The position numbers and the translations under genes were made by a program. Of a stretch of DNA of 64,000 nt, positions 1 to 64,000 are shown piece after piece. The stretch covers positions 1 through 64,000 of the forward strand of contig QOQW01000029.1 of the NCBI GenBank assembly GCA_003327425.1. The letters are read 5' to 3'. The stretch comes from Candidatus Ozemibacter sibiricus. Its GTDB lineage: Bacteria; Muiribacteriota; Ozemobacteria; Ozemobacterales; Ozemobacteraceae. The notes under the pieces are model-generated. The model worked only from the letters and a program-made list of their open reading frames with translations. It was not told where the DNA came from and did no database searches. The first letter of the stretch is position 1, and every line of letters starts with the position of its first letter.

Positions 1-218
1 CCTAGGTACAAGCCCCCCCCTTACAATTTTTTTGGCCCCCCCCAAAAAATAGGAAAACAAAGTTCCCCCAAAACAGGGGAAAATGGCTACCAAACTGGGT
101 TCGCGATATTCACCGATAATTGCTGGTACGCGACGCCCGCGGGACGGCCTGGACGGCCAGCCTCACCCCGCGGGCGTGCGGCTGCAGGCAGCGCAGCGCC
201 ATGGCTGGGCCCGACGAC
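1..218. other. Contig-edge sequence without a gene
   Basis: The first 100 or so bases are runs of C, T and A of five to nine bases, unlike anything else in this GC-rich window, and look like a low-quality assembly edge. From about 120 the normal composition resumes. A long inverted repeat with 11-base arms (133-143 and 167-177) lies downstream of the divIVA-like stop and could be a transcription end, but no T-run follows it on the minus strand. Short open frames here have no ribosome binding site and no recognisable product. Confidence 0.5.
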
Positions 219-788
219 TCAGTTGGTACCGGGGATGGCGGGAGCGACGGGCGCGCCCGGCGTGACCGGCGCATTGTTCATGGCGCTGGCCGCTGGCGTC
301 GTGGCCGGCGCCGCCATTGCGGCAGTGCGGGCGGCCAGCGTGGGCGGCTCCTCGTTGAGCATCGACAGGTACGATTCGAGGACGGTGCGCAGCTCGACCT
401 TCAACATGCGCTTCTGCCGCTTCAGCTCGCGGATCTCCTTGCCGATGATCTCGGCTTCCGAGCGCGCCTCGTCCATGATCCGTTCGGCCTGGATCTCGGC
501 TTCCTTGATGATCAGTTCCGCTTCCTTCTCGGCGTTGCTCTTGGTATCGGCGGAGGCCTTCTGGGCCGAGATCAGGGTCTGTTTCAGCGTCTTTTCCAGT
601 TCCAGGTAGTCCTTCATCTGGTTGGTCAGACGTTGATTCTGCTCCTTGAGGTTCTTGCACTCGGCGTACACCGCCTCGTACTCCCGTCCGACCTTCTTGA
701 GGAAGTCGTAGACCTCGTTCTCATCGAGGCCGCCGAGCTTCTTCCGCGAGAACTCCCGCTGATAGATGTCGAGGGGGGTGATGCGCAT
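219..788 (-). CDS. DivIVA domain-containing protein
   Basis: The 189-residue protein begins with the DivIVA amino-terminal signature (ITPLDIYQREFSRK, then GGLDENEVYDFLKKV) followed by a long charged coiled coil to about residue 145 and an Ala/Pro/Thr-rich disordered tail. DivIVA-family proteins bind curved membrane and recruit division, polar growth or wall-synthesis factors; the exact role here cannot be read from sequence. The start is decided by AGGAGG at 795-800, six bases upstream of ATG. That ribosome binding site overlaps the TAG stop (799-801) of the upstream methylase gene, so the two are probably translationally coupled. The sequence is typical in length for short DivIVA/GpsB-like members and lacks a long C-terminal oligomerisation region. 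Confidence 0.85.
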   Translation of the reverse strand: MRITPLDIYQREFSRKKLGGLDENEVYDFLKKVGREYEAVYAECKNLKEQNQRLTNQMKDYLELEKTLKQTLISAQKASADTKSNAEKEAELIIKEAEIQAERIMDEARSEAEIIGKEIRELKRQKRMLKVELRTVLESYLSMLNEEPPTLAARTAAMAAPATTPAASAMNNAPVTPGAPVAPAIPGTN

Positions 789-798
789 GGGTCGCCTC

Positions 799-2016
799 CT
801 AGATTTTTTCCATCAGGACGATGCGGTTGGTGTTGGTCCCGAGAACGTTGTTCTTCACCCGGAAGCAGTTGGCCAGCTTGGTGAATTCCTGGGTCTGCAC
901 GTAGACTTCCCGGACGCGGTACTGACCGAGGTTGAAGCGTCGTGACGTGGTGAGCGACACGACGGTTTCATCGAGGTTGAGCAGCTCGCCCTGGTAGCGG
1001 ATCTCGCCCACCTCCATGGCGATCAGACCGCCCGGCACCAGCACTCGATGCAGCTCGGCGAGCGTGTCGGAGATGAATTGCATCCATTCGTCGAGATCGG
1101 GGGTCTGTACCACCTGGTCTTCGATCTTCTTGGCATCGATGCCGCAGAACCAGGTTTCGATCCAGGTATCGAGGACATAATCGACCTGGTTGAGGAAGGG
1201 CGGCGAGGTGACCACCAGATGGACGCTTTCCGTGGGCCATTCGCGCAGGTCGCGCGCATCGCCGACCGTGAGGCGCACCTTGCGCCCGCCCGCTACGATC
1301 TCTTCGAGCCGGCCGTCCTTGAGCGCCGAGCGAGCCTTCTTCACCAGCCGCGATTTGACCTCCCGATAGTCGGGTTCCACGCCCCGCGTCTGGTTGATCT
1401 TGATCTGGTTGGCTTTCGGAATCGAAATCTGCGGGAAGGAGTAGGCCGAGAAGAACCCTGGCGAATGGCCGTGCAGGCGCGAAATGGCGATCATCTCGAT
1501 GAACCGGTCGATGTCGTCGCGATGGGTCTTGAGGTAATCGCGGAGGTTGAGGATCTCCCGATAGGTGTCGGGATGGTAGAACATGCTCATATCCTCTTCT
1601 TTGGAGAGGTCGCGCGGCAGATCGAGAGGCAGAGTGGCCACACGGGCCTCGAAATCTTCGATGGACACGGGATGCAATTTCGGATAGGTGATCCGCTCCG
1701 ACAGCGGGTTGATGTCGTTGCTGCAGCCCTGCCGGCCGAGCAGGACCGCCTGCAGCACGGTCGTGCCTCGCCCGCCGAAAGGATCGCCGATCACGTCGCC
1801 GGGCCGCGAGAACTGCCGGATGAAGAAATCGGGCAGTTCGGGCTTGAACGACGCCCGGTAGGACAGCGCGTAGTGGAGCGAGTGCATCTGCCGCTGCTTG
1901 GCGGTCCAGAACTCGTCGAAGATCTTGGGAACCGGCCCATGGCAGGTCTCGATCTGTCCGACCCGGTGAGCGGTCGATCGTCCGGACGCCGGCCGGGCAA
2001 GGGGAAGAGGATTCAT
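799..2016 (-). CDS. DNA methyltransferase (N4-cytosine/N6-adenine type)
   Basis: A 405-residue SAM-dependent DNA methylase. The SAM-binding motif DPFGGRGTT is at residues 78-86 and the catalytic TSPPF at 270-274. The order SAM motif, about 185 residues, then catalytic motif puts it in the arrangement used by alpha-class enzymes; the intervening region would hold target recognition. ATG at 2014-2016 is preferred over upstream in-frame ATGs because it has GGAGG about seven bases upstream; the extra 53 residues of the longer version are low-complexity. No restriction endonuclease gene is adjacent, so it looks like an orphan methylase. The stop overlaps the ribosome binding site of the DivIVA gene. 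Specificity cannot be predicted by eye. Confidence 0.85.
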   Translation of the reverse strand: MNPLPLARPASGRSTAHRVGQIETCHGPVPKIFDEFWTAKQRQMHSLHYALSYRASFKPELPDFFIRQFSRPGDVIGDPFGGRGTTVLQAVLLGRQGCSNDINPLSERITYPKLHPVSIEDFEARVATLPLDLPRDLSKEEDMSMFYHPDTYREILNLRDYLKTHRDDIDRFIEMIAISRLHGHSPGFFSAYSFPQISIPKANQIKINQTRGVEPDYREVKSRLVKKARSALKDGRLEEIVAGGRKVRLTVGDARDLREWPTESVHLVVTSPPFLNQVDYVLDTWIETWFCGIDAKKIEDQVVQTPDLDEWMQFISDTLAELHRVLVPGGLIAMEVGEIRYQGELLNLDETVVSLTTSRRFNLGQYRVREVYVQTQEFTKLANCFRVKNNVLGTNTNRIVLMEKI

Positions 2017-2177
2017 AGTGCCTCCGCGAGATGGGTTGTCTTTGCAATCCATCGGCAGACGGCGGCCGAACCTTGACGGGAATCGACGGGAATCGACGGA
2101 CGTCTGGTCTGCTTGCCTCCGGCCCCGGGCCGGCGGTATCCTGACCATGATCGGCGGCACGGAGGACGAATGCACGA

Positions 2178-3371
2178 ATGCCCATGGCGGTGAATGGTGC
2201 CCCTGCGACCTCGTCGGAAGAGGCTTCCGCTTCTGGCCCCGGGGCTCCTGCAGCTGCCCTCGGGGTTTCTACCCCTGGCCTCGGGGCGCCGTCGCCTCCC
2301 CCAGGAGTTCCGGCGCCTGAGGCCGCCCCTGATCTCCCCTTGCCCCTGCCCGTCCCGCCGATCTGGCGGCTCTGGACGTTCGGCACCCAGCTCACCGCCG
2401 CCTTCCTGCTGGCCCGCCTGATCGACGGGGGCGTCACCCTCCTGCTGGGCCCACCGCCCGGGTATTCAACGTGGGCGGGAGGCACCGCCTGGCCCTTCTG
2501 GCTGTCCTTCCTGACGGCGTTTCTCTTGAAAGACTCGCTCCCGGGCCTGTGGCATCTGCGCCGGTTGTTCGGCCATGTCCTGCTGCCCACCCGCGGGGCG
2601 TTGCCGCCGTTCGTGTCCCTGCGTCGCCATCTGCCCTGGCTGCTGCCCTTCGGGTGGCTCTACGGCTGGCATCCCTACCGGCTCTGGATCGACCCCACCT
2701 TCGGCCCGCCGGCCACTGGGGCCTTGCAGGTCGATCCCGGGTGGATCGCCACCGCCCAGGCCGGCGCGCTCATCGCCGCGCTCGGGGTCATCAACCAGTT
2801 CCTGCTGGGCTCGAGCGGAACATCGCTGGGGGACTTCCTGGGCGGCACCGAAGCCACGGCCACAGCCACTGCTGGCAAGACGGGGCCCGATACCTCGACC
2901 CTCTGGACCCGCTGCCTGCTGGTCCTGGCCCTGGCCGGCCTCACCCTGCAGGCCGATCTGCCGACCATGCTGGCTCGCGACTGGTCGGAACCCTCTCGCC
3001 AGGCCATCGAGGGCAGCGCCCGCATCGACGGCGAGGTCTGGTGGCAGGCCGGCCTGGCCAACTGGGCGACCTGGCAGCGGTATCGGGCCCTGGCCCCCGC
3101 TCCAGCGCGACTGGCCATGATTCTGAAGCGCGAGGGCAACGGCACATCGCTGGGCAGCGTGGTCGAATGGACGACCATCCCCGACGGCCTGTCGGCCTCG
3201 GAAACGTGGGCCCTGGCCCAGGAGAAAGCGCCGGGGGCGCAGCTCGGCCCGGGGCCGACCGGCTGGTTCGGCCGCCTGGCCTGTCAGATTCCCGGCGTGC
3301 TGTTCGGCTCGGTCGAGGAGGTCCATTTCGACGATCAGGGCGCCGTTCTCTCGCGCAAGGTGTTCGAATGA
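2178..3371 (+). CDS. Unrecognised multi-pass membrane protein
   Basis: I do not recognise this 397-residue protein. Residues 1-60 are rich in Ala, Pro, Gly and Ser and probably disordered in the cytoplasm. About five hydrophobic stretches follow between residues 65 and 255 (for example FWLSFLTAFLL, LPWLLPFGWLYGW, AGALIAALGVINQFLLG, LLVLALAGLTL). Residues 260-397 are soluble with no motif I can name. GGAGG at 2161-2165 lies 12 bases before the chosen ATG, slightly long; ATG at 2184 is an alternative. It is divergent from the methylase and 13 bases upstream of the next gene, so the two plus-strand genes are probably cotranscribed. Confidence 0.65.
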   Translation: MPMAVNGAPATSSEEASASGPGAPAAALGVSTPGLGAPSPPPGVPAPEAAPDLPLPLPVPPIWRLWTFGTQLTAAFLLARLIDGGVTLLLGPPPGYSTWAGGTAWPFWLSFLTAFLLKDSLPGLWHLRRLFGHVLLPTRGALPPFVSLRRHLPWLLPFGWLYGWHPYRLWIDPTFGPPATGALQVDPGWIATAQAGALIAALGVINQFLLGSSGTSLGDFLGGTEATATATAGKTGPDTSTLWTRCLLVLALAGLTLQADLPTMLARDWSEPSRQAIEGSARIDGEVWWQAGLANWATWQRYRALAPAPARLAMILKREGNGTSLGSVVEWTTIPDGLSASETWALAQEKAPGAQLGPGPTGWFGRLACQIPGVLFGSVEEVHFDDQGAVLSRKVFE

Positions 3372-3384
3372 GGAGGCCGCCCGC

Positions 3385-3996
3385 ATGAGCCCGCGTCGAC
3401 AATGGGTGGTGGTGCTGGCGGTCTGGATGGCCCTGCTGGGCCTCGATCGGCTGGACCGCCAGCCGCCGGCCGCGATGTTCGCGACCTGCCTGGCCCGCTC
3501 GGACGTCGATGCCCTGCGGCGGGCCCTGGCCCTGAGCCGGCGCCATGACCTGCGCCTGAACGCCGAGCAGGCGCAGGTCGCCCTCGACCGGCTGCTCGAG
3601 CTGCCCCGCCTGCCGCTCCCCGAGCCGGACCGCGGCTGGTTCGCCGATCGGCTGGGGGCCCTGCTCGCCCGCAGCGGCACCGCCACGGTCGAAGTGCTGC
3701 TGCACGACCCGGGCCGCCTGGCGTCGTGGGCGGTCCCGCTCGCTCTCTCCGACGCCCCCCGCCCCTGGGACCCGCTCGATCTGCTCGCCATGGCCACCGC
3801 CGACCCGCTGCCGCGCCTGCTGGAGGTGCTCCATAGCGCCACCGGCCCGGCCCGCCTGGCCGCCCTGGCCATGGCCGGCCGCCTCGGCACCCGCGCCGCC
3901 CCCGCCATCCCCCTGCTGGAAGCGGCCCTGACCGACCCCTCCCCCGAGGTCGCCGCCCTGGCCTCCGACAGCCTGTCCCTGATCCGCCTTCCCTGA
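3385..3996 (+). CDS. Membrane-anchored HEAT-like repeat protein
   Basis: The 203-residue product has an N-terminal hydrophobic segment (QWVVVLAVWMALLGL, residues 6-20) that could be a signal anchor. An alpha-helical Leu/Ala-rich body follows. The C-terminal part (about residues 150-200) resembles a HEAT/PBS repeat, with the typical pairing of ARLAALAMAGRLG and AIPLLEAALTDPSPEVAALA. Such repeats mediate protein contacts; no catalytic motif is visible. AGGAGG lies nine bases upstream of ATG and the gene follows the previous membrane protein closely, so they may act together. It converges on the 4112-5350 gene. Function is not inferred. Confidence 0.65.
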   Translation: MSPRRQWVVVLAVWMALLGLDRLDRQPPAAMFATCLARSDVDALRRALALSRRHDLRLNAEQAQVALDRLLELPRLPLPEPDRGWFADRLGALLARSGTATVEVLLHDPGRLASWAVPLALSDAPRPWDPLDLLAMATADPLPRLLEVLHSATGPARLAALAMAGRLGTRAAPAIPLLEAALTDPSPEVAALASDSLSLIRLP

Positions 3997-4111
3997 TCGC
4001 CCCGGTCGGGGCCCCGTCTGCCGACCGGCGCCGGCCGCCAGGCCCTGAATCCGGCCCGTCAATCCTGATCAGGAGCCAACCCGCTGGCGGATGCCGACCC
4101 GGGCGATTCTG

Positions 4112-5350
4112 TCAAACACCAGGACTCTTCGGCTCTTTCCACAGCCGAACGGTGAAGCGATGCTCCTCGGCGAGCAGCTCGGGCTCGGTTCCATTGTGGG
4201 CGCGCATGCCGGGGATGATCTTGCAGCGGACCCCCATGCCGAGCGCCTCGACGTACCGATAGTCACGCATCACGTTGACGAGGGTCTGGTTCCGAGCATA
4301 GCGCAGACCCGCTTTCATCCCGTCGACGGTGACCGTATTCGGCAGGCTTCCAGGGCTTTGGATCTCGAGACGATCGGCATAGATGGCCAGCAGAATGTCG
4401 GTTCCCGCGATGCTGTAGTCGCGGTGGACCAGGGCGTTGACGACGGCTTCGCGCAGAACTTCAGGAGGATAGGCCGGCCGCACGATTCTCTGGCCGCCTT
4501 CGAGGCGAGCGATCGTCTCGGTGTTCCGCTTCACGAAGTCCAGGGCCTGTTCGACGAGACCGGACTCCAGGGGCACAGCCTCGCTCGCGCTTCCCAAGGG
4601 GACCAGAGGCCCACCGAGCTGTTCATCGGCGCGCATCGCGTAGTCCGGCGCGGTTCCCGAGAAACAGACGGCGCGTATGCCAGATTGCGGCAGGAATCGC
4701 TTAGGCGCTTTGCCGAACAGCAACATGCCATCGATGGTCGGCACCGTCTGGCCAGCCGATACCGTCATCAGATCGATGTTTCTGAGCAGTCTTTCCCACT
4801 CCTCGATCGCCTGATCGTCGGGAGCGCTGCCGCCGAGGATGCGAACGAAGTACTCGCGCAGTCGTCGGCGATCGAGGTCGTCCAGAGCGGCGCCGGGGAC
4901 CGGCTTCAACCCATACTGGAGACGCCCGGAGGCCTGAAACATCCGCTCCAGCTCATCGCGACTGGCTTCGCGACTCGTCCTTCCCACGCGGATGAAATAG
5001 GTGCGTCGGTTGTGATGAACGCGGGCGTAGGGCTTGTTGGGCCCTGCCGGAACGCGGACGACCAGCACATCCTTGCCGGGTTCGATGGCCCGCACCCATT
5101 CCAAGTGCGGCACGATGGGGGGATCGATCTTCACGCGACAGAGTTCCGCGACCCATTCCTCGAGGTTCGCTCGTGAAAGCCCCACCACCGACCCATCATC
5201 ATCGATGCCGAGCAAGACGCTTCCTCCTTCGAGATTCAGGAAGGCCACGAGTTCTTTGGCGAGTTCGTGATTCTCGACATCATCCCGTTTGAACTCGACC
5301 CCCGAATGTTCCCCGTTTTTCAGAATTTCAAAAAATTCGGTTTTGGTCAT
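4112..5350 (-). CDS. AlbA_2 (Schlafen-type) and GHKL ATP-binding protein
   Basis: A 412-residue protein in two parts. Residues 10-130 match the AlbA_2/Schlafen fold: E19FKRDD, then LGIDDDG at about 47-53, then a Tyr/Arg-rich strand with FIRVGRTSREAS. Around residues 297-335 is a GHKL-type ATP-binding region of the HATPase_c_4 kind, with the N-box-like EVLREAVVNALVHRDY followed by DRLEIQSPGSLP. Proteins of this architecture are often annotated as putative transcriptional regulators or ATP-dependent helicases; many sit in defence contexts. The start is 14 bases after the stop of the TrlF-like gene, so the two form an operon. The winged-helix domain usual at the C-terminus is not obvious. Base composition is visibly less GC-rich than neighbours, suggesting acquisition. 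Confidence 0.8.
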   Translation of the reverse strand: MTKTEFFEILKNGEHSGVEFKRDDVENHELAKELVAFLNLEGGSVLLGIDDDGSVVGLSRANLEEWVAELCRVKIDPPIVPHLEWVRAIEPGKDVLVVRVPAGPNKPYARVHHNRRTYFIRVGRTSREASRDELERMFQASGRLQYGLKPVPGAALDDLDRRRLREYFVRILGGSAPDDQAIEEWERLLRNIDLMTVSAGQTVPTIDGMLLFGKAPKRFLPQSGIRAVCFSGTAPDYAMRADEQLGGPLVPLGSASEAVPLESGLVEQALDFVKRNTETIARLEGGQRIVRPAYPPEVLREAVVNALVHRDYSIAGTDILLAIYADRLEIQSPGSLPNTVTVDGMKAGLRYARNQTLVNVMRDYRYVEALGMGVRCKIIPGMRAHNGTEPELLAEEHRFTVRLWKEPKSPGV

Positions 5351-5364
5351 CGCGCTCTTTTCTT

Positions 5365-8064
5365 TCAGAACCCATACTTCAGCCGCCGCATCTCGAAGGC
5401 GGCCCGTCCCCCTTCGAGCACCTCTTCGACCAGCTCTCTGACCGCGCGGGCATCGATGGAGCCCATGTGCTCCTGCCGCAACCGAGCCGGACCCTCCCGT
5501 TCGGCCTCGTGGGAAGGGTTCAATCCGACGATGAGCTCGGCGTCCCCCAGCACAGGGATGTTCGCGTTGTGCGTCGCGAAAACGAACTGGCGGCGCCGTT
5601 TCTCCTCGCGCATCTTGGGTACGACCCCTTCGGTGACGAAGCGATTGTCCAGATCGTCTTCGGGCTGGTCCACGACGAGGGGGGCATCGGATTCGAGAAG
5701 CAACAGGAGCAGAACAGCGGTCGCCTTCTGCCCGGTCGATAGACGGTCCAGCGTCTGCCACTGCGCGGGTTGCCCTTCCACCGCCAGATTCAATTCGATC
5801 TGGGTGGTGTGGGGCAACTCCAGTTCTTCGAGTTCCATGACCACTTCGGCAGACATCTGCGCCAGCCGCTCGGCCTGCCCCGCAGGCCATCTGTCGTTTT
5901 GTACAAGGTGGTCGCGCCCCAGGCGGAGAGCGTCGACGAATTCTTTCAAGGAGAGATTCGGGGTCTGACGGAGCATGTCGAGCGTTTCGGACAGACGGCC
6001 GCCGACTCGGTCTTTGAGGAATCGGCAGAGCGGCTCTCGATCTCCCGCCATGTTCACCCGAACGCGTACCCGACCGACAAGCCGGCGATTGACCTCGGCG
6101 GCCGCGCGTTCGAGCTGCCGAAACTCTTCGGCCTTCACCTCTTCCCATTCGGCGAGAAGCCTCTGACGACGGTCTTCGTGCTCTTTCAGGGCGCGGCGGA
6201 GAAGATCATGGCGTTCCCGCAGGGGGCGCAGCTCCTCGATCCGACGCCGCAGACGAATGAATTCTTCCCCATCGAGGCTTCCTTTCTGCAGCTCGCGAAG
6301 GATTTTCTCGTATGCCGCCTGCCCTGCTTTCTGGCGCTCTTCCCAGACGGTCTTCACCGCGGCCAATCTCTTCTCGGCTCTCTCCAGAGCGGCCTGAAAC
6401 CGTTCGGCGACGGCATCGAGGTCGTGGCCGAGATCGGCGAGCACGGTCTCGATCTCTGCCAGGATCGGCCTGCCCGGCAAGCCGTCGAGGGCTTTCTCGG
6501 AAACGAAGACCCGATCGATCGGCAGCGCCTGGCGCAGATCGTCAAGCACCTGCCGGTATGCCGCCAGGCGATCGTCGGCCGTCTCGAAAATCCGTTCTTC
6601 CCGGACCAACAGGCTTTGGTCTTTGAGTCGGTCTTCCAGGCCCGCTTCCTGGAAACGCTTCAGGGTTTCTTCGAGGGCCGGAAGGCCTGCCAAACGTTCT
6701 TCGATGTGCCGACGCTCGCCGGCCACGGCCAGGATCTTCGTTCGAGACTGCTCGAGCTGCTTTCTGACCTCGGATTTGCGTTGGGCAAGAGTGGTATCAC
6801 GTGCCACAAAGCGTTCGAGCAGTTGGGTCAGCTTGTCGGGACGCCTCGTCAGCTCGGCGATCTCGTGCTGGCCGTAGACCTCGACCAGCGGCACCACGTC
6901 GGAGGGTGCGAGCGGCAGGACATTCCCGTTCCGATCGCGAACGACCGGGGGATGGGGGATGGTCCGCTCGATGCGGTATTCTTGGACATTGGGCCGGGGC
7001 GAACGAACCAGCAGGGAGATCTTGGTGCCGTTCCGCAGGACGTTCTGAACGATGCCGGCATGGGCCTGGCGCGCCTCTTCGCCGAGCGGCTCCAATCCAA
7101 GCACAGAGCGCAGGCTTTCGATGATGGTTGATTTCCCGGTTCCTCGGCCGCCGATGAGCACGTTGAGGTTCTCGTTGAAGTGGATGGCGGCGCCATCCAG
7201 GAATCCGCCTTCCCAGGCCATGGCGACGAACTCGGTGTGCGGCTCGGGCAGGGGGTCGGCATTCAGCCGAATCCTGGAACCGGCATCGAGGAAGGCTTGC
7301 CGAAGCGCTTCCACACTCACCTCGGACATCTTGATCCAGCAGGTGGCAGAGGGGTCTTCTAAATCCTTGGCGGTGGCGACATCACGAGCGTTCACCACCG
7401 CCACCGCCAGCCCGTTGCCCGCATCCCGCGCGCGTCGGTAATCGGCGTTCTTGTTTTCGACGATAGCACGATGGTGCTTGGGCAGGTCTTCGACACGGCC
7501 AGGAATCTGGATGGCCAGCAGGTTCTCGTCCTTCCAGGCGTTGATCCTGGCCTGTCCGTGCAGCATTTCGAGCAACCCGCCCTTGTTCGTGACGTGCGCC
7601 GCGATGGTCACTCCGCCTTGTTCACGCACGCATCTGAGGATCTCTGCGAGATACTTGGTCGACGCCTCCGCATTTGGAGAGGCATCACGGATGCCGAACT
7701 CCCCGAGATAGCGCTGGAGGCAATCTTCATCGATAGCTGGCGAATACATGCACAGCACATGCACCCCTTCGCGGCTCGTCAGCTCAAAACCGGGAAACAC
7801 GTGAATGGCCCGATCTTTTGCCGCTTTTCGGAAAGGCGCGATGCCACCCAGGTGGTTGTGGTCGGTGATCGCCAACACCGAGATGCCCAGGTCGACAGCC
7901 TTGGCTACGATCTGGCGCGCATGGGCCTCGGCATCTTCCGGCCCCTCGACCCCGCGGTAGGTCGACGCATAGTGATGCGAATTGATCTGGAGCGCACACC
8001 TGTAGAACCGCGCCCCGTTGGGCAGGCTGAGAGCTTCTTCGAGAGGATCGGCTTGCCACGTCAT
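5365..8064 (-). CDS. TrlF-like PHP domain plus SMC/AAA ATPase
   Basis: A large protein (899 residues from this start; numbering here is from the longer 905-residue form starting at 8082). Residues 25-275 resemble a PHP phosphoesterase: ITDHNHLGG (72-80), FPGFELTSREGVHVL and VTIAAHV are recognisable. The first motif is NSHHY instead of a clear HxH, and the usual SDAH is NARD. An SMC/RecN-like ATPase follows: Walker A GGRGTGKST (311-319), a long coiled coil (about 430-700), signature LSTGQ (781-785), Walker B PLVVDQPEDDLD (801-812) and H-loop ATHNA. Start 8064 is preferred because GGAG lies nine bases upstream, whereas ATG 8082 has only a weak site. It is the first gene of an operon with the AlbA_2/GHKL gene. 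PHP-SMC fusions of this TrlF type are suspected nucleic-acid-directed defence effectors; the activity here is inferred. Confidence 0.8.
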   Translation of the reverse strand: MTWQADPLEEALSLPNGARFYRCALQINSHHYASTYRGVEGPEDAEAHARQIVAKAVDLGISVLAITDHNHLGGIAPFRKAAKDRAIHVFPGFELTSREGVHVLCMYSPAIDEDCLQRYLGEFGIRDASPNAEASTKYLAEILRCVREQGGVTIAAHVTNKGGLLEMLHGQARINAWKDENLLAIQIPGRVEDLPKHHRAIVENKNADYRRARDAGNGLAVAVVNARDVATAKDLEDPSATCWIKMSEVSVEALRQAFLDAGSRIRLNADPLPEPHTEFVAMAWEGGFLDGAAIHFNENLNVLIGGRGTGKSTIIESLRSVLGLEPLGEEARQAHAGIVQNVLRNGTKISLLVRSPRPNVQEYRIERTIPHPPVVRDRNGNVLPLAPSDVVPLVEVYGQHEIAELTRRPDKLTQLLERFVARDTTLAQRKSEVRKQLEQSRTKILAVAGERRHIEERLAGLPALEETLKRFQEAGLEDRLKDQSLLVREERIFETADDRLAAYRQVLDDLRQALPIDRVFVSEKALDGLPGRPILAEIETVLADLGHDLDAVAERFQAALERAEKRLAAVKTVWEERQKAGQAAYEKILRELQKGSLDGEEFIRLRRRIEELRPLRERHDLLRRALKEHEDRRQRLLAEWEEVKAEEFRQLERAAAEVNRRLVGRVRVRVNMAGDREPLCRFLKDRVGGRLSETLDMLRQTPNLSLKEFVDALRLGRDHLVQNDRWPAGQAERLAQMSAEVVMELEELELPHTTQIELNLAVEGQPAQWQTLDRLSTGQKATAVLLLLLLESDAPLVVDQPEDDLDNRFVTEGVVPKMREEKRRRQFVFATHNANIPVLGDAELIVGLNPSHEAEREGPARLRQEHMGSIDARAVRELVEEVLEGGRAAFEMRRLKYGF

Positions 8065-8419
8065 CGTTCGTCTCCGTGCCATTGTCCACTCTGAACGACC
8101 ATCGCCCGGAAGTCAAGAGACTTTCACCGATTCGGTCGTCCACACGATGATCCGAAGACAAACGAGGACTTCGGTATCTCCTTTGGGTAGGACCCACGGA
8201 CACCTCAGCTTTTTTGCATTTTTCCCTTCTGTGACATCATTCGGTTGCGCGATTTATCACGCGACCATCATCAAAGGCATTCTGCCTGGCTTTGGTTGGG
8301 GAGAGGCCCGATTCTATCGAGCGCTTCTGGCTTTCGACTCTTCAAGGCACGCCTCCTTCTTGCGTTGATCGCAAAAGAATGTGCTACACTGCCGACCACC
8401 TCACTTGGGAGATGATGAC
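8065..8419. other. AT-richer divergent intergenic region
   Basis: About 355 bases between the divergent TrlF-like gene and xdhC-like gene. From 8200 to 8390 the sequence is clearly lower in GC than its surroundings and should hold promoters for both directions. Short open frames crossing it lack ribosome binding sites and family resemblance, so none is called. Confidence 0.5.
8360..8390 (+). promoter_or_regulatory. Possible promoter of the xdhC-like gene
   Basis: A TACACT -10-like hexamer (8385-8390) with TGTGC immediately upstream lies about 30 bases before the start codon. TTGCGT at 8360-8365 could serve as -35 but at a long 19-base spacing. Assigned by eye only. Confidence 0.3.
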
Positions 8420-9211
8420 ATGAGCAGCGAGTTCTTCAGCGAGTTGAAGGAGGCGTTCAACGAAGGCGATCCGTTCGTGCTGGCGCTAGTCGTCGAGACC
8501 GATGGCAGCAGCCCGGGCAAGGTCGGGCAGAAGATGCTGATCTACCACGATGGCAGCACCGAGGGCACGGTGGGCGGCGGCGTCAACGAGGAGCGGGTGC
8601 GGCAGGCGGCGGTCGAGCTGTTCCATACCGGCGGCAGCAAGGTGCTGACCTTCGCCATGGACAACCCGATCGATGGCACCGAGCCGGTTTGCGGCGGCAC
8701 CATGAAGGTCTACCTCGAGCTGCTGGTCGACCGGCCGCGCCTGGTCATCTTCGGCGGCGGCCATATCGGCCGCGTGCTGGCCAAATTGGCGTCGATCGCC
8801 CACTTCCGGGTCACGCTGGTCGACCAGCGGCCCGAGTTCGCCGATCCCAAGATCCTGCCCGAGGTCGACCAGGTGGTGTGCGCGCCGTACGAAGCCAGCG
8901 TCGATACGGTGGGCCTCGACGCCCGCACCTCGGTCGTCATCGTCACGCCCGGCCATTCGCACGATCTGCAGGTGCTGCGGCGGGTGGTGCCGTCGCCGGC
9001 GCCCTACGTCGGGATGATCGGCTCGGCGCGCAAAGTCGAAGAGATGAAGAAGACCCTGCTGGCCGAAGGCGCCGACCCCGAACGCCTCGCCGCGCTGTTC
9101 GCGCCGATCGGCATCAACCTCGGCGGGCAGACGCCCGAAGAGATCGCGGTGGCCATCCTGGCCCAGATCATCGCCTTCCGCAACGGCAAGATCATCCACT
9201 ACCAGCGCTGA
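8420..9211 (+). CDS. XdhC/CoxI family protein
   Basis: A 263-residue member of the XdhC/CoxI family, which handles and protects molybdenum cofactor during maturation of xanthine dehydrogenase-type enzymes. The N-terminal CoxI part carries TDGSSPGKVGQKMLI and the glycine-rich TVGGG (about 50-54). The C-terminal part is a Rossmann domain with GGGHIG at 112-117 and ends in the typical GxxxxLGGQTPEEIAVAILAQ pattern. ATG 8420 is chosen over an upstream in-frame ATG because GGAG precedes it by about nine bases and the family homology begins there. No molybdenum hydroxylase gene is in the window, so its client enzyme is unknown. Confidence 0.88.
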   Translation: MSSEFFSELKEAFNEGDPFVLALVVETDGSSPGKVGQKMLIYHDGSTEGTVGGGVNEERVRQAAVELFHTGGSKVLTFAMDNPIDGTEPVCGGTMKVYLELLVDRPRLVIFGGGHIGRVLAKLASIAHFRVTLVDQRPEFADPKILPEVDQVVCAPYEASVDTVGLDARTSVVIVTPGHSHDLQVLRRVVPSPAPYVGMIGSARKVEEMKKTLLAEGADPERLAALFAPIGINLGGQTPEEIAVAILAQIIAFRNGKIIHYQR

Positions 9212-9308
9212 CCGGCGATCGATCGGCCGGGGCGCCCGAGGCGGCCGCCGCCGAACCCCGCCCCACGTCAGCGCGAGGGCATGGCCCCCGCCCGCGCGGG
9301 GAGGCAGC

Positions 9309-9361
9309 GGCCTGGGGGCCCAGGCCATCCGAGAGAAGGGCCGCCAAGGGGAAAGGCGGCC
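9309..9361 (+). terminator. Two hairpins, possible terminator after xdhC-like gene
   Basis: Two inverted repeats follow each other: 8-base arms at 9309-9316 and 9319-9326, then 7-base arms at 9339-9345 and 9355-9361 followed by TCTTCCCC. The second could end transcription of the xdhC-like gene before tex, although the U-tract is poor. Confidence 0.35.
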
Positions 9362-9455
9362 TCTTCCCCAGCGCAAGAAGCCTAATGCCGTCGAGGCGCG
9401 CAAAGCGGCCGATTACCGCCAGCCTTGCGCCATCGGGCAGAAAGGACACGCGAGG

Positions 9456-11627
9456 ATGAGCGAACCAGTAGCTGAAAGCCATGTCAACACGGTGGCGGCC
9501 GAGCTGCGGCTGGGCCCGGCCCAGGTGCAGGCGGTGGCCGCCCTGCTGGCCGAGGGAGCGACGGTGCCCTTCATCGCGCGCTACCGCAAAGAGCGCACCG
9601 GCTCGCTCGACGAGGTGGCCATCACCACCATCCGCGACCGGCTCGCCCAACTGGCCGCCCTCGACGCCCGCCGCACCGCCATCCGGGACTCGCTGGCCGA
9701 GCGCGGCCTGCTCACCGACGAGCTGGCCCGCGCCCTGGCCGCCGCGCCCACGCTGGCGGCGCTCGAAGACCTCTACCTGCCCTATCGGCCCAAGCGCCGC
9801 ACCCGGGCCAGCCTGGCCCGCGAACGCGGTCTCGAGCCGCTGGCCACCCTGCTGTGGGCCCAGGACCCGACGACCGACCCGGCGGCTGCCGCGGCCGCCT
9901 TCGTCGACCCCGACAAGGGAGTGCCGGGCGTCGAGGAAGCCCTGCAGGGCGCTCGCGATATCCTCGCCGAGCGGGTCAACGAAGACGCCGACGCCCGCGC
10001 CGCCCTCCGCGACCTGTTCGCCCGCGAAGGCATCATCAGCTCGACCGTGATCAAGGGGAAAGAAGCGGAAGGCGCCAAGTTCCGCGACTGGTTCGCCTGG
10101 CAGGAGCCGCTGGCCCGCGCGCCCAGCCATCGCCTGCTGGCGATCTGGCGGGGCGAGCGCGAAGGCATCCTGAAAGTGAGCGTGCGCCCGCCCGAAGAGA
10201 AGGCCCTCGCCCTGCTGCAGCGCCGGTTCGTCACCGGGCGGGGACCGGCCGCCGCGCAGGTGCAGGAGGCGGTCATCGACGGCTACCAACGCCTGATGGC
10301 GCCTTCCCTGGAGACCGAGACGCGCCACGCCGCCAAAGAACGAGCCGACACCGAAGCGATCCGGGTGTTCGCGCAGAACCTGCGGGAACTTCTGCTGGCG
10401 CCGCCCCTGGGGACCAAGGCGGTCATCGCCATCGATCCCGGCTTCCGCACGGGATGCAAGACCGTCTGCCTCGACCCGCAGGGGCGGCTGCTGCACCACG
10501 AAGTGCTGCACTTCACGGGGTCGGACGCGGCGCGACAGGCGGCTCAGCGCCGGCTGGTCGAACTGGTTCGCCAGTACCGCGCCGAGGCGGTGGCCATCGG
10601 CAACGGCACCGGCAGCCGCGAGACGGAAGCGGCGGTGCGGGCGGCCGGGCTCGATCCCGCCGTGCCGGTGGTCGTGGTCAACGAGGCCGGAGCCTCGGTC
10701 TACTCGGCCTCCGACCTCGCCCGCCAGGAACTGCCCGACCAGGATGTCACGGTGCGCGGCGCCGTCTCGATCGGCCGCCGCCTGATCGACCCGCTGGCCG
10801 AGCTGGTGAAGATCGATCCCAAGGCGATCGGCGTCGGCCAGTACCAGCACGATGTCGACCAGAACCGCCTGCAGGCCAGTCTCGACGAAACGGTGATCAG
10901 TTGCGTCAACGCGGTCGGAGTCGAGGTCAACACGGCCAGCGCCGCGCTGCTGACCTACGTCTCAGGCCTGGGGCCGGCGCTCGCCCGCCAGATCGTGGCT
11001 TGGCGCGAGGCCAACGGGCCGTTCCCGTCGCGGGCAGCATTGAAACAGGTGCCGCGGCTGGGGCCCAAGGCGTTCGAACAGTGCGCCGGGTTCTTGCGCG
11101 TGCGAGGGGGGAAGCATCCGCTCGACGCCAGCGCGGTCCATCCGGAGCGGTACGCCCTGGTCGAGCGCATGGCTGCCGATCTCGGCTGCACCGTGGCCGA
11201 TCTGTTGGCCGACCCCGATCGTCGCGCGCAGATCAGGCTCGAAGCGTACGTCGATGCCGAGGTGGGGCTGCCCACCCTGCGGGACATCCTGGCCGAGCTG
11301 GCGCGCCCCGGGCGCGATCCCCGGCCCGCCTTCGAAGTGTTTTCCTTCGCCGAGGGCGTCCATGCCTTGGAAGATCTAAAGCCCGGCATGGCTCTGCCGG
11401 GCATCGTCACCAACGTCACCAGGTTCGGCGCCTTCGTCGATATCGGCGTGCACCAGGATGGCCTGGTGCACGTCAGTCAACTGGCCGACCGCTTCGTGGC
11501 CGACCCGACCACGGTGGTCAAGGTGGGACAGAAGGTGCAGGTCACCGTGCTCGAGGTCGACCGCGAGCGGCGCCGGATCTCGCTCAGCATGCGGACCCGT
11601 CCGGGAGAGGGGAAGACCCGCCCCTAA
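9456..11627 (+). CDS. tex: Tex family RNA-binding protein
   Basis: A 723-residue Tex protein, close to the usual 720-780. Domains in order: N-terminal helical Tex region with the hallmark VPFIARYRKERTGSLDE near residue 36; YqgF/RuvX-like RNase H fold from about residue 325 (AIDPGFRTGCK); helix-hairpin-helix near 500-560 (LTYVSGLGPALARQIV); C-terminal S1 RNA-binding domain about 645-720 (GIVTNVTRFGAFVDIGVHQDGLVH). Tex is a cytoplasmic nucleic-acid-binding factor affecting transcription and RNA metabolism. AAAGGA lies upstream of ATG. It converges with the hsp20 gene, only nine bases separating the two stop codons. Confidence 0.93.
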   Translation: MSEPVAESHVNTVAAELRLGPAQVQAVAALLAEGATVPFIARYRKERTGSLDEVAITTIRDRLAQLAALDARRTAIRDSLAERGLLTDELARALAAAPTLAALEDLYLPYRPKRRTRASLARERGLEPLATLLWAQDPTTDPAAAAAAFVDPDKGVPGVEEALQGARDILAERVNEDADARAALRDLFAREGIISSTVIKGKEAEGAKFRDWFAWQEPLARAPSHRLLAIWRGEREGILKVSVRPPEEKALALLQRRFVTGRGPAAAQVQEAVIDGYQRLMAPSLETETRHAAKERADTEAIRVFAQNLRELLLAPPLGTKAVIAIDPGFRTGCKTVCLDPQGRLLHHEVLHFTGSDAARQAAQRRLVELVRQYRAEAVAIGNGTGSRETEAAVRAAGLDPAVPVVVVNEAGASVYSASDLARQELPDQDVTVRGAVSIGRRLIDPLAELVKIDPKAIGVGQYQHDVDQNRLQASLDETVISCVNAVGVEVNTASAALLTYVSGLGPALARQIVAWREANGPFPSRAALKQVPRLGPKAFEQCAGFLRVRGGKHPLDASAVHPERYALVERMAADLGCTVADLLADPDRRAQIRLEAYVDAEVGLPTLRDILAELARPGRDPRPAFEVFSFAEGVHALEDLKPGMALPGIVTNVTRFGAFVDIGVHQDGLVHVSQLADRFVADPTTVVKVGQKVQVTVLEVDRERRRISLSMRTRPGEGKTRP

Positions 11628-11636
11628 CCCGCCGGC

Positions 11637-12197
11637 TCAGCCCGCCTTCACCTCGATGAGGCGCGCCGAGGATTCCGGCAGCTTCACCCGCGGGATGGTG
11701 ACGGTCAGCACGCCGTTCCGGCAGCGAGCCTCGATCTTCTCGGCATCGGCGTCCTCGGGCAGCGTCAGCACGCGGCGGAACTGGCCGTAGGCCCGCTCGA
11801 TCCGGTAGTGATCGCGATCGCGGGTCTCCTGCTCCTGCTTCTTTTCACCGGTGATGTAGAGGTTCCCCTGGCGCACTTCCACCTTGATGTCGTGCGGGTC
11901 GACGCCAGGCACCTCGAGAGTGGCCTGGTAGGCGGCATCCGTGACCGACAAATCGAGCGTCGGTCGCAAGAACCCCGCCATGGTGGTCGAACCCATCGGT
12001 AAAGCAGGGAATCGCAGGCCAGGGAACATCGATTGCAGCATGCTGTTCCAGAGACGATCGAACTCGCGATGGAATTCATGGAAGGGGAACGGGACCATGG
12101 CATTCTCGGTGGTCATCGGCACCTGGGCCACCGGAACCCTGGCCTCTTCCTCTTCTTTCTTGAACCAATTCCAGGGAAGCAACTTCTGCCAATTCAT
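11637..12197 (-). CDS. Hsp20/alpha-crystallin small heat-shock protein
   Basis: A 186-residue cytoplasmic Hsp20. An N-terminal Trp/Lys/Glu-rich region leads to the alpha-crystallin domain from about residue 78, with the conserved DLSVTDAAYQATLEVPGVD, KVEVRQGNLYITGEK and the RNGVLTVTIPR strand near the end. These proteins bind unfolding clients as ATP-independent holdases. AGGAGG lies nine bases upstream of ATG. No signal peptide is present, in contrast to the exported paralogue transcribed in the opposite direction nearby. Confidence 0.92.
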   Translation of the reverse strand: MNWQKLLPWNWFKKEEEEARVPVAQVPMTTENAMVPFPFHEFHREFDRLWNSMLQSMFPGLRFPALPMGSTTMAGFLRPTLDLSVTDAAYQATLEVPGVDPHDIKVEVRQGNLYITGEKKQEQETRDRDHYRIERAYGQFRRVLTLPEDADAEKIEARCRNGVLTVTIPRVKLPESSARLIEVKAG

Positions 12198-12296
12198 CGT
12201 TGCAACCTCCTTTTCATGAGATGTGATGAATGGTCATCCTCCTCCCCGATTGGGAGGAAGAATCGAATCCTCAGATGGGAAACTCAGGGCTCCCGC

Positions 12297-12497
12297 TCAG
12301 TGGATCGGAAACGCGAACAATCCGCCTTCGGGGCCTTCCGTCCGGATGACCAGGACCGGCGCTGGGAAGCCAAGATTGGTCAGGATCGGCATCGGGTTCT
12401 GCCGAGGATCCGTGGAAGGATGGGAGCAGGCATTGCTCGTTTCTGGCTGATTCCCAGCCAGGTTCTTCGTCCGATTCCGGAGTTCACGCTTCGACAT
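12297..12497 (-). CDS. Possible small protein upstream of hsp20
   Basis: A 66-codon frame that I do not recognise. It is listed because GAGGTGA lies six bases upstream of its ATG, a strong site, and because it lies upstream of hsp20 on the same strand, about 100 bases away. The predicted product is basic at the N-terminus and Pro/Gly-rich at the C-terminus, with no membrane segment. Codon usage is less GC-biased at third positions than in confident genes, so it may be non-coding. Confidence 0.35.
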   Translation of the reverse strand: MSKRELRNRTKNLAGNQPETSNACSHPSTDPRQNPMPILTNLGFPAPVLVIRTEGPEGGLFAFPIH

Positions 12498-12569
12498 CTC
12501 GGCTCACCTCGCTTTCGAAGTTCTTTCACCCCTTGCCTTAAGCAAAACTCATGCCAGCTCAGGCCTTGT

Positions 12570-12588
12570 CGTTCGGTCGGACCGAACG
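12570..12588. promoter_or_regulatory. Perfect 9-bp inverted repeat between heat-shock genes
   Basis: CGTTCGGTC, one base, then GACCGAACG form a 19-base palindrome midway between the divergent small heat-shock genes. It could be an operator for a shared repressor or a short RNA hairpin. It is not the CIRCE sequence. Confidence 0.35.
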
Positions 12589-12635
12589 GCTTTCATCCAT
12601 TTCAATACCTTTCTCTGACAACGTTCTCTTCTTCT

Positions 12636-12662
12636 CTTGGATTGTCTTTCGGGAACCCCAGC
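12636..12662 (+). promoter_or_regulatory. Sigma32-like promoter candidate for exported hsp20
   Basis: CTTGGAT, a 13-base spacer and CCCCAGC resemble the heat-shock sigma factor consensus (CTTGAAA, 13-14 bases, CCCCAT). It lies about 50 bases upstream of the start codon of the exported Hsp20. The match is partial and was made by eye. Confidence 0.3.
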
Positions 12663-12714
12663 CCGGGCATTCCAGTCAAAACGGTCGACCTGAACTTCAT
12701 TGAGGGAGGTTGGT

Positions 12715-13368
12715 ATGAATAGATTTTTCATGATCATGCTGATCGCGGTTTTGCTGTTTGGCGGCTGGACCCTGGTCGGCGACCGGTTCGGCTCGACGTC
12801 TTGCGCGTTGGCCGCCGATCCGGAGGGCAGCCGACCGGCGCCGCCGACGCTCGATGAAACGTTGCGCGACATGCAGCGACGGATGGACGAATGGCGCTCG
12901 ACCAAGGGGTGGGGACTGCCGGACGATGACTTCTTCCGGTCGCCGTTCGAGAAGCAGTTCGAGGATCTGCTCAAGCAGTTCCGCCTCGCGACCCCCTTCG
13001 GGTCGCGCGTGCCCACCCTGATGGAGGGCACCCTGAAGACCGATATCGTCGAGCGGGATGGGCAGTTGATCATCACTATCGACCTGCCCGGCCAGAGCAA
13101 GGAAGCCATCGACCTGCGGATCAAGGACAATGCCCTGGTCCTGACGTCCGAGCGCAAGCAACAGTACAAGGAAAGCGACGACAAACAGAAGGTCTATCGC
13201 AGCGAAATCTCCTATGGGTCGCAGCGGCGGGTCATTCAACTGCCGCGCAAGGTCCTGGAAGATCGTGTGACCGCGCGCTATGAGAACGGCACGCTGATCG
13301 TCACCGCTCCCATCGATCAGACGACCCCGGCCCCTGACGACGATGGGCGCCGTATCACCATCCAGTGA
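12715..13368 (+). CDS. Exported Hsp20-like protein
   Basis: A 217-residue protein with a clear Sec signal peptide (hydrophobic FFMIMLIAVLLFGGW, likely cleavage after ALA at about residue 33) and an alpha-crystallin domain from about residue 103 to 200 (TDIVERDGQLIITIDLPGQ, ENGTLIVTAPI). The mature N-terminus is acidic and helical. Small heat-shock proteins are normally cytoplasmic, so this one probably acts as a holdase in the periplasm or outside the membrane. GGGAGGT lies four bases upstream of ATG 12715, which decides the start. It is divergent from the cytoplasmic hsp20 and followed by a strong terminator. Confidence 0.88.
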   Translation: MNRFFMIMLIAVLLFGGWTLVGDRFGSTSCALAADPEGSRPAPPTLDETLRDMQRRMDEWRSTKGWGLPDDDFFRSPFEKQFEDLLKQFRLATPFGSRVPTLMEGTLKTDIVERDGQLIITIDLPGQSKEAIDLRIKDNALVLTSERKQQYKESDDKQKVYRSEISYGSQRRVIQLPRKVLEDRVTARYENGTLIVTAPIDQTTPAPDDDGRRITIQ

Positions 13369-13413
13369 GGCCTATGCCGACGGCCGCCGGCACAGAGGCA
13401 GCCTGACCGTGAT

Positions 13414-13451
13414 GCGACCGCCCCGGGGCCTCCCCGGGGCGGTCGCCTTTT
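13414..13451 (+). terminator. Intrinsic terminator after exported hsp20
   Basis: A 15-base GC-rich stem (13414-13428 with 13432-13446) and a three-base loop, followed by CTTTT, about 45 bases after the stop codon. This is the clearest rho-independent terminator in the window. Confidence 0.75.
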
Positions 13452-14152
13452 CGTCGGAAATACGCTCCAGGAAGGTACCGCGCGCCGTCGGGCCACACTT
13501 TTCGCCTGCTCTTCTGTCGGCGCTCCTCCTCTCGCGACCGAAGCCGAGGCAGACTCGCCCCCCCGAAAAAGTCGCTGCGACGTCGCGCCCACCCCGTTCC
13601 CAGCAAGTCTGGCCCCGGCCCCTGATCTACGTGTGCATCAGACCTTCCGAGGGCCAGCGCAGGGGAAGACGGCAGCGGTACCCCTGCGACGTCGCATCGC
13701 TCCATCCCGCACCGCAGTATGCCGCCGCACCCCGTTCACCTGGCGATCGGCCTCCAAAAGCCAGGCCCCTGCCAAGGACGCCCTGGCCGGAAGAAGCCAT
13801 TCCGCCCCTCTCTGAGCCAATTGGTTCAGCGGGATCGCCAGCCCTAGAAGAGAAGAACTCCGGCGGGGCGAGAACCCTTCTGCCCCTCGGGGTCGCCGCC
13901 AAAGCCGACCAAGCCATCGGGCACCGATTTCCTGCCCACCAGCAGCAGCAGCAGCAGCACATCTTCCCCTGAAGGCATGACCGGGCGCAGGGCCATGGGC
14001 CTCTGCAGCCGCCTGCCGCAGCCGCCTGGCATTCGGCATCGCGATGGTCGACCGCTTCGGCCGCGGGACCAGAGCAGGGCAGCGGGGCGGCTTCTTCCAT
14101 TAAGAGAATTCCCCCCAGCTGGGAGGCCGGGGGGAGGCGATATGGGAAACCA

Positions 14153-14172
14153 CCCCCTGCCAGAACAGGGGG
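14153..14172 (-). terminator. Weak terminator-like hairpin after dnaK
   Basis: Seven-base C/G arms (14153-14159 and 14166-14172) with a six-base loop lie 14 bases beyond the dnaK stop; TGGTTTC follows on the minus strand. Confidence 0.35.
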
Positions 14173-14185
14173 CGGGGAAGACCGC

Positions 14186-16048
<1,863 letters not shown>

Positions 16049-16080
16049 ATGATTCCTCCTGTTGCGGCCGGCGTGGATTC

Positions 16081-16098
16081 GCCCAGGGGGCCCTGGGC
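16081..16098. promoter_or_regulatory. Hairpin in dnaK leader
   Basis: An 18-base palindrome with 8-base GC-rich arms and a two-base loop lies just upstream of the dnaK ribosome binding site, between the small upstream gene and dnaK. It could terminate or process the message, or be a short REP-like element. Confidence 0.3.
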
Positions 16099-16281
16099 GG
16101 CAGGGATGGTCGATCCCTGGCCGGCCTCGAATGGTTCAAGCCGGAGGAATGCATACCGCATGCCAGGAACGGCGAAAGCGGCGGCAGGCCGCCATGGCGG
16201 GCCGGGCGGCCCGTCCACCGCGTCGCATGGGACGTCGCACGCGGCGTTTCGGTGGCGAGCGTGCGACACCAGCCTGTCGTG

Positions 16282-16632
16282 TCAGGCCCCCTCGGGCGGA
16301 GCGGCGTCTGGCTTCCCGGTGGCGGGCGAGGGCGGGGTGTCGGCGGCGGCGGCCGCCCCGAGGCGGGTGGCTTCGGCGAAGAGTTCGGCCGCCTTCTGGG
16401 CATCGCCCTGCAGCAGGGCCGCCTGGGCCTGCGCCAGCACCGCCTCGACCTGCGGGTTGACCCGCAGGCCCGGGCCGGCCCGCGGCACCGAGGGACTGAC
16501 CGGATCGTTCTCGCCGGGCCGCCCCTCGGCCATGGTCAAGATGGTATCGCCGGTTGAAGAGCCGGTCGCAGGCGGGTGCCTGGTCTGATCGGAAGCCGGG
16601 GCTGCAGGTTTGGAACCGTCATTGGTGGTCAT
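16282..16632 (-). CDS. Small unrecognised protein upstream of dnaK
   Basis: A 116-residue protein with Pro/Ala/Thr-rich, probably disordered ends. A central helical stretch (about 58-95, VEAVLAQAQAALLQGDAQKAAELFAEATRLG) has the look of a single tetratricopeptide-like hairpin. AGGAG lies 11 bases upstream of ATG. It is on the same strand as dnaK with 233 bases between them, so it may be cotranscribed or a stress partner. No family is recognised and no catalytic residue is evident. Confidence 0.5.
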   Translation of the reverse strand: MTTNDGSKPAAPASDQTRHPPATGSSTGDTILTMAEGRPGENDPVSPSVPRAGPGLRVNPQVEAVLAQAQAALLQGDAQKAAELFAEATRLGAAAAADTPPSPATGKPDAAPPEGA

Positions 16633-16937
16633 ACGGGATCACTCTCCTGGACAAACGATGCACGGTCGTGGACGGGCGAGTCCTCCGACGCGGTCTGGAC
16701 CGGTTCGACCCCAGCCCCCGCTCGCCTGCGCCGGAAGCCGATGGCCGGATGAGCGACCCGAGCGGGCCTCTCGTTCACAAAGCCTGCCCATCACGAAGAG
16801 GGGCAACCGTTCAGCGCTCATATTAACCCAGAAACCGCCCCCAAAGCCAGGGGGGCGCCCACTCGTCAGTGTACCAGTAATACGTGAAAAGAGCGCTCCC
16901 ACGCCATACTATGGTCGGGCCCCTAGACCTAGTGCGA
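16633..16937. other. Intergenic region without a gene
   Basis: About 305 bases separate two minus-strand genes. The stretch from 16815 to 16935 is AT-richer and probably contains the promoter for the small gene and dnaK. I saw no convincing -35/-10 pair and no tRNA. Confidence 0.4.
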
Positions 16938-17771
16938 TCAGGATTCCGAGGTATAGGTGCGCAGGCGTTTCTTCCAGCCAGGGAGGAAGCCGGCTTCGAC
17001 CGCCCGCCGGTCGGCCGGGGCGTTGGCCACTCGGCGTTCGAGGACGCGGGCGGCCGAGGCGGCGAATTCTTCGACCGCGTCGGCGCCCTGCGGACTGCCT
17101 GACATGCCTTGCAAGACCTGCAGCAATCCCCAGCCCTGGCCGGCATAGCGCTCCTTGGGGTTGGTTCCCTCGCCCTTGAAATTGACATAGTCCATGAGCG
17201 CGTACAACCCCGCCGGGGTGGCGAAAAGGGCCTGGAAGCGAGCCTTGACCAGGTCGGCTTCGGCGGGTGGCAGCTCGGCGAGCAGGCGGGGCAGGGCGGC
17301 GGCCAGCCGGCGGGCGATGAACTCGGCCTGCAGCGACACCGTGGCCGCCAGCAGCCGGCGCAATTCCTGCATGCGGGGGGCGTGGCGATCGGCCAGGAAG
17401 GCCGCCCGCGTCGGCCAGGGGCAGCCGGGCGCCTCGGCGAGCCAGCGAGGCAGCTGCACTCCGCGCTCGCGCAGGAAGGCGAGCAGCGCCGGAAAGCTCT
17501 CCTGGAAGTGTTCCTGGCGACCGGTCGGGTACCAGATGAAATGGCCGATGCCGAGCGAGGGGAAGTTCTCGCCGACGTTCCAGGAGGTCAGACCTTCGAT
17601 GGTGCCCTCGCATTCGTTGCGCCAGATGCGGCGCCCCACCGCCATCGCCTGCAAGGGAGAGATGGCCAGCTCGTCTCCGGTTCTGCCCTCGGCTTCGGAA
17701 GCGACTGGCGTCCAGACCGTGGCCAGCAGAATCAAGAACAGGGCCGCGCGCCCCCACGAACCATGCTTCAT
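16938..17771 (-). CDS. Exported lysozyme-like conserved protein
   Basis: A 277-residue secreted protein. The signal peptide (hydrophobic core AALFLILLATVW) probably ends near VASEA. After it comes the striking motif IWRNECEGTIEGLTSWN and, 12 residues on, LGIGHFIWYP. A glutamate followed by Gly-Ile-Gly-His is reminiscent of the active-site strand of phage-type lysozymes, so a peptidoglycan-related role is possible. The rest is helical without further motifs. GGAGG lies six bases upstream of ATG. It stands alone between dnaK and the polysaccharide cluster. I recall similar hypothetical proteins but no named function, so the lysozyme link is inference. Confidence 0.65.
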   Translation of the reverse strand: MKHGSWGRAALFLILLATVWTPVASEAEGRTGDELAISPLQAMAVGRRIWRNECEGTIEGLTSWNVGENFPSLGIGHFIWYPTGRQEHFQESFPALLAFLRERGVQLPRWLAEAPGCPWPTRAAFLADRHAPRMQELRRLLAATVSLQAEFIARRLAAALPRLLAELPPAEADLVKARFQALFATPAGLYALMDYVNFKGEGTNPKERYAGQGWGLLQVLQGMSGSPQGADAVEEFAASAARVLERRVANAPADRRAVEAGFLPGWKKRLRTYTSES

Positions 17772-17906
17772 GACGCCCTCCAGGATGGGGTTCCGCCAGG
17801 CTCGCGCCCGGGCGGTTCCACTTTAATACGGCCACCGGCCCTGCCGCAACCCAAGACCGCCCCTCTCCTGGCAACCATCGCTTCATCCACGAAGATGCCA
17901 TTCCCG

Positions 17907-17969
17907 CCCGCCGAACGCGGCGCGTTCGGCGGGCTGTGAGAAGGGGTCCAGGGGCCTCCGGCCCCTGGA
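17907..17969 (-). repeat. Two-hairpin intergenic repeat, copy 1
   Basis: Read on the minus strand it has CCAGGGGCC-N3-GGCCCCTGG followed by ACCCCTT, and 22 bases after the CCTGGA a second hairpin with core GAACGCG-C-CGCGTTC. Arms are 17947-17956/17960-17969 and 17907-17918/17922-17933. Two further copies lie near 26.75 and 31.6 kb. Confidence 0.65.
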
Positions 17970-18125
17970 GGTCACTTCGGGGCATCTCTTTTCTCTCGGC
18001 CTGTCCAAGGGATACCTTGGCCCTGTCTCTTGATCAGACCTGCGCTGGCAAACAGAATCGCGTCAAAGCCTGACACCGGGCGAGCAACCAAAGATTCGGC
18101 AGGTGCCCCCCATTTCGCCTGGCAG

Positions 18126-18155
18126 TTGCAGGCCCTTCGGGTCGGGCATTAGAAT
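18126..18155 (+). promoter_or_regulatory. Promoter of polysaccharide cluster
   Basis: TTGCAG (18126-18131), an 18-base spacer and TAGAAT (18150-18155) make a good sigma70-type promoter 43 bases before the first gene of the cluster. Confidence 0.55.
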
Positions 18156-18197
18156 TGGCCCGATCTCACCTCCACCTCACGAAGGGACGTCCGACCG

Positions 18198-20351
18198 ATG
18201 CGACAGATTCTGCAGAACCTGAAATCCGGCGAGATCCTGCTCGCCGACGTGCCGGTGCCGCAGCGCCGCCGCGGACACCTGCTCATCCGCACCACCCGCA
18301 CCCTCATCTCGTTGGGCACCGAGCGCATGCTGCTCGACTTCGGCCGCGCCGGCTGGCTCGAGAAGGCCCGGCAGCAGCCCGACAAGGTCCGGCAGGTGCT
18401 GCAGAAGATCCGTACCGACGGGCTTCTGCCCACCGTCGATGCCGTCTTCCGCAAGCTCGATCAACCCCTTCCCCTCGGCTACTCGCACGCCGGCGTGGTG
18501 GTCGAAGCGGGGCCCGACACGCCGGGCTTCCGCGTCGGCGATCGCGTCGTCAGCAACGGCCCCCACGCTGAAGTGGTCAGCGTGCCCATCCACCTGTGCG
18601 CCCGCATTCCCGACAACGTCTCGGACGAGACGGCCTGCTTCACCGTGGTCTCGGCCATCGCCCTGCAGGGCATCCGCCTGCTGCAGCCGACCCTCGGCGA
18701 GAGCATCGGCCTCCTCGGCCTCGGCCTGCTCGGCCTGCTCAGCGTGCAGCTTCTGCGGGCGCAGGGCTGCCGCGTCATCGGCTTCGATTTCGACCCCGAC
18801 AAGGTCGCCCTGGCCCGCCGGTTCGGGGCCGAAGCCTGGAACCTGGCCGACGGCACCGACCCGGTGCAGGCCGCCCGCGATTTCTCGCGCGGCCACGGCG
18901 TCGATGGCGTGCTGATCACCGCCGCCACGCGCAGCAACGAACCGATGCAGCAGGCCCCGCAGATGTGCCGCAAACGGGGGAAGGTGGTACTGGTCGGGGT
19001 CACCGGGCTGCAACTGTCGCGCGACGATTTCTACAAGAAGGAGATCTCCTTCCAGGTCTCGTGCTCGTACGGCCCGGGGCGCTATGATCCGGCCTACGAG
19101 CAGCAGGGCCTCGACTACCCGATCGGCTTCGTGCGCTGGACCGAGGAACGCAACTTCCAGGCGGTGCTCGATCTGATGGCGGCCGGCGGCCTGCGCACCG
19201 ACGAGTTGGTCAGCCGGCGGGTGCCGATCGCCGCCGCGCACGAAGCCTACGCCGCCGTGGCGGCCGGCGAGAACCTGCTGGGCATCGTGCTCGAGTACGA
19301 CGGCTCGGTCGACCTGGCCCGCCGGGCCGTGCCGCTGGGCAACCCGGCGGCCCGGCCGGTCGAGGGCAAGATCGGCGTCGGGTTCATCGGCGCCGGCAAC
19401 TTCGCGGCCTCGACGCTGGTGCCGGCCTTCCGCGAGGCCGGGGCCGAACTCTTGACCATCGCCAGCGCCGGCGGCGTCTCGGGCAGCCACCTCGGGGGCA
19501 AGTACGGGTTCCGCACCACCACCACCGACCACCGGCAGGTGCTCGACGACCCGGCCATCGCCGCCGTGGTCATCACCACCCAGCACGCCTCGCATGCGAA
19601 GTTCGTCCAAGAGGCCCTGGCAGCCGGGAAGCATGTCTTCGTCGAAAAGCCCCTCTGTCTGAGCCACGCCGAGCTCGAGGCGGTGATCGCTGCCTGGCGG
19701 GCGGCCAACGACCGCCAGCCGACCTTGCTGATGGTCGGCTTCAACCGCCGGTTCGCGCCGCTGACGCGCACCTGCCAGCGGCTGCTGGCCGGCCTGCCCG
19801 GGCCGCGCAGCCTGATCATGACCGTCAACGCCGGGGCCATTCCCGCCGAGCACTGGACGCAGGATGCTGCCGCCGGCGGCGGGCGGCTGCTCGGCGAGGC
19901 CTGCCACTTCATCGATCTGCTGCGGGCCGTGGTCGGCCAGCCGATCACCGGCGTGCAGACGGTGGCGGCGCGCCTGCCCGACGAGGCGCAGCATCCGCCC
20001 GATGTGGCGACCATCACGCTCTCGTTCGCCGACGGCTCGCTCGGCACCGTCCATTATTTCGCCAACGGCCACAAGGACTTCCCGAAAGAGCGCCTGGAGA
20101 TCTTCGGCGGCGGCCGCATCCTGCAGCTCGACAACTTCAAATCGCTGACCGGGTTCGGCTGGCCGAACTTCCGCCAAGAAAGCCTGTGGTCGCAGGACAA
20201 AGGCCACCAGGCCCAGGTGGCCGCGTTCCTCGCCGCCATCAAAGAAGGCCGCCCCAGCCCCATCCCCTTCGAGGAGATCGTGGAAGTGACCCGCGCCACC
20301 CTCGAAGCCGCCGGCCACTCCGACCGGCCGCCCACCCCCGAGGAGGCTTGA
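18198..20351 (+). CDS. Two-domain alcohol dehydrogenase/Gfo-Idh oxidoreductase
   Basis: A 717-residue fusion. Residues 1-375 are a medium-chain zinc-type dehydrogenase (GYSHAGVVVEAG, GDRVV, cofactor-binding GLLGLGLLGLLSVQ). Residues about 393-717 are a Gfo/Idh/MocA oxidoreductase with VGFIGAGNFA and the catalytic EKPL near residue 482. The dehydrogenase half lacks the usual structural zinc Cys cluster. Such bi-domain oxidoreductases occur in surface polysaccharide clusters beside heparinase II/III-like proteins and glycosyltransferases, exactly as here; a sugar-nucleotide or uronate redox step is likely but the substrate is unknown. A promoter precedes it. The next gene starts on the base after its stop codon. 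Confidence 0.88.
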   Translation: MRQILQNLKSGEILLADVPVPQRRRGHLLIRTTRTLISLGTERMLLDFGRAGWLEKARQQPDKVRQVLQKIRTDGLLPTVDAVFRKLDQPLPLGYSHAGVVVEAGPDTPGFRVGDRVVSNGPHAEVVSVPIHLCARIPDNVSDETACFTVVSAIALQGIRLLQPTLGESIGLLGLGLLGLLSVQLLRAQGCRVIGFDFDPDKVALARRFGAEAWNLADGTDPVQAARDFSRGHGVDGVLITAATRSNEPMQQAPQMCRKRGKVVLVGVTGLQLSRDDFYKKEISFQVSCSYGPGRYDPAYEQQGLDYPIGFVRWTEERNFQAVLDLMAAGGLRTDELVSRRVPIAAAHEAYAAVAAGENLLGIVLEYDGSVDLARRAVPLGNPAARPVEGKIGVGFIGAGNFAASTLVPAFREAGAELLTIASAGGVSGSHLGGKYGFRTTTTDHRQVLDDPAIAAVVITTQHASHAKFVQEALAAGKHVFVEKPLCLSHAELEAVIAAWRAANDRQPTLLMVGFNRRFAPLTRTCQRLLAGLPGPRSLIMTVNAGAIPAEHWTQDAAAGGGRLLGEACHFIDLLRAVVGQPITGVQTVAARLPDEAQHPPDVATITLSFADGSLGTVHYFANGHKDFPKERLEIFGGGRILQLDNFKSLTGFGWPNFRQESLWSQDKGHQAQVAAFLAAIKEGRPSPIPFEEIVEVTRATLEAAGHSDRPPTPEEA

Positions 20352-20942
20352 ATGGAGCTCACCGGCCGGTTCAAAGAGGCCCTGGCGTACGCGTTCGATC
20401 TGCACTGCCACCAGATTCGGAAGGGGTCAGGGGTGCCGTACGTGGCGCATCTGCTGGCGGTGGCGGCCAACGTGCTCGATCATGGCGGCGACGAAGAGCA
20501 AGCCATCGCCGCCCTTTTGCACGACGCCGTCGAAGACCAGGGCGGCCGCGCCACCGCCGCGGCGATCCGGGAACGGTTCGGCGAGCGGGTGGCGGCGATC
20601 GTCGCCGGCTGCACCGACACCGAACTCACCCCCAAACCGCCCTGGCGACAACGCAAGGAAGCCTACCTCGCCCACCTCGCCCACGCCCCGGCCGACGTGC
20701 TGCTGGTCTCGGCCAGCGACAAATTGCACAATGCCCGCGCCATCCTGGCCGATCTGCGTCAGGTCGGCTCCCAGGTCTGGGACCGCTTCTCGGGCGGACG
20801 CGACGGCACGCTCTGGTACTATCGCGCGCTGGTCACCACCTACCGGGCGGCGTTCGCCGCGGCGGCCCCCGAGCGAATGGGCCTGATCGACGACCTCGAG
20901 CAGGTGGTGGCCGAGATCGAGCGGCGAGCCGGAACCGCGTGA
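20352..20942 (+). CDS. HD domain phosphohydrolase, RelA/SpoT hydrolase-like
   Basis: A 196-residue HD-domain protein. It has H33 (GVPYVAHLLAVA), the HD pair 57-58 in LLHDAVED and a distal aspartate in SASDKLHNA (D123), the metal-binding set of the ppGpp hydrolase domain of SpoT/Mesh1 proteins. No synthetase, TGS or ACT domain follows, so it would be a stand-alone small alarmone hydrolase or a hydrolase of another nucleotide. Its ATG follows the previous stop directly, implying translational coupling with the oxidoreductase. Its place inside a polysaccharide cluster is unusual. Confidence 0.82.
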   Translation: MELTGRFKEALAYAFDLHCHQIRKGSGVPYVAHLLAVAANVLDHGGDEEQAIAALLHDAVEDQGGRATAAAIRERFGERVAAIVAGCTDTELTPKPPWRQRKEAYLAHLAHAPADVLLVSASDKLHNARAILADLRQVGSQVWDRFSGGRDGTLWYYRALVTTYRAAFAAAAPERMGLIDDLEQVVAEIERRAGTA

Positions 20943-21075
20943 GACAGACCGGGCGATCATTGACCAGCGCACCGAGGCCATCGCGGTCGGCGGGGCCCCG
21001 GCACCCCACCCTCTCGGCCGAAATTCGCCGCCACGGCAGCAACCGAAGGCACGGTGAGCGACCGATGGTGACCGC

Positions 21076-22938
21076 ATGAACCTGCACCGCTGGTGGCACA
21101 CCCTGCGGCATCTGCGCCCGGTGCAGATCTGGGCCCGGCCGCTGCACTGGCTGCGCCGCCGGTTCTGGGCGATCGGCTATCCGGCCGCCCTGCCCCAGCT
21201 CGCCTTCCAGATGCGGCAAGCGCTGCTGCCGCGCGTCCGCCCCGCCTTCACCTGGTCTTTCATCGGCCGCACGCTGACCTGCCCCAGCCATGCCATCCCC
21301 TGGGACGCCACCCGCCGGCGCCGCTTCGTCCGGGCCGGGGTGGCCGACCCCGGGGCCCCGATCGGCGGCCCGCTCACCGACAAGCTGTGGCGCTACCAGT
21401 TGAACTACTTCGGGTTCCTCTTCCCCCGCGGCCGCTTCACGCCCGAAGAAGAGCGCTTCCTGATCGCCGACTGGCTCGCCGCCAACGACGACGAGCACGC
21501 CGAACCGTGGGAACCCTACGTCACCGCCCGCCGGATCCGCAACTGGGTCCGCTGGCGGCAGGAAACCGGCCTGGCTCCTATCCCGGCCACGGCCGGCGCG
21601 CCGCCCTTCGCCCCGGCCGCCGGGGCGTCCCCCCTGTCGCTCGACACGCTCGTCGACATGGCCTTGTGGTATCACCTCAAACGCTTGCGGCTCGATCTCG
21701 AGCACCATCTGCAAGGCAATCACCTGCTGGAGGACCTGGCCGCGCTGTGCGTGGGCGGCTGCCACCTGCGCGAGACGTTCAGCACGCACCAATTCCCAAC
21801 CGAATTACCACCGAGCTGCGCCCCGTTCGCTTCCTTCCCGATGGTTCGGCGCGCACGCCTCGCCGCCTGGCTGCGCGACGCGGCCGCCGGGCTCGATGAG
21901 CAGGTCCAGAGCCAGATCCTGACCGATGGCGCGCATGAAGAACGCAGCCCGATGTACCATGCCGAGATCATGGCCTCGCTGGCCCAGGTGCACGCGGCTC
22001 TCATACGCGCCGCGTCGACGTCGCTGCCGTTGTCTGAGCCTGAGCAGCGCTTGCAGTCGCGCCTGTTCGAGACGCTCCCGCGCATGGCCGACTGGCTGGC
22101 GCACCTGACCCACCCCGACGGCCGGATCGCCTTGTTCCAGGACAGCGCCTTCGAGGAACCGCCCCCCGAGGAGCCGCTCGCCGGCGCTTCGCGCTCCGCC
22201 GACGCGGCCCCGACGCTATCGCCCGCGAGCGGCCCGGCCGGCGAGTTCTGGCTGGCCGATGCCCGCTACTATGTGCGCCGCTGGGGTACCGGCCATTACC
22301 TGGCCGTCGACCTCGGCCCCCCCGCCCCGGCGCATCAACCCGGCCATGCCCACAACAGCGCGCTGTCGTATGAACTGTCGGTGGCCGGCCGCCGGGTCGT
22401 CGTCGATTCGGGCATCGGCTCCTACCATGATCCGGCCGTGCGGTTCGGCGGGCGCCGGACCGCCGCCCACAACGTGCCGATGACCGAAGGCGCCGAGCAA
22501 TCGGACCTCTGGGGGGCCTTCCGGATGGGCGGGCGGGCGCAGGTCGAGCGGCTCGCCCACGACCCGCCCACGCACCGGATCGAAGCGCGCCTGATCGACT
22601 GGCAGGGCAACGTCTTCCGGCGCGTCATCACCACGACCGATCATGGCCTGTCGATCGAAGACCACCGGGAACGGGCCATCACCCATGGCGCGTTCCTGTC
22701 GCTGGTCCATCTCGCCCCGGGGCTTACGGTGCGCCCCGGCCCGACCGGCGAGGCCGCCATCGTACCAGCCGACCCTGCCCTGGGGGGGTGGGCCGTGCAG
22801 TTCGCTTCCTCCCAGGCCTGGGAGGTACGCGGCACCACGGTCTGGCCCACGTTCGGGGCCGGCCGCCCCGCCACCCTGATCCGCCTGCAAGGGACTCCTT
22901 CCGAGGTCATCCGCTATGCCATCACCTGGAACCCGTAA
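21076..22938 (+). CDS. Heparinase II/III family protein
   Basis: A 620-residue protein. The N-terminal half is an alpha/alpha toroid-type region rich in Trp, Arg and Leu (LWRYQLNYFGFLF, ARRIRNWVRW, LQGNHLLEDLAAL). The C-terminal half has the heparinase II/III beta-sandwich signature: AHQPGHAHNSALSYELSV, VVDSGIGSYHD and RRTAAHNVPMTEGAEQSD. Family members are polysaccharide lyases; those in capsule clusters are thought to trim or epimerise uronate-containing polymers. No signal peptide is obvious, which is common for the cluster-linked subgroup. Only a weak GGTGA precedes ATG. The downstream glycosyltransferase gene overlaps its end by 23 bases. Confidence 0.88.
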   Translation: MNLHRWWHTLRHLRPVQIWARPLHWLRRRFWAIGYPAALPQLAFQMRQALLPRVRPAFTWSFIGRTLTCPSHAIPWDATRRRRFVRAGVADPGAPIGGPLTDKLWRYQLNYFGFLFPRGRFTPEEERFLIADWLAANDDEHAEPWEPYVTARRIRNWVRWRQETGLAPIPATAGAPPFAPAAGASPLSLDTLVDMALWYHLKRLRLDLEHHLQGNHLLEDLAALCVGGCHLRETFSTHQFPTELPPSCAPFASFPMVRRARLAAWLRDAAAGLDEQVQSQILTDGAHEERSPMYHAEIMASLAQVHAALIRAASTSLPLSEPEQRLQSRLFETLPRMADWLAHLTHPDGRIALFQDSAFEEPPPEEPLAGASRSADAAPTLSPASGPAGEFWLADARYYVRRWGTGHYLAVDLGPPAPAHQPGHAHNSALSYELSVAGRRVVVDSGIGSYHDPAVRFGGRRTAAHNVPMTEGAEQSDLWGAFRMGGRAQVERLAHDPPTHRIEARLIDWQGNVFRRVITTTDHGLSIEDHRERAITHGAFLSLVHLAPGLTVRPGPTGEAAIVPADPALGGWAVQFASSQAWEVRGTTVWPTFGAGRPATLIRLQGTPSEVIRYAITWNP

Positions 22939-24163
22939 GCGCCTGCTGATCGTTTCCCAGTTCTACTACCCGGACATCACGGCCGCCGCCTTCCGGATCA
23001 AAGAGACGGCCGACCTGCTGGCCGCTCGGGGCCACGCCGTCCATGTCATCGCCGGCGAGCCGCACAAGGCCAGGGCCGAGGGGGAAGGCCCGCTCGACGA
23101 CGGGCGCATCACAGTCACCCGCGTGCCGCTGGTCAAGGCCGATGGCGCTGGCACCTGGAACTACATCCGGCACTACCTGTCGTTCATGACCGGCGCGATC
23201 CTCGCCTCGTGGCGGCACCCGCCGCGGTTCGACGTGGTCTGGGCCTCCAGCCCGCCGCTGTTCACAGCCGTGGCCGGCCTGATCATCGCTCGGCTGAAGA
23301 AAGCGCGGTTCGTGCTCGACATCCGCGATCTGTGGCCGGAATCGGCCGTCGTGGCCGGCCAGCTCGGCGAGCAGGGCCTGCTGTTCCGGGGCGCCAAGCA
23401 GGTCGAGCGCCTCCTCTACCGCGCCGCCGACCGCCTCACCTGCGTGGCCCAGCCGATGGCCGATCAGATCGCCGCCACCGGCGGCGTGCCGCGGCCGACG
23501 GTCATCTACAACGGCATCCCCGCCCGCTACCTCGCCGACCGGCCGGACCGCGCCGCCCCGCCGCCCGAGCCCGCGCCCGCCGAAGGCGCCGCGCCCGCCC
23601 CCGCCTCCCGCGACCTCGAGATCCTGTATGTCGGAAATCTCGGCCATGTACAAAGCATTGAAATTGTACTGGAAGCCGCTCGCCTCTTGCAGGCGGAAGG
23701 GCTCACCGACATTCGGTTCACCCTGATCGGAGCGGGAGTCCGCCTGCCCGCCCTGCGCGAACAGGCGGCCGCCCTCGGTCTGACCCGGGTCGCCTTCCCC
23801 GGCGTGCTGCCCAAGCCCGACGCGCTCGCCCGCATGCGGCAGGGCAGCGCGCTGGTTCTGCTGCTGAAAGATGACGGCACCATGGACAAGACCATCCCCT
23901 CCAAGGTCTTCGATTACATGGCGGCCGGCCGGCCCATCCTGTACGGACTGCGCGGCGAGGCGCGCGAGATCCTGGGCCGGGTGCCCGGCAACCTGGAATT
24001 TTCGCCATCGTCAGCCGCTTCTCTGGCTGACGCCATCAAGAAGCTGCGGGCCGAATTCCCCGCCCGCGCCACCCAAGCGAGCCAAAACCGCGAAATCGTC
24101 CAGGCCGAGTTCCTGCGCGAACGCATGGTCGACCGCCTGGAGGCCCTCTTCGCCACGCTCTGA
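22916..24163 (+). CDS. WbuB-like family 4 glycosyltransferase
   Basis: A 415-residue GT-B fold enzyme. The N-terminal half has IVSQFYYPDITAAAFRIKETADLLAARGH and WPESAVVAG, typical of WbuB-like GT4 transferases. The C-terminal half carries the nucleotide-sugar region with ILYVGNLGHVQ and the E/D-rich KVFDYMAAGRPIL. An Ala/Pro linker (about 205-235) joins the halves. It should act at the cytoplasmic face of the membrane in building the polysaccharide modified by its neighbours. It overlaps the heparinase-like gene by 23 bases and ends the cluster. Confidence 0.88.
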   Translation: MPSPGTRKRLLIVSQFYYPDITAAAFRIKETADLLAARGHAVHVIAGEPHKARAEGEGPLDDGRITVTRVPLVKADGAGTWNYIRHYLSFMTGAILASWRHPPRFDVVWASSPPLFTAVAGLIIARLKKARFVLDIRDLWPESAVVAGQLGEQGLLFRGAKQVERLLYRAADRLTCVAQPMADQIAATGGVPRPTVIYNGIPARYLADRPDRAAPPPEPAPAEGAAPAPASRDLEILYVGNLGHVQSIEIVLEAARLLQAEGLTDIRFTLIGAGVRLPALREQAAALGLTRVAFPGVLPKPDALARMRQGSALVLLLKDDGTMDKTIPSKVFDYMAAGRPILYGLRGEAREILGRVPGNLEFSPSSAASLADAIKKLRAEFPARATQASQNREIVQAEFLRERMVDRLEALFATL

Positions 24164-24412
24164 CCGAAGCTCCGAACGACACTCCGATCGCGCCCATGGG
24201 CGAACCGCCCTCGAGCGTCGCCGCGCGGCTCCTCCGGCGACGCATCGGTGGCGCCCCTGCGCCGACGCGATCGGAAGGGAAGAAAAGACGAAGGGCAAAC
24301 TCGAAGTTGCCAGGCGTCGGGAAACGCGTTACCATGTCGGCCAGAGCCGGAACGAGCACGGCCTGATGCGACGATCCCGACGACCACGACACCCCACTCA
24401 GGAGAAGCGACC

Positions 24413-25315
24413 ATGCAGCGAACGATCGAAAGCCTGGAGCGCATCATCGCTCTAGGGGAGAACCTCTTGACCACGTTCGATATCGAGGGGTTGCTGACCC
24501 AGATCGTCAAACACGTCAAAGACCTGCTGGAAGCCGATGGCGCGACCTTGTACCTGGTCGATCCCATCGAGAAGCTGATGATTTCCCAGGTCATCCTGAG
24601 CGATCGGGTCGAGGAGATCGTGCTGAAGGTCGGCAACGATTCGATCGCCGGCTATACCGCCCTCAATCGCCGCAGCCTGAACATCCCCGATGCGTATGGC
24701 GACCTGTCGGGCTACCATCCTTCGCTGAAATTCAATCGGGAAATCGACGAGAAATTCCATACCCACACCAAGTCGATCCTGACCCATCCTCTCGTGTTGC
24801 GCGATGAACTGATCGGCGTGTTCCAGGTGGTCAACAAGAAGGGAGGCATCCCCTTCGATGACGAAGATCTGCGCATCCTGCGCAACTTCGCGGTCATCGC
24901 CGGCATCGCCATCCTCAACGCTCGGCTGGTCGAGCGGGTGGTCGAAGAGCAGACCAACGCCAACGACATCATCGAGCACATTTCGGAAAAGGTGATCATC
25001 CAGAACCTCGAGGGGGAGATCCTGAGCCTGAACCACCGCGCCGCCGAAGATCTGCCGCCCGGCATCTCGGCACGCGAAGCGAAAGGCCGCAAAGTGGTCG
25101 ACCTCTTTCCTTCCCTGGCCGGGCTGAGCGGCGAGATCCGCAAGGTCATCGACCACAATCTCGACAAGACCTTCAGCGGCGGGAAGATGCCCTACGTCAT
25201 CCTGACCGCCAAGAACTCCCGGCAGATGATCGAGAAGATCATCCTGATCATCAAGGAACCCGCCAACCATCATCTGCCCGGCCCCCCGCCCGCCACCGCC
25301 GACGACCCGGCCTGA
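24413..25315 (+). CDS. GAF domain protein with PAS-like C-terminus
   Basis: A 300-residue cytoplasmic protein. Residues 10-165 are a GAF domain ([72 protein letters not shown] split across the text). Residues 180-280 resemble a PAS-type sensor ([23 protein letters not shown]). No output domain such as kinase, GGDEF or phosphatase follows, so it would pass its signal to a partner. AGGAG eight bases upstream fixes ATG 24413; the longer in-frame extension is low-complexity. It stands alone between the polysaccharide cluster and the deoxyhypusine-synthase-like gene. Confidence 0.82.
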
Positions 25316-25418
25316 GGGGCCTCTCGTCCCTCGCCTTCCCGACGATCGTGCCCAGCCGACCGCCCGCCTCGCGGCGTGTGCGGTCATTCCTTGTGCCATT
25401 CCCCCAGGAGGACCACCC

Positions 25419-26612
25419 ATGAAGAAATCCGCTGCTCGACCCGCCGCGGCCCGTGCCGCCGGCTCGACCACCAACCGCCTGCCCCCGCGCCGCCCCGCCC
25501 CGAAACGGGCGGTCAACCCGTACCTGTCGGGAGCGCCCATCGATCCGGCCGGCGTCACCAAGGGCATGACGGTCCCCGAGCTGATTTCCTCGGCGTTCGT
25601 GGCTTACAATGCCGGCCGGTTGCGCGAGGCCTGCCGCCTGTACACCGAAAAGATGCTGCGCCCCGACGTCACCATCGGCCTCAGCCTGGCCGGAGCGCTG
25701 ACCCCGGCCGGCCTGGGCAAGTCGGTGATCATCCCTCTGATCAAGGCCGGGTTCGTCGACTGGATCGTGTCGACCGGGGCCAATCTGTACCATGACACCC
25801 ATTTCGGCATCGGCGAGAAGCTCTACGCCGGTTCGCCGTTCTTCAGCGACCTCGACCTGCGCAAGAAGGGCGTGGTGCGCATCTACGACGTGGTCTTCGA
25901 GTACGACGTGCTGCTGAACACCGACGCCTTCTTCCGCCAGATCATGCGCGGCCCCGAATTCCAGCGCGCGATGGGCACGGCCGAATTCCACCACCTCTGC
26001 GGCAAGTACATCCGCGAGCGGGAGCGGCAGCTGAAGCTGCGCGACCAGAGCCTGCTGGCGGCGGCCTACGAGGCCGGCGTGCCCGTCTTCACCAGCAGCC
26101 CCGGCGACAGCTCGATCGGCATGAACATCGCGGCTCTCGCCCTCGACGGCGGGAAGCTGACGCTCGACCCCAACCTCGACGTCAACCAGACCGCGGCCAT
26201 CGTCCTCAACGCCAAGCGCTCGGGCGGCAAGAGCGCCGTTTTCATCTGCGGCGGCGGCTCGCCCAAGAACTTCATGCTGCAGACCGAGCCCCAGATCCAG
26301 GAGGTGCTGGGCATCGAAGAGGAAGGCCACGACTATTTCCTGCAATTCACCGATGCCCGGCCCGATACCGGCGGCCTGTCCGGCGCCACCCCGTCCGAAG
26401 CGGTCAGCTGGGGGAAGGTCCGCCCCGACAGCCTGCCCGACACGGTGGTCTGCTACCTCGACTCGACGGTCGCCCTGCCGCTGCTCGCCGCCTACGCCCT
26501 GAGCACCGTCAAGCCCCGGCGGCCGCGCCGGCTCTATGACAAGCTCCCCGCCCTCGTCGACAACCTGCGCGAGGAATACCACCAGGCCCGGCGCCGCACC
26601 GGCCGCCGATAG
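25419..26612 (+). CDS. Deoxyhypusine synthase-like protein
   Basis: A 397-residue member of the deoxyhypusine synthase family. Residues 1-35 are a basic Ala/Pro-rich extension. The NAD-dependent core contains [43 protein letters not shown] and CGGGSPKNF. The strongly conserved EAVSWGKV places the family's catalytic lysine at residue 333. In eukaryotes and archaea the enzyme transfers the aminobutyl group of spermidine to eIF5A. Bacteria lack eIF5A, and bacterial relatives are thought to make homospermidine or modified polyamines instead. AGGAGG lies eight bases before ATG. No polyamine gene is adjacent. Confidence 0.88.
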
Positions 26613-26653
26613 GCACGTAGGCGCGTAGGCGCCAAACTGGCGCGAGCTGGGAG

Positions 26654-26737
26654 GACGCCAGGTCCGCGACGCCGGGCTTGAGACCCCGGACCTGAGACGC
26701 CGGGCTTGAGACGCCGAGCTTGAGACGCCAGGCCTGA
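26654..26737. repeat. 14-bp tandem repeat array
   Basis: Six consecutive 14-base units with consensus GACGCCGGGCTTGA, the first one degenerate and the next five with zero to three changes. It lies in the gap after the deoxyhypusine-synthase-like gene and has no coding support. Confidence 0.75.
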
Positions 26738-26745
26738 GGAGACGG

Positions 26746-26803
26746 CCAGGGGCCGATGGCCCCTGGACCCCTTGGTGTCCGGCCGCCCGCCCGCGTCGCG
26801 GGC
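26746..26803 (+). repeat. Two-hairpin intergenic repeat, copy 2
   Basis: CCAGGGGCC-N3-GGCCCCTGG then ACCCCTT, and 23 bases after CCTGGA a second hairpin GCCCGCG-T-CGCGGGC. The arrangement matches copies 1 and 3 but the second hairpin's arm sequence differs while base pairing is kept. Confidence 0.65.
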
Positions 26804-26823
26804 AGGCGACTGGACCAGCGCGG

Positions 26824-27669
26824 CTACGCGCGCGGCGGTCGTCGCGAGGCAGCCCGCTCCGACAACGGACCGGCCCGTGGCGGGCGAGCGGTCGCGGCGC
26901 CGACGATGGCGCCGATATCGACGGCCGCCGGCGGGTCGCCGCGCCGCCAGAGCGACAGATACTCGACGTTCTTATGCTCGTCGACGATGGGGGCGGGTTC
27001 CAATCCATGCAGGCAGATGCCTTCCCCGGCGAAGGCATCCTGCAGATGCTCGATCACCGAGCGATGGACGGCCGGATCGCGCACCAGGCCGCCCGGTTCG
27101 ACCTGGTCGGGCGGGGCTTCGAACTGAGGCTTGATCAGGGCGATGACCGCCCCCGCCGGCCGCAGGAAGGCGAAGGCGTGCGGCACGATCAGCCGCAGCG
27201 AGATGAACGAGACGTCGGTCACCACCAGGTCGAACGGCTGGGGAAACGCATCGACGGGCAGGGTGCGGAAGTTCGTGCGCTCGCGCACCGTCACGCGCGG
27301 ATCGGCCCGCAACCGTGCATCGAGCAGCCCGTAGCCGACGTCGAGAGCGGTCACCGCCGCCGCTCCCGCTTGCAGCAGCACGTCGGTGAACCCGCCGGTC
27401 GAGGCCCCGATATCGAGGCAGACGGCGCCGGCCACCGGCACGGCGAAGACCGCGAGGGCCCGGGCCAGCTTGCGTCCGCCCCGCGAGACCCAGGGCAGGC
27501 CCCGCGGCCGATGCTCGAGGGGCTGGTCGGCCGCGACTTTCTGCCCCGCTTTGTCCCAGACGCGATCGCCGGTGCGGATCTCGCCGGCCATGATCAGACG
27601 GCGCGCCGTCTCGAGGTCGGCCGCCAGCCCCAGCGCCACCACCCGTTCGTCCAGTCTGATCTTGCGCAT
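26824..27669 (-). CDS. tlyA: TlyA family rRNA 2'-O-methyltransferase
   Basis: A 281-residue protein with an N-terminal S4 RNA-binding domain (MRKIRLDERVVALGLAADL, about 1-60) and an FtsJ-type SAM methyltransferase domain. The latter has LDIGASTGGFTDVLLQ as SAM motif, ALDVGYGLLD, and TDVSFISLRL followed by LIKPQFEA. TlyA enzymes methylate 16S and/or 23S rRNA, and loss gives capreomycin resistance in mycobacteria; a hemolysin label is often attached but not supported. GGGAGG lies five bases upstream of ATG 27669, which is preferred over an in-frame ATG 16 codons upstream. The C-terminus has an Arg/Pro-rich tail. Confidence 0.9.
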   Translation of the reverse strand: MRKIRLDERVVALGLAADLETARRLIMAGEIRTGDRVWDKAGQKVAADQPLEHRPRGLPWVSRGGRKLARALAVFAVPVAGAVCLDIGASTGGFTDVLLQAGAAAVTALDVGYGLLDARLRADPRVTVRERTNFRTLPVDAFPQPFDLVVTDVSFISLRLIVPHAFAFLRPAGAVIALIKPQFEAPPDQVEPGGLVRDPAVHRSVIEHLQDAFAGEGICLHGLEPAPIVDEHKNVEYLSLWRRGDPPAAVDIGAIVGAATARPPRAGPLSERAASRRPPRA

Positions 27670-28069
27670 CTGCTCCTCCCGAACCTTCGCAAGTGCCACG
27701 CCCGCCGGTCCGGTCACCGCTCTCGCCGGCGGTCAGGAACGGCGGGACCTTCGCTCATCGCGGCGAGGCCAATCGGCCCGGCCAGGGCCTCGCCGCCCCC
27801 GGAAGGGGCGCCCGAGCCGGAGCAACCACGGTGCCTTCCCCGGCCACCCGACCTCGGGCCGATGACGGCGACCCGCGGAACGCGACGCCTGCCCTGACGG
27901 GTCGAGCCTGTCGCCGGTGACGCGACCGCGGCGTGATTCCAGGCCGAACGCGAGGGTCGGGTGGCGGGCGCCCGGCCGCCCGGCCCGCCGTCATGGACAG
28001 GGTCCCTTCCTCCATGGTATCAAAAGCGAAGACCTCAGGCGTTCACCACCTACGATACAGGAGGATACG
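27670..28069. other. Divergent intergenic region without a gene
   Basis: About 400 GC-rich bases between tlyA and the AIM24-like gene. No repeat, tRNA or convincing promoter pair was seen; open frames crossing it lack ribosome binding sites. Confidence 0.4.
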
Positions 28070-28753
28070 ATGAAGTTCGAAATCATTCAGCCCGGTTCCT
28101 ACGCCATGATCAAGGTCACCCTGGCCCGCGGCGAGGCCATCAAGGCCGAATCGGGGGCCATGGTCGCCATGCACCCCAATCTCGACGTCGAGGGCAAGGT
28201 CGACGGCGGCATGTTCGGCGCCCTCAAGCGGGCGGTGCTGACCGGCGAGAGCCTGTTCTTCCAGACCCTCAAGGCCAGCCGTGGCGACGGCGAGGTCTAC
28301 ATCGCGCCCGCCGTGCCCGGCGATGTCACCATCCTCGAGCTGAACGGCGCCAATCATTTCTTCCTGCAGAAACAGTCGTTCCTGGCCAGCGATGACGCCG
28401 TCTCCATCGAAGCCGTTTCACAGGGGTTCTTCAAGGGCCTGCTGAGCGGCGAGGGCATGTTCATCCAGAAGGCGACCGGCAAAGGCACGCTCGCCATCTC
28501 CAGCTTCGGTTCGATCTACAAGATCTCGCTGGCCCCCGGTCAGCAGTATATTGTCGACAACTCCCACCTGGTGGCCTGGGCCGGCACCGTCACCTACGAC
28601 GTGCAGAAGGCCAGTTCGGGCTGGTTCAGCTCGGTCACTTCGGGCGAAGGTCTCGTCTGCAAGGTCAACGGTCCCGGCGACGTCTGGTTCCAATCGCGCA
28701 ACCCCGGCGCCTTCGGCTCCTGGATCCGGCAGTTCATTCCGGCCAAGGGGTGA
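28070..28753 (+). CDS. AIM24/TIGR00266 family protein
   Basis: A 227-residue beta-rich protein of the AIM24 family (TIGR00266 type). Characteristic pieces are AESGAMVAMHPNLDVEGKVDGG cut here as AESGAMVAM and DVEGKVDGGMFGALKR, then TGESLFFQTL, VPGDVTILEL and YIVDNSHLVAW. The fold is a tryptophan RNA-binding attenuator-like beta helix; the molecular role in bacteria is unknown. AGGAGG lies six bases before ATG 28070, ruling out the longer in-frame version. The membrane peptidase gene follows after eight bases, so the pair forms an operon. Confidence 0.88.
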   Translation: MKFEIIQPGSYAMIKVTLARGEAIKAESGAMVAMHPNLDVEGKVDGGMFGALKRAVLTGESLFFQTLKASRGDGEVYIAPAVPGDVTILELNGANHFFLQKQSFLASDDAVSIEAVSQGFFKGLLSGEGMFIQKATGKGTLAISSFGSIYKISLAPGQQYIVDNSHLVAWAGTVTYDVQKASSGWFSSVTSGEGLVCKVNGPGDVWFQSRNPGAFGSWIRQFIPAKG

Positions 28754-28761
28754 AGTGAGCG

Positions 28762-29904
28762 ATGCCGGCGGGCACCTTCCGCGGCGATGTCTTCGGCCTC
28801 GGAGACCCCGGGCAGTCCTGTCCGGGGTCTCTCGAGGCGGCCTACGAGGAGTTCCGGCTGCGCCTCGACGATGGCCGGCAGCTCGTTCTGCCCACCGACC
28901 GGATCAAGCTCTCCCGCGGCGGCTTCGACGGTCTGCACATCATCGTCGAAGGACAGGCCGAGACCGGCGAGAACCTCTACATCTCGCTGCAGGACGAACT
29001 GCTACTCGACCATCTGAGCCATCTCGGCCCCGCCGGTCTGCGGGAAACAGCCCGTCAGTTGCAGCAGCAGGGGCGTTCGACTCGCACCTGGGCCACGCTG
29101 TCGCTCACCGTCTTCCTGGCGCTGCTCGCCCTGGCGGGGTTCGGTCTCTGGCTCGGATTCGGCTGGCTGGTCGAGCGGGCCGTCGGCATGGTACCCCCGA
29201 GCGTTGAAAAGAGCCTCGGCCAGATCGTGGTCGAGGCCGTCGCTTCCGACAAGAAGAAGCTCACCCAGGGCCCGGCCTTCGAGGCGGCGATGAAGATCTG
29301 GAACCGCCTGCTGCCTGCCGTGCCCGCTGGGCACCCCTACACGCTGCAGCTGCACGTCATCGACGATCCGATGGTCAACGCGTTGGCGGCGCCTGGCGGC
29401 CAGATCATCCTCTTCACCGGATTGATGAAAGAGGTGGCGTCAGCCGAGGAGCTGGCCGGCATCCTGGCCCATGAGCTGCAGCACGTGCTGAAGAAGCACC
29501 CCCTGAAAGGGATCATGCAGAAGGCCGGCCTGGCCGTGGTGCTTGGCACCTTGTTCGGCGACGCCGGGGCCCTGACGGTGGTGATCCGGGAATACGGCGG
29601 CAAGCTGGCCGAACTCTCCTACAGCCGCGACCAGGAGCGGGAAGCCGACCGGCTGGCGGTCGAGCTGCTGGTGCGGGCCAACATCGATCCCACCCGGTTC
29701 CCCGAGTTCTTCCGGCGTCTGCAGAGCAAGGGCGGCAACCTGCCCGCCGCCCTCGCCATCCTGTCGACCCATCCCGGCCACGAAGAGCGCGAGCAGGCGC
29801 TGCAGGCCCAGTTCCGCCTGCTGCCCGCCACCACCTACGAACCGATCGGCATCGACTGGGCCGGCCTCAAAGCCGCCCTGACCGGCGCGGAACAGGGCCG
29901 CTGA
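28762..29904 (+). CDS. Membrane-anchored M48 family zinc metallopeptidase
   Basis: A 380-residue protein. Residues 1-105 are a cytoplasmic-type beta-rich domain, a transmembrane segment follows at about 110-136, and the C-terminal part is an M48 peptidase. The zinc motif HELQH is at 237-241 and the third ligand is probably E294 in EREAD. Before it, NALAAPGGQIILFTGLM is typical of the BepA/YcaL/Oma1-like subgroup, which degrades misassembled envelope proteins. It follows the AIM24-like gene by eight bases and precedes a small membrane protein by six bases, suggesting a three-gene operon concerned with the envelope. Confidence 0.9.
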   Translation: MPAGTFRGDVFGLGDPGQSCPGSLEAAYEEFRLRLDDGRQLVLPTDRIKLSRGGFDGLHIIVEGQAETGENLYISLQDELLLDHLSHLGPAGLRETARQLQQQGRSTRTWATLSLTVFLALLALAGFGLWLGFGWLVERAVGMVPPSVEKSLGQIVVEAVASDKKKLTQGPAFEAAMKIWNRLLPAVPAGHPYTLQLHVIDDPMVNALAAPGGQIILFTGLMKEVASAEELAGILAHELQHVLKKHPLKGIMQKAGLAVVLGTLFGDAGALTVVIREYGGKLAELSYSRDQEREADRLAVELLVRANIDPTRFPEFFRRLQSKGGNLPAALAILSTHPGHEEREQALQAQFRLLPATTYEPIGIDWAGLKAALTGAEQGR

Positions 29905-29910
29905 CCCACC

Positions 29911-30138
29911 ATGAGCCGCTCGCCCGCTGCCGACGCCGCCCCGCCTGGCCGGCCTGGCCGGCCGGCCACCGGCGCCAGGCGCGGCTGGGTGGCCTATCTG
30001 GTGGCGATCCTGATCGCCGTGGTCTGCCTGTATCTGCTGGCCTGGCCGATCGTGCGGCGCGTCGTCCTGCACCAGGACGACGAAGTCGCCGAGGAACTGC
30101 ACGGTCAGCCCGCCGACCCCGACGACGACCTCCGCTGA
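29911..30138 (+). CDS. Small single-pass membrane protein
   Basis: A 75-residue protein with a Pro/Gly/Arg-rich N-terminus, one transmembrane helix (WVAYLVAILIAVVCLYLLAW, about 26-45) and an acidic C-terminal tail ending in consecutive aspartates. It starts six bases after the M48 peptidase stop and is probably its operon partner. No family recognised. Confidence 0.6.
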   Translation: MSRSPAADAAPPGRPGRPATGARRGWVAYLVAILIAVVCLYLLAWPIVRRVVLHQDDEVAEELHGQPADPDDDLR

Positions 30139-30212
30139 GCCCGACCTTTCCGGCCGCTTCTGGTCGGAAGGCGGGAGTCAGGGTCGAGCACCAGGCTCCG
30201 GATCGAACGCGA

Positions 30213-31376
30213 TCAGACGCCCAGCGCCGCCCCCAGACGTTCGAGGCCGGCCATCAGATCGGCTTCGGGGGCGCCCCCCAACGACAGGCGCAACGAGCGC
30301 TCCCAGCCGTGGCCGAAGACATCGCCCGGAATCACCACCAGATCGTGCTCATCGAGCAGGCGGAAGGCGGTCGCCCGGCCGTCGGCCGGGCCGTCGAGCC
30401 AGGCGAAGAACCGGCCCAGGGCGCCGACCCGCCAGCCGCCGCCCAGACGGGGCGCGATCGTCGCCATCGCGGCGCGCCGCCGGTCGAGATCGGCCCGCCG
30501 TTCGGCCAGCCAGGCTTCCCAGGGACCGGCCAGGCAGGCCTCGACCAGGCGTTGCCCCGGCGTGGGGGCGCAGATGATCATGGTGTCGTGCACCTTGATC
30601 ATCTCGGCCACCAGCTCGGCGGCCGCGATCACGTAGCCGACCCGCCAGCCGGTGAGGCCGAAGGTCTTGGAAAAGCTGCCGATGGAGATGATGTTGCTCG
30701 GGCGGGGCTCCAGCCCGCCGAAGACGGTGGGCGATTCGCCCGGCCCGGGAAAGAACAGGTAGGTCTCGTCGACGATCACGCGCACGCCGGCCTGCGGCAA
30801 GCCCTCGAGCAGCGCGCGCACGCGGGCGGGGTCCCAGGTGGCGCCGGTGGGATTGTTCGGCGTGACGAGGGTCACCGCCCGCAGCTGCCGGTCGCGAGCC
30901 ACCCGGATCACCTCGTCGGGGTCGGGCTGGTAGCCCGCCTCGGCCCGCACCGGGATCTCGACCACCTCGCCGCCGGCCATCGTGACGGCCATGGCGTGGT
31001 TGAAGTAGAAGGGCGTCAGCAGGCCCATGCGATCCCCTGGGGCCAGGAGCGTCAGCACCGTCGTCAGGTAGGCGCCGTTGGCGCCGGCGGTGATCAGCAG
31101 TTCGCGCTCGGGATCGACGGTGGCGCCCCCCAACTGGCGCCAGAGGCGGGCCCAGGCCTCCCGCAACGCCGGACGGCCCGGGTCGAGGGTGTAGCGGTGC
31201 AGCTCGGGAGCGTCGAGCAGGGGACGCCAGGCGGCGAGGGCCCACTCCGGAGGACCGAAGAAGGGAATGGCCTGGCCGAGGTTGAGGAGCGTCCGCCCCG
31301 CCCGTCGCCTGGCCTCGGCCCGCGCATTCACGGCGAAGATACCGGGCACCGGCGTGCGCTGGACGTGCTGGTTCAT
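30213..31376 (-). CDS. PLP-dependent class I/II aminotransferase
   Basis: A 387-residue fold-type I aminotransferase. Key residues: NNPTG at 174-178, DETY at 203-206 and the PLP-binding lysine K237 in SFSKTFGLTGWRVGY. The N-terminal LGQAIPFFGPPE matches the pattern of aspartate/kynurenine-type transaminases. The substrate cannot be decided; aspartate, aromatic amino acid or kynurenine activity are all possible. GGGAGG lies six to seven bases upstream of ATG 31376; the in-frame upstream extension is rejected. It is monocistronic, convergent with the small membrane protein. Confidence 0.88.
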   Translation of the reverse strand: MNQHVQRTPVPGIFAVNARAEARRRAGRTLLNLGQAIPFFGPPEWALAAWRPLLDAPELHRYTLDPGRPALREAWARLWRQLGGATVDPERELLITAGANGAYLTTVLTLLAPGDRMGLLTPFYFNHAMAVTMAGGEVVEIPVRAEAGYQPDPDEVIRVARDRQLRAVTLVTPNNPTGATWDPARVRALLEGLPQAGVRVIVDETYLFFPGPGESPTVFGGLEPRPSNIISIGSFSKTFGLTGWRVGYVIAAAELVAEMIKVHDTMIICAPTPGQRLVEACLAGPWEAWLAERRADLDRRRAAMATIAPRLGGGWRVGALGRFFAWLDGPADGRATAFRLLDEHDLVVIPGDVFGHGWERSLRLSLGGAPEADLMAGLERLGAALGV

Positions 31377-31817
31377 TCCTTCCTCCCTGTCGCCAGAAGA
31401 CTCGCCACCTCGAGCCGGGGGCCAAGCCACCGCGCCCGCCTGGTGCCTGGCCGCACCCCTGTTCGCGGCGCGCGGCTCATGATACACTGCGCCCCATGCT
31501 TCCCGCTACCCTGACGCCAGCACGATGATCAGGGCTTGAAAGGCGCCAAGAGCAGAAAAAGCGCCTCTTCCCCAAAGAACACCGCCAGGGGCCGCCGACC
31601 CCTGGACCCCTGGCCGCCTTGGCCTGGCGAACGCGTCGCGTTCGCCAGGCGGGGTGGCCGCGGCGACGAAGCTCAGGCAGGTGGGCGTTCGGCCTGACCG
31701 ATGGCGCGCGGTACAACGAAGTTCCGCGAGAAACGTCAAAATGCTGGAAGAGGAAGGTTGCCCTCGATCCCTGAGGGGGCTAGAATCGAGCGACATCAAC
31801 TGAGGGGAGAAAGATCC
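31377..31817. other. Divergent intergenic region with repeat
   Basis: About 440 bases between the aminotransferase and the flavoprotein. It contains repeat copy 3 (31585-31650). Upstream of that, 31540-31575 shares the string CCTCTTCCCCA and a flanking inverted repeat with 9339-9371. No gene is supported. Confidence 0.5.
31585..31650 (+). repeat. Two-hairpin intergenic repeat, copy 3
   Basis: CCAGGGG, seven bases, CCCCTGG then ACCCCT, and 25 bases after CCTGGA a near-perfect palindrome with 14-base arms (31622-31635 and 31637-31650) around one T; its core is GAACGCG-T-CGCGTTC, the same as in copy 1 apart from the central base. Confidence 0.65.
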
Positions 31818-32399
31818 ATGCCGGTGAAAGCCATCGCCATTTCGGGAAGTCCTCGCGCCGAGGGAAACACCCAGATTCTGTTGAAGCGCTGTCTCGACCG
31901 TTTCAAGACCGCCGGATTCGAGACCTCGTATCGGTCGGTCGGTACCGAGCTGGTCAAGCCGTGCATCGCCTGCGGCAAATGCGGTCAGATGAAGAACCGC
32001 ACCTGCGCCATCCGCGACGACGCCTTCCACTCGATCTTCGATGAGATGCTCGACTCGGCTATCATCGTCGTCGGCTCGCCCGTCTATTTCGGATCGGCCA
32101 CACCCAACCTGATGGCTCTGCTCGACCGAGCCGGCTACGTCTCACGGGCCAACGGCAACCTGCTGTCGCGCAAGGTGGGCGGCCCGGTGGTGGTCGCGCG
32201 GCGGGCCGGCCACAACTTCACGTTCGCGCAACTGGTCTACTGGTACATGATCAACGACATGGTGGTCCCGGGCTCGACGTACTGGAACATCGCCTTTGGC
32301 CGCACCGCCGGCGAGGTCGTCCACGACGAAGAAGGAATCAAAACGATCGATCGTTTTGCGGAAAACTTGCTCTGGCTGGCCCAGAAGCTCCATTCCTGA
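31818..32399 (+). CDS. Flavodoxin-fold NADPH-dependent FMN reductase/iron-sulfur flavoprotein
   Basis: A 193-residue cytoplasmic flavoprotein. AISGSPRAEGNT (about 7-18) is the FMN phosphate loop. The compact cysteine set C49, C52, C55 and C63 matches the cluster motif of iron-sulfur flavoproteins (ISF). GSPVYFGSATPNLMALLDR and GGPVVVARRAGHN are family hallmarks. It probably transfers electrons between NAD(P)H or ferredoxin and an unknown acceptor. GGGGAGA lies eight bases upstream of ATG 31818, so the longer in-frame start is not used. It is monocistronic. Confidence 0.85.
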   Translation: MPVKAIAISGSPRAEGNTQILLKRCLDRFKTAGFETSYRSVGTELVKPCIACGKCGQMKNRTCAIRDDAFHSIFDEMLDSAIIVVGSPVYFGSATPNLMALLDRAGYVSRANGNLLSRKVGGPVVVARRAGHNFTFAQLVYWYMINDMVVPGSTYWNIAFGRTAGEVVHDEEGIKTIDRFAENLLWLAQKLHS

Positions 32400-32757
32400 C
32401 GCTGTCCCCTCCTTGACCCGCCGGCCGCCACCTGGCCGTCAGCTCCGCTGCCTGGCCGCCCTTGGTGGGCGGCAAGCCCCGCCTGATCAAAAGAACCAAC
32501 GAGGTGGGACGGCGATCCTCCCACGGCAACCGCTGCCTGCCGCGGCCAGACGGGCTGGGCGGTCGGTGCGCGACCACCAGCTCGCAGGGAGGAAGACCCA
32601 CCCCCCGCGGGGCCAGGCCCAGCGGCCCCGGTCCGGGCCCGGGCCCCTTCATTGTGGCTCCGGGTCCGGTCGGCGAGAGCGTTTGAGCGATGCTTCATTT
32701 TTTTTCGATGACCATCAATCTTTTTTTGCCCTTCGCGCATAGTGAGGGTGAACGACC
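32400..32757. other. Intergenic region upstream of ECF sigma operon
   Basis: About 360 bases, GC-rich with several short C/G palindromes to 32655, then two T-runs (32697-32704 and 32721-32727) just upstream of the sigma gene. No gene is supported and no ECF-type GGAAC -35 element was recognised. Confidence 0.4.
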
Positions 32758-33315
32758 ATGATGAACACCGAATCGAACACCACGACGAACGACTGGGATG
32801 CCCTGATGCGGGCCGGGCTGGCCGGCGACCGGGCCGCCCTGACCGACCTGCTGGTCGCCCTCGAGAAGCCCCTGTTCAGCTACCTCTTCCGGTTGTGCCG
32901 CAACCCGGAGATCGCCGAAGATCTCCTGCAGGAGACGCTGGTCACCGTCGTCACCAAACGCGACTCCTGGGACCCGTCCCGCCCCCTGCGCCCCTGGGTC
33001 TACACCATCGCCCGCCACAAGTTCCTCGAACATCGCCGGCGGTCGCGCCAGGTGGTGGCGCTGGCACGGCCTGAGACGATCCCGGCGCCGACGGCCGGCA
33101 GCCAGCCGTCGTCGGATCGCCACGACCTGCAGCAGGCCCTGGCCACCCTCAACGAGCCGATCCGCGAAGCCTTCCTGCTCAAGCACTTCGCCCGCCTGTC
33201 CTTCGAAGAAGTCGCCGCCATCCAGGAGATCCCGGTGCCCACCGCCAAATCCCGCGTGCGCTTCGCCGTGCAGAAGCTCCGCGACCTGCTGGGAGAAGAC
33301 CATGCCAACGACTGA
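32758..33315 (+). CDS. ECF-type RNA polymerase sigma factor
   Basis: A 185-residue sigma factor. Region 2 (about 10-95) contains LFSYLFRLCRNPEIAEDLLQETLVTVV and WVYTIARHKFLEHRRR; region 4 (about 125-178) contains LNEPIREAFLLKHFARLSFEEVAAI with a helix-turn-helix. It directs RNA polymerase to a specialised promoter set. AGGGTGA lies six bases before the first of two adjacent ATGs. Its last 14 bases overlap the next gene, an anti-sigma factor, in the standard sigma/anti-sigma arrangement. The third gene of the unit is a secretion/pilus ATPase, suggesting control of envelope machinery. Confidence 0.9.
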   Translation: MMNTESNTTTNDWDALMRAGLAGDRAALTDLLVALEKPLFSYLFRLCRNPEIAEDLLQETLVTVVTKRDSWDPSRPLRPWVYTIARHKFLEHRRRSRQVVALARPETIPAPTAGSQPSSDRHDLQQALATLNEPIREAFLLKHFARLSFEEVAAIQEIPVPTAKSRVRFAVQKLRDLLGEDHAND

Positions 33316-33910
33316 CTGCTTGAACGAAGACCTCCTGCTCGACCTCTACTACGGCGAACTGCCCGCCGCCCGGGGCGAAGACGCCGTCCCCACCGTGGCC
33401 GAGGCCCACGCCCATCTGGCCGGCTGCGCCACCTGCCGCGCCGCCTGGGATGCCCTGCGTCGCCACCTCGACCGCCTCGGCCCGACGGCCGACCCGGTGC
33501 CGGCCCCCCGCGGCCGCGCCCTGACCGCGGCGCTGCGCACGCTGGGGCTCGCCCCGGCCGAGGCGCGCCCGTTGCCGAGCCCCTCGGCGCCACGGCCCCT
33601 TCCCACTGGCGCCACGGTCTTCCCGACCGACATCCCCAGCGACCTGTGGCCGACGTCCGGTCGAGCCGTCACCGCTGGCCAGCCCGGCGCCATCATGACC
33701 CTCGAAGAGGTCGCCGACGAGCTGCGGGTCACCGTCGACCAGGCCCGCCACCTGCTCGGCGAGCTGCCCTACCTGAACATCGGCGGCGCCATCCGCATCC
33801 GGCGCGCCACGTTCGAGGCCTTCCTCGAGAAGATGGAAGAAGAGTCCCGCCGCCCTGCTCTCGCATTCGATCTCGGACATCCGGTCCTGCGTCGTCAGGG
33901 CCTCATCTGA
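33302..33910 (+). CDS. Zinc-finger anti-sigma factor fused to excisionase-like HTH
   Basis: A 202-residue protein. Residues 1-60 are a zinc-binding anti-sigma (ZAS) domain with H38-x3-C42-x2-C45 (AHLAGCATCRAAW). A Pro/Ala linker follows (60-128), with no transmembrane helix. Residues 130-177 form an excisionase/MerR-type helix-turn-helix (MTLEEVADELRVT, then LPYLNIGGAIRIRRATFEAFLEK). A cytoplasmic anti-sigma with its own DNA-binding domain is uncommon; it could bind sigma and promoter DNA at once. It overlaps the sigma gene by 14 bases and the GspF/GspE-like gene follows 16 bases later. Confidence 0.82.
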   Translation: MPTTDCLNEDLLLDLYYGELPAARGEDAVPTVAEAHAHLAGCATCRAAWDALRRHLDRLGPTADPVPAPRGRALTAALRTLGLAPAEARPLPSPSAPRPLPTGATVFPTDIPSDLWPTSGRAVTAGQPGAIMTLEEVADELRVTVDQARHLLGELPYLNIGGAIRIRRATFEAFLEKMEEESRRPALAFDLGHPVLRRQGLI

Positions 33911-33926
33911 AGCAAGGAGGTTCCCC

Positions 33927-35432
33927 ATGTCCACCACCCTGAAGGAAGCGGTCGCCACCTTCTCCGAGAAATTCGGGTTCCTGCTCGGGTCCGGGGTTCC
34001 CCTGGTGCCTGCCCTCGAGACCATCCTCGCCGAAACCGACGAACTGCGTCTGCAGGAGGTCCTGCGCCGCGTTCTGGTTGCCATCGCCGACGGCACCCGC
34101 TTCGGAGACGCCCTGGCCGCCTTCCCCGACGTCTTCTCGCCGTCGTTCCTCAGCATGGCCCAGGCCGCCGAACACCAAGGCACGCTCGACACCATGATGG
34201 GCAAGATCGCCCATGGCGTGCGGGCCGGACTGATCCCCATCGGCGGGCCGGTGGTCGATCCCGCCGATCCCACCGGCGCGGCGATCCGCGCCGCGCTCGA
34301 TCGCCTGCTCGAGACGGCGGTTGCCCGAGGCGCCTCCGACCTGCATCTGGTGCCGGTTCCCGCCGGGCTGGCGGCCGCCTGCCGCGTCGAGGGCAAGCTC
34401 GTCGATCTGGAGACCTTCCCGGTGGCCATGCGGGAACCCATGATCAATCAGGTCAAACGGCTCGCCCACCTCGACGTCGGCGAGAAATGGCTGACCCAGG
34501 ACGGTCGCATGGTGCTGACCATCGCCGGCCGGACGGTCGACGCGCGGGTCAACTGCCTGCCGGTCGCCCTCGGCGAGAAGCTGACGATCACGCTGCTGCG
34601 CCAGGAACCCTTCCAGGTCGACCTCGGACAGATCTTCCCCGACCCCGCCGAGCGGCAGGCCTTCCTCGACCTGCTCAGCGTCCCTTCGGGACTCGTCGTC
34701 ATCGCCGGGCCGAGCGGGTCGGGCAAGACCACGACGGCCTATGCCGCCCTCAAGGTGCTGCGCGAGCGCGGTCTGGCCGTCACCGCCATCGAGCCGACGA
34801 TCGGCATGATCGTCGAAGGCGTGGCCCAGGCCCCGGTCCGACCGCACCTCGGCATGACCTACGGCCAGCTCCTCGATGCCGCCGAGCGCACCGATGCCGA
34901 CGCGCTCTACGTCGGCGACATTCCAGATGCCGGCGTGATGGGGAAAGTGCTCAAAGCGTCGTTGAACGGGCGGCTGGTCATCGTCCATCTGCCTGCCACC
35001 AGCGTCGCCGACGCCATTCGCCGGCTGCTCGCCCTGAACGCCCCGCCCCACCTGCTGGCTTCGGCCCTCTCGGGCGTGGTGGTGCAGCGCCTGGTACGCA
35101 AGGTCTGCCCGACCTGCGCCCGCGAGGCCAAGGTCAAGAAGGCCGATCTGCAAGCGCTGGGCTGGGCGGGCGGGAGGCTCGAGGCCCGCGAAGGGCAAGG
35201 CTGCGAGTCGTGCAACCGCTCCGGCTACCGTGGCCGCCTCGCCCTCTACGAGATCTTCGCGGCCGACAAGCCCTTCAAGGACGGCCTGGCCCAGGCCGAT
35301 GCCGCCGCGGTCGGCGGGCTGGTCCGCGCCGCTCTGCCTCGCTCCCTGAGCCAGGCGGGGGCCGCTCGCATCGCCGACGGCACCACCACCCTGGCCGAAG
35401 TCCGCCGCGCCCTGCGCGATGACGAGCCCTGA
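33927..35432 (+). CDS. GspF-GspE/PilB-like fusion ATPase
   Basis: A 501-residue protein joining two secretion/pilus parts. Residues 8-100 resemble half of a GspF/PilC inner-membrane platform domain (FLLGSGVPLVPALETILAET, FGDALAAFPDVFSPSFLSMAQAAEHQG) but stop before any transmembrane helix. Residues 115-500 are a GspE/PilB-like ATPase with Walker A GPSGSGKTTT (261-270) and the CxxC pairs at 394/397 and 426/429. The Asp box is IEPTI instead of EDPVE, Walker B reads VGDIPD instead of GEIRD, and the His box lacks its histidine context. Nucleotide binding seems kept but hydrolysis may be weak. AAGGAGG precedes ATG by eight bases. It ends the sigma/anti-sigma unit. Confidence 0.82.
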   Translation: MSTTLKEAVATFSEKFGFLLGSGVPLVPALETILAETDELRLQEVLRRVLVAIADGTRFGDALAAFPDVFSPSFLSMAQAAEHQGTLDTMMGKIAHGVRAGLIPIGGPVVDPADPTGAAIRAALDRLLETAVARGASDLHLVPVPAGLAAACRVEGKLVDLETFPVAMREPMINQVKRLAHLDVGEKWLTQDGRMVLTIAGRTVDARVNCLPVALGEKLTITLLRQEPFQVDLGQIFPDPAERQAFLDLLSVPSGLVVIAGPSGSGKTTTAYAALKVLRERGLAVTAIEPTIGMIVEGVAQAPVRPHLGMTYGQLLDAAERTDADALYVGDIPDAGVMGKVLKASLNGRLVIVHLPATSVADAIRRLLALNAPPHLLASALSGVVVQRLVRKVCPTCAREAKVKKADLQALGWAGGRLEAREGQGCESCNRSGYRGRLALYEIFAADKPFKDGLAQADAAAVGGLVRAALPRSLSQAGAARIADGTTTLAEVRRALRDDEP

Positions 35433-35489
35433 GTCGCTCGCCCGCGCCTCAACGTCTCCGGTTCAGCGTTCAGGTTCTCGGTACAAGCT

Positions 35490-35515
35490 GACGGGGCCCG
35501 TCACCGGGCCCCGTC
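35490..35515. terminator. Bidirectional terminator-like hairpin
   Basis: An 11-base perfect GC-rich stem (35490-35500 with 35505-35515) and a TCAC loop lie between the convergent ATPase and thioredoxin-like genes. There is only a short T/C-rich tract, so termination efficiency is uncertain. Confidence 0.55.
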
Positions 35516-35576
35516 TCTCATCGTCTCAGCCAGGCGCCGATCAGCAGATGGGCCAGGCGGTCCCTCGCATCGTCGA

Positions 35577-36152
35577 TCAGTCGTCGATCTCGCCGGCCTC
35601 GCCGGCCGCGGGAGCGGGGGGCGGGGCGGTCTCGTCGGCGGCAGCCTGGGCGGCCGCGGCCTTCCAGGCGTGCAGACAGGTTTCGGGAGCATTCTGCACG
35701 TCGGGCACTCCCTCGAGGGTGACCACCTTGCCGGTCGGCGACAACACGACCAGGCAGGGAATGCTGGCTGGTTTGAACCGCGCCTTCAACGCCTCGGCCG
35801 CCGGCGTCTTGTACCCTGCCGTGAGCCATGGCATTTTCGTTGTCGTCATGTAGGTCCACATTTCGGCTTCGGATTTGTCGTAACTGATCAACACGATCTC
35901 GATATCGGCCTGGTTGAGGTTGCGGAAGGTGATCAGGCGCGGGGTGAACCGTCGGCAGTCGGGGCACCAGTGCCCAGAGAAATACAGCCCGACCAATTTC
36001 CCTTCGAGCACCTTGGGTCCGACGTTTTCGCCTTTGGCGTTCCAGAGGCCGTCGGGGAACATTTCTTCCCAGACCGTGCCGGCCGAGACCGACGCGGGTG
36101 ATCCCATTATGAGACACGCCAGCAGCAGGCAGATCGTCAGACGAGCAACCAT
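35577..36152 (-). CDS. Exported nucleoredoxin/tryparedoxin-like protein
   Basis: A 191-residue secreted thioredoxin-fold protein. The signal peptide (LTICLLLACLIMGSPASVSAG) probably ends after SVSA. The WCPDC active site is at 62-66 within GLYFSGHWCPDCRRFTP, a pattern typical of nucleoredoxin/tryparedoxin-like proteins. The cis-proline region is ASIPCLVVL. The C-terminus is an acidic Pro/Ala tail. It should carry out thiol-disulfide exchange outside the cytoplasm. A paralogue with WCPPC lies at 38519-39061; the two flank a membrane protein and a phospholipase D-like gene on the same strand. Confidence 0.88.
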   Translation of the reverse strand: MVARLTICLLLACLIMGSPASVSAGTVWEEMFPDGLWNAKGENVGPKVLEGKLVGLYFSGHWCPDCRRFTPRLITFRNLNQADIEIVLISYDKSEAEMWTYMTTTKMPWLTAGYKTPAAEALKARFKPASIPCLVVLSPTGKVVTLEGVPDVQNAPETCLHAWKAAAAQAAADETAPPPAPAAGEAGEIDD

Positions 36153-36231
36153 ACATTCCCTCCCTTGATCAAATGAGCAGGCCTTTTCATTCTACCGCTT
36201 CCCGGCCAGGTTGCCAATCAACAGGAGCGCT

Positions 36232-36939
36232 TCATCGTTTGAGCCAGGAGGCCAGGAGCAAGGCCAGCCCCAAGGCCAGCCACATGAGGCCTCGCCTGCC
36301 CTGGAACAACCATTCTTGGAAGGCCGGAGGCGGGAGCGGCTCGGGAATGAGTCTGACCCGCACCCGGCCACCTTTTCCGACTCTCACCGACAATCGATGG
36401 CCAGGCACACCCCCGGTGCAGGTGCAGCCAAGCCAGCGGGCCAACGACTCGGCTTCTTTCTGGAGAGCCTCGAATCGATCTTCCCTTTCCCAATTCCCCA
36501 TAGGATGGATCTTCCCTTGGCGATCGATCAGGACCAGGCGATATTCATACCATCGGTGGCGGCGCGTCGTTTCGATGCGCCCTTCCAGGGCTGTGGTAAA
36601 GCAGGTTTCGAAGTCGAGGTATTTGCTGAACCGCTGCCAACCGCAGATTCGGAAGCGGTACAAGATCTGCCGACGATCTCGGTCAATGAGATAGACGTTG
36701 TCGGTCAGCCAGTACATCAGCCACCCGATCGCTCCGATGACCAGCGAGTAAGGCAGCCATGGCAGCAAAGCGGGATCGGGCGGCGTTCCGCCGCTTCCAT
36801 GCAACCCCATGAAAAGAATATACGCGGAAGCGAGGGTCCCCAGGAAAGCCACCACTTTCCAGAAGTCCTCGAATGGGGTATCGAGCTCGACCCTGATCAC
36901 ACGAGGGTCTTCTTGGTGAGCAGGGTAGGAAAGGGACAT
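36232..36939 (-). CDS. Unrecognised membrane protein
   Basis: I do not recognise this 235-residue protein. Two hydrophobic segments lie at about 28-47 (VVAFLGTLASAYILFMGL) and 60-82 (PYSLVIGAIGWLMYWL), and a third near the C-terminus (LMWLALGLALLLASWL). The middle, about 85-200, is soluble and beta-rich (LIDRDRRQILYRFRICGW, YEYRLVLIDRQGKIHPMG), reminiscent of membrane proteins with a PH-like domain. The ribosome binding site is weak. GC content is a little lower than the neighbours. It lies between the exported thioredoxin and the phospholipase D-like gene. Confidence 0.65.
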   Translation of the reverse strand: MSLSYPAHQEDPRVIRVELDTPFEDFWKVVAFLGTLASAYILFMGLHGSGGTPPDPALLPWLPYSLVIGAIGWLMYWLTDNVYLIDRDRRQILYRFRICGWQRFSKYLDFETCFTTALEGRIETTRRHRWYEYRLVLIDRQGKIHPMGNWEREDRFEALQKEAESLARWLGCTCTGGVPGHRLSVRVGKGGRVRVRLIPEPLPPPAFQEWLFQGRRGLMWLALGLALLLASWLKR

Positions 36940-37048
36940 AGAACGATCAGTCAGTCATGGCCGACGACACAGAGCATCGGCGGCCCCCTTTTCGCAGGGC
37001 AGGCGGGAAGCGGCGGAGCCCCAAGCAGGCGCTGGTCCGTCGCCCACC

Positions 37049-38437
37049 TCACTTTTCGCCGAGGTTTTCGACCAGCGAGGCATGGTCGATCACACGAACA
37101 ACCCGGCGGTTCTGCACCTCGATGGTGCGGAACGGGCGGAGGGTGCGGCCGTCGATGAGGCGGATGGTCTTGTTCTTCCCTTCGGCGTCGGAACGCGGCA
37201 CCTCGTAGAGCGGACGCACGGTCAGGAAGGTGGCGACATCGAGCGCCAGGGGATCGGCCAGGTCGCGGCGGAAGACTGCGAGCAGGCGGCGACCCAGGGT
37301 CGCCGAGCGGAAGATCACGCCCAGCTCTCGCGAATAGAGCAGTCCCGATTTGCTGATGTTGTTGGACCCGATGAAGATCAGGTCGCCATCGACCACCATG
37401 GCCTTGGAATGCATCATGCCACGGTTGAAGATGCGACCGTAGGGCGCCAGCGACCAGATCCTGGCGCGCACGGGCGAGCCGGCGAGCGCGCGGATGGCCT
37501 GGCGCGCCGGTTCGTAGAGCGGATTGGGATCGGACCAGGAACGTTCTTCGATCAGCAGCGTGACCTCGACCCCGCGGGCGGCGGCCGCCAGCAGTTCCTC
37601 ATGGATGCCGCCGAACGCGGTGTAGTAGTCGATCTCATAGACGATCTCCCGCTTCGCCTGCCGGATCATGGCGATGAGGGCGGGCTGCAGGTTGGGAACC
37701 GCCGGATGGTTGAGACCGGCGGGGGCGGCTTCGACGATCAGGAAGTCGAGCGGCCCGGCGCGCGGCACGGTGGGGATCTCGGGCGGAGACTGCGTTTCGC
37801 CGCCGGCTTTGGCCCAGTCGTGGTCGAACAGCGCCCGCAGGGTCGCGGCCACCCGCTCATCGTCGATCAGGACGTTGGTTTCGCGATTCTCGTTGAGCCC
37901 CATGTAGCTGTAGTTGACGCCGCCGAAGGTCGAGAAGCGCCGATCGACGATGATGGTCTTGGTATGGACCGCCCCATACAGGAAACTGTCTTTCTTCAGA
38001 TCGAGGAACCGGACCTGGACGTTGGGGAAGGCCGCCAGTTCGGCGGCGTACTGCTCATCTTTGTGCGTGAGTTCGGCCAGGATGATGCGCATGGCCACGC
38101 CGCGTCGCGCCGCCCGATCGAGGGCTCGCACGAATCGGGGCGAGAGATTCTTCTGGATGTAGTAGGCCTCGAACAGGATCTCGTGGCGAGCGGCTTCGAT
38201 CAGCTCGACCATGGCCCGCTCCGAGGTGAGGTGGTCGGGGGTGACCAGTTCAGGCGGTTCGGTAAAGAACAGCCGGATCCTGGCATCGCCCTGGTCGACC
38301 AAGCGGGGCAAGGCGGTCTCGTCGAACCCCGTGATGGCCCCGACGGCGGACGCCCCCCATAGGAAAAGCGCCAGAAAGGGCAGGCAGCCAAGGAGCGGGC
38401 GGATGGGCGAGCGGTGGAGGCGTGGCCAGTGGATCAT
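37049..38437 (-). CDS. Exported phospholipase D-like protein
   Basis: A 462-residue PLD-superfamily protein with two catalytic HKD motifs, HTKTIIVD at 158-165 and HSKAMVVD at 343-350, each followed by a Gly/Ser strand (FGGVNYS, FIGSNNIS). An N-terminal signal peptide or anchor (PLLGCLPFLALFLWGASAVGA) is present. The two-motif arrangement matches cardiolipin synthase/PLD enzymes, but export argues for a phospholipase or phosphodiesterase outside the cytoplasm. A short unrelated C-terminal region follows the second motif. AGGAAGG precedes ATG. The upstream gene on the same strand is an exported thioredoxin. Confidence 0.88.
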   Translation of the reverse strand: MIHWPRLHRSPIRPLLGCLPFLALFLWGASAVGAITGFDETALPRLVDQGDARIRLFFTEPPELVTPDHLTSERAMVELIEAARHEILFEAYYIQKNLSPRFVRALDRAARRGVAMRIILAELTHKDEQYAAELAAFPNVQVRFLDLKKDSFLYGAVHTKTIIVDRRFSTFGGVNYSYMGLNENRETNVLIDDERVAATLRALFDHDWAKAGGETQSPPEIPTVPRAGPLDFLIVEAAPAGLNHPAVPNLQPALIAMIRQAKREIVYEIDYYTAFGGIHEELLAAAARGVEVTLLIEERSWSDPNPLYEPARQAIRALAGSPVRARIWSLAPYGRIFNRGMMHSKAMVVDGDLIFIGSNNISKSGLLYSRELGVIFRSATLGRRLLAVFRRDLADPLALDVATFLTVRPLYEVPRSDAEGKNKTIRLIDGRTLRPFRTIEVQNRRVVRVIDHASLVENLGEK

Positions 38438-38474
38438 GGGCGTTCCTTCCTCGAGAGGCGGAGATTCTGGGGCG

Positions 38475-38507
38475 CCCGGCCCGGCCGAAGTTCACGGCCG
38501 GGCCGGG
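38475..38507. terminator. GC-rich hairpin between thioredoxin and PLD genes
   Basis: A 13-base perfect stem (38475-38487 with 38495-38507) and a seven-base loop. No T-run follows on the minus strand, so it may be a processing or stability element rather than a terminator. Confidence 0.45.
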
Positions 38508-38518
38508 GACAACGATCG

Positions 38519-39061
38519 TCAGCGGCCGGCGGCGGCCTTCCAATCGGCGAGGCAGGAATCGGGCTTCTTGGTGACATCGGCCCGGCCATCTTCGGTGATG
38601 GTCTTGCCGTCGGGCCCGAGAATGATCAGGGTCGGAATGCTGCGCACGCCGTATTTCTGGGCGAGCGCATTCGCGGCCTCGCTGCGATGCTCGAGGGTGT
38701 ACCACTTCATCCCCACTTCCTTCATGTATTCGAACTGGGCTTCCCTGTTCTTGTCGGAACTGATGAAGACGACTTCGAAGTCGCTGGTGTGGGCATCGCG
38801 GAAAGCGACCAGCATGGGCGAGAACATGCGGCAGGGGGGGCACCAGTGGGCCGAGAAATACAGGCCGACCAGCTTGCCATTCAGCACGTCGGGCTCCACC
38901 TTGTTCCCTTCGGGGTCGAGCAGGCCATCAGGGAAGAAGGTCTTCCAGACCGATTCCTGGGCCGGCGCCGGAGTCGGTGCCGGATCGGACGTCTGGGCCC
39001 CGACCGCCCCGGCCAGGACGAACAGGAACAACGACGCAACGAACAGAGCATGGTTTTTCAT
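38519..39061 (-). CDS. Exported nucleoredoxin-like thioredoxin, paralogue 2
   Basis: A 180-residue secreted thioredoxin-fold protein. The signal peptide (HALFVASLFLFVLAGAVGAQ) ends near VGA. WCPPC is at 73-77 within GLYFSAHWCPPCRMFSP. SIPTLIILGPDGKTI holds the cis-proline. It shares the insert pattern FFPDGLLDPEGNKV with the 35577-36152 paralogue, so the two arose by duplication. GGAGG lies nine bases upstream of ATG. It heads the minus-strand group with the PLD-like gene. Confidence 0.9.
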   Translation of the reverse strand: MKNHALFVASLFLFVLAGAVGAQTSDPAPTPAPAQESVWKTFFPDGLLDPEGNKVEPDVLNGKLVGLYFSAHWCPPCRMFSPMLVAFRDAHTSDFEVVFISSDKNREAQFEYMKEVGMKWYTLEHRSEAANALAQKYGVRSIPTLIILGPDGKTITEDGRADVTKKPDSCLADWKAAAGR

Positions 39062-39241
39062 TCAGATGCCTCCATTTTGTACGGTGTCTGATTCTACCAC
39101 ACACCCCTCCAATCACTTCATCTGGGAGAGATGCCCTCGGCACGCCCCCCCAAAAGGCAGCTATCGAGGAGCCCCCGGGCCGAAGATTCCGTTAAGAATC
39201 CCTCGCCGGCCGCCGATGAAGGGGCAGAACGACGCCTTGCA

Positions 39242-39264
39242 CCTTCCCCCCGAACCGGGGAAGG
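39242..39264. promoter_or_regulatory. Hairpin upstream of small membrane peptide
   Basis: Eight-base arms (39242-39249 and 39257-39264) with a seven-base loop lie in the divergent region between the thioredoxin and the 39-residue peptide genes. It could be regulatory or a REP-like remnant. Confidence 0.3.
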
Positions 39265-39321
39265 AGGAAGGCGCCGCTCGATCCGGAGGCCGCATCGTCG
39301 ACAGACATGGAGGTGGTACCG

Positions 39322-39441
39322 ATGTTCCTGCTAGGCCTGAGCGTTTTGGTCATCTTCTTCCTCGCCCTGGTCACCGAACCCGAGAAGTGGCCGGACAAGA
39401 TCGCCGCGTTCCTGAGGGAGCACCATCTGCATCATGGCTGA
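39322..39441 (+). CDS. 39-residue membrane peptide
   Basis: A very short gene that is easy to miss. GGAGGTGG lies a few bases upstream of ATG 39322. The product has a hydrophobic N-terminus (MFLLGLSVLVIFFLALV) and a charged, His-rich C-terminus (KIAAFLREHHLHHG). Its stop overlaps the start of the merR-like gene by eight bases, which argues for translational coupling and for being real. An in-frame ATG five codons upstream is less well placed. Function unknown; small membrane peptides often tune a membrane partner. Confidence 0.6.
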   Translation: MFLLGLSVLVIFFLALVTEPEKWPDKIAAFLREHHLHHG

Positions 39442-39955
39442 GTTCCTGACCATCGCTGAAGTGAGCCGGCTGACCGGCCTGGCTCCGCACACCATCCGCT
39501 TCTACGAACGCCAGTTCCCCACCCTGCTCACCGTCGAGCGGTCGCCCGGCGGCCACCGCCAGTACCGGGCGTCCCACCTCGAAGCCTTGCGACGCATCAT
39601 CCACCTGCTTCGGCACGAGAAGCTGAGCATCCGGGAAGCTCAGCTCCGGCTGGGCGAATCCCCGCCGGCCCCGGCCCGCCCCGGCGGGCGCGAGGACCGC
39701 CGCGCCGCCGAGCCGGCGGTCGAGGTCCTGCAACAGACGCTGGCCGCAGTTCTGGCCAAGATCGAGGACCTGAGCCGCCAGAATGCCCACCTCGACGCGC
39801 TGGTCGAGGATCTGCGCCGTCAGGCCAGCGCCCCGGCCCGCGCCGAGCTGCTCGCCGAGATCGCCCGCTACCGGGAAGAGAACCGGCGGTCGGTGCGCAT
39901 CTACGAGGAGTTCCTGCAGCGCAGCCGCCGGCTCGCCGACCCCACTCCCTCCTGA
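39434..39955 (+). CDS. MerR family transcriptional regulator
   Basis: A 173-residue regulator. Residues 5-75 are a MerR winged helix-turn-helix (TIAEVSRLTGLAPHTIRFYE, ERSPGGHRQYRASHLEALRRI). A Pro/Ala-rich linker follows, then a coiled coil from about 92 to 165 for dimerisation. No metal- or ligand-binding cysteines are present, resembling HspR/MlrA-like members. It overlaps the membrane peptide gene by eight bases and precedes the ComB-like gene by 25 bases, so all three are likely one transcript. Its targets are unknown. Confidence 0.88.
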   Translation: MAEFLTIAEVSRLTGLAPHTIRFYERQFPTLLTVERSPGGHRQYRASHLEALRRIIHLLRHEKLSIREAQLRLGESPPAPARPGGREDRRAAEPAVEVLQQTLAAVLAKIEDLSRQNAHLDALVEDLRRQASAPARAELLAEIARYREENRRSVRIYEEFLQRSRRLADPTPS

Positions 39956-39980
39956 GCGCCAGTCGCCCGGGATCATCGCC

Positions 39981-40733
39981 ATGCATATCGATGTCGCCTT
40001 CACCCCTGCCGAGGTCCAGAACATCGCCGCCAAGGTCTGTCTGGTGGTCGACGTCATCCGCGCCACCTCGACCCTCGCGGTCATCGCCTCCCGCCGGCCT
40101 GACCGCCTGCTGATCACACCCACCGTCCAGAAGGCGGTCAAGTTCGCGGCGCAGCAGGCGGTCCACCCGGTGCTGTGCGGCGAGCGCGGCGGGCTGGCCC
40201 CCGAGGGTTTCGACTACGGCAACAGCCCGCGCGAGTTCACCGACGTCGATCTGACCGGCAAGACGGTGGTCTTCACCTCGAGCAATGGGGCCCGGGCCAT
40301 CGCCGACGTCCACCTGGCCCCGGCCGTCCTGCTGGCTTCCTTCCTGAATGCCGGGGCCGCCGTCGAGGCCGCCCTGACGCGCGCCTATCGCGATCACCTC
40401 GACGTGCTGGTGGTCTGCGCCGGCCGCGACGAGAAGTTCGCCATCGATGACGCCTACTGCGCGGGCTATCTGATTTCCCTGCTGCTCGGCCTCATTCCGG
40501 CCGACAAGACGTTCACCCTCGGCGAAGGCGGCCAGGCCGCCCTGGCCCTGGTCGGCTATTTCCGAGATGCCGAGAAGCTGCTTCGCGAGTCGGGGGCTGG
40601 CCAAGCCGTCATCGAGATCGGCCTGGAAGAGGACATTCCCTTCCTGCTGCAGAAAGACCTGCTCACCGCCGTTCCCACTCTGCAAACCCGCGACCAATCG
40701 CCGGTCGACTACCCCTTCACTCTGTTGATCTGA
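39981..40733 (+). CDS. comB: ComB-like 2-phosphosulfolactate phosphatase
   Basis: A 250-residue member of the ComB family (acid phosphatase of the coenzyme M pathway in methanogens, also widespread in bacteria without that pathway). Recognisable blocks: VDVIRATSTLAVI near the N-terminus, LCGERGGLAPEGFDYGNSP, VVFTSSNGARAI and VVCAGRDEKFAIDDAYCAG. It would remove phosphate from 2-phosphosulfolactate or a related compound using magnesium. No other coenzyme M gene is nearby, so the physiological substrate is uncertain. ATG 39981 is chosen because family similarity starts there; the ribosome binding site is weak (GGGA). Confidence 0.85.
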   Translation: MHIDVAFTPAEVQNIAAKVCLVVDVIRATSTLAVIASRRPDRLLITPTVQKAVKFAAQQAVHPVLCGERGGLAPEGFDYGNSPREFTDVDLTGKTVVFTSSNGARAIADVHLAPAVLLASFLNAGAAVEAALTRAYRDHLDVLVVCAGRDEKFAIDDAYCAGYLISLLLGLIPADKTFTLGEGGQAALALVGYFRDAEKLLRESGAGQAVIEIGLEEDIPFLLQKDLLTAVPTLQTRDQSPVDYPFTLLI

Positions 40734-40746
40734 CCAGGGGGCAGGC

Positions 40747-40790
40747 CTTCCCCCTTTCGGCGCATCGCAGGAAGGGGGAAGCCTGGCTTT
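40747..40790 (+). terminator. Terminator-like hairpin after comB
   Basis: Ten-base arms (40747-40756 and 40772-40781) with a 15-base loop, followed within five bases by GCTTTCTC, 14 bases beyond the comB stop. Confidence 0.5.
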
Positions 40791-41058
40791 CTCACACAGA
40801 AACGCCCTGCCCTGGCGCCCTCCCGCCACCCTCCAGGGGACCAGCGCTTTGAGCATGGGAGGGCTGGTCTCAGACTTGCCGAGCGGGCCCCATGACGCCT
40901 GGCCCGCCAGGCTCTGGAAGGACCCCCTACCGCTCGAACGCTTCCAACGCCCAATACCGTCCAGCCGACCGGCCCCGTGCGTCAAGCCCATTTCTCGTCG
41001 GCGAGCGGTGCCGGAGATTCCGCTTCTGTGGCGCCACTTGCGATGAATGAAAAAAAAC

Positions 41059-41118
41059 TTGACATCGAGCCGAAAATGGTTAGTGTATTAGTAGAGTAAT
41101 ACACCACGTCACTAATAC
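41059..41118 (+). promoter_or_regulatory. GntR-operon promoter and operator
   Basis: A consensus TTGACA (41059-41064) is followed at 16 bases by TAGTGT. A perfect inverted repeat GTGTATTA-N6-TAATACAC (41083-41090/41097-41104) overlaps the probable -10 and start region, and ACTAATAC at 41111-41118 repeats one arm again. YtrA-type GntR repressors bind such dyads and usually repress their own operon, so autoregulation is likely. Confidence 0.6.
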
Positions 41119-41145
41119 GGCGAAACACGAAAGGAGGTGGCCCGG

Positions 41146-41547
41146 GTGATCAAGGTGGATGAGACAGCGGCGGTTCCGATCTACCTGCAGATCGTGCAGG
41201 GGTTCAAGCGGGAGATCCTGCGGGGGGTGTTCGGTCCCGACCACCGGTTGCCCTCGATCCGGGAGCTGGCGGTCGAGTTGAAGGTCAACCCCAACACCGT
41301 CGCCAAGGCCTACCAGGAGATGGAGGCCCAGGGCATGATCTATTTCAAGCGGGGCCAGGGGGCGTTCGTGGCGCCCGGCACGGAGGAGGAGCGCATGAAG
41401 GAAGCCAAGAGCGAGATCGCGCGTCTGTTCGGCGAGATCCTGACCATCGCGCGCAGCATGAACCTGTCTGATGCCCAGTTGCAGAGCCTGCTGGCCGATC
41501 TGCTGCGGCGCGAGGGCCGCGCCGCGGCGGCTTCGAAGGAGGCCTGA
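41146..41547 (+). CDS. YtrA-subfamily GntR repressor
   Basis: A 133-residue GntR regulator. The N-terminal winged helix-turn-helix (PIYLQIVQGFKREILRG, RLPSIRELAVELKVNPNTVAKAYQEME cut in the text) is followed by only a short helical C-terminus (about 85-130), the size that defines the YtrA subfamily. The start is GTG at 41146, placed eight bases after AAGGAGG; the frame also opens nine bases earlier but that would overlap the ribosome binding site. The gene is followed after two bases by an ABC ATPase, the classic YtrA layout. The dyad upstream is its probable operator. Confidence 0.9.
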   Translation: MIKVDETAAVPIYLQIVQGFKREILRGVFGPDHRLPSIRELAVELKVNPNTVAKAYQEMEAQGMIYFKRGQGAFVAPGTEEERMKEAKSEIARLFGEILTIARSMNLSDAQLQSLLADLLRREGRAAAASKEA

Positions 41548-41549
41548 GC

Positions 41550-42440
41550 ATGGAGACCATCACCTTCAGCGGCCTGTCGAAGTCGTATGGACGCGTGCCG
41601 GTGCTGCGCCAGGTCAGCGCCACGATCGGCGCCGGCCAGGTGGTCGGTCTGTTCGGCCGCAACGGCGTGGGCAAGACGACCCTGATGCGGATCCTGTATG
41701 GCATGATCGCCCCCGACGCCGGGTCGGCCGCGCTGCTCGGGCTCGATCCCCAGACCAACCCGGTCGAGGTTCGCCAGCGCGTGGCCCTGGTCAGCGAAGA
41801 GTGCCACCTCTACCCCTGGATGGACGCCACCACCCTGGAAGCGTTCCTCGCCCCCCTCTACCCAAAGTGGGACGGCGCGCTCTTCCGGCAGCATCTGGCC
41901 GGCCTGGAAGTGCCTGCCGACCGTCGGGTCGACGCCCTGAGCCGCGGCACCAAACGCAAGCTGATGCTGGCGCTGGCCCTGGCCAGCCAGCCGGAGGTGC
42001 TGCTGCTCGACGAGCCGCTGGGCGGCCTCGATGCCGTGGTGCGCGAACAGATCGTCACCACCTTGATCCAATCGCTGACCGATCGGGGCGTCACCATCTT
42101 CCTGTCGACCCACGAGATCGAGCAGTTCGCCAAGGTCTGCGATCGGGTCATCATCCTGTCGCACGGCTCGTTCCTGGTCGATCGCGAGACGGCGGACCTC
42201 ACGGCGCAGGTGCGGCGCATCACCGCCACGCTCGAGCATCCGGTCGAGGCGGTGCCGGCGCATCCCAAGATCCTGTCGGCGCGGGTGCACGGCACGCAGG
42301 TCGAGTTCATTCTCGATGGCTACACCCCCGAGCTTGTCACCGCCATCCTGGCCAATTACAAGGTGCGCGAGCATGCTGTGACTGGTTTGACGCTTCCAGA
42401 AATCTTCATCACCTTCACTTCGAAGGACACAGGGCGATGA
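41550..42440 (+). CDS. ABC transporter ATP-binding protein
   Basis: A 296-residue ABC ATPase of the ABC-2 export type. Walker A GRNGVGKTT at 36-44, signature LSRGTKRK at 130-137 (a variant of LSGGQ), Walker B VLLLDEP at 150-156 and H-loop STHEIEQ follow in order. The C-terminal 70 residues are a regulatory domain as in YtrB/BcrA-like proteins. It would energise the downstream permease. It starts two bases after the GntR stop codon, so regulator and ATPase are cotranscribed. Confidence 0.93.
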   Translation: METITFSGLSKSYGRVPVLRQVSATIGAGQVVGLFGRNGVGKTTLMRILYGMIAPDAGSAALLGLDPQTNPVEVRQRVALVSEECHLYPWMDATTLEAFLAPLYPKWDGALFRQHLAGLEVPADRRVDALSRGTKRKLMLALALASQPEVLLLDEPLGGLDAVVREQIVTTLIQSLTDRGVTIFLSTHEIEQFAKVCDRVIILSHGSFLVDRETADLTAQVRRITATLEHPVEAVPAHPKILSARVHGTQVEFILDGYTPELVTAILANYKVREHAVTGLTLPEIFITFTSKDTGR

Positions 42441-42621
42441 AACAAGCGCCGAGGTTCTCGAAGTTTGCCCCATCGAACGTTCCAGCGATCTTGAATGGTT
42501 GTTCGGCCTGAAGATGCTCCAAAAACAAGTGTCCGCTTCTGCTTCGCGGTCTACCTGAGGTCAGAGCAGCGCTGGCGGTCGGGAATGCATAACCAATCAA
42601 GAACAGATCAAGGAGGAAGCC

Positions 42622-44583
42622 ATGAAGACCCTGATCATGAAAGAACTGCGTGAACACGGACTGCACGTCGCCCTCTTCCTTCTGGCAGGACTCGGCTCGA
42701 TCCTGCTGCTGGGCTTGTTCAAGCAACTCGATCATGAAATCGTGCTAACCCTTCTCTTCTTGTTCGAAGCGCCTCTATTCACTATTCTGTTAGGTCACCA
42801 CCTGATTCAATCCGAGGTCAAGCAGGGCACTTTTCCATCCCTGGCAGCCCTGCCAGTGAATCGCTGGCATCTCTGGATCGGGAAACTGATGGCGGCGCTA
42901 GGGATCTGCGTCCTGGTCTATGGGGTATTCTATGGTCTAGCCATCATGGCCGGAGCACCCGCCTGCCAGATCGACCTCGGCTTGGGCGAGCGAGCCTTCT
43001 GGATTGTTCCCTGGCTTCAGACCCGAGGTTTGCCGGTCTTCACCCCTGGGTTGTTGCTGTTCTGGATCCCGCTCGTGCTGCTGACTGCCAGTTTTTGGGG
43101 AAGCATGCAGCCGGCCGGGGTACCAGCCTTCGAGGCCATCATCGGCGTTGTGGTGATCTGGCTGCTGTGGAGCCAACGGATCTTGGCCGCCATGCATCTG
43201 CCATTGGCTCTGGGAATACTGACCATCGCCTTTCTGATTTCCTCTTGGTTCACCTTCCGAAGGGCAGAGCTGCTGACCGACCCCTGGCGAGTGGGGAGGG
43301 CGCTACTCTCCTTGATCGTCTGCCTGGCCCTCGGAGGAGGAGCCTGGGCCATTCTCGATCAAGTGGCCGATAAACGTTTGCTGGCAGGACGGATGGACGG
43401 TAGAATACAGGTGATGGATGACGGCCGCGGTGTTCTCTACACCATGCGCACACCCGCCGAATGGTTCGATCCCCTTCAAGGCCTAGGAATCCTAACGGGA
43501 GACATCAATGATCCTGATCAGTTCGACCATTTCCGGTGCCTCTCCCAGGAGCAAGGCCGAACCATTCCACGACAGATCGGTCGACGCGGCTTGACCGATC
43601 CTCTCCTCAGCCCCGATGGCCAGACGATGGCTGCCGTGGCATTGACGCGGGCTCCCGGCATCCGCACGGCGCCTCGATTGGTATTGGCCGACCGCCGCAC
43701 CGGCGCCATCCATTCCACCATCGACCATCAAGCTCGCCCCCTGGCCTTCCTTGGAACCCGCGACCGTCTCCTGTATCTTCGCTACACCCACCAAACCGGC
43801 GACGGAGGCATCGCCACCGAATTGTGCGTGCATGAGACCGGCAAGTCGCCACGCAGCATATACACGGCGATCGATGAGCGGCCTTTCAATCTGCAGGCCT
43901 TGTATCTCCCCTGCCTCAACCGGCTCTTGATTCAACCCCCCGATCGCGATTCGCTCTGGTTTCTCTCGCCTGAGAATGGAGAATTGGCCTCTTCTCCGTT
44001 CCGAGGGTGGAATTGGATCAGGAAGGTGTGGCAGGATGAGCGACTCGCATTGATTCTTCCGGAAAGCGAAGAGGCGTGGTGGGCGGTCGAACCTGGTCGC
44101 GAGCCCCGCGCGCTGACCGAGGTGGCCACCACCACCCGTTTCCTGGGACGCGACGCCAAGGGCCGCCTGCTCTGCGTGCTCGAGGTGCCGGCCCCCGAGC
44201 CGCATGGCCTGCCCGAGGAAGTGCTGGGAATCTTCGATCCGGCCACTCATCGCTGCCAGCCGTTGCCAGAAAACGCGGCTCTGAGGCTGAACGGCTTGAT
44301 CTGCGGTCTTTCCCGCAGCGGCCGATATCTGATGACCTGCCCCGCCAGCCAGTCCACTGGCGAAGGGCGGGTGATCGAGCTGGAAACCCGAAAGGAAGCG
44401 AAGGTCACCCTGCCCCGAGAAGTCGTGACCAACATCTATTCCGTCGCCAGAGACGGCTTCCTGGTGTTCACCGAACGGCAGGCCTGGCGGCATGATCCGG
44501 AGACGGCGGAAACCGTACAGATCGCGTCCTTCCCAGAGCCGATGTCTTTCTGGACCATCGAATCGTCGCTGGCGACCTTCTGA
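42622..44583 (+). CDS. ABC-2 permease fused to a propeller-like domain
   Basis: A 653-residue protein. Residues 15-245 contain six or seven hydrophobic segments in the ABC-2 permease style (VALFLLAGLGSILLLGLF, LGICVLVYGVFYGLAIMAG, AIIGVVVIWLLW). Residues 255-653 are soluble and built of repeated beta-strand blocks such as LLSPDGQTMAAVAL and LSRSGRYLMTCPA, typical of WD40/TolB-like propellers. This half would face outside the membrane or the cytoplasm depending on topology. AGGAGG lies six bases before ATG. A 180-base gap separates it from the ATPase gene. The fusion is unusual for the family. Confidence 0.78.
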   Translation: MKTLIMKELREHGLHVALFLLAGLGSILLLGLFKQLDHEIVLTLLFLFEAPLFTILLGHHLIQSEVKQGTFPSLAALPVNRWHLWIGKLMAALGICVLVYGVFYGLAIMAGAPACQIDLGLGERAFWIVPWLQTRGLPVFTPGLLLFWIPLVLLTASFWGSMQPAGVPAFEAIIGVVVIWLLWSQRILAAMHLPLALGILTIAFLISSWFTFRRAELLTDPWRVGRALLSLIVCLALGGGAWAILDQVADKRLLAGRMDGRIQVMDDGRGVLYTMRTPAEWFDPLQGLGILTGDINDPDQFDHFRCLSQEQGRTIPRQIGRRGLTDPLLSPDGQTMAAVALTRAPGIRTAPRLVLADRRTGAIHSTIDHQARPLAFLGTRDRLLYLRYTHQTGDGGIATELCVHETGKSPRSIYTAIDERPFNLQALYLPCLNRLLIQPPDRDSLWFLSPENGELASSPFRGWNWIRKVWQDERLALILPESEEAWWAVEPGREPRALTEVATTTRFLGRDAKGRLLCVLEVPAPEPHGLPEEVLGIFDPATHRCQPLPENAALRLNGLICGLSRSGRYLMTCPASQSTGEGRVIELETRKEAKVTLPREVVTNIYSVARDGFLVFTERQAWRHDPETAETVQIASFPEPMSFWTIESSLATF

Positions 44584-44681
44584 AGTGTATCTTCGGCCTG
44601 GTGCGGGGCGCCCGCCCGGTCGCCCCGCGCCGGGCTTGAGCCAGCCAGGTTCCTGGCGCCGCCCGGCGCAGTCGCTCGTAT

Positions 44682-45380
44682 TCAGAATTTCCGGCCGAAG
44701 ACGAACCCCCAGCCCGGCGCCGCCAGTTCCTGCAGGCCGAGGCGGCGGTAGAAGGCGATGGCCGGCTCGTTGCGCGCGCCGACCCCCAGGTGATAGCCGG
44801 GGCAACCGAGGACCTGCAGGCGCTTCTCGAAGGCCTGCATGAGGCGTCGACCCCAGCCGGCGCCCTGGGCCGCGGGCAGCAGGTCGATGTGCAAGTGGCC
44901 CGGGTAGTCGGCGATCCAGGGCTCGTCGGGAAAGGGCTTGTGGAACAGGGCCCGGATCCGCCAGGCGAAGGGCGGCAAGGCCCCCGCCGCGCCGCCTTGG
45001 CCGCCGGCGACGGTGGGGGGGGCCCCCGCGCCAGGGGCGGCGCCCGTGGTCGCGGCCGCCTCGGTGGAGGCCGGCAGCGGCGCCGGCGGGTAGAGGGCCG
45101 CGGCGCCGGGGCGCCATTCCCGATCGAACCAGGCGCGGAAGGCTTGGGTATCAGCGGTGCCCAGCACATACCCGAGCGGGCGGACGATGCCGCCCGGCAC
45201 CTCCCCTTCCAGAATCAGGACGCACCGCGGATCGAAGAACGCATACGGCGCGGCATAGAACTGCCCGATCAGATAGGGATCCTCGAACAGAGCTGTGGCA
45301 TCCTGGCCGCTATGGCCGGTCTTCAGGCAGATCTCGTACAGGTAGGGCAGATCGGTCGGGCGGTAGTCACGCAGGCGCAT
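44682..45380 (-). CDS. GNAT family N-acetyltransferase
   Basis: A 232-residue GNAT acetyltransferase. The N-terminus (MRLRDYRPTDLPYLYEICLKTG) and the acetyl-CoA loop region LLPAAQGAGWGRRLMQAFE, followed by GARNEPAIAFYRRLGL, are diagnostic. Residues about 100-140 form an Ala/Gly/Pro-rich insertion absent from typical members. The architecture resembles O-GlcNAcase-linked GNATs. The acceptor is unknown. GGAGG lies 12 bases before ATG. It is downstream of the transglutaminase-like gene on the same strand, 63 bases away. Confidence 0.85.
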   Translation of the reverse strand: MRLRDYRPTDLPYLYEICLKTGHSGQDATALFEDPYLIGQFYAAPYAFFDPRCVLILEGEVPGGIVRPLGYVLGTADTQAFRAWFDREWRPGAAALYPPAPLPASTEAAATTGAAPGAGAPPTVAGGQGGAAGALPPFAWRIRALFHKPFPDEPWIADYPGHLHIDLLPAAQGAGWGRRLMQAFEKRLQVLGCPGYHLGVGARNEPAIAFYRRLGLQELAAPGWGFVFGRKF

Positions 45381-45443
45381 GGGCGACGGCGGCCTCCTTC
45401 GGCATGAGCGTGAGATGGAGCGAGGGCGAAGAGCTGGTTCGGG

Positions 45444-46751
45444 TCAATGGCGAAAGGCGATGGGCATGACGCCCTGGCGGCGGGCGGCGCCGATGTCGAT
45501 CACCGGATGGTCGGGGTCGTGGAGCATGATCCGCTTGCGGATGGCGGCGAACGCCTCTTCCCCGGCTTCGAGGGCGGCGCTGAACGATCGCCAGGACTTG
45601 TCGACATCCTTGGCCTCTTTCACTTTCCGGCGGGCCAGGGCGCGCGGACCGGTCGCGGGGTCGGGCTCGGTCTGCTTGATGTCGAGTTCGCCCAGCCGGG
45701 TGGTCTCGAGGAAGGCGATCTCGTCGGTTTCGGCTCCCAGACTGAAGGCAAGAAAGACATGGGACGGGGTATTGACCAGGAAGGGCTCGAGCCCGATCTT
45801 GCGCAAAACGGCCGCCAGCAGCACGCAACCATCGAGACAGTTGGCCTGCTCGTAGGTGATCGTCTCGTCGAGGAACCGCACGTGCTGGCTGGTGATCTTG
45901 TCGGAATAGGCCGACACGGGATCGATCGACGAATAGCGGATGCCCTTGCGCTGCAGGGTGTACCAGATGGCGAAGACCTGGCTCAGCACGTCGGCGGGCT
46001 CTCCTGTCTGATAGCCGTAGAAGCCATCGATGACCTTGGTGGCGAGCGCGTCTTTGAGGAGGCCGTCGATCCAGGGATGGTCTTCGTTGACGTAGGCGGC
46101 CATCATCCAGCTGGTGTCGAGTTCCTCGCCGGTCTCTTCATCGGCGTAGGCCATGGGACAGTCATTGATCGACCGCACCTGCACCGTTTCGACCTGGCGA
46201 CCGGCCGGCCGCCCGTCGAAGAAGACCTCGAAGGTGATGTTCTCGAGGCTGGGCTGGCGGTAGCGAGGCAAGGCGTCGAAGTTCCAGGCGATCTTGGGAT
46301 TGATGCGGAACGCCTCGCTGGCGTCGTCGATCACCCCTTCGAAGATGCTTTCCTCCATGAGGTTCTTCGAAGTGACCACGACTTTGACAGGACAGCCGTC
46401 GCGGGGGGCCTGGACGATGACCGACAGCCAGCCGAACGGCTCGCCCAGCACCGGATGCTCGCTCTGCCACTTGTCGCGCAAGAGCTGGAAGCCGGGGTGG
46501 GAGGTGACCAGCAGAAGCGAGGGGAACAGGTGCCGATCGAACGCCACCACCGCCGACCAGGAGCCGATCGGGGCGAGTTCCTGGCTCGCGGCGGCAGGGC
46601 TTGCCGACGCGGGGGAAGCGACCGGCGGGCTGGCCGGCTCGGCATACAGGGGCCACATCGGCCACAGGAGCAGGAGGAAAAGCAACCCTGACCGCTGGAT
46701 TCCCAGGCGTTCGAACCACCGACCCGACCGCGGGCCGCCCCACCGCTCCAC
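45444..46751 (-). CDS. Exported transglutaminase-like protein
   Basis: A 435-residue secreted protein with a hydrophobic signal segment (SGLLFLLLLWPMWPLYA, 21-37) and a Pro/Ala/Ser-rich linker. Residues about 70-200 form a beta-rich domain. A transglutaminase/protease-like core follows, with a probable catalytic cysteine C305 in QANCLDGCVLLAAVLRKIGL and histidine H331 in TPSHVFLAF. The third residue is not certain. Such domains act as proteases or amidases more often than cross-linkers. The start codon is GTG, fixed by AGGAGGTGA five bases upstream. It precedes the GNAT gene. Confidence 0.78.
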   Translation of the reverse strand: MERWGGPRSGRWFERLGIQRSGLLFLLLLWPMWPLYAEPASPPVASPASASPAAASQELAPIGSWSAVVAFDRHLFPSLLLVTSHPGFQLLRDKWQSEHPVLGEPFGWLSVIVQAPRDGCPVKVVVTSKNLMEESIFEGVIDDASEAFRINPKIAWNFDALPRYRQPSLENITFEVFFDGRPAGRQVETVQVRSINDCPMAYADEETGEELDTSWMMAAYVNEDHPWIDGLLKDALATKVIDGFYGYQTGEPADVLSQVFAIWYTLQRKGIRYSSIDPVSAYSDKITSQHVRFLDETITYEQANCLDGCVLLAAVLRKIGLEPFLVNTPSHVFLAFSLGAETDEIAFLETTRLGELDIKQTEPDPATGPRALARRKVKEAKDVDKSWRSFSAALEAGEEAFAAIRKRIMLHDPDHPVIDIGAARRQGVMPIAFRH

Positions 46752-47119
46752 GATCTCACCTCCTGCGAGCCGATTCTACCACACGGCCGGGCCGATCTCG
46801 CCACCGCCCCTGGGTCGTGGCCGCCACTCTCAATCGTCTGGCGCTGGGTTCGGCAAGCAGGTTCGTCAGGCTCCCCCTCCGCCCCCGAACGCCTCCGAAC
46901 GCCCCCTCCGCCCCCTGACGCCGCCGGGCGATCTGCCTGCTCTCGAGCGCAGGCGACGAGGGCCAGGACGAAGGCGCACCCGAACCATCGCATTCTTCGC
47001 TGCGGCCACCCCCGTCATCGGGACCACGACCCCACCTTCGACCGACCGGCTGTGGCAGGCGGGACCGACCTCGATGGCGCGAGCCCCTCGACGGTGGAAG
47101 GATCAGGTATCATGGAGGC

Positions 47120-50011
47120 ATGGCCCCCGTTCGCCCCTTGCCGCTCCTTTCCAGCCCGGCGCGCTGGCTGATCCTGGCGATCCTGGCCGGGGTGCCGCTG
47201 CTGGTGTGGTTCGACGCCCAGGACCGGCGCCGCGCACAGGAGCTGGAACAACGCACGCAAGCCCGCCAGGCCGATCTGCGAAGCGTGCTGGCCAGTCTCG
47301 GCCGGCGGATCGATCCGCGACAGCGCTTCGAGGATCTGACCCGCCGGGTGGTGAACGCCCTCCGTTGGGGGGAAGATCCAGCGCCGGTGCTGGCGGCGGC
47401 CGGCCTGGGCCCGGGAACGGGCGCCGGCGCGTTCCGCCTCTTCCTGTTCGATGGGAAGGGCCGGCGCCGGGCCGCCCCCTGGACGCCAGCGGGGCTCACC
47501 AACGCCTCCGAACGGACCCTCGCCCTCCTGCGGCGAGCGGCCGCCCATCCCGATTTCGCGATGACCCCCTCGGAACGACGGCTGATCACCTCGTTCCTGG
47601 GAACCAACGATGCGGTCGCCCTCCTGGTGCGCCACCCGCATCGTCTGCACGATCTCGCCGAAAAAGGCGCTCCCCGGCTGGCCGGCGTGTTTCCGTTCCG
47701 CGACCGGCAGGGTCGGCGCGGCTATGTGCTGGCCCTGGTCGATCTGCCGGCGCTCGACACCGGTCGCCTGGTGCGGGCCGCCCTCGACCGGGTCCACCGG
47801 CTGGCCGGCCCCTGGCTGCACCTGCGCTGGGGCCTCGCCGATCTCGCCGACGGCCGCTTCCTGCCGGTTCCCGGCGCGGCGGCGCTATCCCCCGACCACC
47901 TCCGTCGGCTGGACCGCCGGCGCCCATGCACCGAGCATCTGACCGCCACGACGGTGGAAGCCACCCTGCTGCTGGGCGAGCGGTTCCTGGTGGCGGCGGC
48001 GGCCCCCCGCCCGGTTCCCGTTCGGTCCCCCTTCGACGCGTGGCCGGTCCGGGCGCTGGCCCTGGCCGGCGTCCTGCTGGCGCTGGAAGGGCTGATCCGC
48101 TGGCAGGGAAGGCGGTTCGTGCCCCTGCGCTGGCAGATCCTCGGACTGTTCGGGCTGGCCGCCGCGGCCAGCCTGGCCACCTTGCTCGGGTTCGGGCGCA
48201 TGGCCCGCGAAGCCCGTGAACAGAGCTTGATCCGGGAGCGGGTGCGGGAAGCCGGACAGATCCTGGAGAAGATCGATCAGGGGTTCGCCCCCTTCCTGGA
48301 CCGCCAGGCCGCACGGTATGCCAGGCTGTTACGAGGAGCCACCACGCCGACGGCCGTCCGCCGCCGCCTGCACGCGGCGCAGCGGTGGCTGGGTCGAGCC
48401 CGCTCGGCGATCTCGGTCCACTCGATCGGCGAGGACGGCGCCATGCTGTTCCGACAGGAGCCGTGGGGATGGTATTCCCTCAACGAACTCTGGGGTCGCG
48501 ACACCGCGGCCATGCTGACGCGCATCGGTCTCAGCACGATCGCCCACTGGAACGATCCGGTGGGAGCCCGGCAAACCCTGTCCGAGGCCGGCACCGATTT
48601 CGAGAAGAGCATCGCCATCGGGCTCGGGGGCGAGTGCGCCTGGTTCGCCGGCCGCATCGGCGTATTCACCGCCGGGACGCAACGGCTGCGCATGTTCAGC
48701 GATCTGGCCCGCACGGCGGACAACCGGGCCTTCGCCACCCTGCTGATCTCGCACGAGAACAACTCGCTGGAACGCAGCTACCTGTGGGAAGCCCGCCGCC
48801 GGCTGCGCCGCCTGCCGGGGCGGCAGGATCTGCGCTTCACCGCCTTCCTGCGCCCCGGCATGCCCCGCGTCTACGCCGCCTTCCGCACCGACGCCACCGA
48901 CCAGGCCCTGCGCGACCTGCTCGACCTCACCGTCCGCACCGGGTCGTTGGAGACGGCCATCGGACGGTATCGCGGCCGCGAGGCCATCCTGGTGGCCTGC
49001 CCCGGGCGCGGGCTGGCCGATTACGTGCTGGTGCTGGCCACCCCGCTGGAGCCGATCCGGGCGGGCACCCGCCGCCTGGAGCGCGGCTTCCAGATCGTCG
49101 CCGGGTTGCTGCTGTTCTTCGCCCTGGGCCTGGGCCTGATCTTTTCCGACCTTCTGCTGGAGCCGGTGAGCGCCTTGAGCGACGGCATCCGGCAGTTGCA
49201 AGGCGGATCGTTCCAGGGCTTCGCGATGGCACCCACAGGAGATGTGCTGGAAGAGATCGGCCAGGGCATCGGCGAGATCATGACCGAGATGCGCAATCTG
49301 GCCACGGCCCGGGCCATCCATGCCCATCTGTTTCCCGACGGCCCTCTGGCGGTCGGTTCCTTTCACCTGACCGGCCACAGCCGCTCGGCTTCCGACATCG
49401 GCGATGAAATCTACGACTATCGGTCGACCGATGACGGGCAGGCGATCTTCTGGATGGCCAGCCTCCCTGGGACGCTGCTGGGATCCGCCCTGGGCCTGGC
49501 CATGACCAAGATGGCGCTGCGCCTGACGCTCCAGCCGGCGGCGCGCCTGAGCGGTGCCGCGCCGTCGCCCGGCCTGAGCGAACCGGCCGCGATCGTGCGA
49601 CAGTTCCTGGCCCGCTTCTTGTCCCAGCAGCCGAGCCTGGCCGAAGCGAGCGTGCTGGTCGGGCACCTCGACACCAGGACGGGCCGGGTCCGCCTGGCCG
49701 CCCGCGGCCCGTTCGCCTGGGGACCGGCGCCCGCCCGGTCAGAGGCAGGATCAGAGCCAGGCTCAGAACCAGGCTCAGAGCCGGGTTCCGAGCCAGGACG
49801 GCCGCCGCTCCCGCCCGCGCCACCGCCCGACCAGGGCGAAGGGACCGACGCCATTCGCCAGGATGAAGCCGTCATCGAACCGGGCAGCGTCTGGCGGATC
49901 GCCTCGCCGGGACAGCTCGCCGCCGGCGGCCAGGGCGAACTCCGCCGGGCCGCGCGGCCGCTGCGCAGCCGCACCATTCTGCGCATCGAGCATCGGAGGG
50001 CCGGGCGATGA
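47120..50011 (+). CDS. Membrane receptor with degenerate SpoIIE/PP2C domain
   Basis: A 963-residue protein. Hydrophobic segments lie near 15-32, 310-362 and 656-680, framing two large extracytoplasmic sensor regions, and a HAMP-like linker follows at about 681-730. The C-terminal region aligns with a SpoIIE-type PP2C: GDEIYDY near 762 matches the first metal site loosely, but the GDVSGHG block is replaced by SLPGTLLGSALG. It is therefore probably a pseudophosphatase. A run of four-residue repeats (SEPG) interrupts the domain near 874-893. GGAGG sits only one base before ATG, so the exact start is uncertain. Its last four bases overlap the intact phosphatase gene. Confidence 0.78.
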   Translation: MAPVRPLPLLSSPARWLILAILAGVPLLVWFDAQDRRRAQELEQRTQARQADLRSVLASLGRRIDPRQRFEDLTRRVVNALRWGEDPAPVLAAAGLGPGTGAGAFRLFLFDGKGRRRAAPWTPAGLTNASERTLALLRRAAAHPDFAMTPSERRLITSFLGTNDAVALLVRHPHRLHDLAEKGAPRLAGVFPFRDRQGRRGYVLALVDLPALDTGRLVRAALDRVHRLAGPWLHLRWGLADLADGRFLPVPGAAALSPDHLRRLDRRRPCTEHLTATTVEATLLLGERFLVAAAAPRPVPVRSPFDAWPVRALALAGVLLALEGLIRWQGRRFVPLRWQILGLFGLAAAASLATLLGFGRMAREAREQSLIRERVREAGQILEKIDQGFAPFLDRQAARYARLLRGATTPTAVRRRLHAAQRWLGRARSAISVHSIGEDGAMLFRQEPWGWYSLNELWGRDTAAMLTRIGLSTIAHWNDPVGARQTLSEAGTDFEKSIAIGLGGECAWFAGRIGVFTAGTQRLRMFSDLARTADNRAFATLLISHENNSLERSYLWEARRRLRRLPGRQDLRFTAFLRPGMPRVYAAFRTDATDQALRDLLDLTVRTGSLETAIGRYRGREAILVACPGRGLADYVLVLATPLEPIRAGTRRLERGFQIVAGLLLFFALGLGLIFSDLLLEPVSALSDGIRQLQGGSFQGFAMAPTGDVLEEIGQGIGEIMTEMRNLATARAIHAHLFPDGPLAVGSFHLTGHSRSASDIGDEIYDYRSTDDGQAIFWMASLPGTLLGSALGLAMTKMALRLTLQPAARLSGAAPSPGLSEPAAIVRQFLARFLSQQPSLAEASVLVGHLDTRTGRVRLAARGPFAWGPAPARSEAGSEPGSEPGSEPGSEPGRPPLPPAPPPDQGEGTDAIRQDEAVIEPGSVWRIASPGQLAAGGQGELRRAARPLRSRTILRIEHRRAGR
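49739..49798 (+). repeat. 12-bp coding tandem repeat
   Basis: Five 12-base units with consensus TCAGAGCCAGGC encode repeats of Ser-Glu-Pro-Gly inside the degenerate phosphatase domain. Confidence 0.8.
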
Positions 50012-53000
50012 GTCCGCGACAGAAGTGGGTGCTGGCCAGCCTCGCGCTGTGGGCGCTGCCCGCCGTGTTCTTCTGGATCGCCTTCTGGCAATGGGAGGAA
50101 AGCCGGCAGCAGGCCGCCCAGGCGCGGGCCATCGCCGATCTGACCGCCTTCCTCGATCGAGCGCGAGTCGCCGGCGATCCGCTGTGGCAAGCCTCGGTCG
50201 GGTGGTCCCGCGCCTTCGCGCGGTGGGTGCGCACCGGCCGTCTGCGGCGGCCGGCCGCCGGTTGGCCGGGACAAGGGCACGTGATCCTGTTCGACGGCCA
50301 AGGACGCGTGCGGTTCCCCCGGCTGCCCCCGGCCCAGCAGGATGCGATCGAGCGCTTCTTCGCCTGGATCCGGCGACCGGCCTGGAGCTATGAACCGCTG
50401 CCCCCCGAGGGGTTCGCCGAGGCCGCGCCACTGCTGCCCGAGCCGGCGCGCGACGCCGTGAAATTGCGGACCCGGGGCGGGGGCCGGTTGTGGCTGTCGC
50501 CAGTCACCGGCCATATCCCGGTTTCGCTGCCGGTGGCCGGGTTCTGGTGGCAACCGGGGCCGGCGGCCGAGCGAGCCGGTCTGCTGGTCGTGCTCCCGGC
50601 GTTCCCCGAGCGCCCGACAGAGGCGTGGCAACGGGTGGTCAAGGGCGCCGCCCAGGCCGGACGCCAGCTCGGCTTCGTCCTGCCGGGCGGGAATGCGCAA
50701 GCGCCGGCCGGCGTGCCCAGCGACACCTGGCTGGCCGCCCTCGAACGGTACCGGCGCGAGCCGGGGCATGTGGTCCACCTCGCCTCGGGCAGCCTGGTGT
50801 TCCGGGAGGCGCCGCAGGGGGTTCTGCTGGCCGGCTTCCTGCCCCCCCTGCCCCGCCGCGATGGGCTCACCGTGGGTCTGGCCGCCGGCTTTCTGGCCCT
50901 CAGCCTGCTGGCGCTGGCCAGGCTGCATGCCTTCTATGTCCGCGGCGTCCCCTTCCGGCTCTCGCTGGGCGGCAAGCTGCTGGTCCTCCTCGGACTGGGC
51001 GTGGGGTTTCCGCTGGTGCTGGCGGCCACCGTCGGCGCGACCTTCCTGCGCGAGAAAGAAGCCGCCCTCGTCGAAGAGGCCCACCGCGCCGCCCGATCCT
51101 TCCTGGAGAAAGTCGATACCGGCTTCGAGGCCTTCGCCGCCCACCGCGGTCTGGTCTATGCCCGACGCCTGGGGGAGCACCGTCGGCCGCCCCCCAGCCT
51201 CGACCAGGTCGTCGCCCTGGCGCAATCGCTGCTGGAGCGATTCGTGATCCTGGAAGCCGTTCTGATCGACGCGTCGTCGCGGGTCTTGCTGGCCGACGCC
51301 GAACCCTGGCTTCGGCTGTACCGTCGGTTGGTCCTGACCCCCCTGCCGAGACGGCGCCCCCTGCTCGCCGAGTGGATGGCCATGGGGTGGGTTCCCCTGC
51401 CCCAGGAATGGGATCTGTTCGGGCCTGATCCGCAGGAATACCGCAAGGGCCCTCCCCGCTCGACGTTCAATTACTTCAAACGTCTGGTCAAGGCCCTGCA
51501 ATCGGCCGCCCCCGATCTGATCGCCTACGCCAACACCCTGCGCGGCGTGGCCATGCCGCCCACCGAGCCCCGCCGCGACCTCTCGCTCGAAGGCTTTCTC
51601 GGCGAAGAATTCTCGCGGCTGCTGCGCGGCATGCGCCCCTACCTGTTCCATTGCCGAGCCATGGAGGCGCCGATGGGCGCGGTCATGCTGTGTGCCACCG
51701 TGCTGGCCGACGCGCAGGGCATGGGCCAGGCGACCCTCGTGTTCACCCACCATCTGGGGCACTTCCAGGCCGACTACCTGCGCGCCGTGTTCCGACGCTA
51801 CCCGCCCGACCGCCCCGCCGGAGTCGACGCGCCAGCCGACGGCAGCGCCTGGAAGGCGCTGGCCCTGCAGAATGTCGAACTTCCCTCCTTCCCGCCCGGC
51901 GAGCCTGTGGCCGTGACCATGCCATGGCGCGAGGAAATGCGGGCCACCGGGGCCACCGTTCGCACCCTCGAGCGCCGCCTGGCCGGACGCGACTATCTGG
52001 TCACCCTGTACCGCGGGACCCAACTGCGCGACTACCTCCTCGTCCATCTCACGCCGCGGGAGGCGGTGACGGCCCGGCTGGCCGCCTTCCAGCAACGCAT
52101 CTGGGGGATGCTGGCGGGCACTTCGCTGATCGGCCTGGTGCTGACCGGCCTGTTCCTCGGGCGGCTGCTGATCCCCTTGAACGCCATCGCCCAGGGCATC
52201 CGGGCCCTGCGCCGCGGCCAGGCGACCCATCCCCTGCCGGCCCATGACGGCGACGAGCTGGGCCTGCTCTGCGGGGAGTACAACCAGACCCTCGACCTCT
52301 TGCGCGAAATGGAGATCGCGGCGGTGGTGCAGCGCCAGCTCCTGCCGCCGGGACCGGTGCGATGCGGCGCCCTCACCGCGATGGGAGTGAACCGGATGAC
52401 CCAGGCGGTGGGCGGCGACTACTTCGATTTCCAGGTTCTGCCCAACGGGCATCTGGCCGTCATCATGGGCGACGTCTCGGGCCACGGGGTCAGCGCCGCC
52501 CTCGTCACCGCCATGGCCAAGGCCGCCTTCACCCTGCTCTGCCCTCGCTATCCCGACCACCCGGCCGGCGTGTTCGACGAGATGCACCGGGCGCTGCTCG
52601 ATCTGCTCGGCAAGCGCAAGATGATGACCTGCTGGCTGGGCTATTTCGACCCCGCCGGCACCGTCCTGCGCTATGTCAATGCCGGCCAGACCTTCCCGCT
52701 GCTCATCGAGGAACGCACCGGCGAGATCAAGGAAGTGGCCTGTCCATCACGGCCGCTGGGCATCACTCGCACCGCCGCCTACCAGGCGGCCACGCTCGAA
52801 CTGGCCGGACGAGCCGTCCTGCTCTATTCGGACTGCCTGCTTGAGACCCAGGATGCCAGCGGCCAGGAAGTGGGGTTCGACCGATTCAAGCGGGCGGTGC
52901 AGGCGGCGTGGCGGCGCTGTCCTGAGGCTCCGCTCCCGGCGATTCTGGAGGAGGTCGAAGCGATCACCCGACCGGTCCCCTGGACGGACGATGCCACGGT

Positions 53001-53025
53001 GGTCCTCGTCCGCCCCGGGGCCTAG
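50008..53025 (+). CDS. Membrane receptor SpoIIE-type protein phosphatase
   Basis: A 1005-residue PP2C-type serine/threonine phosphatase. Transmembrane segments lie near 7-25, 286-305, 322-345 and 702-725, with large sensor regions between. A HAMP domain follows (about 726-775, LLIPLNAIAQGIRALRRGQ), then QRQLLPPG and the catalytic domain. Metal-binding aspartates are present in GGDYFDF (about 802) and GDVSGHG (about 821), and the late DDATVVLV is intact. RsbU/SpoIIE-like enzymes dephosphorylate anti-anti-sigma factors. The gene overlaps the preceding pseudophosphatase by ATGA, and shares its layout, so the two probably form one signalling complex. No anti-sigma antagonist gene is nearby. Confidence 0.9.
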   Translation: MSPRQKWVLASLALWALPAVFFWIAFWQWEESRQQAAQARAIADLTAFLDRARVAGDPLWQASVGWSRAFARWVRTGRLRRPAAGWPGQGHVILFDGQGRVRFPRLPPAQQDAIERFFAWIRRPAWSYEPLPPEGFAEAAPLLPEPARDAVKLRTRGGGRLWLSPVTGHIPVSLPVAGFWWQPGPAAERAGLLVVLPAFPERPTEAWQRVVKGAAQAGRQLGFVLPGGNAQAPAGVPSDTWLAALERYRREPGHVVHLASGSLVFREAPQGVLLAGFLPPLPRRDGLTVGLAAGFLALSLLALARLHAFYVRGVPFRLSLGGKLLVLLGLGVGFPLVLAATVGATFLREKEAALVEEAHRAARSFLEKVDTGFEAFAAHRGLVYARRLGEHRRPPPSLDQVVALAQSLLERFVILEAVLIDASSRVLLADAEPWLRLYRRLVLTPLPRRRPLLAEWMAMGWVPLPQEWDLFGPDPQEYRKGPPRSTFNYFKRLVKALQSAAPDLIAYANTLRGVAMPPTEPRRDLSLEGFLGEEFSRLLRGMRPYLFHCRAMEAPMGAVMLCATVLADAQGMGQATLVFTHHLGHFQADYLRAVFRRYPPDRPAGVDAPADGSAWKALALQNVELPSFPPGEPVAVTMPWREEMRATGATVRTLERRLAGRDYLVTLYRGTQLRDYLLVHLTPREAVTARLAAFQQRIWGMLAGTSLIGLVLTGLFLGRLLIPLNAIAQGIRALRRGQATHPLPAHDGDELGLLCGEYNQTLDLLREMEIAAVVQRQLLPPGPVRCGALTAMGVNRMTQAVGGDYFDFQVLPNGHLAVIMGDVSGHGVSAALVTAMAKAAFTLLCPRYPDHPAGVFDEMHRALLDLLGKRKMMTCWLGYFDPAGTVLRYVNAGQTFPLLIEERTGEIKEVACPSRPLGITRTAAYQAATLELAGRAVLLYSDCLLETQDASGQEVGFDRFKRAVQAAWRRCPEAPLPAILEEVEAITRPVPWTDDATVVLVRPGA

Positions 53026-53086
53026 GGCGCGAGGACGGCCGACATCGCCCGCCCGCGTTCTGGCGTCGTCGGTGGCCGCGCCGGCC

Positions 53087-54646
53087 TCACTCCCATTCGA
53101 TGGTGGCGGGAGGCTTGCTCGAGATGTCGTAGACGACGCGATTGATGCCGCGCACCTCGTTGATGATGCGGTTGGCGACGCGTCCCAGCAGCGCGTAGGG
53201 CAGCTCGGCCCAGCGCGCGGTCATGAAATCGTCGGTCTCGACGGCCCGCAAAGCGATGACATGTTCGTAGGTGCGGCCATCTCCCATGACGCCGACCGTC
53301 TTGACGGGCAGGAAGACCGCGAACGCCTGCGCGACTTTGTCATACCAGCCGGCAGCGCGCAGCTCGTCGAGGAAGATGGCGTCGGCCTGCCGCAGCAGGT
53401 CGGCGTAGCCCTGCTTGATTTCGCCGAGGATGCGCACGCCCAGCCCCGGTCCGGGGAAGGGGTGCCGGAAGACCATCTCGCGGGGCAGGCCCAGGGCGAG
53501 GCCCAGTTCCCGCACCTCGTCCTTGAACAGCTCGCGCAGCGGCTCGAGCACCTTCAGGTGCAGGATGTCGGGAAGGCCGCCGACATTGTGGTGGCTCTTG
53601 ATGGTGTGCGCCTTCTTCGTCTTGCCCCCGGCCGACTCGATGACATCGGGGTAGATGGTGCCCTGGGCCAGCCACTGCACGTGAGGCAGGCGTCTGGCTT
53701 CTTCTTGAAAAACCTCGACGAAGACGCGCCCGATGATCTTGCGCTTGGCTTCGGGGTCGGTCACGCCCGCCAGCGCGGACAAAAAGCGGTCGGCCGCATC
53801 CACCTGGATGACGCGCACGCCGAGATGCTTCTGGAAGACCCGCATCACCTGATCGGCTTCGTGCAGACGCAGCAGCCCGTTGTCGACGAAGACGCAGGTC
53901 AGGCGCTCGCCGAGCGCCCGCTGCAGCAGGGCGGCCGCCACCGAGGAATCGACGCCGCCCGACAGGCCGAGCACGACCCCGTCGTCGCCCACCAGGCGGC
54001 GGATCCGGTCGGTGGTCTCGGCGAGGAAGCCGGGCATCGTCCAGTCGGGGCGACAGCCGGCGATCTCGAGGACGAACCGCTGCAGGATCTCCTTCCCTTT
54101 GAGGGTGTGAGCGACTTCGGGATGGAACTGCACGCCGTACCAGCCGCGCTCCTCGCAGGCCATGGCGGCGATCGGGCAGGCATCGGTCTCGGCGATGATG
54201 GCGAAGCCCGGGGGAAGACGGGCGACCTGGTCGCCGTGGCTCATCCAGACATCGAGGAGGCCGCGCCCCTGCCCGTCGAGCCGGTCATACAGGTCGCGCA
54301 GCAGCCGCGCCTCGCCCCGCACGCGGATCTCGGCGTGGCCGAACTCGCGCCCCCGACCGGAGGCGACCTGGCCGCCCAACTGCTCGGCCATGGTCTGCAT
54401 GCCGTAGCAGATGCCCAGCACCGGCACCCCGAGCGTGAAGACGATGTCGGGAGCGCGCGGCGCCGCCTCGTCGTAGACGGAAGCAGGGCCTCCCGACAGG
54501 ATGATCCCGCGCGGGGCGAAGGCCTCGATCACGCCGGGGGCGACATCCCACGGGTGGATCTCGCAATAGACGTGGGCTTCTCGAACGCGGCGAGCGATGA
54601 GCTGGGTGACCTGCGACCCGAAATCGAGGATCAGGATTCTATCCAT
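53087..54646 (-). CDS. guaA: GMP synthase (glutamine-hydrolysing)
   Basis: A 519-residue enzyme converting XMP to GMP. The glutaminase domain has nucleophile C80 in GICYGMQ and the later HPEV; MSHGD marks its middle. The ATP-pyrophosphatase domain has LSGGVDSS, and the C-terminal dimerisation domain ends with the conserved [11 protein letters not shown] 54646 is chosen with GGAGAG four bases upstream. ATG 54658, four codons earlier, has AAGGAGG ten bases upstream and is almost as good. It is divergent from guaB and the purine operon. Confidence 0.97.
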
Positions 54647-54912
54647 CGTTCTCTCCATCGCGGCGGGGCCTCCTTTGGAGCGGATACCGAGGCGCGGCAC
54701 GCCAGCGCGCGCCGGCGACATGAAACCACGCCGGCGCCTCGCCCGCAAGGAGCCGGCAAAAATTTCGCAGCTGGCGTCGTTCGCGTCGTTCAGAGCGTTC
54801 CCAAAAGAGAGTGAGACGTCAGAGACAAGAGTTGAAGAGATGCATTCGTCTCTTGTACACCGTATCTCACGCGCGCACCCCTGCCATAGCCGGACGATGA
54901 GCGGTTTTTATC
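54647..54912. promoter_or_regulatory. guaA-guaB divergent control region
   Basis: About 265 bases between the guaA start and the guaB promoter. An imperfect dyad with ACAAGAG and CTCTTGT arms, itself embedded in GAGACG/CGTCTC arms, lies at about 54812-54856 and could bind a purine regulator acting on both directions. No matching known box was recognised. Confidence 0.3.
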
Positions 54913-54941
54913 TAGACATTTCGGCATGTTTCTGGTATAAT
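54913..54941 (+). promoter_or_regulatory. Purine operon promoter
   Basis: TAGACA (54913-54918), a 17-base spacer and perfect TATAAT (54936-54941) form the best sigma70-type promoter in the window, giving a leader of about 255 bases before guaB. Confidence 0.75.
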
Positions 54942-54975
54942 GCGCCCGTCCGAAATTCCTGGGAAGGCGAGCAAA

Positions 54976-55197
54976 ATGCTGATGAGCAGCGGTCTAGCGC
55001 CCACACCCCCGTTTGACGGGCGAGCGACAGCCCCGTGGGCTGCACCGCCGCCGAGCACGGCGCAACCGCCGCGTCGACCGGCTCGCGCCGCCCCCCCGAC
55101 CCCGAACTCTCCCCAGATAGAAACTCCCCCTCGAAGGAATGATGCGAGGGGGAGTGCCATTTCTGGGGCCTTTTCCGGTGAAGAGACGAGGAGATAA
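54976..55197 (+). CDS. Possible leader peptide upstream of guaB
   Basis: A 73-codon frame (starting MLMSSGLAPTPPF) with a GGAAGGCGAG-like site upstream. It lies wholly inside the guaB leader and ends eight bases before the guaB ATG, so ribosomes translating it would cross the terminator-like hairpin. The product is rich in Pro, Ala and Arg with no known family. It may be a true leader peptide or an accident of high GC. Confidence 0.3.
   Translation: MLMSSGLAPTPPFDGRATAPWAAPPPSTAQPPRRPARAAPPTPNSPQIETPPRRNDARGSAISGAFSGEETRR
55111..55174 (+). terminator. Attenuator-like nested hairpin in guaB leader
   Basis: Inner arms of 11 bases (55123-55133 with 55145-55155) and outer arms of seven bases (55111-55117 with 55162-55168), followed by CCTTTT. 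It ends about 30 bases before the guaB start codon, the usual place for an intrinsic terminator controlled by a riboswitch or leader translation. No known aptamer was recognised upstream. Confidence 0.55.
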
Positions 55198-55204
55198 GAT
55201 CCCC

Positions 55205-56701
55205 ATGGCTCGTACCGTGCTCACTGAACCCTCTCGCGCCATCGCCGAGTTCCGACTGCTCCCTGGGCTGACCCGCCCCGACACGACCATCGACCGGGTT
55301 TCCCTGGCCACGCGGCTGGCTGCCCGACCCGACGGGCGCGGCTGGGTGAGCCTGAACATCCCCCTCGTCGCGGCGGCCATGCAGGCGGTGTCGGGCGTGG
55401 CGATGGGCATCGCGCTGGCCCGGCACGGAGGAGTGGCGTTCGTCTACGCGTCCCAGCCCGTGGCGGCCCAGGCCGAGATGGTGCGCCGCATCAAGCACCA
55501 CAAGGCCGGGTTCGTCCAGCCGCTGACCGTGGCCCCCGACCTGCCCATCGCCCAGGTGGCGGAACTGGCCGCCGCCAAAGGGTTCTCCACCTTTCCGGTG
55601 GTCGACGACCAGGGCCGGCTGCTCGGCCTCTTGACCCGGCTCGACTACGCCCCGGCCCGCCATGCCCATCTCACCGCGCGCGATCGCATGATTCCGCGCG
55701 ACCGTCTGGTGGTCGGGCGCGAGCCGCTCACCCTGCGGCAGGCCAACGACCTGCTGATGGACAGCCACCAATCGGTGCTGCCGATCGTCGACGCCGAGGA
55801 ACGCTTGCGCGACCTCGTCTTCCGCAAAGATATCGAGAACCACCTCGACCATCCCGACGAGGTGGTCGACGAGCGCAAGCGCCTGCTGGCCGCGGCGGCC
55901 ATCAATACCCGCGACTACCGCGAGCGGCTGCCCGCCCTGGTCGAGGCCGGCGTCGACGTCGTCGCCATCGATTCCTCCGACGGCCATTCCTGCTTCCAGG
56001 CCGACACGCTGGCTTTCGCCCGCCAGGCGTTCCCCAGCCTGCCGGTGATCGGCGGCAACATCGTCACCGCCGAGGGGTTCCGCTTCCTGGCCGAAGCGGG
56101 GGCGGCCGGGGTGAAGATCGGCATGGGCGGCGGCTCGATCTGCATCACCCAGGAGCAGAAAGGCACCGGCCGCGGGCTGGGCACCGCCATCTTGGAGGTA
56201 GCGGCGGCCCGCGACGAGTGGCAGCGCCGCACCGGCGCGTATCTTCCCCTCATCGCCGACGGCGGCATCGTCACGGCGAAGGACATGGTCATCGCCCTGG
56301 CGCTGGGCGCCGATGCCGTGATGCTCGGCCGCTATTTCGCCCGGTTCGAGGAATCGCCGACCGAGAAGGTGCTGATAAACAATCGCGTCATGAAGCCGTA
56401 TTGGGGCGAGGGCTCGCCCCGCGCCCGCGCCTGGCAGGGCGCGCGCTACGGGCAAGCCGCCTTCGCCGAAGGGGTCGAGGGCTACGTCGAGTATGCCGGG
56501 CCGTTGCGCGACAACCTGGCCGAGACCCTGGCCATCCTGCGCTCGGCGCTGTGTTCGGCCGGGGCGCACGATCTGGACGAACTGCACCGGGAGGCGGTGC
56601 TCGAGGTGGTCTCGGCGCTATCGATCCGGGAAGGGCAGCCGCACGACATCCATCTGCCCGGCACCGCGACCGGCCTGGCGGCCAAGACGTGGGGGGTGTG
56701 A
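55205..56701 (+). CDS. guaB: IMP dehydrogenase
   Basis: A 498-residue enzyme oxidising IMP to XMP, the first step toward GMP. The barrel is interrupted by two CBS domains (about 100-215). The catalytic cysteine is C313 in GMGGGSICITQEQKG. This loop (GGGSICIT.EQKG.GRG) and the flap region with KPYWGEGSPRARAW resemble the Tritrichomonas-type IMPDH more than the common GPGSICTTR form. AGGAG lies 11 bases upstream of ATG. It heads the purine operon; purA starts one base after its stop. Confidence 0.96.
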   Translation: MARTVLTEPSRAIAEFRLLPGLTRPDTTIDRVSLATRLAARPDGRGWVSLNIPLVAAAMQAVSGVAMGIALARHGGVAFVYASQPVAAQAEMVRRIKHHKAGFVQPLTVAPDLPIAQVAELAAAKGFSTFPVVDDQGRLLGLLTRLDYAPARHAHLTARDRMIPRDRLVVGREPLTLRQANDLLMDSHQSVLPIVDAEERLRDLVFRKDIENHLDHPDEVVDERKRLLAAAAINTRDYRERLPALVEAGVDVVAIDSSDGHSCFQADTLAFARQAFPSLPVIGGNIVTAEGFRFLAEAGAAGVKIGMGGGSICITQEQKGTGRGLGTAILEVAAARDEWQRRTGAYLPLIADGGIVTAKDMVIALALGADAVMLGRYFARFEESPTEKVLINNRVMKPYWGEGSPRARAWQGARYGQAAFAEGVEGYVEYAGPLRDNLAETLAILRSALCSAGAHDLDELHREAVLEVVSALSIREGQPHDIHLPGTATGLAAKTWGV

Positions 56702-56702
56702 G

Positions 56703-57929
56703 ATGCCGGCGACCATGATCCTGGGCGCCCAATGGGGCGATGAAGGGAAGGGCAAGATCGTCGACCTGCTGGCCGGCCGCATGGACCTCGTCGCTCGCTT
56801 CCAGGGCGGGGCCAATGCCGGGCATTCGGTGGTGGTCGACGGTCGACGGGTGGTGCTGCACCAGTTGCCATCGGGGGTGTTGCATCGCCACTGCCGCAAT
56901 CTGATCGGGCCAGGCTGCGTGACCGACCCCATCGCCTTGCGGCGCGAAATCGACGAGCTGCGGCCGGTGGCCGGCGAGCTGGGCCCCGACCGGCTGCTGA
57001 TCGCCCCGGGAGTGCATCTGGTGACCCCGCTGCATCGCTGGTTCGATGCCCAGCAAGGCGAAGCGATCGGCACCACCGGCCGCGGCATCGGCCCCTGCTA
57101 CACCGACAAGGTCGCCCGCGCCGGCTTGCGCCTGGGCGATCTGCTGACGAGCGATCCGCGACCCCGGTTGCAGGAGCATCAGGAGCGGTTCACGGCGCTG
57201 GCCCGCGCCTTCCGGCTGCCCGCGCCACCGCCCGCCCTCGAGCAGTGGCAGCCGGCTTTCTGCGAGGCGCTGGCCGCGCTTCGTCCGTTGGTCGGCGACG
57301 TGGTCGACGCGATCAGGGAGGTCGACCGACGGGGCGGGCGCCTGTTGCTGGAAGGCGCGCAAGGCACCCTGCTCGATCTCGACCACGGCACCTATCCGTT
57401 CGTCACCAGCTCGTCGACGACGGTGGGCGGCGCCCTCAGCGGCATCGGCTGCTGGGTCGACCTCGACCGGCGAGTGGGAGTGGCCAAGGCCTACGCCACC
57501 CGGGTCGGACACGGGCCGTTCCCCACCGAGCTGACCGACGAGCTGGGCGAGCGGCTGCGCCAGCGCGGCCACGAGTACGGCGCCACCACCGGCCGTCCCC
57601 GCCGCTGCGGCTGGCTCGATCTTCCCCTGCTGCAGCGGGCCTGCGTGATCAACGGGTTCAACCGCCTGGTCATCACCAAGCTCGATGTGCTGACCGGGCT
57701 GCCGACCATCCGGGTGGCGACCGCGGTCGACCCGCACGGACAGCCGATCTACGCCGAGCTGCCGGGCTGGTCCGAGCCGCTGACCGGCTGCACGCATCGC
57801 AACCATCTGCCGACCGCCTGCCAGGCCTTCCTCGCTTTCCTCGAAGAACGGCTGGAAGTGCCGGTGGCGGCCATTTCCATCGGTCCTGACCGTCGAGAGA
57901 CCATCGTGGAGGACATGCTATGGCACTGA
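56703..57929 (+). CDS. purA: Adenylosuccinate synthetase
   Basis: A 408-residue enzyme joining IMP and aspartate with GTP. The P-loop-like GDEGKGK is at 12-18; GGANAGHSVVVDG, GTTGRGIGPCYTDK and LLEGAQGTLLDLDHGTYPFVTSS follow. It is slightly shorter than the common 430 residues, with the shortening mostly in surface loops. The start follows the guaB stop by one base and the purM start overlaps its end by ten bases, so guaB, purA and purM are translated together. Confidence 0.97.
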   Translation: MPATMILGAQWGDEGKGKIVDLLAGRMDLVARFQGGANAGHSVVVDGRRVVLHQLPSGVLHRHCRNLIGPGCVTDPIALRREIDELRPVAGELGPDRLLIAPGVHLVTPLHRWFDAQQGEAIGTTGRGIGPCYTDKVARAGLRLGDLLTSDPRPRLQEHQERFTALARAFRLPAPPPALEQWQPAFCEALAALRPLVGDVVDAIREVDRRGGRLLLEGAQGTLLDLDHGTYPFVTSSSTTVGGALSGIGCWVDLDRRVGVAKAYATRVGHGPFPTELTDELGERLRQRGHEYGATTGRPRRCGWLDLPLLQRACVINGFNRLVITKLDVLTGLPTIRVATAVDPHGQPIYAELPGWSEPLTGCTHRNHLPTACQAFLAFLEERLEVPVAAISIGPDRRETIVEDMLWH

Positions 57930-59185
57930 AATCTTCTTCTGTCTGCGCGAGCGGGTTCGATCGTTCCGATCGACCCGATCGCCTCGACCCGCCGCCGACC
58001 ACGTCCCCCGCGGTCGTTCCCGGCTCCGCCGACGTCCCGGCGGCCGCGGCCGGAGCGGGCCAGACGGCCTCTCAGCCGCAAGGCGGCGTGGCCGGGTTCG
58101 ACCTCGATGGCGGCCATCGCTGCTCGCGCATGGCCTACGGCTGGGCCGCCCGCACCTTCGCCGAGCGGCGCGAACGCCCGGGCGAAGTGGCCCTGACCGG
58201 CACCGGCGCCTTCAGCAATGTGCTCATCTTCGGCGAGACGCGCCTGGGCATCACCTCGGACGGCATCGGCAGCAAGATCGAGGTCGCCGAACGGCTGCGC
58301 CGCTATGACACCCTGGGCTACGATCTGATGGCGATGGTGGTCGATGATCTGGTCGCGCTGGGCATCGAACCGACCAACGTTTCGAACATCCTCGACGTCG
58401 ATCGGCTCGACGAGCGGGTGGTCGACGAGCTGATGCGCGGCCTGCACGATGCGGCGCGGGCCGCCCGCGTCGCCGTCACCGGCGGCGAGATCGCCGAACT
58501 CGGCTCGCGCATCGGCGGCTACGGCGACGGCATGCACTTCAACTGGTGCGCCACCGCGGTCGGGGTGCTGCCCCGCGGGCGCCGCCCCCTCACCGGCGAA
58601 GAGATCGCCCCCGGCGACTCCATCATCGCCTTGTACAGTCCGGGATTTCGCAGCAACGGGTTCACCGTCGCCCGCCGCATCCTGGAACAGCGCCTCGGGC
58701 CGCGCTGGCACGAACAATCAGCGGCGGGCGCCGACGACCGCGGGACGAGCCGCACCTGGGGCGAGGTGATGCTGACCCCCTCGGTCATCTATGCGCCGCT
58801 GATCATCGACTTCCTTGCCACCGGCCTGCCGGTGCACGGCCTGGCCCACATCACGGGCGGCGGGGTGCCCGACAACCTCGGACGCATCCTGCGCGTCGGC
58901 AGCAACGGGGCCATCCTCGACAACCTGTTCCCCGTCGAGCCGGCCGTGCTCCAGTTGCAGGAATGGGGCGGCATTCCCGATCGCGAAGCCTACCGCACCT
59001 GGAACATGAACCAGGGCATGCTGGTAATCGTGCCGCCGGCCGTCGAACCCAACGCGCTGGCCTGGTTCGCCCGGCGCGGGGTCACCGCCCGCGTGGCCGG
59101 GCACGTCGTCTTCGGGCCGGGGCAGGTGCTGCATTCGCGCGGGCGCGAAGGCGGCCTGCTCGAATACCTGCATACGGGGAAATGA
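57920..59185 (+). CDS. purM: Phosphoribosylaminoimidazole synthetase (AIR synthase)
   Basis: A 421-residue PurM, which makes AIR from FGAM. The family region begins near GFDLDGGHRCSR (about residue 59), so residues 1-58 are an extra Ser/Pro/Ala-rich extension. Motifs include ITSDGIGSKIEVAE, MVVDDLVALG and HITGGGVPDNLGRIL. The start overlaps the purA stop by ten bases and no better start is visible downstream, so the extension is probably real. It ends in an ATGA overlap with purSL. Confidence 0.95.
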   Translation: MALKSSSVCASGFDRSDRPDRLDPPPTTSPAVVPGSADVPAAAAGAGQTASQPQGGVAGFDLDGGHRCSRMAYGWAARTFAERRERPGEVALTGTGAFSNVLIFGETRLGITSDGIGSKIEVAERLRRYDTLGYDLMAMVVDDLVALGIEPTNVSNILDVDRLDERVVDELMRGLHDAARAARVAVTGGEIAELGSRIGGYGDGMHFNWCATAVGVLPRGRRPLTGEEIAPGDSIIALYSPGFRSNGFTVARRILEQRLGPRWHEQSAAGADDRGTSRTWGEVMLTPSVIYAPLIIDFLATGLPVHGLAHITGGGVPDNLGRILRVGSNGAILDNLFPVEPAVLQLQEWGGIPDREAYRTWNMNQGMLVIVPPAVEPNALAWFARRGVTARVAGHVVFGPGQVLHSRGREGGLLEYLHTGK

Positions 59186-62100
59186 CCGTGGCCACGAGCA
59201 TCGTTCGCTGGATCAAACGCGAGCTGCCCGACCCCCTGGGCGCGCGGGTCGCCGAGCAGGCCCGCCGCTGGCTCGGCCTGGAGACGGGCGAAGTGCGCAC
59301 CGCCAAGATCTTCTTGATTCCCGAGCATCTGGGGCCCGACGCCCAGCGCCGCCTGGCCGAAGAGGGCCTGCGCGATGCGGTCTTGCATGAGATCGGCAGC
59401 AACGCCCTGCCGCCCTGGCCCGAGTTTCGGGCGGCGCTGCGCATCTCGCGGCGTCCCGGGGTCACCGACGACGAGGGCCGGTCGGCCCAGCGGGTGCTGG
59501 CCGACCTGCTCGATCGACCCCTGCCCGGCCATCAAGAGATCTTCACGCAAGATCTCTACCTGTTCGCCAACCCGCTCAGCCCGCACGATCTCGAACGCCT
59601 GGGCCGCGAACTCCTGGCCAACCCCTTGATCGAACGGATCGAACCGCTGACCCCCGATCGGGCCTTCGCCCTCCTCGAGGGAGGGGTGCCCATGTTCGCC
59701 GCCGGCCAGCCATCGCCAGCAAGTGATTTCCCTTCGTCGGCGACCGCTCTGCCATCGCCAGCCGCCAGCCTGGCCTCGCCGACGCAGGGCCGGGGCGCCG
59801 ACCCTCATCGGCTAGTCGATCCCACCGTCGAGGCCATTCCCCTGCCCGAGGCTCCCGAGGCGCTGCTGGCCTTGTCGCGCGACCGCCTGCTCGAGCTCGA
59901 CCTCGCCGAGATGGAAGCCATCAGGGCCTACTACGCGCGCCCCGAAGTGCAGGAGGCGCGCCGGGCCGCCGGCCTGCCGGCCGCCTGTCCCACCGATGCC
60001 GAACTCGAGATTCTGGCCCAGACCTGGTCAGAGCACTGCAAGCACAAGGAGTTCGCCGCCACCATCGTCTGCCGCGATCTCGACACTGGCGAAGAGACCG
60101 TCATCGACTCGCTGTTCCGCACCTTCATCCGCCGCCCGACCGAGCTGCTGCGGGCCGAGCAGCGGCGGGTCGGTACCGACTGGCTGGTCAAGGTCTTCGA
60201 CGACAACGCCGGGGTGGTCAAGATCGACGACCAGCGGCTGTTCGTCTGGAAGGTCGAGACCCACAACTCCCCCTCGGCCCTCGACCCCTACGGCGGCGCC
60301 CTGACCGGCATCGTCGGCAACAACCGCGACCCGCTCGGCACCGGTCGCGGCGGGGCCCGTCTGCTGTTCAATACCGACGTGCTCTGCTTCGCCCCGCCCG
60401 ACGATGCCAGCCCCCGGTTTCCGGGCCAGTTGCCGCCCCATCGCATTCTGCAAGGGGTCAGACGCGGCATCGAAGACGGCGGCAACAAATCGGGCGTGCC
60501 GACCATCAACGGCGCCATCGTCTTCGACCCCCGCTACCGCGCCAAACCCCTGGTCTTCTGCGGCACCGGCGCCGTGCTGCCCGCCACCCTGGCCGGGCGG
60601 CCGGCCTGGGTGAAGGAGGTCGATCCGGGCGATCTGATCGTCATGGCGGGCGGCCGGGTCGGCCGCGACGGCATCCATGGCGCCACCTTCTCCTCGGCGG
60701 CGGTCGCCCCCGATTCGCCGGCCTCGGCGGTGCAGATCGGCAGTCCGCTCACCCAGAAGATGCTGAGCGACTTTCTGGCCCGGGCCTGCGCCGAAGGCCT
60801 GATCAAAAGCTGCACCGACAACGGGGCGGGCGGTCTGTCGTCGTCGATCGGCGAACTGGCCTGGTCGTGCGGCGGCGCCAGCGTGCAGCTCGACGCCGTG
60901 CCGCTGAAATACCCCGGCCTGCGCCCCTGGGAGATCTTCCTATCGGAATCGCAAGAACGCATGACCTTGGTCGTCGAACCCGACCGGTGGCCAGCCCTGC
61001 AGGCGCTCGCCGAACGGCTCGAAGTCGAGGTTTCCTGCCTGGGGCGGTTCACCGCGACCGGACGGCTCGAAGTCCGCTATGGCGATCGGCCCGTCGCCGA
61101 TCTCGACCTCGACTTCCTGCACGAGGGGGTGCCCCGCAAACGGCTCGAAGCGGTCTGGCGAGCCCCGGTCATCAGCCCGGCCCGCCTGCCCGCCGAACTC
61201 GACCTCGGCCGGACGCTCAAGCTCCTGCTGCGCCGCTGGAATATCTGCAGCCGCGAGAGCATCATCCGGCAGTACGATCACGAGGTCAAAGGGCGCACGG
61301 TGATCAAGCCCCTGATGGGCCCGCGCGGCCACGCCCCGCAGGATGCGGCCGTGATCCGGGTCGATTTCTCCGATTTCGTCGGCATCGCCGTCGCCAACGG
61401 CATCTGCCCGCGCTACGGCGATCTCGATGCGTACGCCATGTCGGCCGGCGCCTTCGACGAGGCCGTGCGGCAGATCATCGCGGTGGGCGGCCGGCTGCCG
61501 CGCCGCGACCGTCCCGACCACCGGTTCTGGAGCGGCAACGACAACTTCTGCGTGCCCGACTCGGTGTACGATCCCGAAACCAATCCCGATGGGCGGGAAA
61601 AACTGGGCAAGCTGGTGCGCATGTGCCAGGCCCTGGCCGACCTGTCGCTGGCCTACGGGGTGCCGATGACCTCGGGCAAGGACAGCATGAAGAACGATTT
61701 CCGGTGCGGGCGCGAGAAGATCTCGGTACCGCCGACGGTGCTGTATTCCCTGACGGCACGCATCGATGACGTGCGCCGCGTGACCACCGCCGAGTTCAAG
61801 CACGCCTGCGATCTGGTCTACCTGGTCGGCCCGACGTATGAAGAGCTGGGCGGTTCGGAGCTGCTCGACGAGCTGGGCCTGCCCGGCGGCGCGGTGCCAC
61901 GGGTGCGGCCGGCCGAAGCCCGAGCCCGCTACGATCGGGTGAGCGAAGCGCATGAACGCGGCCTGCTCGCCTCCTGCCACGATCTGTCGGATGGCGGGCT
62001 GGCCGTCGCCCTGGCCGAGGCGGCGTTCGGCGGCGACCTCGGCGCCGACCTCGAGCTGCCGGCGCGCGGGCTGCCCACCCCGGTCTGGCTGTTCGCCGAG

Positions 62101-62295
62101 AGTCATTCCCGGTTCCTGGTCACGGTGCCGCCAGCCTGCGAAGCGGCCTTCACCGCGCTGTTCGGCGACGACGCGCTGCGGCTGGGCGCCGTCACCGCCC
62201 AGCCGCGGCTCCGCGTGCGACGCGAGGGGCGGGTGGTGCTCGACGAAGCGCTGGCGGACCTGCTGGCCGCCTGGAACCGCGATCTGGAGGCCTAG
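59182..62295 (+). CDS. purL: FGAM synthase, PurS-PurL fusion
   Basis: A 1037-residue synthetase subunit producing FGAM. Residues about 30-160 look like a PurS domain: RRPGVTDDEGRSAQRVLADLL and LGRELLANPLIERIE. A Ser/Ala/Pro-rich linker lies near 175-205. The PurL core has WSEHCKHKEF, VETHNSPSALDPYGGA, TFSSAAVAPDSPASAVQIGSP split here, and TSGKDSMKND. Stand-alone PurS is thus fused while the glutaminase PurQ is separate. ATG overlaps the purM stop by four bases; a GTG two codons later is an alternative start. purQ follows one base after its stop. Confidence 0.95.
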   Translation: MTVATSIVRWIKRELPDPLGARVAEQARRWLGLETGEVRTAKIFLIPEHLGPDAQRRLAEEGLRDAVLHEIGSNALPPWPEFRAALRISRRPGVTDDEGRSAQRVLADLLDRPLPGHQEIFTQDLYLFANPLSPHDLERLGRELLANPLIERIEPLTPDRAFALLEGGVPMFAAGQPSPASDFPSSATALPSPAASLASPTQGRGADPHRLVDPTVEAIPLPEAPEALLALSRDRLLELDLAEMEAIRAYYARPEVQEARRAAGLPAACPTDAELEILAQTWSEHCKHKEFAATIVCRDLDTGEETVIDSLFRTFIRRPTELLRAEQRRVGTDWLVKVFDDNAGVVKIDDQRLFVWKVETHNSPSALDPYGGALTGIVGNNRDPLGTGRGGARLLFNTDVLCFAPPDDASPRFPGQLPPHRILQGVRRGIEDGGNKSGVPTINGAIVFDPRYRAKPLVFCGTGAVLPATLAGRPAWVKEVDPGDLIVMAGGRVGRDGIHGATFSSAAVAPDSPASAVQIGSPLTQKMLSDFLARACAEGLIKSCTDNGAGGLSSSIGELAWSCGGASVQLDAVPLKYPGLRPWEIFLSESQERMTLVVEPDRWPALQALAERLEVEVSCLGRFTATGRLEVRYGDRPVADLDLDFLHEGVPRKRLEAVWRAPVISPARLPAELDLGRTLKLLLRRWNICSRESIIRQYDHEVKGRTVIKPLMGPRGHAPQDAAVIRVDFSDFVGIAVANGICPRYGDLDAYAMSAGAFDEAVRQIIAVGGRLPRRDRPDHRFWSGNDNFCVPDSVYDPETNPDGREKLGKLVRMCQALADLSLAYGVPMTSGKDSMKNDFRCGREKISVPPTVLYSLTARIDDVRRVTTAEFKHACDLVYLVGPTYEELGGSELLDELGLPGGAVPRVRPAEARARYDRVSEAHERGLLASCHDLSDGGLAVALAEAAFGGDLGADLELPARGLPTPVWLFAESHSRFLVTVPPACEAAFTALFGDDALRLGAVTAQPRLRVRREGRVVLDEALADLLAAWNRDLEA

Positions 62296-62296
62296 C

Positions 62297-63208
62297 ATGA
62301 GCGACCGACCACGGATCGTGATCGCCGCCGGCTGCGGCATCAACTGCGAAGAAGAACTGGCCGCCGCCTGGGAGCTGGCCGGCGCCGACCCCGAGATCGT
62401 GCTGCTGAGCGACCTGCTGGCGCGCGCGCACCCGCTGGCCGGCGCCCAGGCCTTCTGCCTGCCCGGCGGGTTCTCGTTCGGCGACGATTTGGGCTCGGGC
62501 ATGGTGCTCGCCTGCCGTCTGCGCCATCGCCGCACGGGCGCGGGAGAACGGTTCGCCGACCATCTGCGGCGGTTCCTCGAGCGGGGCGGATTCGTTCTCG
62601 GCATCTGCAACGGGTTTCAGGTACTGGTCAAAATGGGGGCCCTGCCCAACCTCGCCGGCACCTGGACCCAGGAGGTCACGCTGGCGGCCAATGCCTCGCG
62701 CCGGTTCGAGAATCGCTGGTGCCACCTGCGAACCAACCCCGACACGCCGGCGTCGTGGGTGGCTGGCCTGGGCCGGCTCGAGCTTCCCGTACGCCACGGC
62801 GAAGGACGGTTGCTGGCGAGAGATGCCGCGGTGCTCGCCGAGATCCGGCGGCGCGGCCTCGACTTCCTGCACTACACCGATGAAGAGGGCCGCCCCACCG
62901 CGACCTACCCCGCCAACCCCAACGGTTCGGAAGGCGCGATCGCCGGGCTGGTCGACCCGAGCGGCCGGATCATCGGGCTGATGCCGCACCCTGAGGCTTT
63001 CTTGCACTCGACCCTGCACCCTGACTGGGCCGGCCGGCGACGGCGCGGCGCCGCCGACGATGCCCGTCCGGCCGACGGACTGCGCTTTTTCCTGGCCATG
63101 CGCCAGGCGATGGCCGAATCGACACCACTCCATTTCCCTGCCAATGTCGAGCCGTGTTCTGAAGCGGCCGAAGCGATTTCTGCACGAAGCCTGGAGGTCA
63201 GCGCATGA
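62297..63208 (+). CDS. purQ: FGAM synthase glutaminase subunit PurQ
   Basis: A 303-residue class I glutaminase that supplies ammonia to PurL. The nucleophile is C104 in GICNGFQ, with H231 and E233 in MPHPEAF; LPGGFSFGDDLGSG is typical. It is longer than the 220-230 residues of small PurQ and carries a C-terminal extension (about 250-303). It starts one base after the purL stop and ends in an ATGA overlap with purH. Confidence 0.96.
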   Translation: MSDRPRIVIAAGCGINCEEELAAAWELAGADPEIVLLSDLLARAHPLAGAQAFCLPGGFSFGDDLGSGMVLACRLRHRRTGAGERFADHLRRFLERGGFVLGICNGFQVLVKMGALPNLAGTWTQEVTLAANASRRFENRWCHLRTNPDTPASWVAGLGRLELPVRHGEGRLLARDAAVLAEIRRRGLDFLHYTDEEGRPTATYPANPNGSEGAIAGLVDPSGRIIGLMPHPEAFLHSTLHPDWAGRRRRGAADDARPADGLRFFLAMRQAMAESTPLHFPANVEPCSEAAEAISARSLEVSA

Positions 63209-64000
63209 CGCCTCCCCCCTATTGGTCGGTCGACATCCCCCCTCCGCCCGATTTCTCCATCGATGGGGAGAAACCGGCCGCCGACGCGGGCCCCGACAGC
63301 CCCCTCGCCGAGCTGGCGAACCCCTCCGCCAGGGCGGGTCGGCTTCGCCTCAAGCGGGCTTTGCTCTCGGTCTCCGATAAGACGGGGCTGCTCGGGCTAG
63401 CCGAGACGCTGCATCGGTTCAACGTCGAATTGATCTCGACCGGCGGCACCGCCAGCTACCTGCGCGACGCCGGCTTCGAGGTGACCGACATCAGCCAGCT
63501 CACCGGACACAGCGAATGGTTCGCCGGCCGGGTCAAGACCCTGTCGGCCGAGGTGGCCGGCGCCCTGCTGTTCGACCGGATCCATCATGCCGAGGAAGCG
63601 CGCGCCCACGGCATCGCCCCCATCGACCTCGTCGTCTGCAATCTCTATCCCTTCCGAGAGGCCTGGCAGGCGGGCCGGCCGCATCCCGCCCTGGTCGAAG
63701 AGATCGATATCGGCGGCGTGACCTTGATCCGGGCAGGGGCCAAGAATGCCGCCTGGGTCGCAGTCGTGGTCGATCCGTGCGAGTACGAGGCGGTCGCCCG
63801 CGAACTATCGGAGACCGGCGGGTATGTGAGTCTGGCGACACGCCAGCGGCTGCAACGCCTGGCCTTCCGGTACACGGCCGACTATGACGCCCTGATCGCC
63901 ACGGCCTTCGACGAGATGGCCGGCGAACCCTCGCACCGTCTGACCTTCGTCGATGGACGACGGCTGCGGTACGGGGAAAACCCGCACCAGCAGGCGCTCG
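63205..64000 (+). CDS. purH: PurH, cut by the window end
   Basis: The first 265 codons of the bifunctional AICAR formyltransferase/IMP cyclohydrolase. Residues 1-45 are a Pro-rich extension. The cyclohydrolase (MGS-like) domain begins at KRALLSVSDKTGL and includes ELISTGGTASYL, RVKTLSAEVAGALL and VCNLYPF. It runs into RYGENPHQQAL, the start of the formyltransferase domain, where the window stops. ATG overlaps the purQ stop by four bases. It catalyses the last two steps to IMP, the substrate of both guaB and purA in the same operon. Confidence 0.95.
   Translation, partial: MTPPPYWSVDIPPPPDFSIDGEKPAADAGPDSPLAELANPSARAGRLRLKRALLSVSDKTGLLGLAETLHRFNVELISTGGTASYLRDAGFEVTDISQLTGHSEWFAGRVKTLSAEVAGALLFDRIHHAEEARAHGIAPIDLVVCNLYPFREAWQAGRPHPALVEEIDIGGVTLIRAGAKNAAWVAVVVDPCEYEAVARELSETGGYVSLATRQRLQRLAFRYTADYDALIATAFDEMAGEPSHRLTFVDGRRLRYGENPHQQAL

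Follow-up and report, generated by a model that had tools for sequence, protein, structure and literature searches.

A conserved ECF sigma/anti-sigma unit in Riflebacteria that may have recruited a GspE-type ATPase as a regulator

The window analyzed here is a 64-kb stretch of a 5.7-Mb genome assembled in 58 contigs; the closest named relatives are Candidatus Ozemobacteraceae / Candidatus Riflebacteria MAGs. It contains three genes that we read as a cytosolic switch built on an ECF sigma factor. This switch is conserved and probably autoregulated, and would have recruited an ATPase of the type IV pilus/type II secretion kind as its regulator. The genes encode an ECF sigma factor, an anti-sigma factor and a fusion of a GspF domain to a GspE/PilB ATPase. 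The open reading frames, strands and spacings are exactly those of the tight unit in the original prediction: the sigma and anti-sigma frames overlap by 14 nt (spacing −14), and the fusion gene follows after a gap of 16 nt (+16), with an AGGAGG ribosome site immediately 5′ of it. None of the three proteins has a membrane segment, and all are predicted to be soluble. The features of the locus are:

32714..32743, plus strand: putative autoregulatory ECF-type promoter, ATCAATC (32714-32720), 16-nt spacer, GCATAGT (32737-32743)
32758..33315, plus strand: ECF sigma factor of 185 aa with regions 2 and 4 (Pfam/NCBIfam)
33302..33910, plus strand: soluble anti-sigma factor, 202 aa, made up of helices of ZAS type, a flexible linker, an HTH_17 winged helix and a conserved C-terminal tail
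33413..33436, plus strand: zinc anti-sigma motif H38-x3-C42-x2-C45, invariant alignment columns
33695..33832, plus strand: HTH_17 (BldC/excisionase-like) domain, residues 132-177 (Pfam PF12728, E 1.4e-7)
33890..33907, plus strand: anti-sigma C-terminal tail, RRQGLI in the window
33927..35432, plus strand: GspF-GspE fusion, 501 aa, soluble
33927..34223, plus strand: GspF/PilC-type domain (the first cytoplasmic one), residues 1-99, with six helices and without transmembrane segment (PDB sequence matches PilC 3jc8 and GspF 2vmb/3c1q; AF2 helices)
34281..35408, plus strand: GspE/PilB core (N2D and ATPase domain), residues 119-494 (Pfam T2SSE; Foldseek PilF/PilB/EpsE)
34707..34730, plus strand: Walker A GPSGSGKT, residues 261-268, conserved
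34917..34919, plus strand: D331, Asp where motors have the catalytic Glu of Walker B (GDIPD here, GEIRD there)

Profile searches of 40 Riflebacteria genomes, with gene calling on the fetched neighborhoods, recovered the sigma factor, anti-sigma factor and ATPase together in 18 genomes, as 19 units from six families. Bearers are G000, G001 and G002 (genus g1); G005, G012, G017 and G021 (g4); G023, G030, G034 and G039 (f3), the last with two copies; G024 and G028 (f4); G025, G029 and G031 (f5); G036 (f8); and G026 (f6), where the gene order has changed and the ATPase is still adjacent. In G038 the ATPase lies at a contig end. One of the two copies in G039 (L136 8165-10305; L137 7986-10362) has a GspF domain and the other has none. 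The sigma and anti-sigma genes overlap by 4-14 nt in 18 of the 19 units, and the ATPase gene follows the anti-sigma gene by 2-208 nt, mostly less than 20 nt. The recurrence of this gene order across the phylum, for which the original prediction had proposed a search, makes the unit more than a chance arrangement, and its existence and conservation are near certain. Furthermore, no ATPase of these units lies inside a full pilus operon, each being linked to the same sigma/anti-sigma pair. The distance matrices of the three proteins correlate at 0.92-0.94, values that still include shared species history.

The genes flanking the unit vary from family to family. The ATPase might be a hitch-hiker, sharing a transcript with a sigma/anti-sigma pair that works on its own and to which its function is unrelated. 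However, the linkage has been kept over six families in these differing neighborhoods, even after rearrangement, and the ATPase clade has a single origin, which leaves this explanation very improbable. Beyond Riflebacteria, two anti-sigma searches were run at different E-value limits: in 247 genomes of the phylum with a Desulfobacula hit no full-length match to the anti-sigma profile was obtained, matches there being confined to either the HTH or the N-terminal portion, and in 291 genomes of the phylum with an Oligoflexia hit a search without positive control gave nothing at E ≤ 1e-13. A phage origin was rejected (viral contigs gave GspE-core fragments only), as were a plasmid origin (only matches below 60% identity, the annotated ones listed being ordinary GspE/PulE) and a role in anti-phage defense (PADLOC gave no sigma or anti-sigma match, and the sole hits of the ATPase were weak P-loop ones, at 16.8-18.3 bits). 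Neither the unit nor a GspF-GspE fusion beside a sigma factor was found described in the open-access full-text literature, to which the search was confined.

The window sigma factor consists of region 2 and region 4 only, as in the ECF sigma factors (group 4), with Pfam matches to Sigma70_r2 (2e-15) and r4_2 (1e-9) and an NCBIfam match to TIGR02937 of 80 bits against a cutoff of 42.9. A sigma-70 promoter scan upstream of the operon gave no match. Aligned upstream regions of g1 and g4 have in common an element upstream of the sigma gene, ATCAATCYTT-N13-GCATAnT, which in G002 (g1) has one extra spacer base. In six genomes a perfect match occurs once per genome, at the operon. A motif search over five families recovered the 16-nt spacing in four of them, the exception being f3, with the elements TTTGAAC/GGATA in f4 and ATTGAAC/GGATA in f5; none of 60 Markov-shuffled sets scored as high, by a small margin. 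On this evidence the operon is likely autoregulated by its own sigma factor. We looked for a wider regulon with ATCAATCYTT-N13-GCATAnT at up to two mismatches in eight genomes and with a shorter core at one mismatch in five. Weaker matches were mostly inside genes (18/21 and 17/24 in two counts), we saw no conservation of any of them from genome to genome, and we therefore report no pilus targets from either search. The proposed search for the motif upstream of pilus genes thus gave no target in these genomes, and the term "controlling" in the original prediction holds for likely autoregulation and not for wider control, because the element is perfect only at the operon.

We identify the middle protein as an anti-sigma factor because of its H-x3-C-x2-C motif, the presence of zf-HC2 above cutoff in its G024, G028 and G036 orthologues, the weak matches of its profile to RsiW and other anti-sigma factors (E 0.004-0.05), and the overlap of its gene with the sigma gene; there is in addition a weak NCBIfam anti-sigma match. 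An N-terminal helical domain with this motif is the hallmark of class I (ZAS) anti-sigma factors, and the window protein has it. Across the units the N-terminal half is variable, and the zinc motif is absent from four anti-sigma factors (G030, G039a, G023 and G034). We count this absence against a regulatory reading of the unit, together with the lack of the unit in about half of the phylum's genomes, among them f7 and the majority of genera in f1, the family of the window. All 19 anti-sigma factors are predicted to be soluble, and by alignment all 19 have the C-terminal HTH_17-like domain, which in G026 is weak and without Pfam hit; the original prediction makes no mention of this domain. In the AF2 model of the window protein, a disordered linker joins four helices to a winged helix, the last being nearest to the BldC-DNA complexes 6ama/6amk (Foldseek rmsd 1.6 Å over 49 columns); with E about 0.05, we take this fold match as supportive but not as strong. 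The chain ends, after a variable linker, in the rough consensus L-x-[RK]-x-[VAI]-[IV]-COOH, the final residue being I or V in 17 of 19. To judge from its sequence, this tail is possibly a docking peptide or a degron. ZAS helices, HTH_17 domain and C-terminal tail together are an added anti-sigma architecture.

The identity of the third gene product was correctly predicted: Pfam places T2SSF (residues 12-96, 1e-13) and T2SSE (residues 119-494, 2e-68) on one 501-aa frame. Its AF2 model (mean pLDDT 87) has a six-helix N-terminal domain, a low-confidence linker at 108-114, an N2D and an ATPase domain. The closest PDB folds are PilF, PilB and EpsE (Foldseek), and the N-terminal 100 residues match the cytoplasmic domains of PilC and GspF. 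A GspF/PilC platform has two cytoplasmic domains and transmembrane helices; the fusion has a single domain without such helices, and its GspF part is therefore not a platform. In a tree with 43 other ATPases of the phylum, for which no root was inferred and which has some long branches, the 19 unit ATPases form one clade apart from all PilB/GspE (branch support 97/88), at about 30% identity to the ordinary motors. The GspF domain is present in 15 of the 19, the unfused members being G023, G034, G039b and G026. Pfam scans of unit ATPases, the window protein included, gave no N1 (MshEN) domain, through which GspE/PilB motors dock on GspL/PilM; the ordinary PilB of the family tested has it.

Like a GspE/PilB motor, the window fusion has Walker A and the zinc tetracysteine, and across the clade the Walker A Lys, the Arg preceding Walker B and the four zinc Cys are kept in 19/19. 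The remaining catalytic positions have diverged. The catalytic Glu is kept in 10 unit ATPases and replaced in nine, the GEIR arginine is kept in six, and the first and second His of the His box are kept in 12 and 11, respectively, whereas all of these residues are kept in 39/39 ordinary motors of the phylum. The ordinary-motor set used for the tree and this residue table was chosen partly by GE[IMVL]R[DN]; a recount unfiltered for the motif found GE(I/M)RD in 40/40. The window fusion departs from the motor consensus at the Walker B, Asp and His boxes alike (GDIPD, IEPTIG and HLPAT). Replacement of the Glu falls into three groups, namely the window with G002, g4, and f5; G001 retains it, unlike the window and G002. 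The whole catalytic set is kept in all four unfused members and, among the fused ones, in G028 only. The g4 ATPases are among the most altered, with the catalytic set gone, and their dN/dS of 0.05-0.08 indicates purifying selection and marks them as working genes. Together, these losses in several lineages suggest, at the level of sequence comparison, a motor turned regulator.

GspE/PilB genes are expected beside pilin, platform and secretin genes. The 64-kb window contains no pilin-type N-methylation motif, and ten flanking proteins scanned include no pilus or secretion part, in line with the claim that no pilin or platform gene lies nearby. A partial exception among the units is G024, in which genes for a GspF and a secretin-domain protein, along with two pilin-like genes divergent from the unit, lie about 3-8 kb from it. 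On this contig (C44, L072; 956-2584 and 13858-14914) the unit is flanked by genes for a 308-aa two-domain GspF, a secretin-domain protein that is short, and two pilin-like proteins with N-methylation; a GAF-HD (HD_5) protein is encoded in between. Other neighbors recur near some units. In the window, two related thioredoxin-like genes on the minus strand (35577-36152 and 38519-39061), whose products have apparent signal peptides, flank a phospholipase-D-like gene (37049-38437), and a gene of thioredoxin-like length and a PLD-like gene lie downstream of the unit in G001 as well. Near the unit in G001 and G002, as in the window (39434-40733), the gene of a MerR-type regulator precedes one for a ComB-like 2-phosphosulpholactate phosphatase.

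The GspE fold, the active-site residues kept in G023, G034, G039b, G026 and G028, and the G024 neighborhood would all fit a working motor that serves, in trans, a pilus or secretion system encoded elsewhere and is regulated by its own sigma factor. We consider this improbable, given the catalytic losses in three lineages, the lack of N1 for docking on GspL/PilM, a GspF part without membrane helices and the lack of constant pilus neighbors across families. A standard-motor role is disfavored because catalysis was lost in three lineages with selection kept and because N1 and membrane helices are missing. Together with the linkage to sigma and anti-sigma factors, these features support the regulatory, non-motor role originally suggested for the ATPase.

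What the sequences themselves show is the linkage, the predicted solubility, the single origin of the ATPases, the retention of P-loop, Arg and Cys residues alongside partial loss of those for hydrolysis, and a GspF domain in place of N1. For the view that the ATPase is a regulator acting upstream of, or on, the anti-sigma factor, we see about an even chance. In such a switch, the N-terminal helices of the anti-sigma factor would hold the sigma factor, and its HTH_17 domain may bind DNA. The ATPase, as a nucleotide-bound GspE-like ring, would bind the anti-sigma factor and so free or hold the sigma factor, the conserved C-terminal tail of the anti-sigma factor being a candidate contact for the ring. 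The GspF domain, whose place in pilus machines is on the motor, may dock on pilus or secretion motors or on its own ring; docking of this kind would couple the switch to the state of the pilus or secretion machinery. The freed sigma factor would then drive its own operon, closing a feedback switch. With a complete catalytic set in G028 and in each of the four unfused members, hydrolysis may matter in part of the family. A bolder proposal, on the unlikely side in our judgment, is a new class of bacterial signal transduction. Here a duplicate of a pilus/secretion motor, fused to the docking domain of its own platform and with part of its catalysis lost, would be a receptor gated by nucleotide; it would sense what state type IV filament machines are in and, by way of a DNA-binding anti-sigma factor, determine sigma activity.

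The main rival reverses the direction of the pathway. Since the promoter-like element is unique, the sigma factor may act mainly on its own operon, and the ATPase would then be an output of the switch, perhaps its chief product, and not an input. Active sigma factor would then make a GspF-GspE decoy that enters or caps PilB/GspE rings, throttling pili or secretion. The losses of catalytic Glu and His would resemble dominant-negative motor alleles, domains such as this GspF domain make contact with motor rings, and ordinary motors are numerous in all genomes. However, unfused members with full catalysis would not poison a ring, and mixed rings are uncertain at about 30% identity. We hold this decoy rather unlikely, and the current evidence does not separate it from the regulator model.

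Compared with known systems, the unit resembles an ECF sigma factor with a soluble ZAS-type (class I) anti-sigma factor in its two-domain sigma factor, overlapping anti-sigma gene, H-x3-C-x2-C motif and promoter-like element upstream. It differs from such pairs in the C-terminal HTH_17 winged helix and conserved tail of its anti-sigma factor and in a third gene, always present, for a GspE-type ATPase; the main text of the class I anti-sigma paper contains none of the terms helix-turn-helix, HTH or excisionase (PMC7406223). The ATPase in turn shares with PilB/GspE the N2D and ATPase core, Walker A, zinc tetracysteine and PilF/PilB/EpsE fold, but has a fused GspF domain instead of N1/MshEN, no pilus operon and, in several lineages, no catalytic Glu, Asp-box or His-box residues. 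With the GspF/PilC platform it shares the first cytoplasmic domain (about 85 residues matched), here single and free of transmembrane helices. A signaling role of a pilus ATPase, as we propose, has a precedent in Myxococcus xanthus, where PilB is a signaling protein for EPS regulation and an ATP-hydrolysis-deficient variant still signals (PMC5544727); unlike the unit ATPase, that protein is a true motor signaling upstream of the Dif pathway, with no sigma factor operon. According to a review, direct regulatory inputs of PilB have been reported only in M. xanthus (PMC11656802). The WhiG sigma/anti-sigma switch is likewise a sigma/anti-sigma system, tied there to type IV pili, but it has a WhiG sigma factor, a c-di-GMP ligand and no ATPase, and for the Riflebacteria unit our regulon searches gave no pilus target.

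Secretion and pilus ATPases are generally treated as motors. If our reading is correct, the GspE/PilB fold is used here as a dedicated regulator, in a phylum-wide operon with a sigma and an anti-sigma factor, along an apparent gradient, with unfused members of intact catalysis at one end and fused members that have lost catalytic residues at the other. Riflebacteria have 11-39 profile matches per genome to GspE/PilB/PilT-type ATPases, GspF-domain matches included, and the G000 genome gives 32 matches to the GspF-GspE query, reflecting many pilus/secretion ATPase and platform genes. The unit would then be a first handle on how Riflebacteria might regulate their many GspE/PilB/PilT-type ATPases.

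Follow-up and report, generated by a model that had tools for sequence, protein, structure and literature searches.

As far as is known, purine operons are controlled mostly by repressors or by purine riboswitches, and the pur operon of Bacillus subtilis has a leader terminator in a leader of similar length to the one described here. In the pyrBI operon of E. coli, the leader frame crosses the terminator, and its stop precedes the first gene. The leader that we describe lies in a window of 64,000 nucleotides at the start of contig C25 in a 5.68-Mb Riflebacteria genome (a MAG, G000) whose nearest relative is Candidatus Ozemobacteraceae. It resembles the B. subtilis pur leader, the one with the guanine riboswitch (RF00167), in that a purine operon is preceded by a leader hairpin that is a candidate terminator, but it contains no purine aptamer recognised at the Rfam gathering score or at E<=5. 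Like pyrBI with its pyrL frame, it belongs to a nucleotide biosynthesis operon and has a frame that overlaps a terminator hairpin and ends before the first gene; unlike pyrBI, it precedes purine rather than pyrimidine genes, lacks (by eye) a U-rich pause tract before the hairpin, and has a two-tier hairpin, a strictly kept loop and a weak U tract, its terminator and frame both being candidates read from sequence. With attenuation of the trp type it shares a short leader frame and a candidate terminator, but its frame lacks a string of codons for an amino acid end product, it has no stable antiterminator, and the frame overlaps the terminator rather than stopping before it.

According to the available portions of two reports, closely following translation of the pyrL leader keeps the terminator from acting (PMC5021804; PMC4824070). 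Ribosomes hardly affect a terminator that lies within ~100 bp of the start codon, and those farther downstream undergo partial repression (PMC4824070). In most selected CsrA sites, as presented in the accessible part of PMC7652899, a loop of six bases sits on a short stem, and high stability of the stem may be a disadvantage. The same part of that source describes E. coli glgC, which, like our leader, has a GGA in a hairpin loop and another in the ribosome site; the putative site here differs in its long stem, large loop and missing consensus flanks. The ilvB-II motif of Corynebacterium is likewise conserved in a leader and was investigated along with a frame upstream of it, but it belongs to an amino-acid operon with unrelated genes, as far as the available portion of PMC10272879 describes it. 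The present leader belongs to a known kind, the transcription attenuators; no description of attenuation of a purine operon by leader translation was found in the titles and abstract starts of the open-licence PMC literature that we searched.

The leader and the genes behind it

The features of the locus, in window coordinates, are:

54913..54941, +, promoter TAGACA-17-TATAAT with an extended -10 (TG ahead of the -10 hexamer), TGGTATAAT
54942..54992, +, conserved 5' block, with the presumed start site, the 5' UTR, the ribosome site of the leader and codons 1-5 of its frame
54955..54960, +, AUUCCU, complementary to loop AGGAAU (55135-55140), possible long-range pairing
54961..54967, +, probable leader ribosome site GGGAAGG, judged from sequence
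54976..55197, +, leader frame, 73 codons, proline-rich, crossing the hairpin and ending 7 nt short of guaB
55111..55117, +, outer stem, 5' arm CCCCAGA
55123..55133, +, inner stem, 5' arm ACTCCCCCTCG
55134..55144, +, loop AAGGAATGATG, of which the two species share the first nine bases
55145..55155, +, inner stem, 3' arm CGAGGGGGAGT, with one G-C pair replaced by A-U in the relative G002
55162..55168, +, outer stem, 3' arm TCTGGGG
55169..55176, +, candidate terminator tail CCTTTTCC
55189..55194, +, guaB ribosome site AGGAGA
55205..56701, +, guaB, IMP dehydrogenase (IMPDH) of the PRK07107 kind
56703..57929, +, purA
58109..59185, +, purM, start codon provisional
59173..62295, +, purL, start codon provisional
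62285..63208, +, purQ, start codon provisional
63205..64000, +, purH, continuing beyond the window to contig base 64938

The first-pass annotation had described a strong promoter, a 255-base leader to a purine operon, a nested hairpin with CCTTTT 30 bases ahead of guaB, and a 73-codon frame running through the hairpin to just before guaB, and our analysis recovered all of these. The promoter is near consensus, with 11 of 12 consensus bases, and was the one site of its type found, against 0.1 expected in shuffled sequence. In a second member of the genus (G002, GuaB 90% identical) the promoter reads TGGACA-17-TATAAT, with the same spacing and -10 box. Transcription would start near 54948, to judge from these elements, giving a leader of ~256 nt up to the guaB ATG at 55205. 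The genes behind it are recognisable in the order guaB-purA-purM-purL-purQ-purH, with GuaB scoring 559.9 bits against the PRK07107 model, slightly below the model cut-off of 585. Divergent from guaB, guaA is transcribed the opposite way from 54658, and a further 9-bp G-C hairpin (GCGCCGGCG/CGCCGGCGC), without a T run, lies in the guaA leader at 54709-54737.

The nested hairpin spans 55111-55168, with an inner stem of 11 bp and a loop of 11 nt, and is followed by CCTTTT at 55169-55174, 30 nt upstream of guaB. A 73-nt stretch containing it folds at -35.9 kcal/mol, compared with -23.7 +/- 3.4 in shuffled sequences, none of the 200 being as good; for the whole window leader the fold was matched by 2 of 200 shuffles.

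The TAA that closes the leader frame shares bases with the end of the guaB ribosome site, and the inner hairpin starts 147 nt into the frame. In G002 the leader ribosome site and ATG are conserved and the same frame is open for 67 codons (1275-1478 of L002), with its stop 22 nt before guaB; the two frames differ by a single 3-base gap, located before the hairpin. With per-codon scores of -0.25 and -0.15, codon usage in the frames lay about 4 standard deviations below that of genes (0.27 +/- 0.12), and G+C by codon position was not gene-like either. An equally long open frame would arise by chance about 0.22 times per genome in Markov sequences. A leader peptide of expendable sequence and an untranslated leader would both give such codon usage. 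These results bear on the idea that the frame encodes a genuine small protein and is translated in coupling with guaB, the hairpin being part of the gene. The presence of the frame in both genomes, the similar MLxSS start and TPPxRNDxRGSA stretch, and a tblastn match in G002 at 43% identity (E 2.9e-8) are consistent with such a gene, but the codon usage is not, and third codon positions in the TPPxRNDxRGSA stretch are nearly all unchanged (by eye), which points to constraint at the RNA level. Since there is also no convincing relative elsewhere in the 39 genomes of the phylum (next best E 0.01), we consider a small-protein gene extremely unlikely.

Conservation of the leader and its likeness to terminators

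Upstream of the promoter the two species align poorly, with 17 of 35 bases identical at 54901-54935, mostly those of the promoter. Similarity sets in abruptly at the -10 box, and 46 of 51 bases are identical at 54942-54992 (binomial 1e-7). It falls to 69 of 123 across the central part, rises to 37 of 44 at 55122-55165 (binomial 8e-5), with 29 of 33 in the inner hairpin, and drops to 13 of 24 behind this segment. In the inner stem one G-C pair is replaced by A-U while the ten other pairs are unchanged; both arms are kept nearly base for base, with third codon positions nearly all unchanged (by eye), and the first nine loop bases, AAGGAAUGA, are identical at 9 of 9 positions. Covariation across relatives had been suggested in the first-pass annotation as a check on the structure. 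The structure is conserved in one relative, but the sole compensated pair is not significant, being reached in 246 of 500 shuffles, and has no statistical weight for two sequences.

The outer stem is not homologous between the species, reading CCCCAGA/TCTGGGG in the window and CCTGCCCT/AGGGCGGG in G002, where the tail is TTTTCCCC. TTTTCC follows the outer stem in both, 2 nt on in the window and 0 nt in G002. Taken alone, the outer stems of the window and G002 were no better than those from shuffled flanks (P 0.09 and 0.16), and the G002 folds were less unusual than those of the window, with 11 of 200 shuffles as good for the whole leader and 14 of 200 for the terminator region.

Hairpins of the window's own genome served for comparison: the survey yielded 262 in 776 kb. 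Those lying behind genes were used, 31 of them at a distance of <=50 nt or 33 at <=60 nt, leaving out 20 entries between convergent genes plus more distant ones. Gene calling in this survey was crude, and purA was missed. The ten bases that follow a hairpin contained on average 3.1 T behind genes (31 flanks, <=50 nt) and 1.6 T inside genes (354 flanks). Of the hairpins behind genes, 30% reached the nT value of the window's outer tail, 1.03, as did 12% of those inside genes; for the value of the G002 tail, 2.85, the shares were 9% and 0 of 354. A terminator score that includes hairpin energy was below zero for both tiers in both species, so that a standard cut-off would not call the leader hairpins terminators; the same score was above zero in just 24% of the 33 hairpins behind genes. 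The motif GG[GC]1-5TTTT followed 2 of these 33 hairpins, compared with 2 of the 354 flanks inside genes.

Of the 44 tRNA genes, 30 loci were covered and gave 19 distinct 3' flanks for inspection, and 11 of these had a hairpin while 8 had none. The hairpins mostly had a run of 3-5 T at or just past the 3' arm (by eye), as in GGGGTTTT, GCGGGTTTTG and GGGCCTTTG, and the leader tails GGGGCCTTTT and GGGCGGGTTTT resemble these tails. Behind a tRNA-Pro gene (G000:C7:49877-49949, L180:9877-9949) we observed a G-C hairpin with a flawless stem of 13 bp and hardly any T run (ctcgtt), suggesting that T-poor terminators may serve in this genome. Two leader-like G-C hairpins with short T runs, L142 (G000:C9:52624-52670) and L145 (G000:C14:116261-116307), lie just behind genes and look like the 3' ends of genes.

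We regard partial intrinsic termination at the leader hairpin as likely from its sequence, and the leader is probably a transcription attenuator under one control or another. What the first-pass annotation had called attenuator-like is conserved in G002, the single relative that carries the operon, with the outer stem rebuilt beside the same TTTTCC and with tails like those of tRNA genes, but its terminator score is weak. That weak score, together with the single relative, codons that are not gene-like and an open frame that is easily explained, would also be expected if there were no purine switch, the hairpin merely protecting or partitioning the message (by 5' stability, pausing or fixed partial termination) and the frame being a product of chance in G+C-rich sequence. 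We find this doubtful, since the start of the leader, with its ribosome site and ATG, and the hairpin are conserved well above the middle of the leader, and since the outer stem has been re-formed at the same T tract.

Possible modes of control

Control of the attenuator by translation of the leader frame, by analogy with pyrBI, is the reading that we tentatively adopt. RNA polymerase would start near 54948 and make a leader ending in the two-tier G-C hairpin and UUUU, and where the hairpin folds, a fraction of transcripts would stop before guaB. The leader frame would place a ribosome site and start codon at the extreme 5' end and then cross the hairpin, so that a ribosome close behind the polymerase could cover the 5' arm and allow read-through into guaB-purA-purM-purL-purQ-purH, while a late or absent ribosome would leave the hairpin able to fold. 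The signal would likely be the nucleotide pool or the growth state, setting the lag of the ribosome. At 147 nt from the start codon, the hairpin would lie in the range where the closeness of the ribosome decides the outcome, on the distances given in the available part of PMC4824070. Speculatively, the proline-rich codons could also make the outcome depend on EF-P, in analogy to what the accessible part of PMC5021804 describes. The first-pass annotation had also raised leader-translation attenuation; the layout fits it, but the frame lacks gene-like codon usage. If true, a ribosome-gated attenuator would extend nucleotide sensing in the style of pyrBI to purines and to a phylum without genetics. 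The locus also gives a pattern to scan for in G+C-rich genomes, namely a frame overlapping a hairpin whose arms are re-formed beside a short T run.

A terminator gated by ribosomes needs neither a fixed loop nor fixed third codon positions, and the fixed loop does not fit this reading. The loop and the 5' block, both kept base for base, are consistent with an attenuator controlled by RNA, in which pairing of the loop with the 5' end, or a ligand bound by the 5' block and hairpin, would act without translation of the leader. Such pairing or binding would decide between termination and use of the guaB ribosome site. A 6-nt complement to the loop arises in just ~3% of shuffled loops, and transcripts ending before the 3' arm are predicted, in both species, to fold with AUUCCU paired to AGGAAU. 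The two segments are invariant, however, and the pairing is therefore without covariation; no stable competing antiterminator was predicted in either species, the 5' arm being mostly unpaired or weakly paired once the 3' arm is absent; and conservation is lacking in the middle of the leader, the place expected for an aptamer. Nor does the leader match an Rfam class. We judge RNA control of either form to be unlikely.

The first-pass annotation had offered a riboswitch as the other reading, and a known riboswitch class was not supported. No Rfam family reached its gathering score in the 64-kb window, and at E<=5 only DUF3800-X, mir-2766, asR3 and naRNA4 appeared, far below their thresholds, which we take as chance matches. 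A guanine or other purine riboswitch was rejected, as no covariance model matched at either level. Two other candidates were discarded on comparison with G002. The sequence CTGATGAG after the leader ATG, considered as a hammerhead ribozyme core, is replaced there by CTGTTGAG, and an N-terminal extension of GuaB from the ATG in the loop (55139), open in the window, would meet a stop after two codons in G002.

Control after transcription was also considered, with the AAGGA of the loop and the GGA of the guaB ribosome site forming a two-site CsrA target, the message being repressed or stabilised and the U tract incidental. CsrA is encoded in 31 of the 39 phylum genomes, G000 and G002 included, and of the four GGA triplets in the window leader, the one in the loop and the one in the guaB ribosome site are both kept in G002, in the arrangement of a hairpin-loop site and a Shine-Dalgarno site that the available portion of PMC7652899 gives for glgC. 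A GGA is expected in any ribosome site, though, and the loop AAGGAAUGAUG on its 11-bp stem, with 11 nt in all, is not like the RUACARGGAUGU consensus in a short-stem, six-base loop that the same portion of that report gives for selected sites, the ACA...GU flanks being missing. On its sequence features, a CsrA target seems quite improbable.

Ribosome gating and the contact between loop and 5' end could be combined in a self-locking attenuator, a terminator inside a translated frame whose loop AGGAAU clasps the AUUCCU beside the leader ribosome site. A stopped or slow ribosome would then both permit termination and shut off further translation of the leader, and the gating and the contact would act as one switch for the guaB-purA-purM-purL-purQ-purH operon. 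We regard this combination as very unlikely.

Distribution in the phylum

Among the 39 phylum genomes, G000 and G002 alone have the exact 5' block and match the hairpin model at E 1e-19, and all evidence of conservation thus comes from one species pair. The 19-base 5' block was found with <=2 mismatches in 7 of the 39 genomes, exactly only in these two, and its occurrences in the five others are unrelated stretches (by eye). The hairpin model otherwise matched one A+T-rich terminator-like hairpin in G031 (E 2e-7), followed by hairpins behind genes. In other records, 80 guaB loci were fetched and 73 scanned, 7 being excluded because sequence ahead of guaB was lacking or the match was incomplete; just one of the 73, L039, which is G002, had the hairpin at E<0.01, and the other 72 lacked it at this level. 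A search of viral contigs with the 19-base hairpin pattern found none. An operator or repeated box was rejected, as the 5' block ATTCCTGGGAAGGNGA is exact only at the leader locus of G000 and G002 in a search of three genomes with <=2 mismatches. With mismatches it has 18 sites in G000, 15 in G002 and 23 in G001, against 1, 3 and 16, respectively, for a reversed control.

GuaB of the PRK07107 kind is patchy in its occurrence, with any match in 27 of 56 genomes and at least 60% identity in five, G000 included, and purA had a match in 9 of the 39 phylum genomes. In G001, the third genome of the genus, neither GuaB nor purA was matched. IMP dehydrogenase and adenylosuccinate synthase were missing from most genomes of the family (among G000 to G023, found in G000, G002, G007 and G014; missing in G001 and the rest of G003-G023), one same-genus genome without both enzymes being 96% complete, and purine nucleotide synthesis seems patchy across the family. 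In three records from one genus, L019, L020 and L021 (G036, G033 and G029), the GuaB frames each have one internal TAG, which may be a recoded TAG or a short break.
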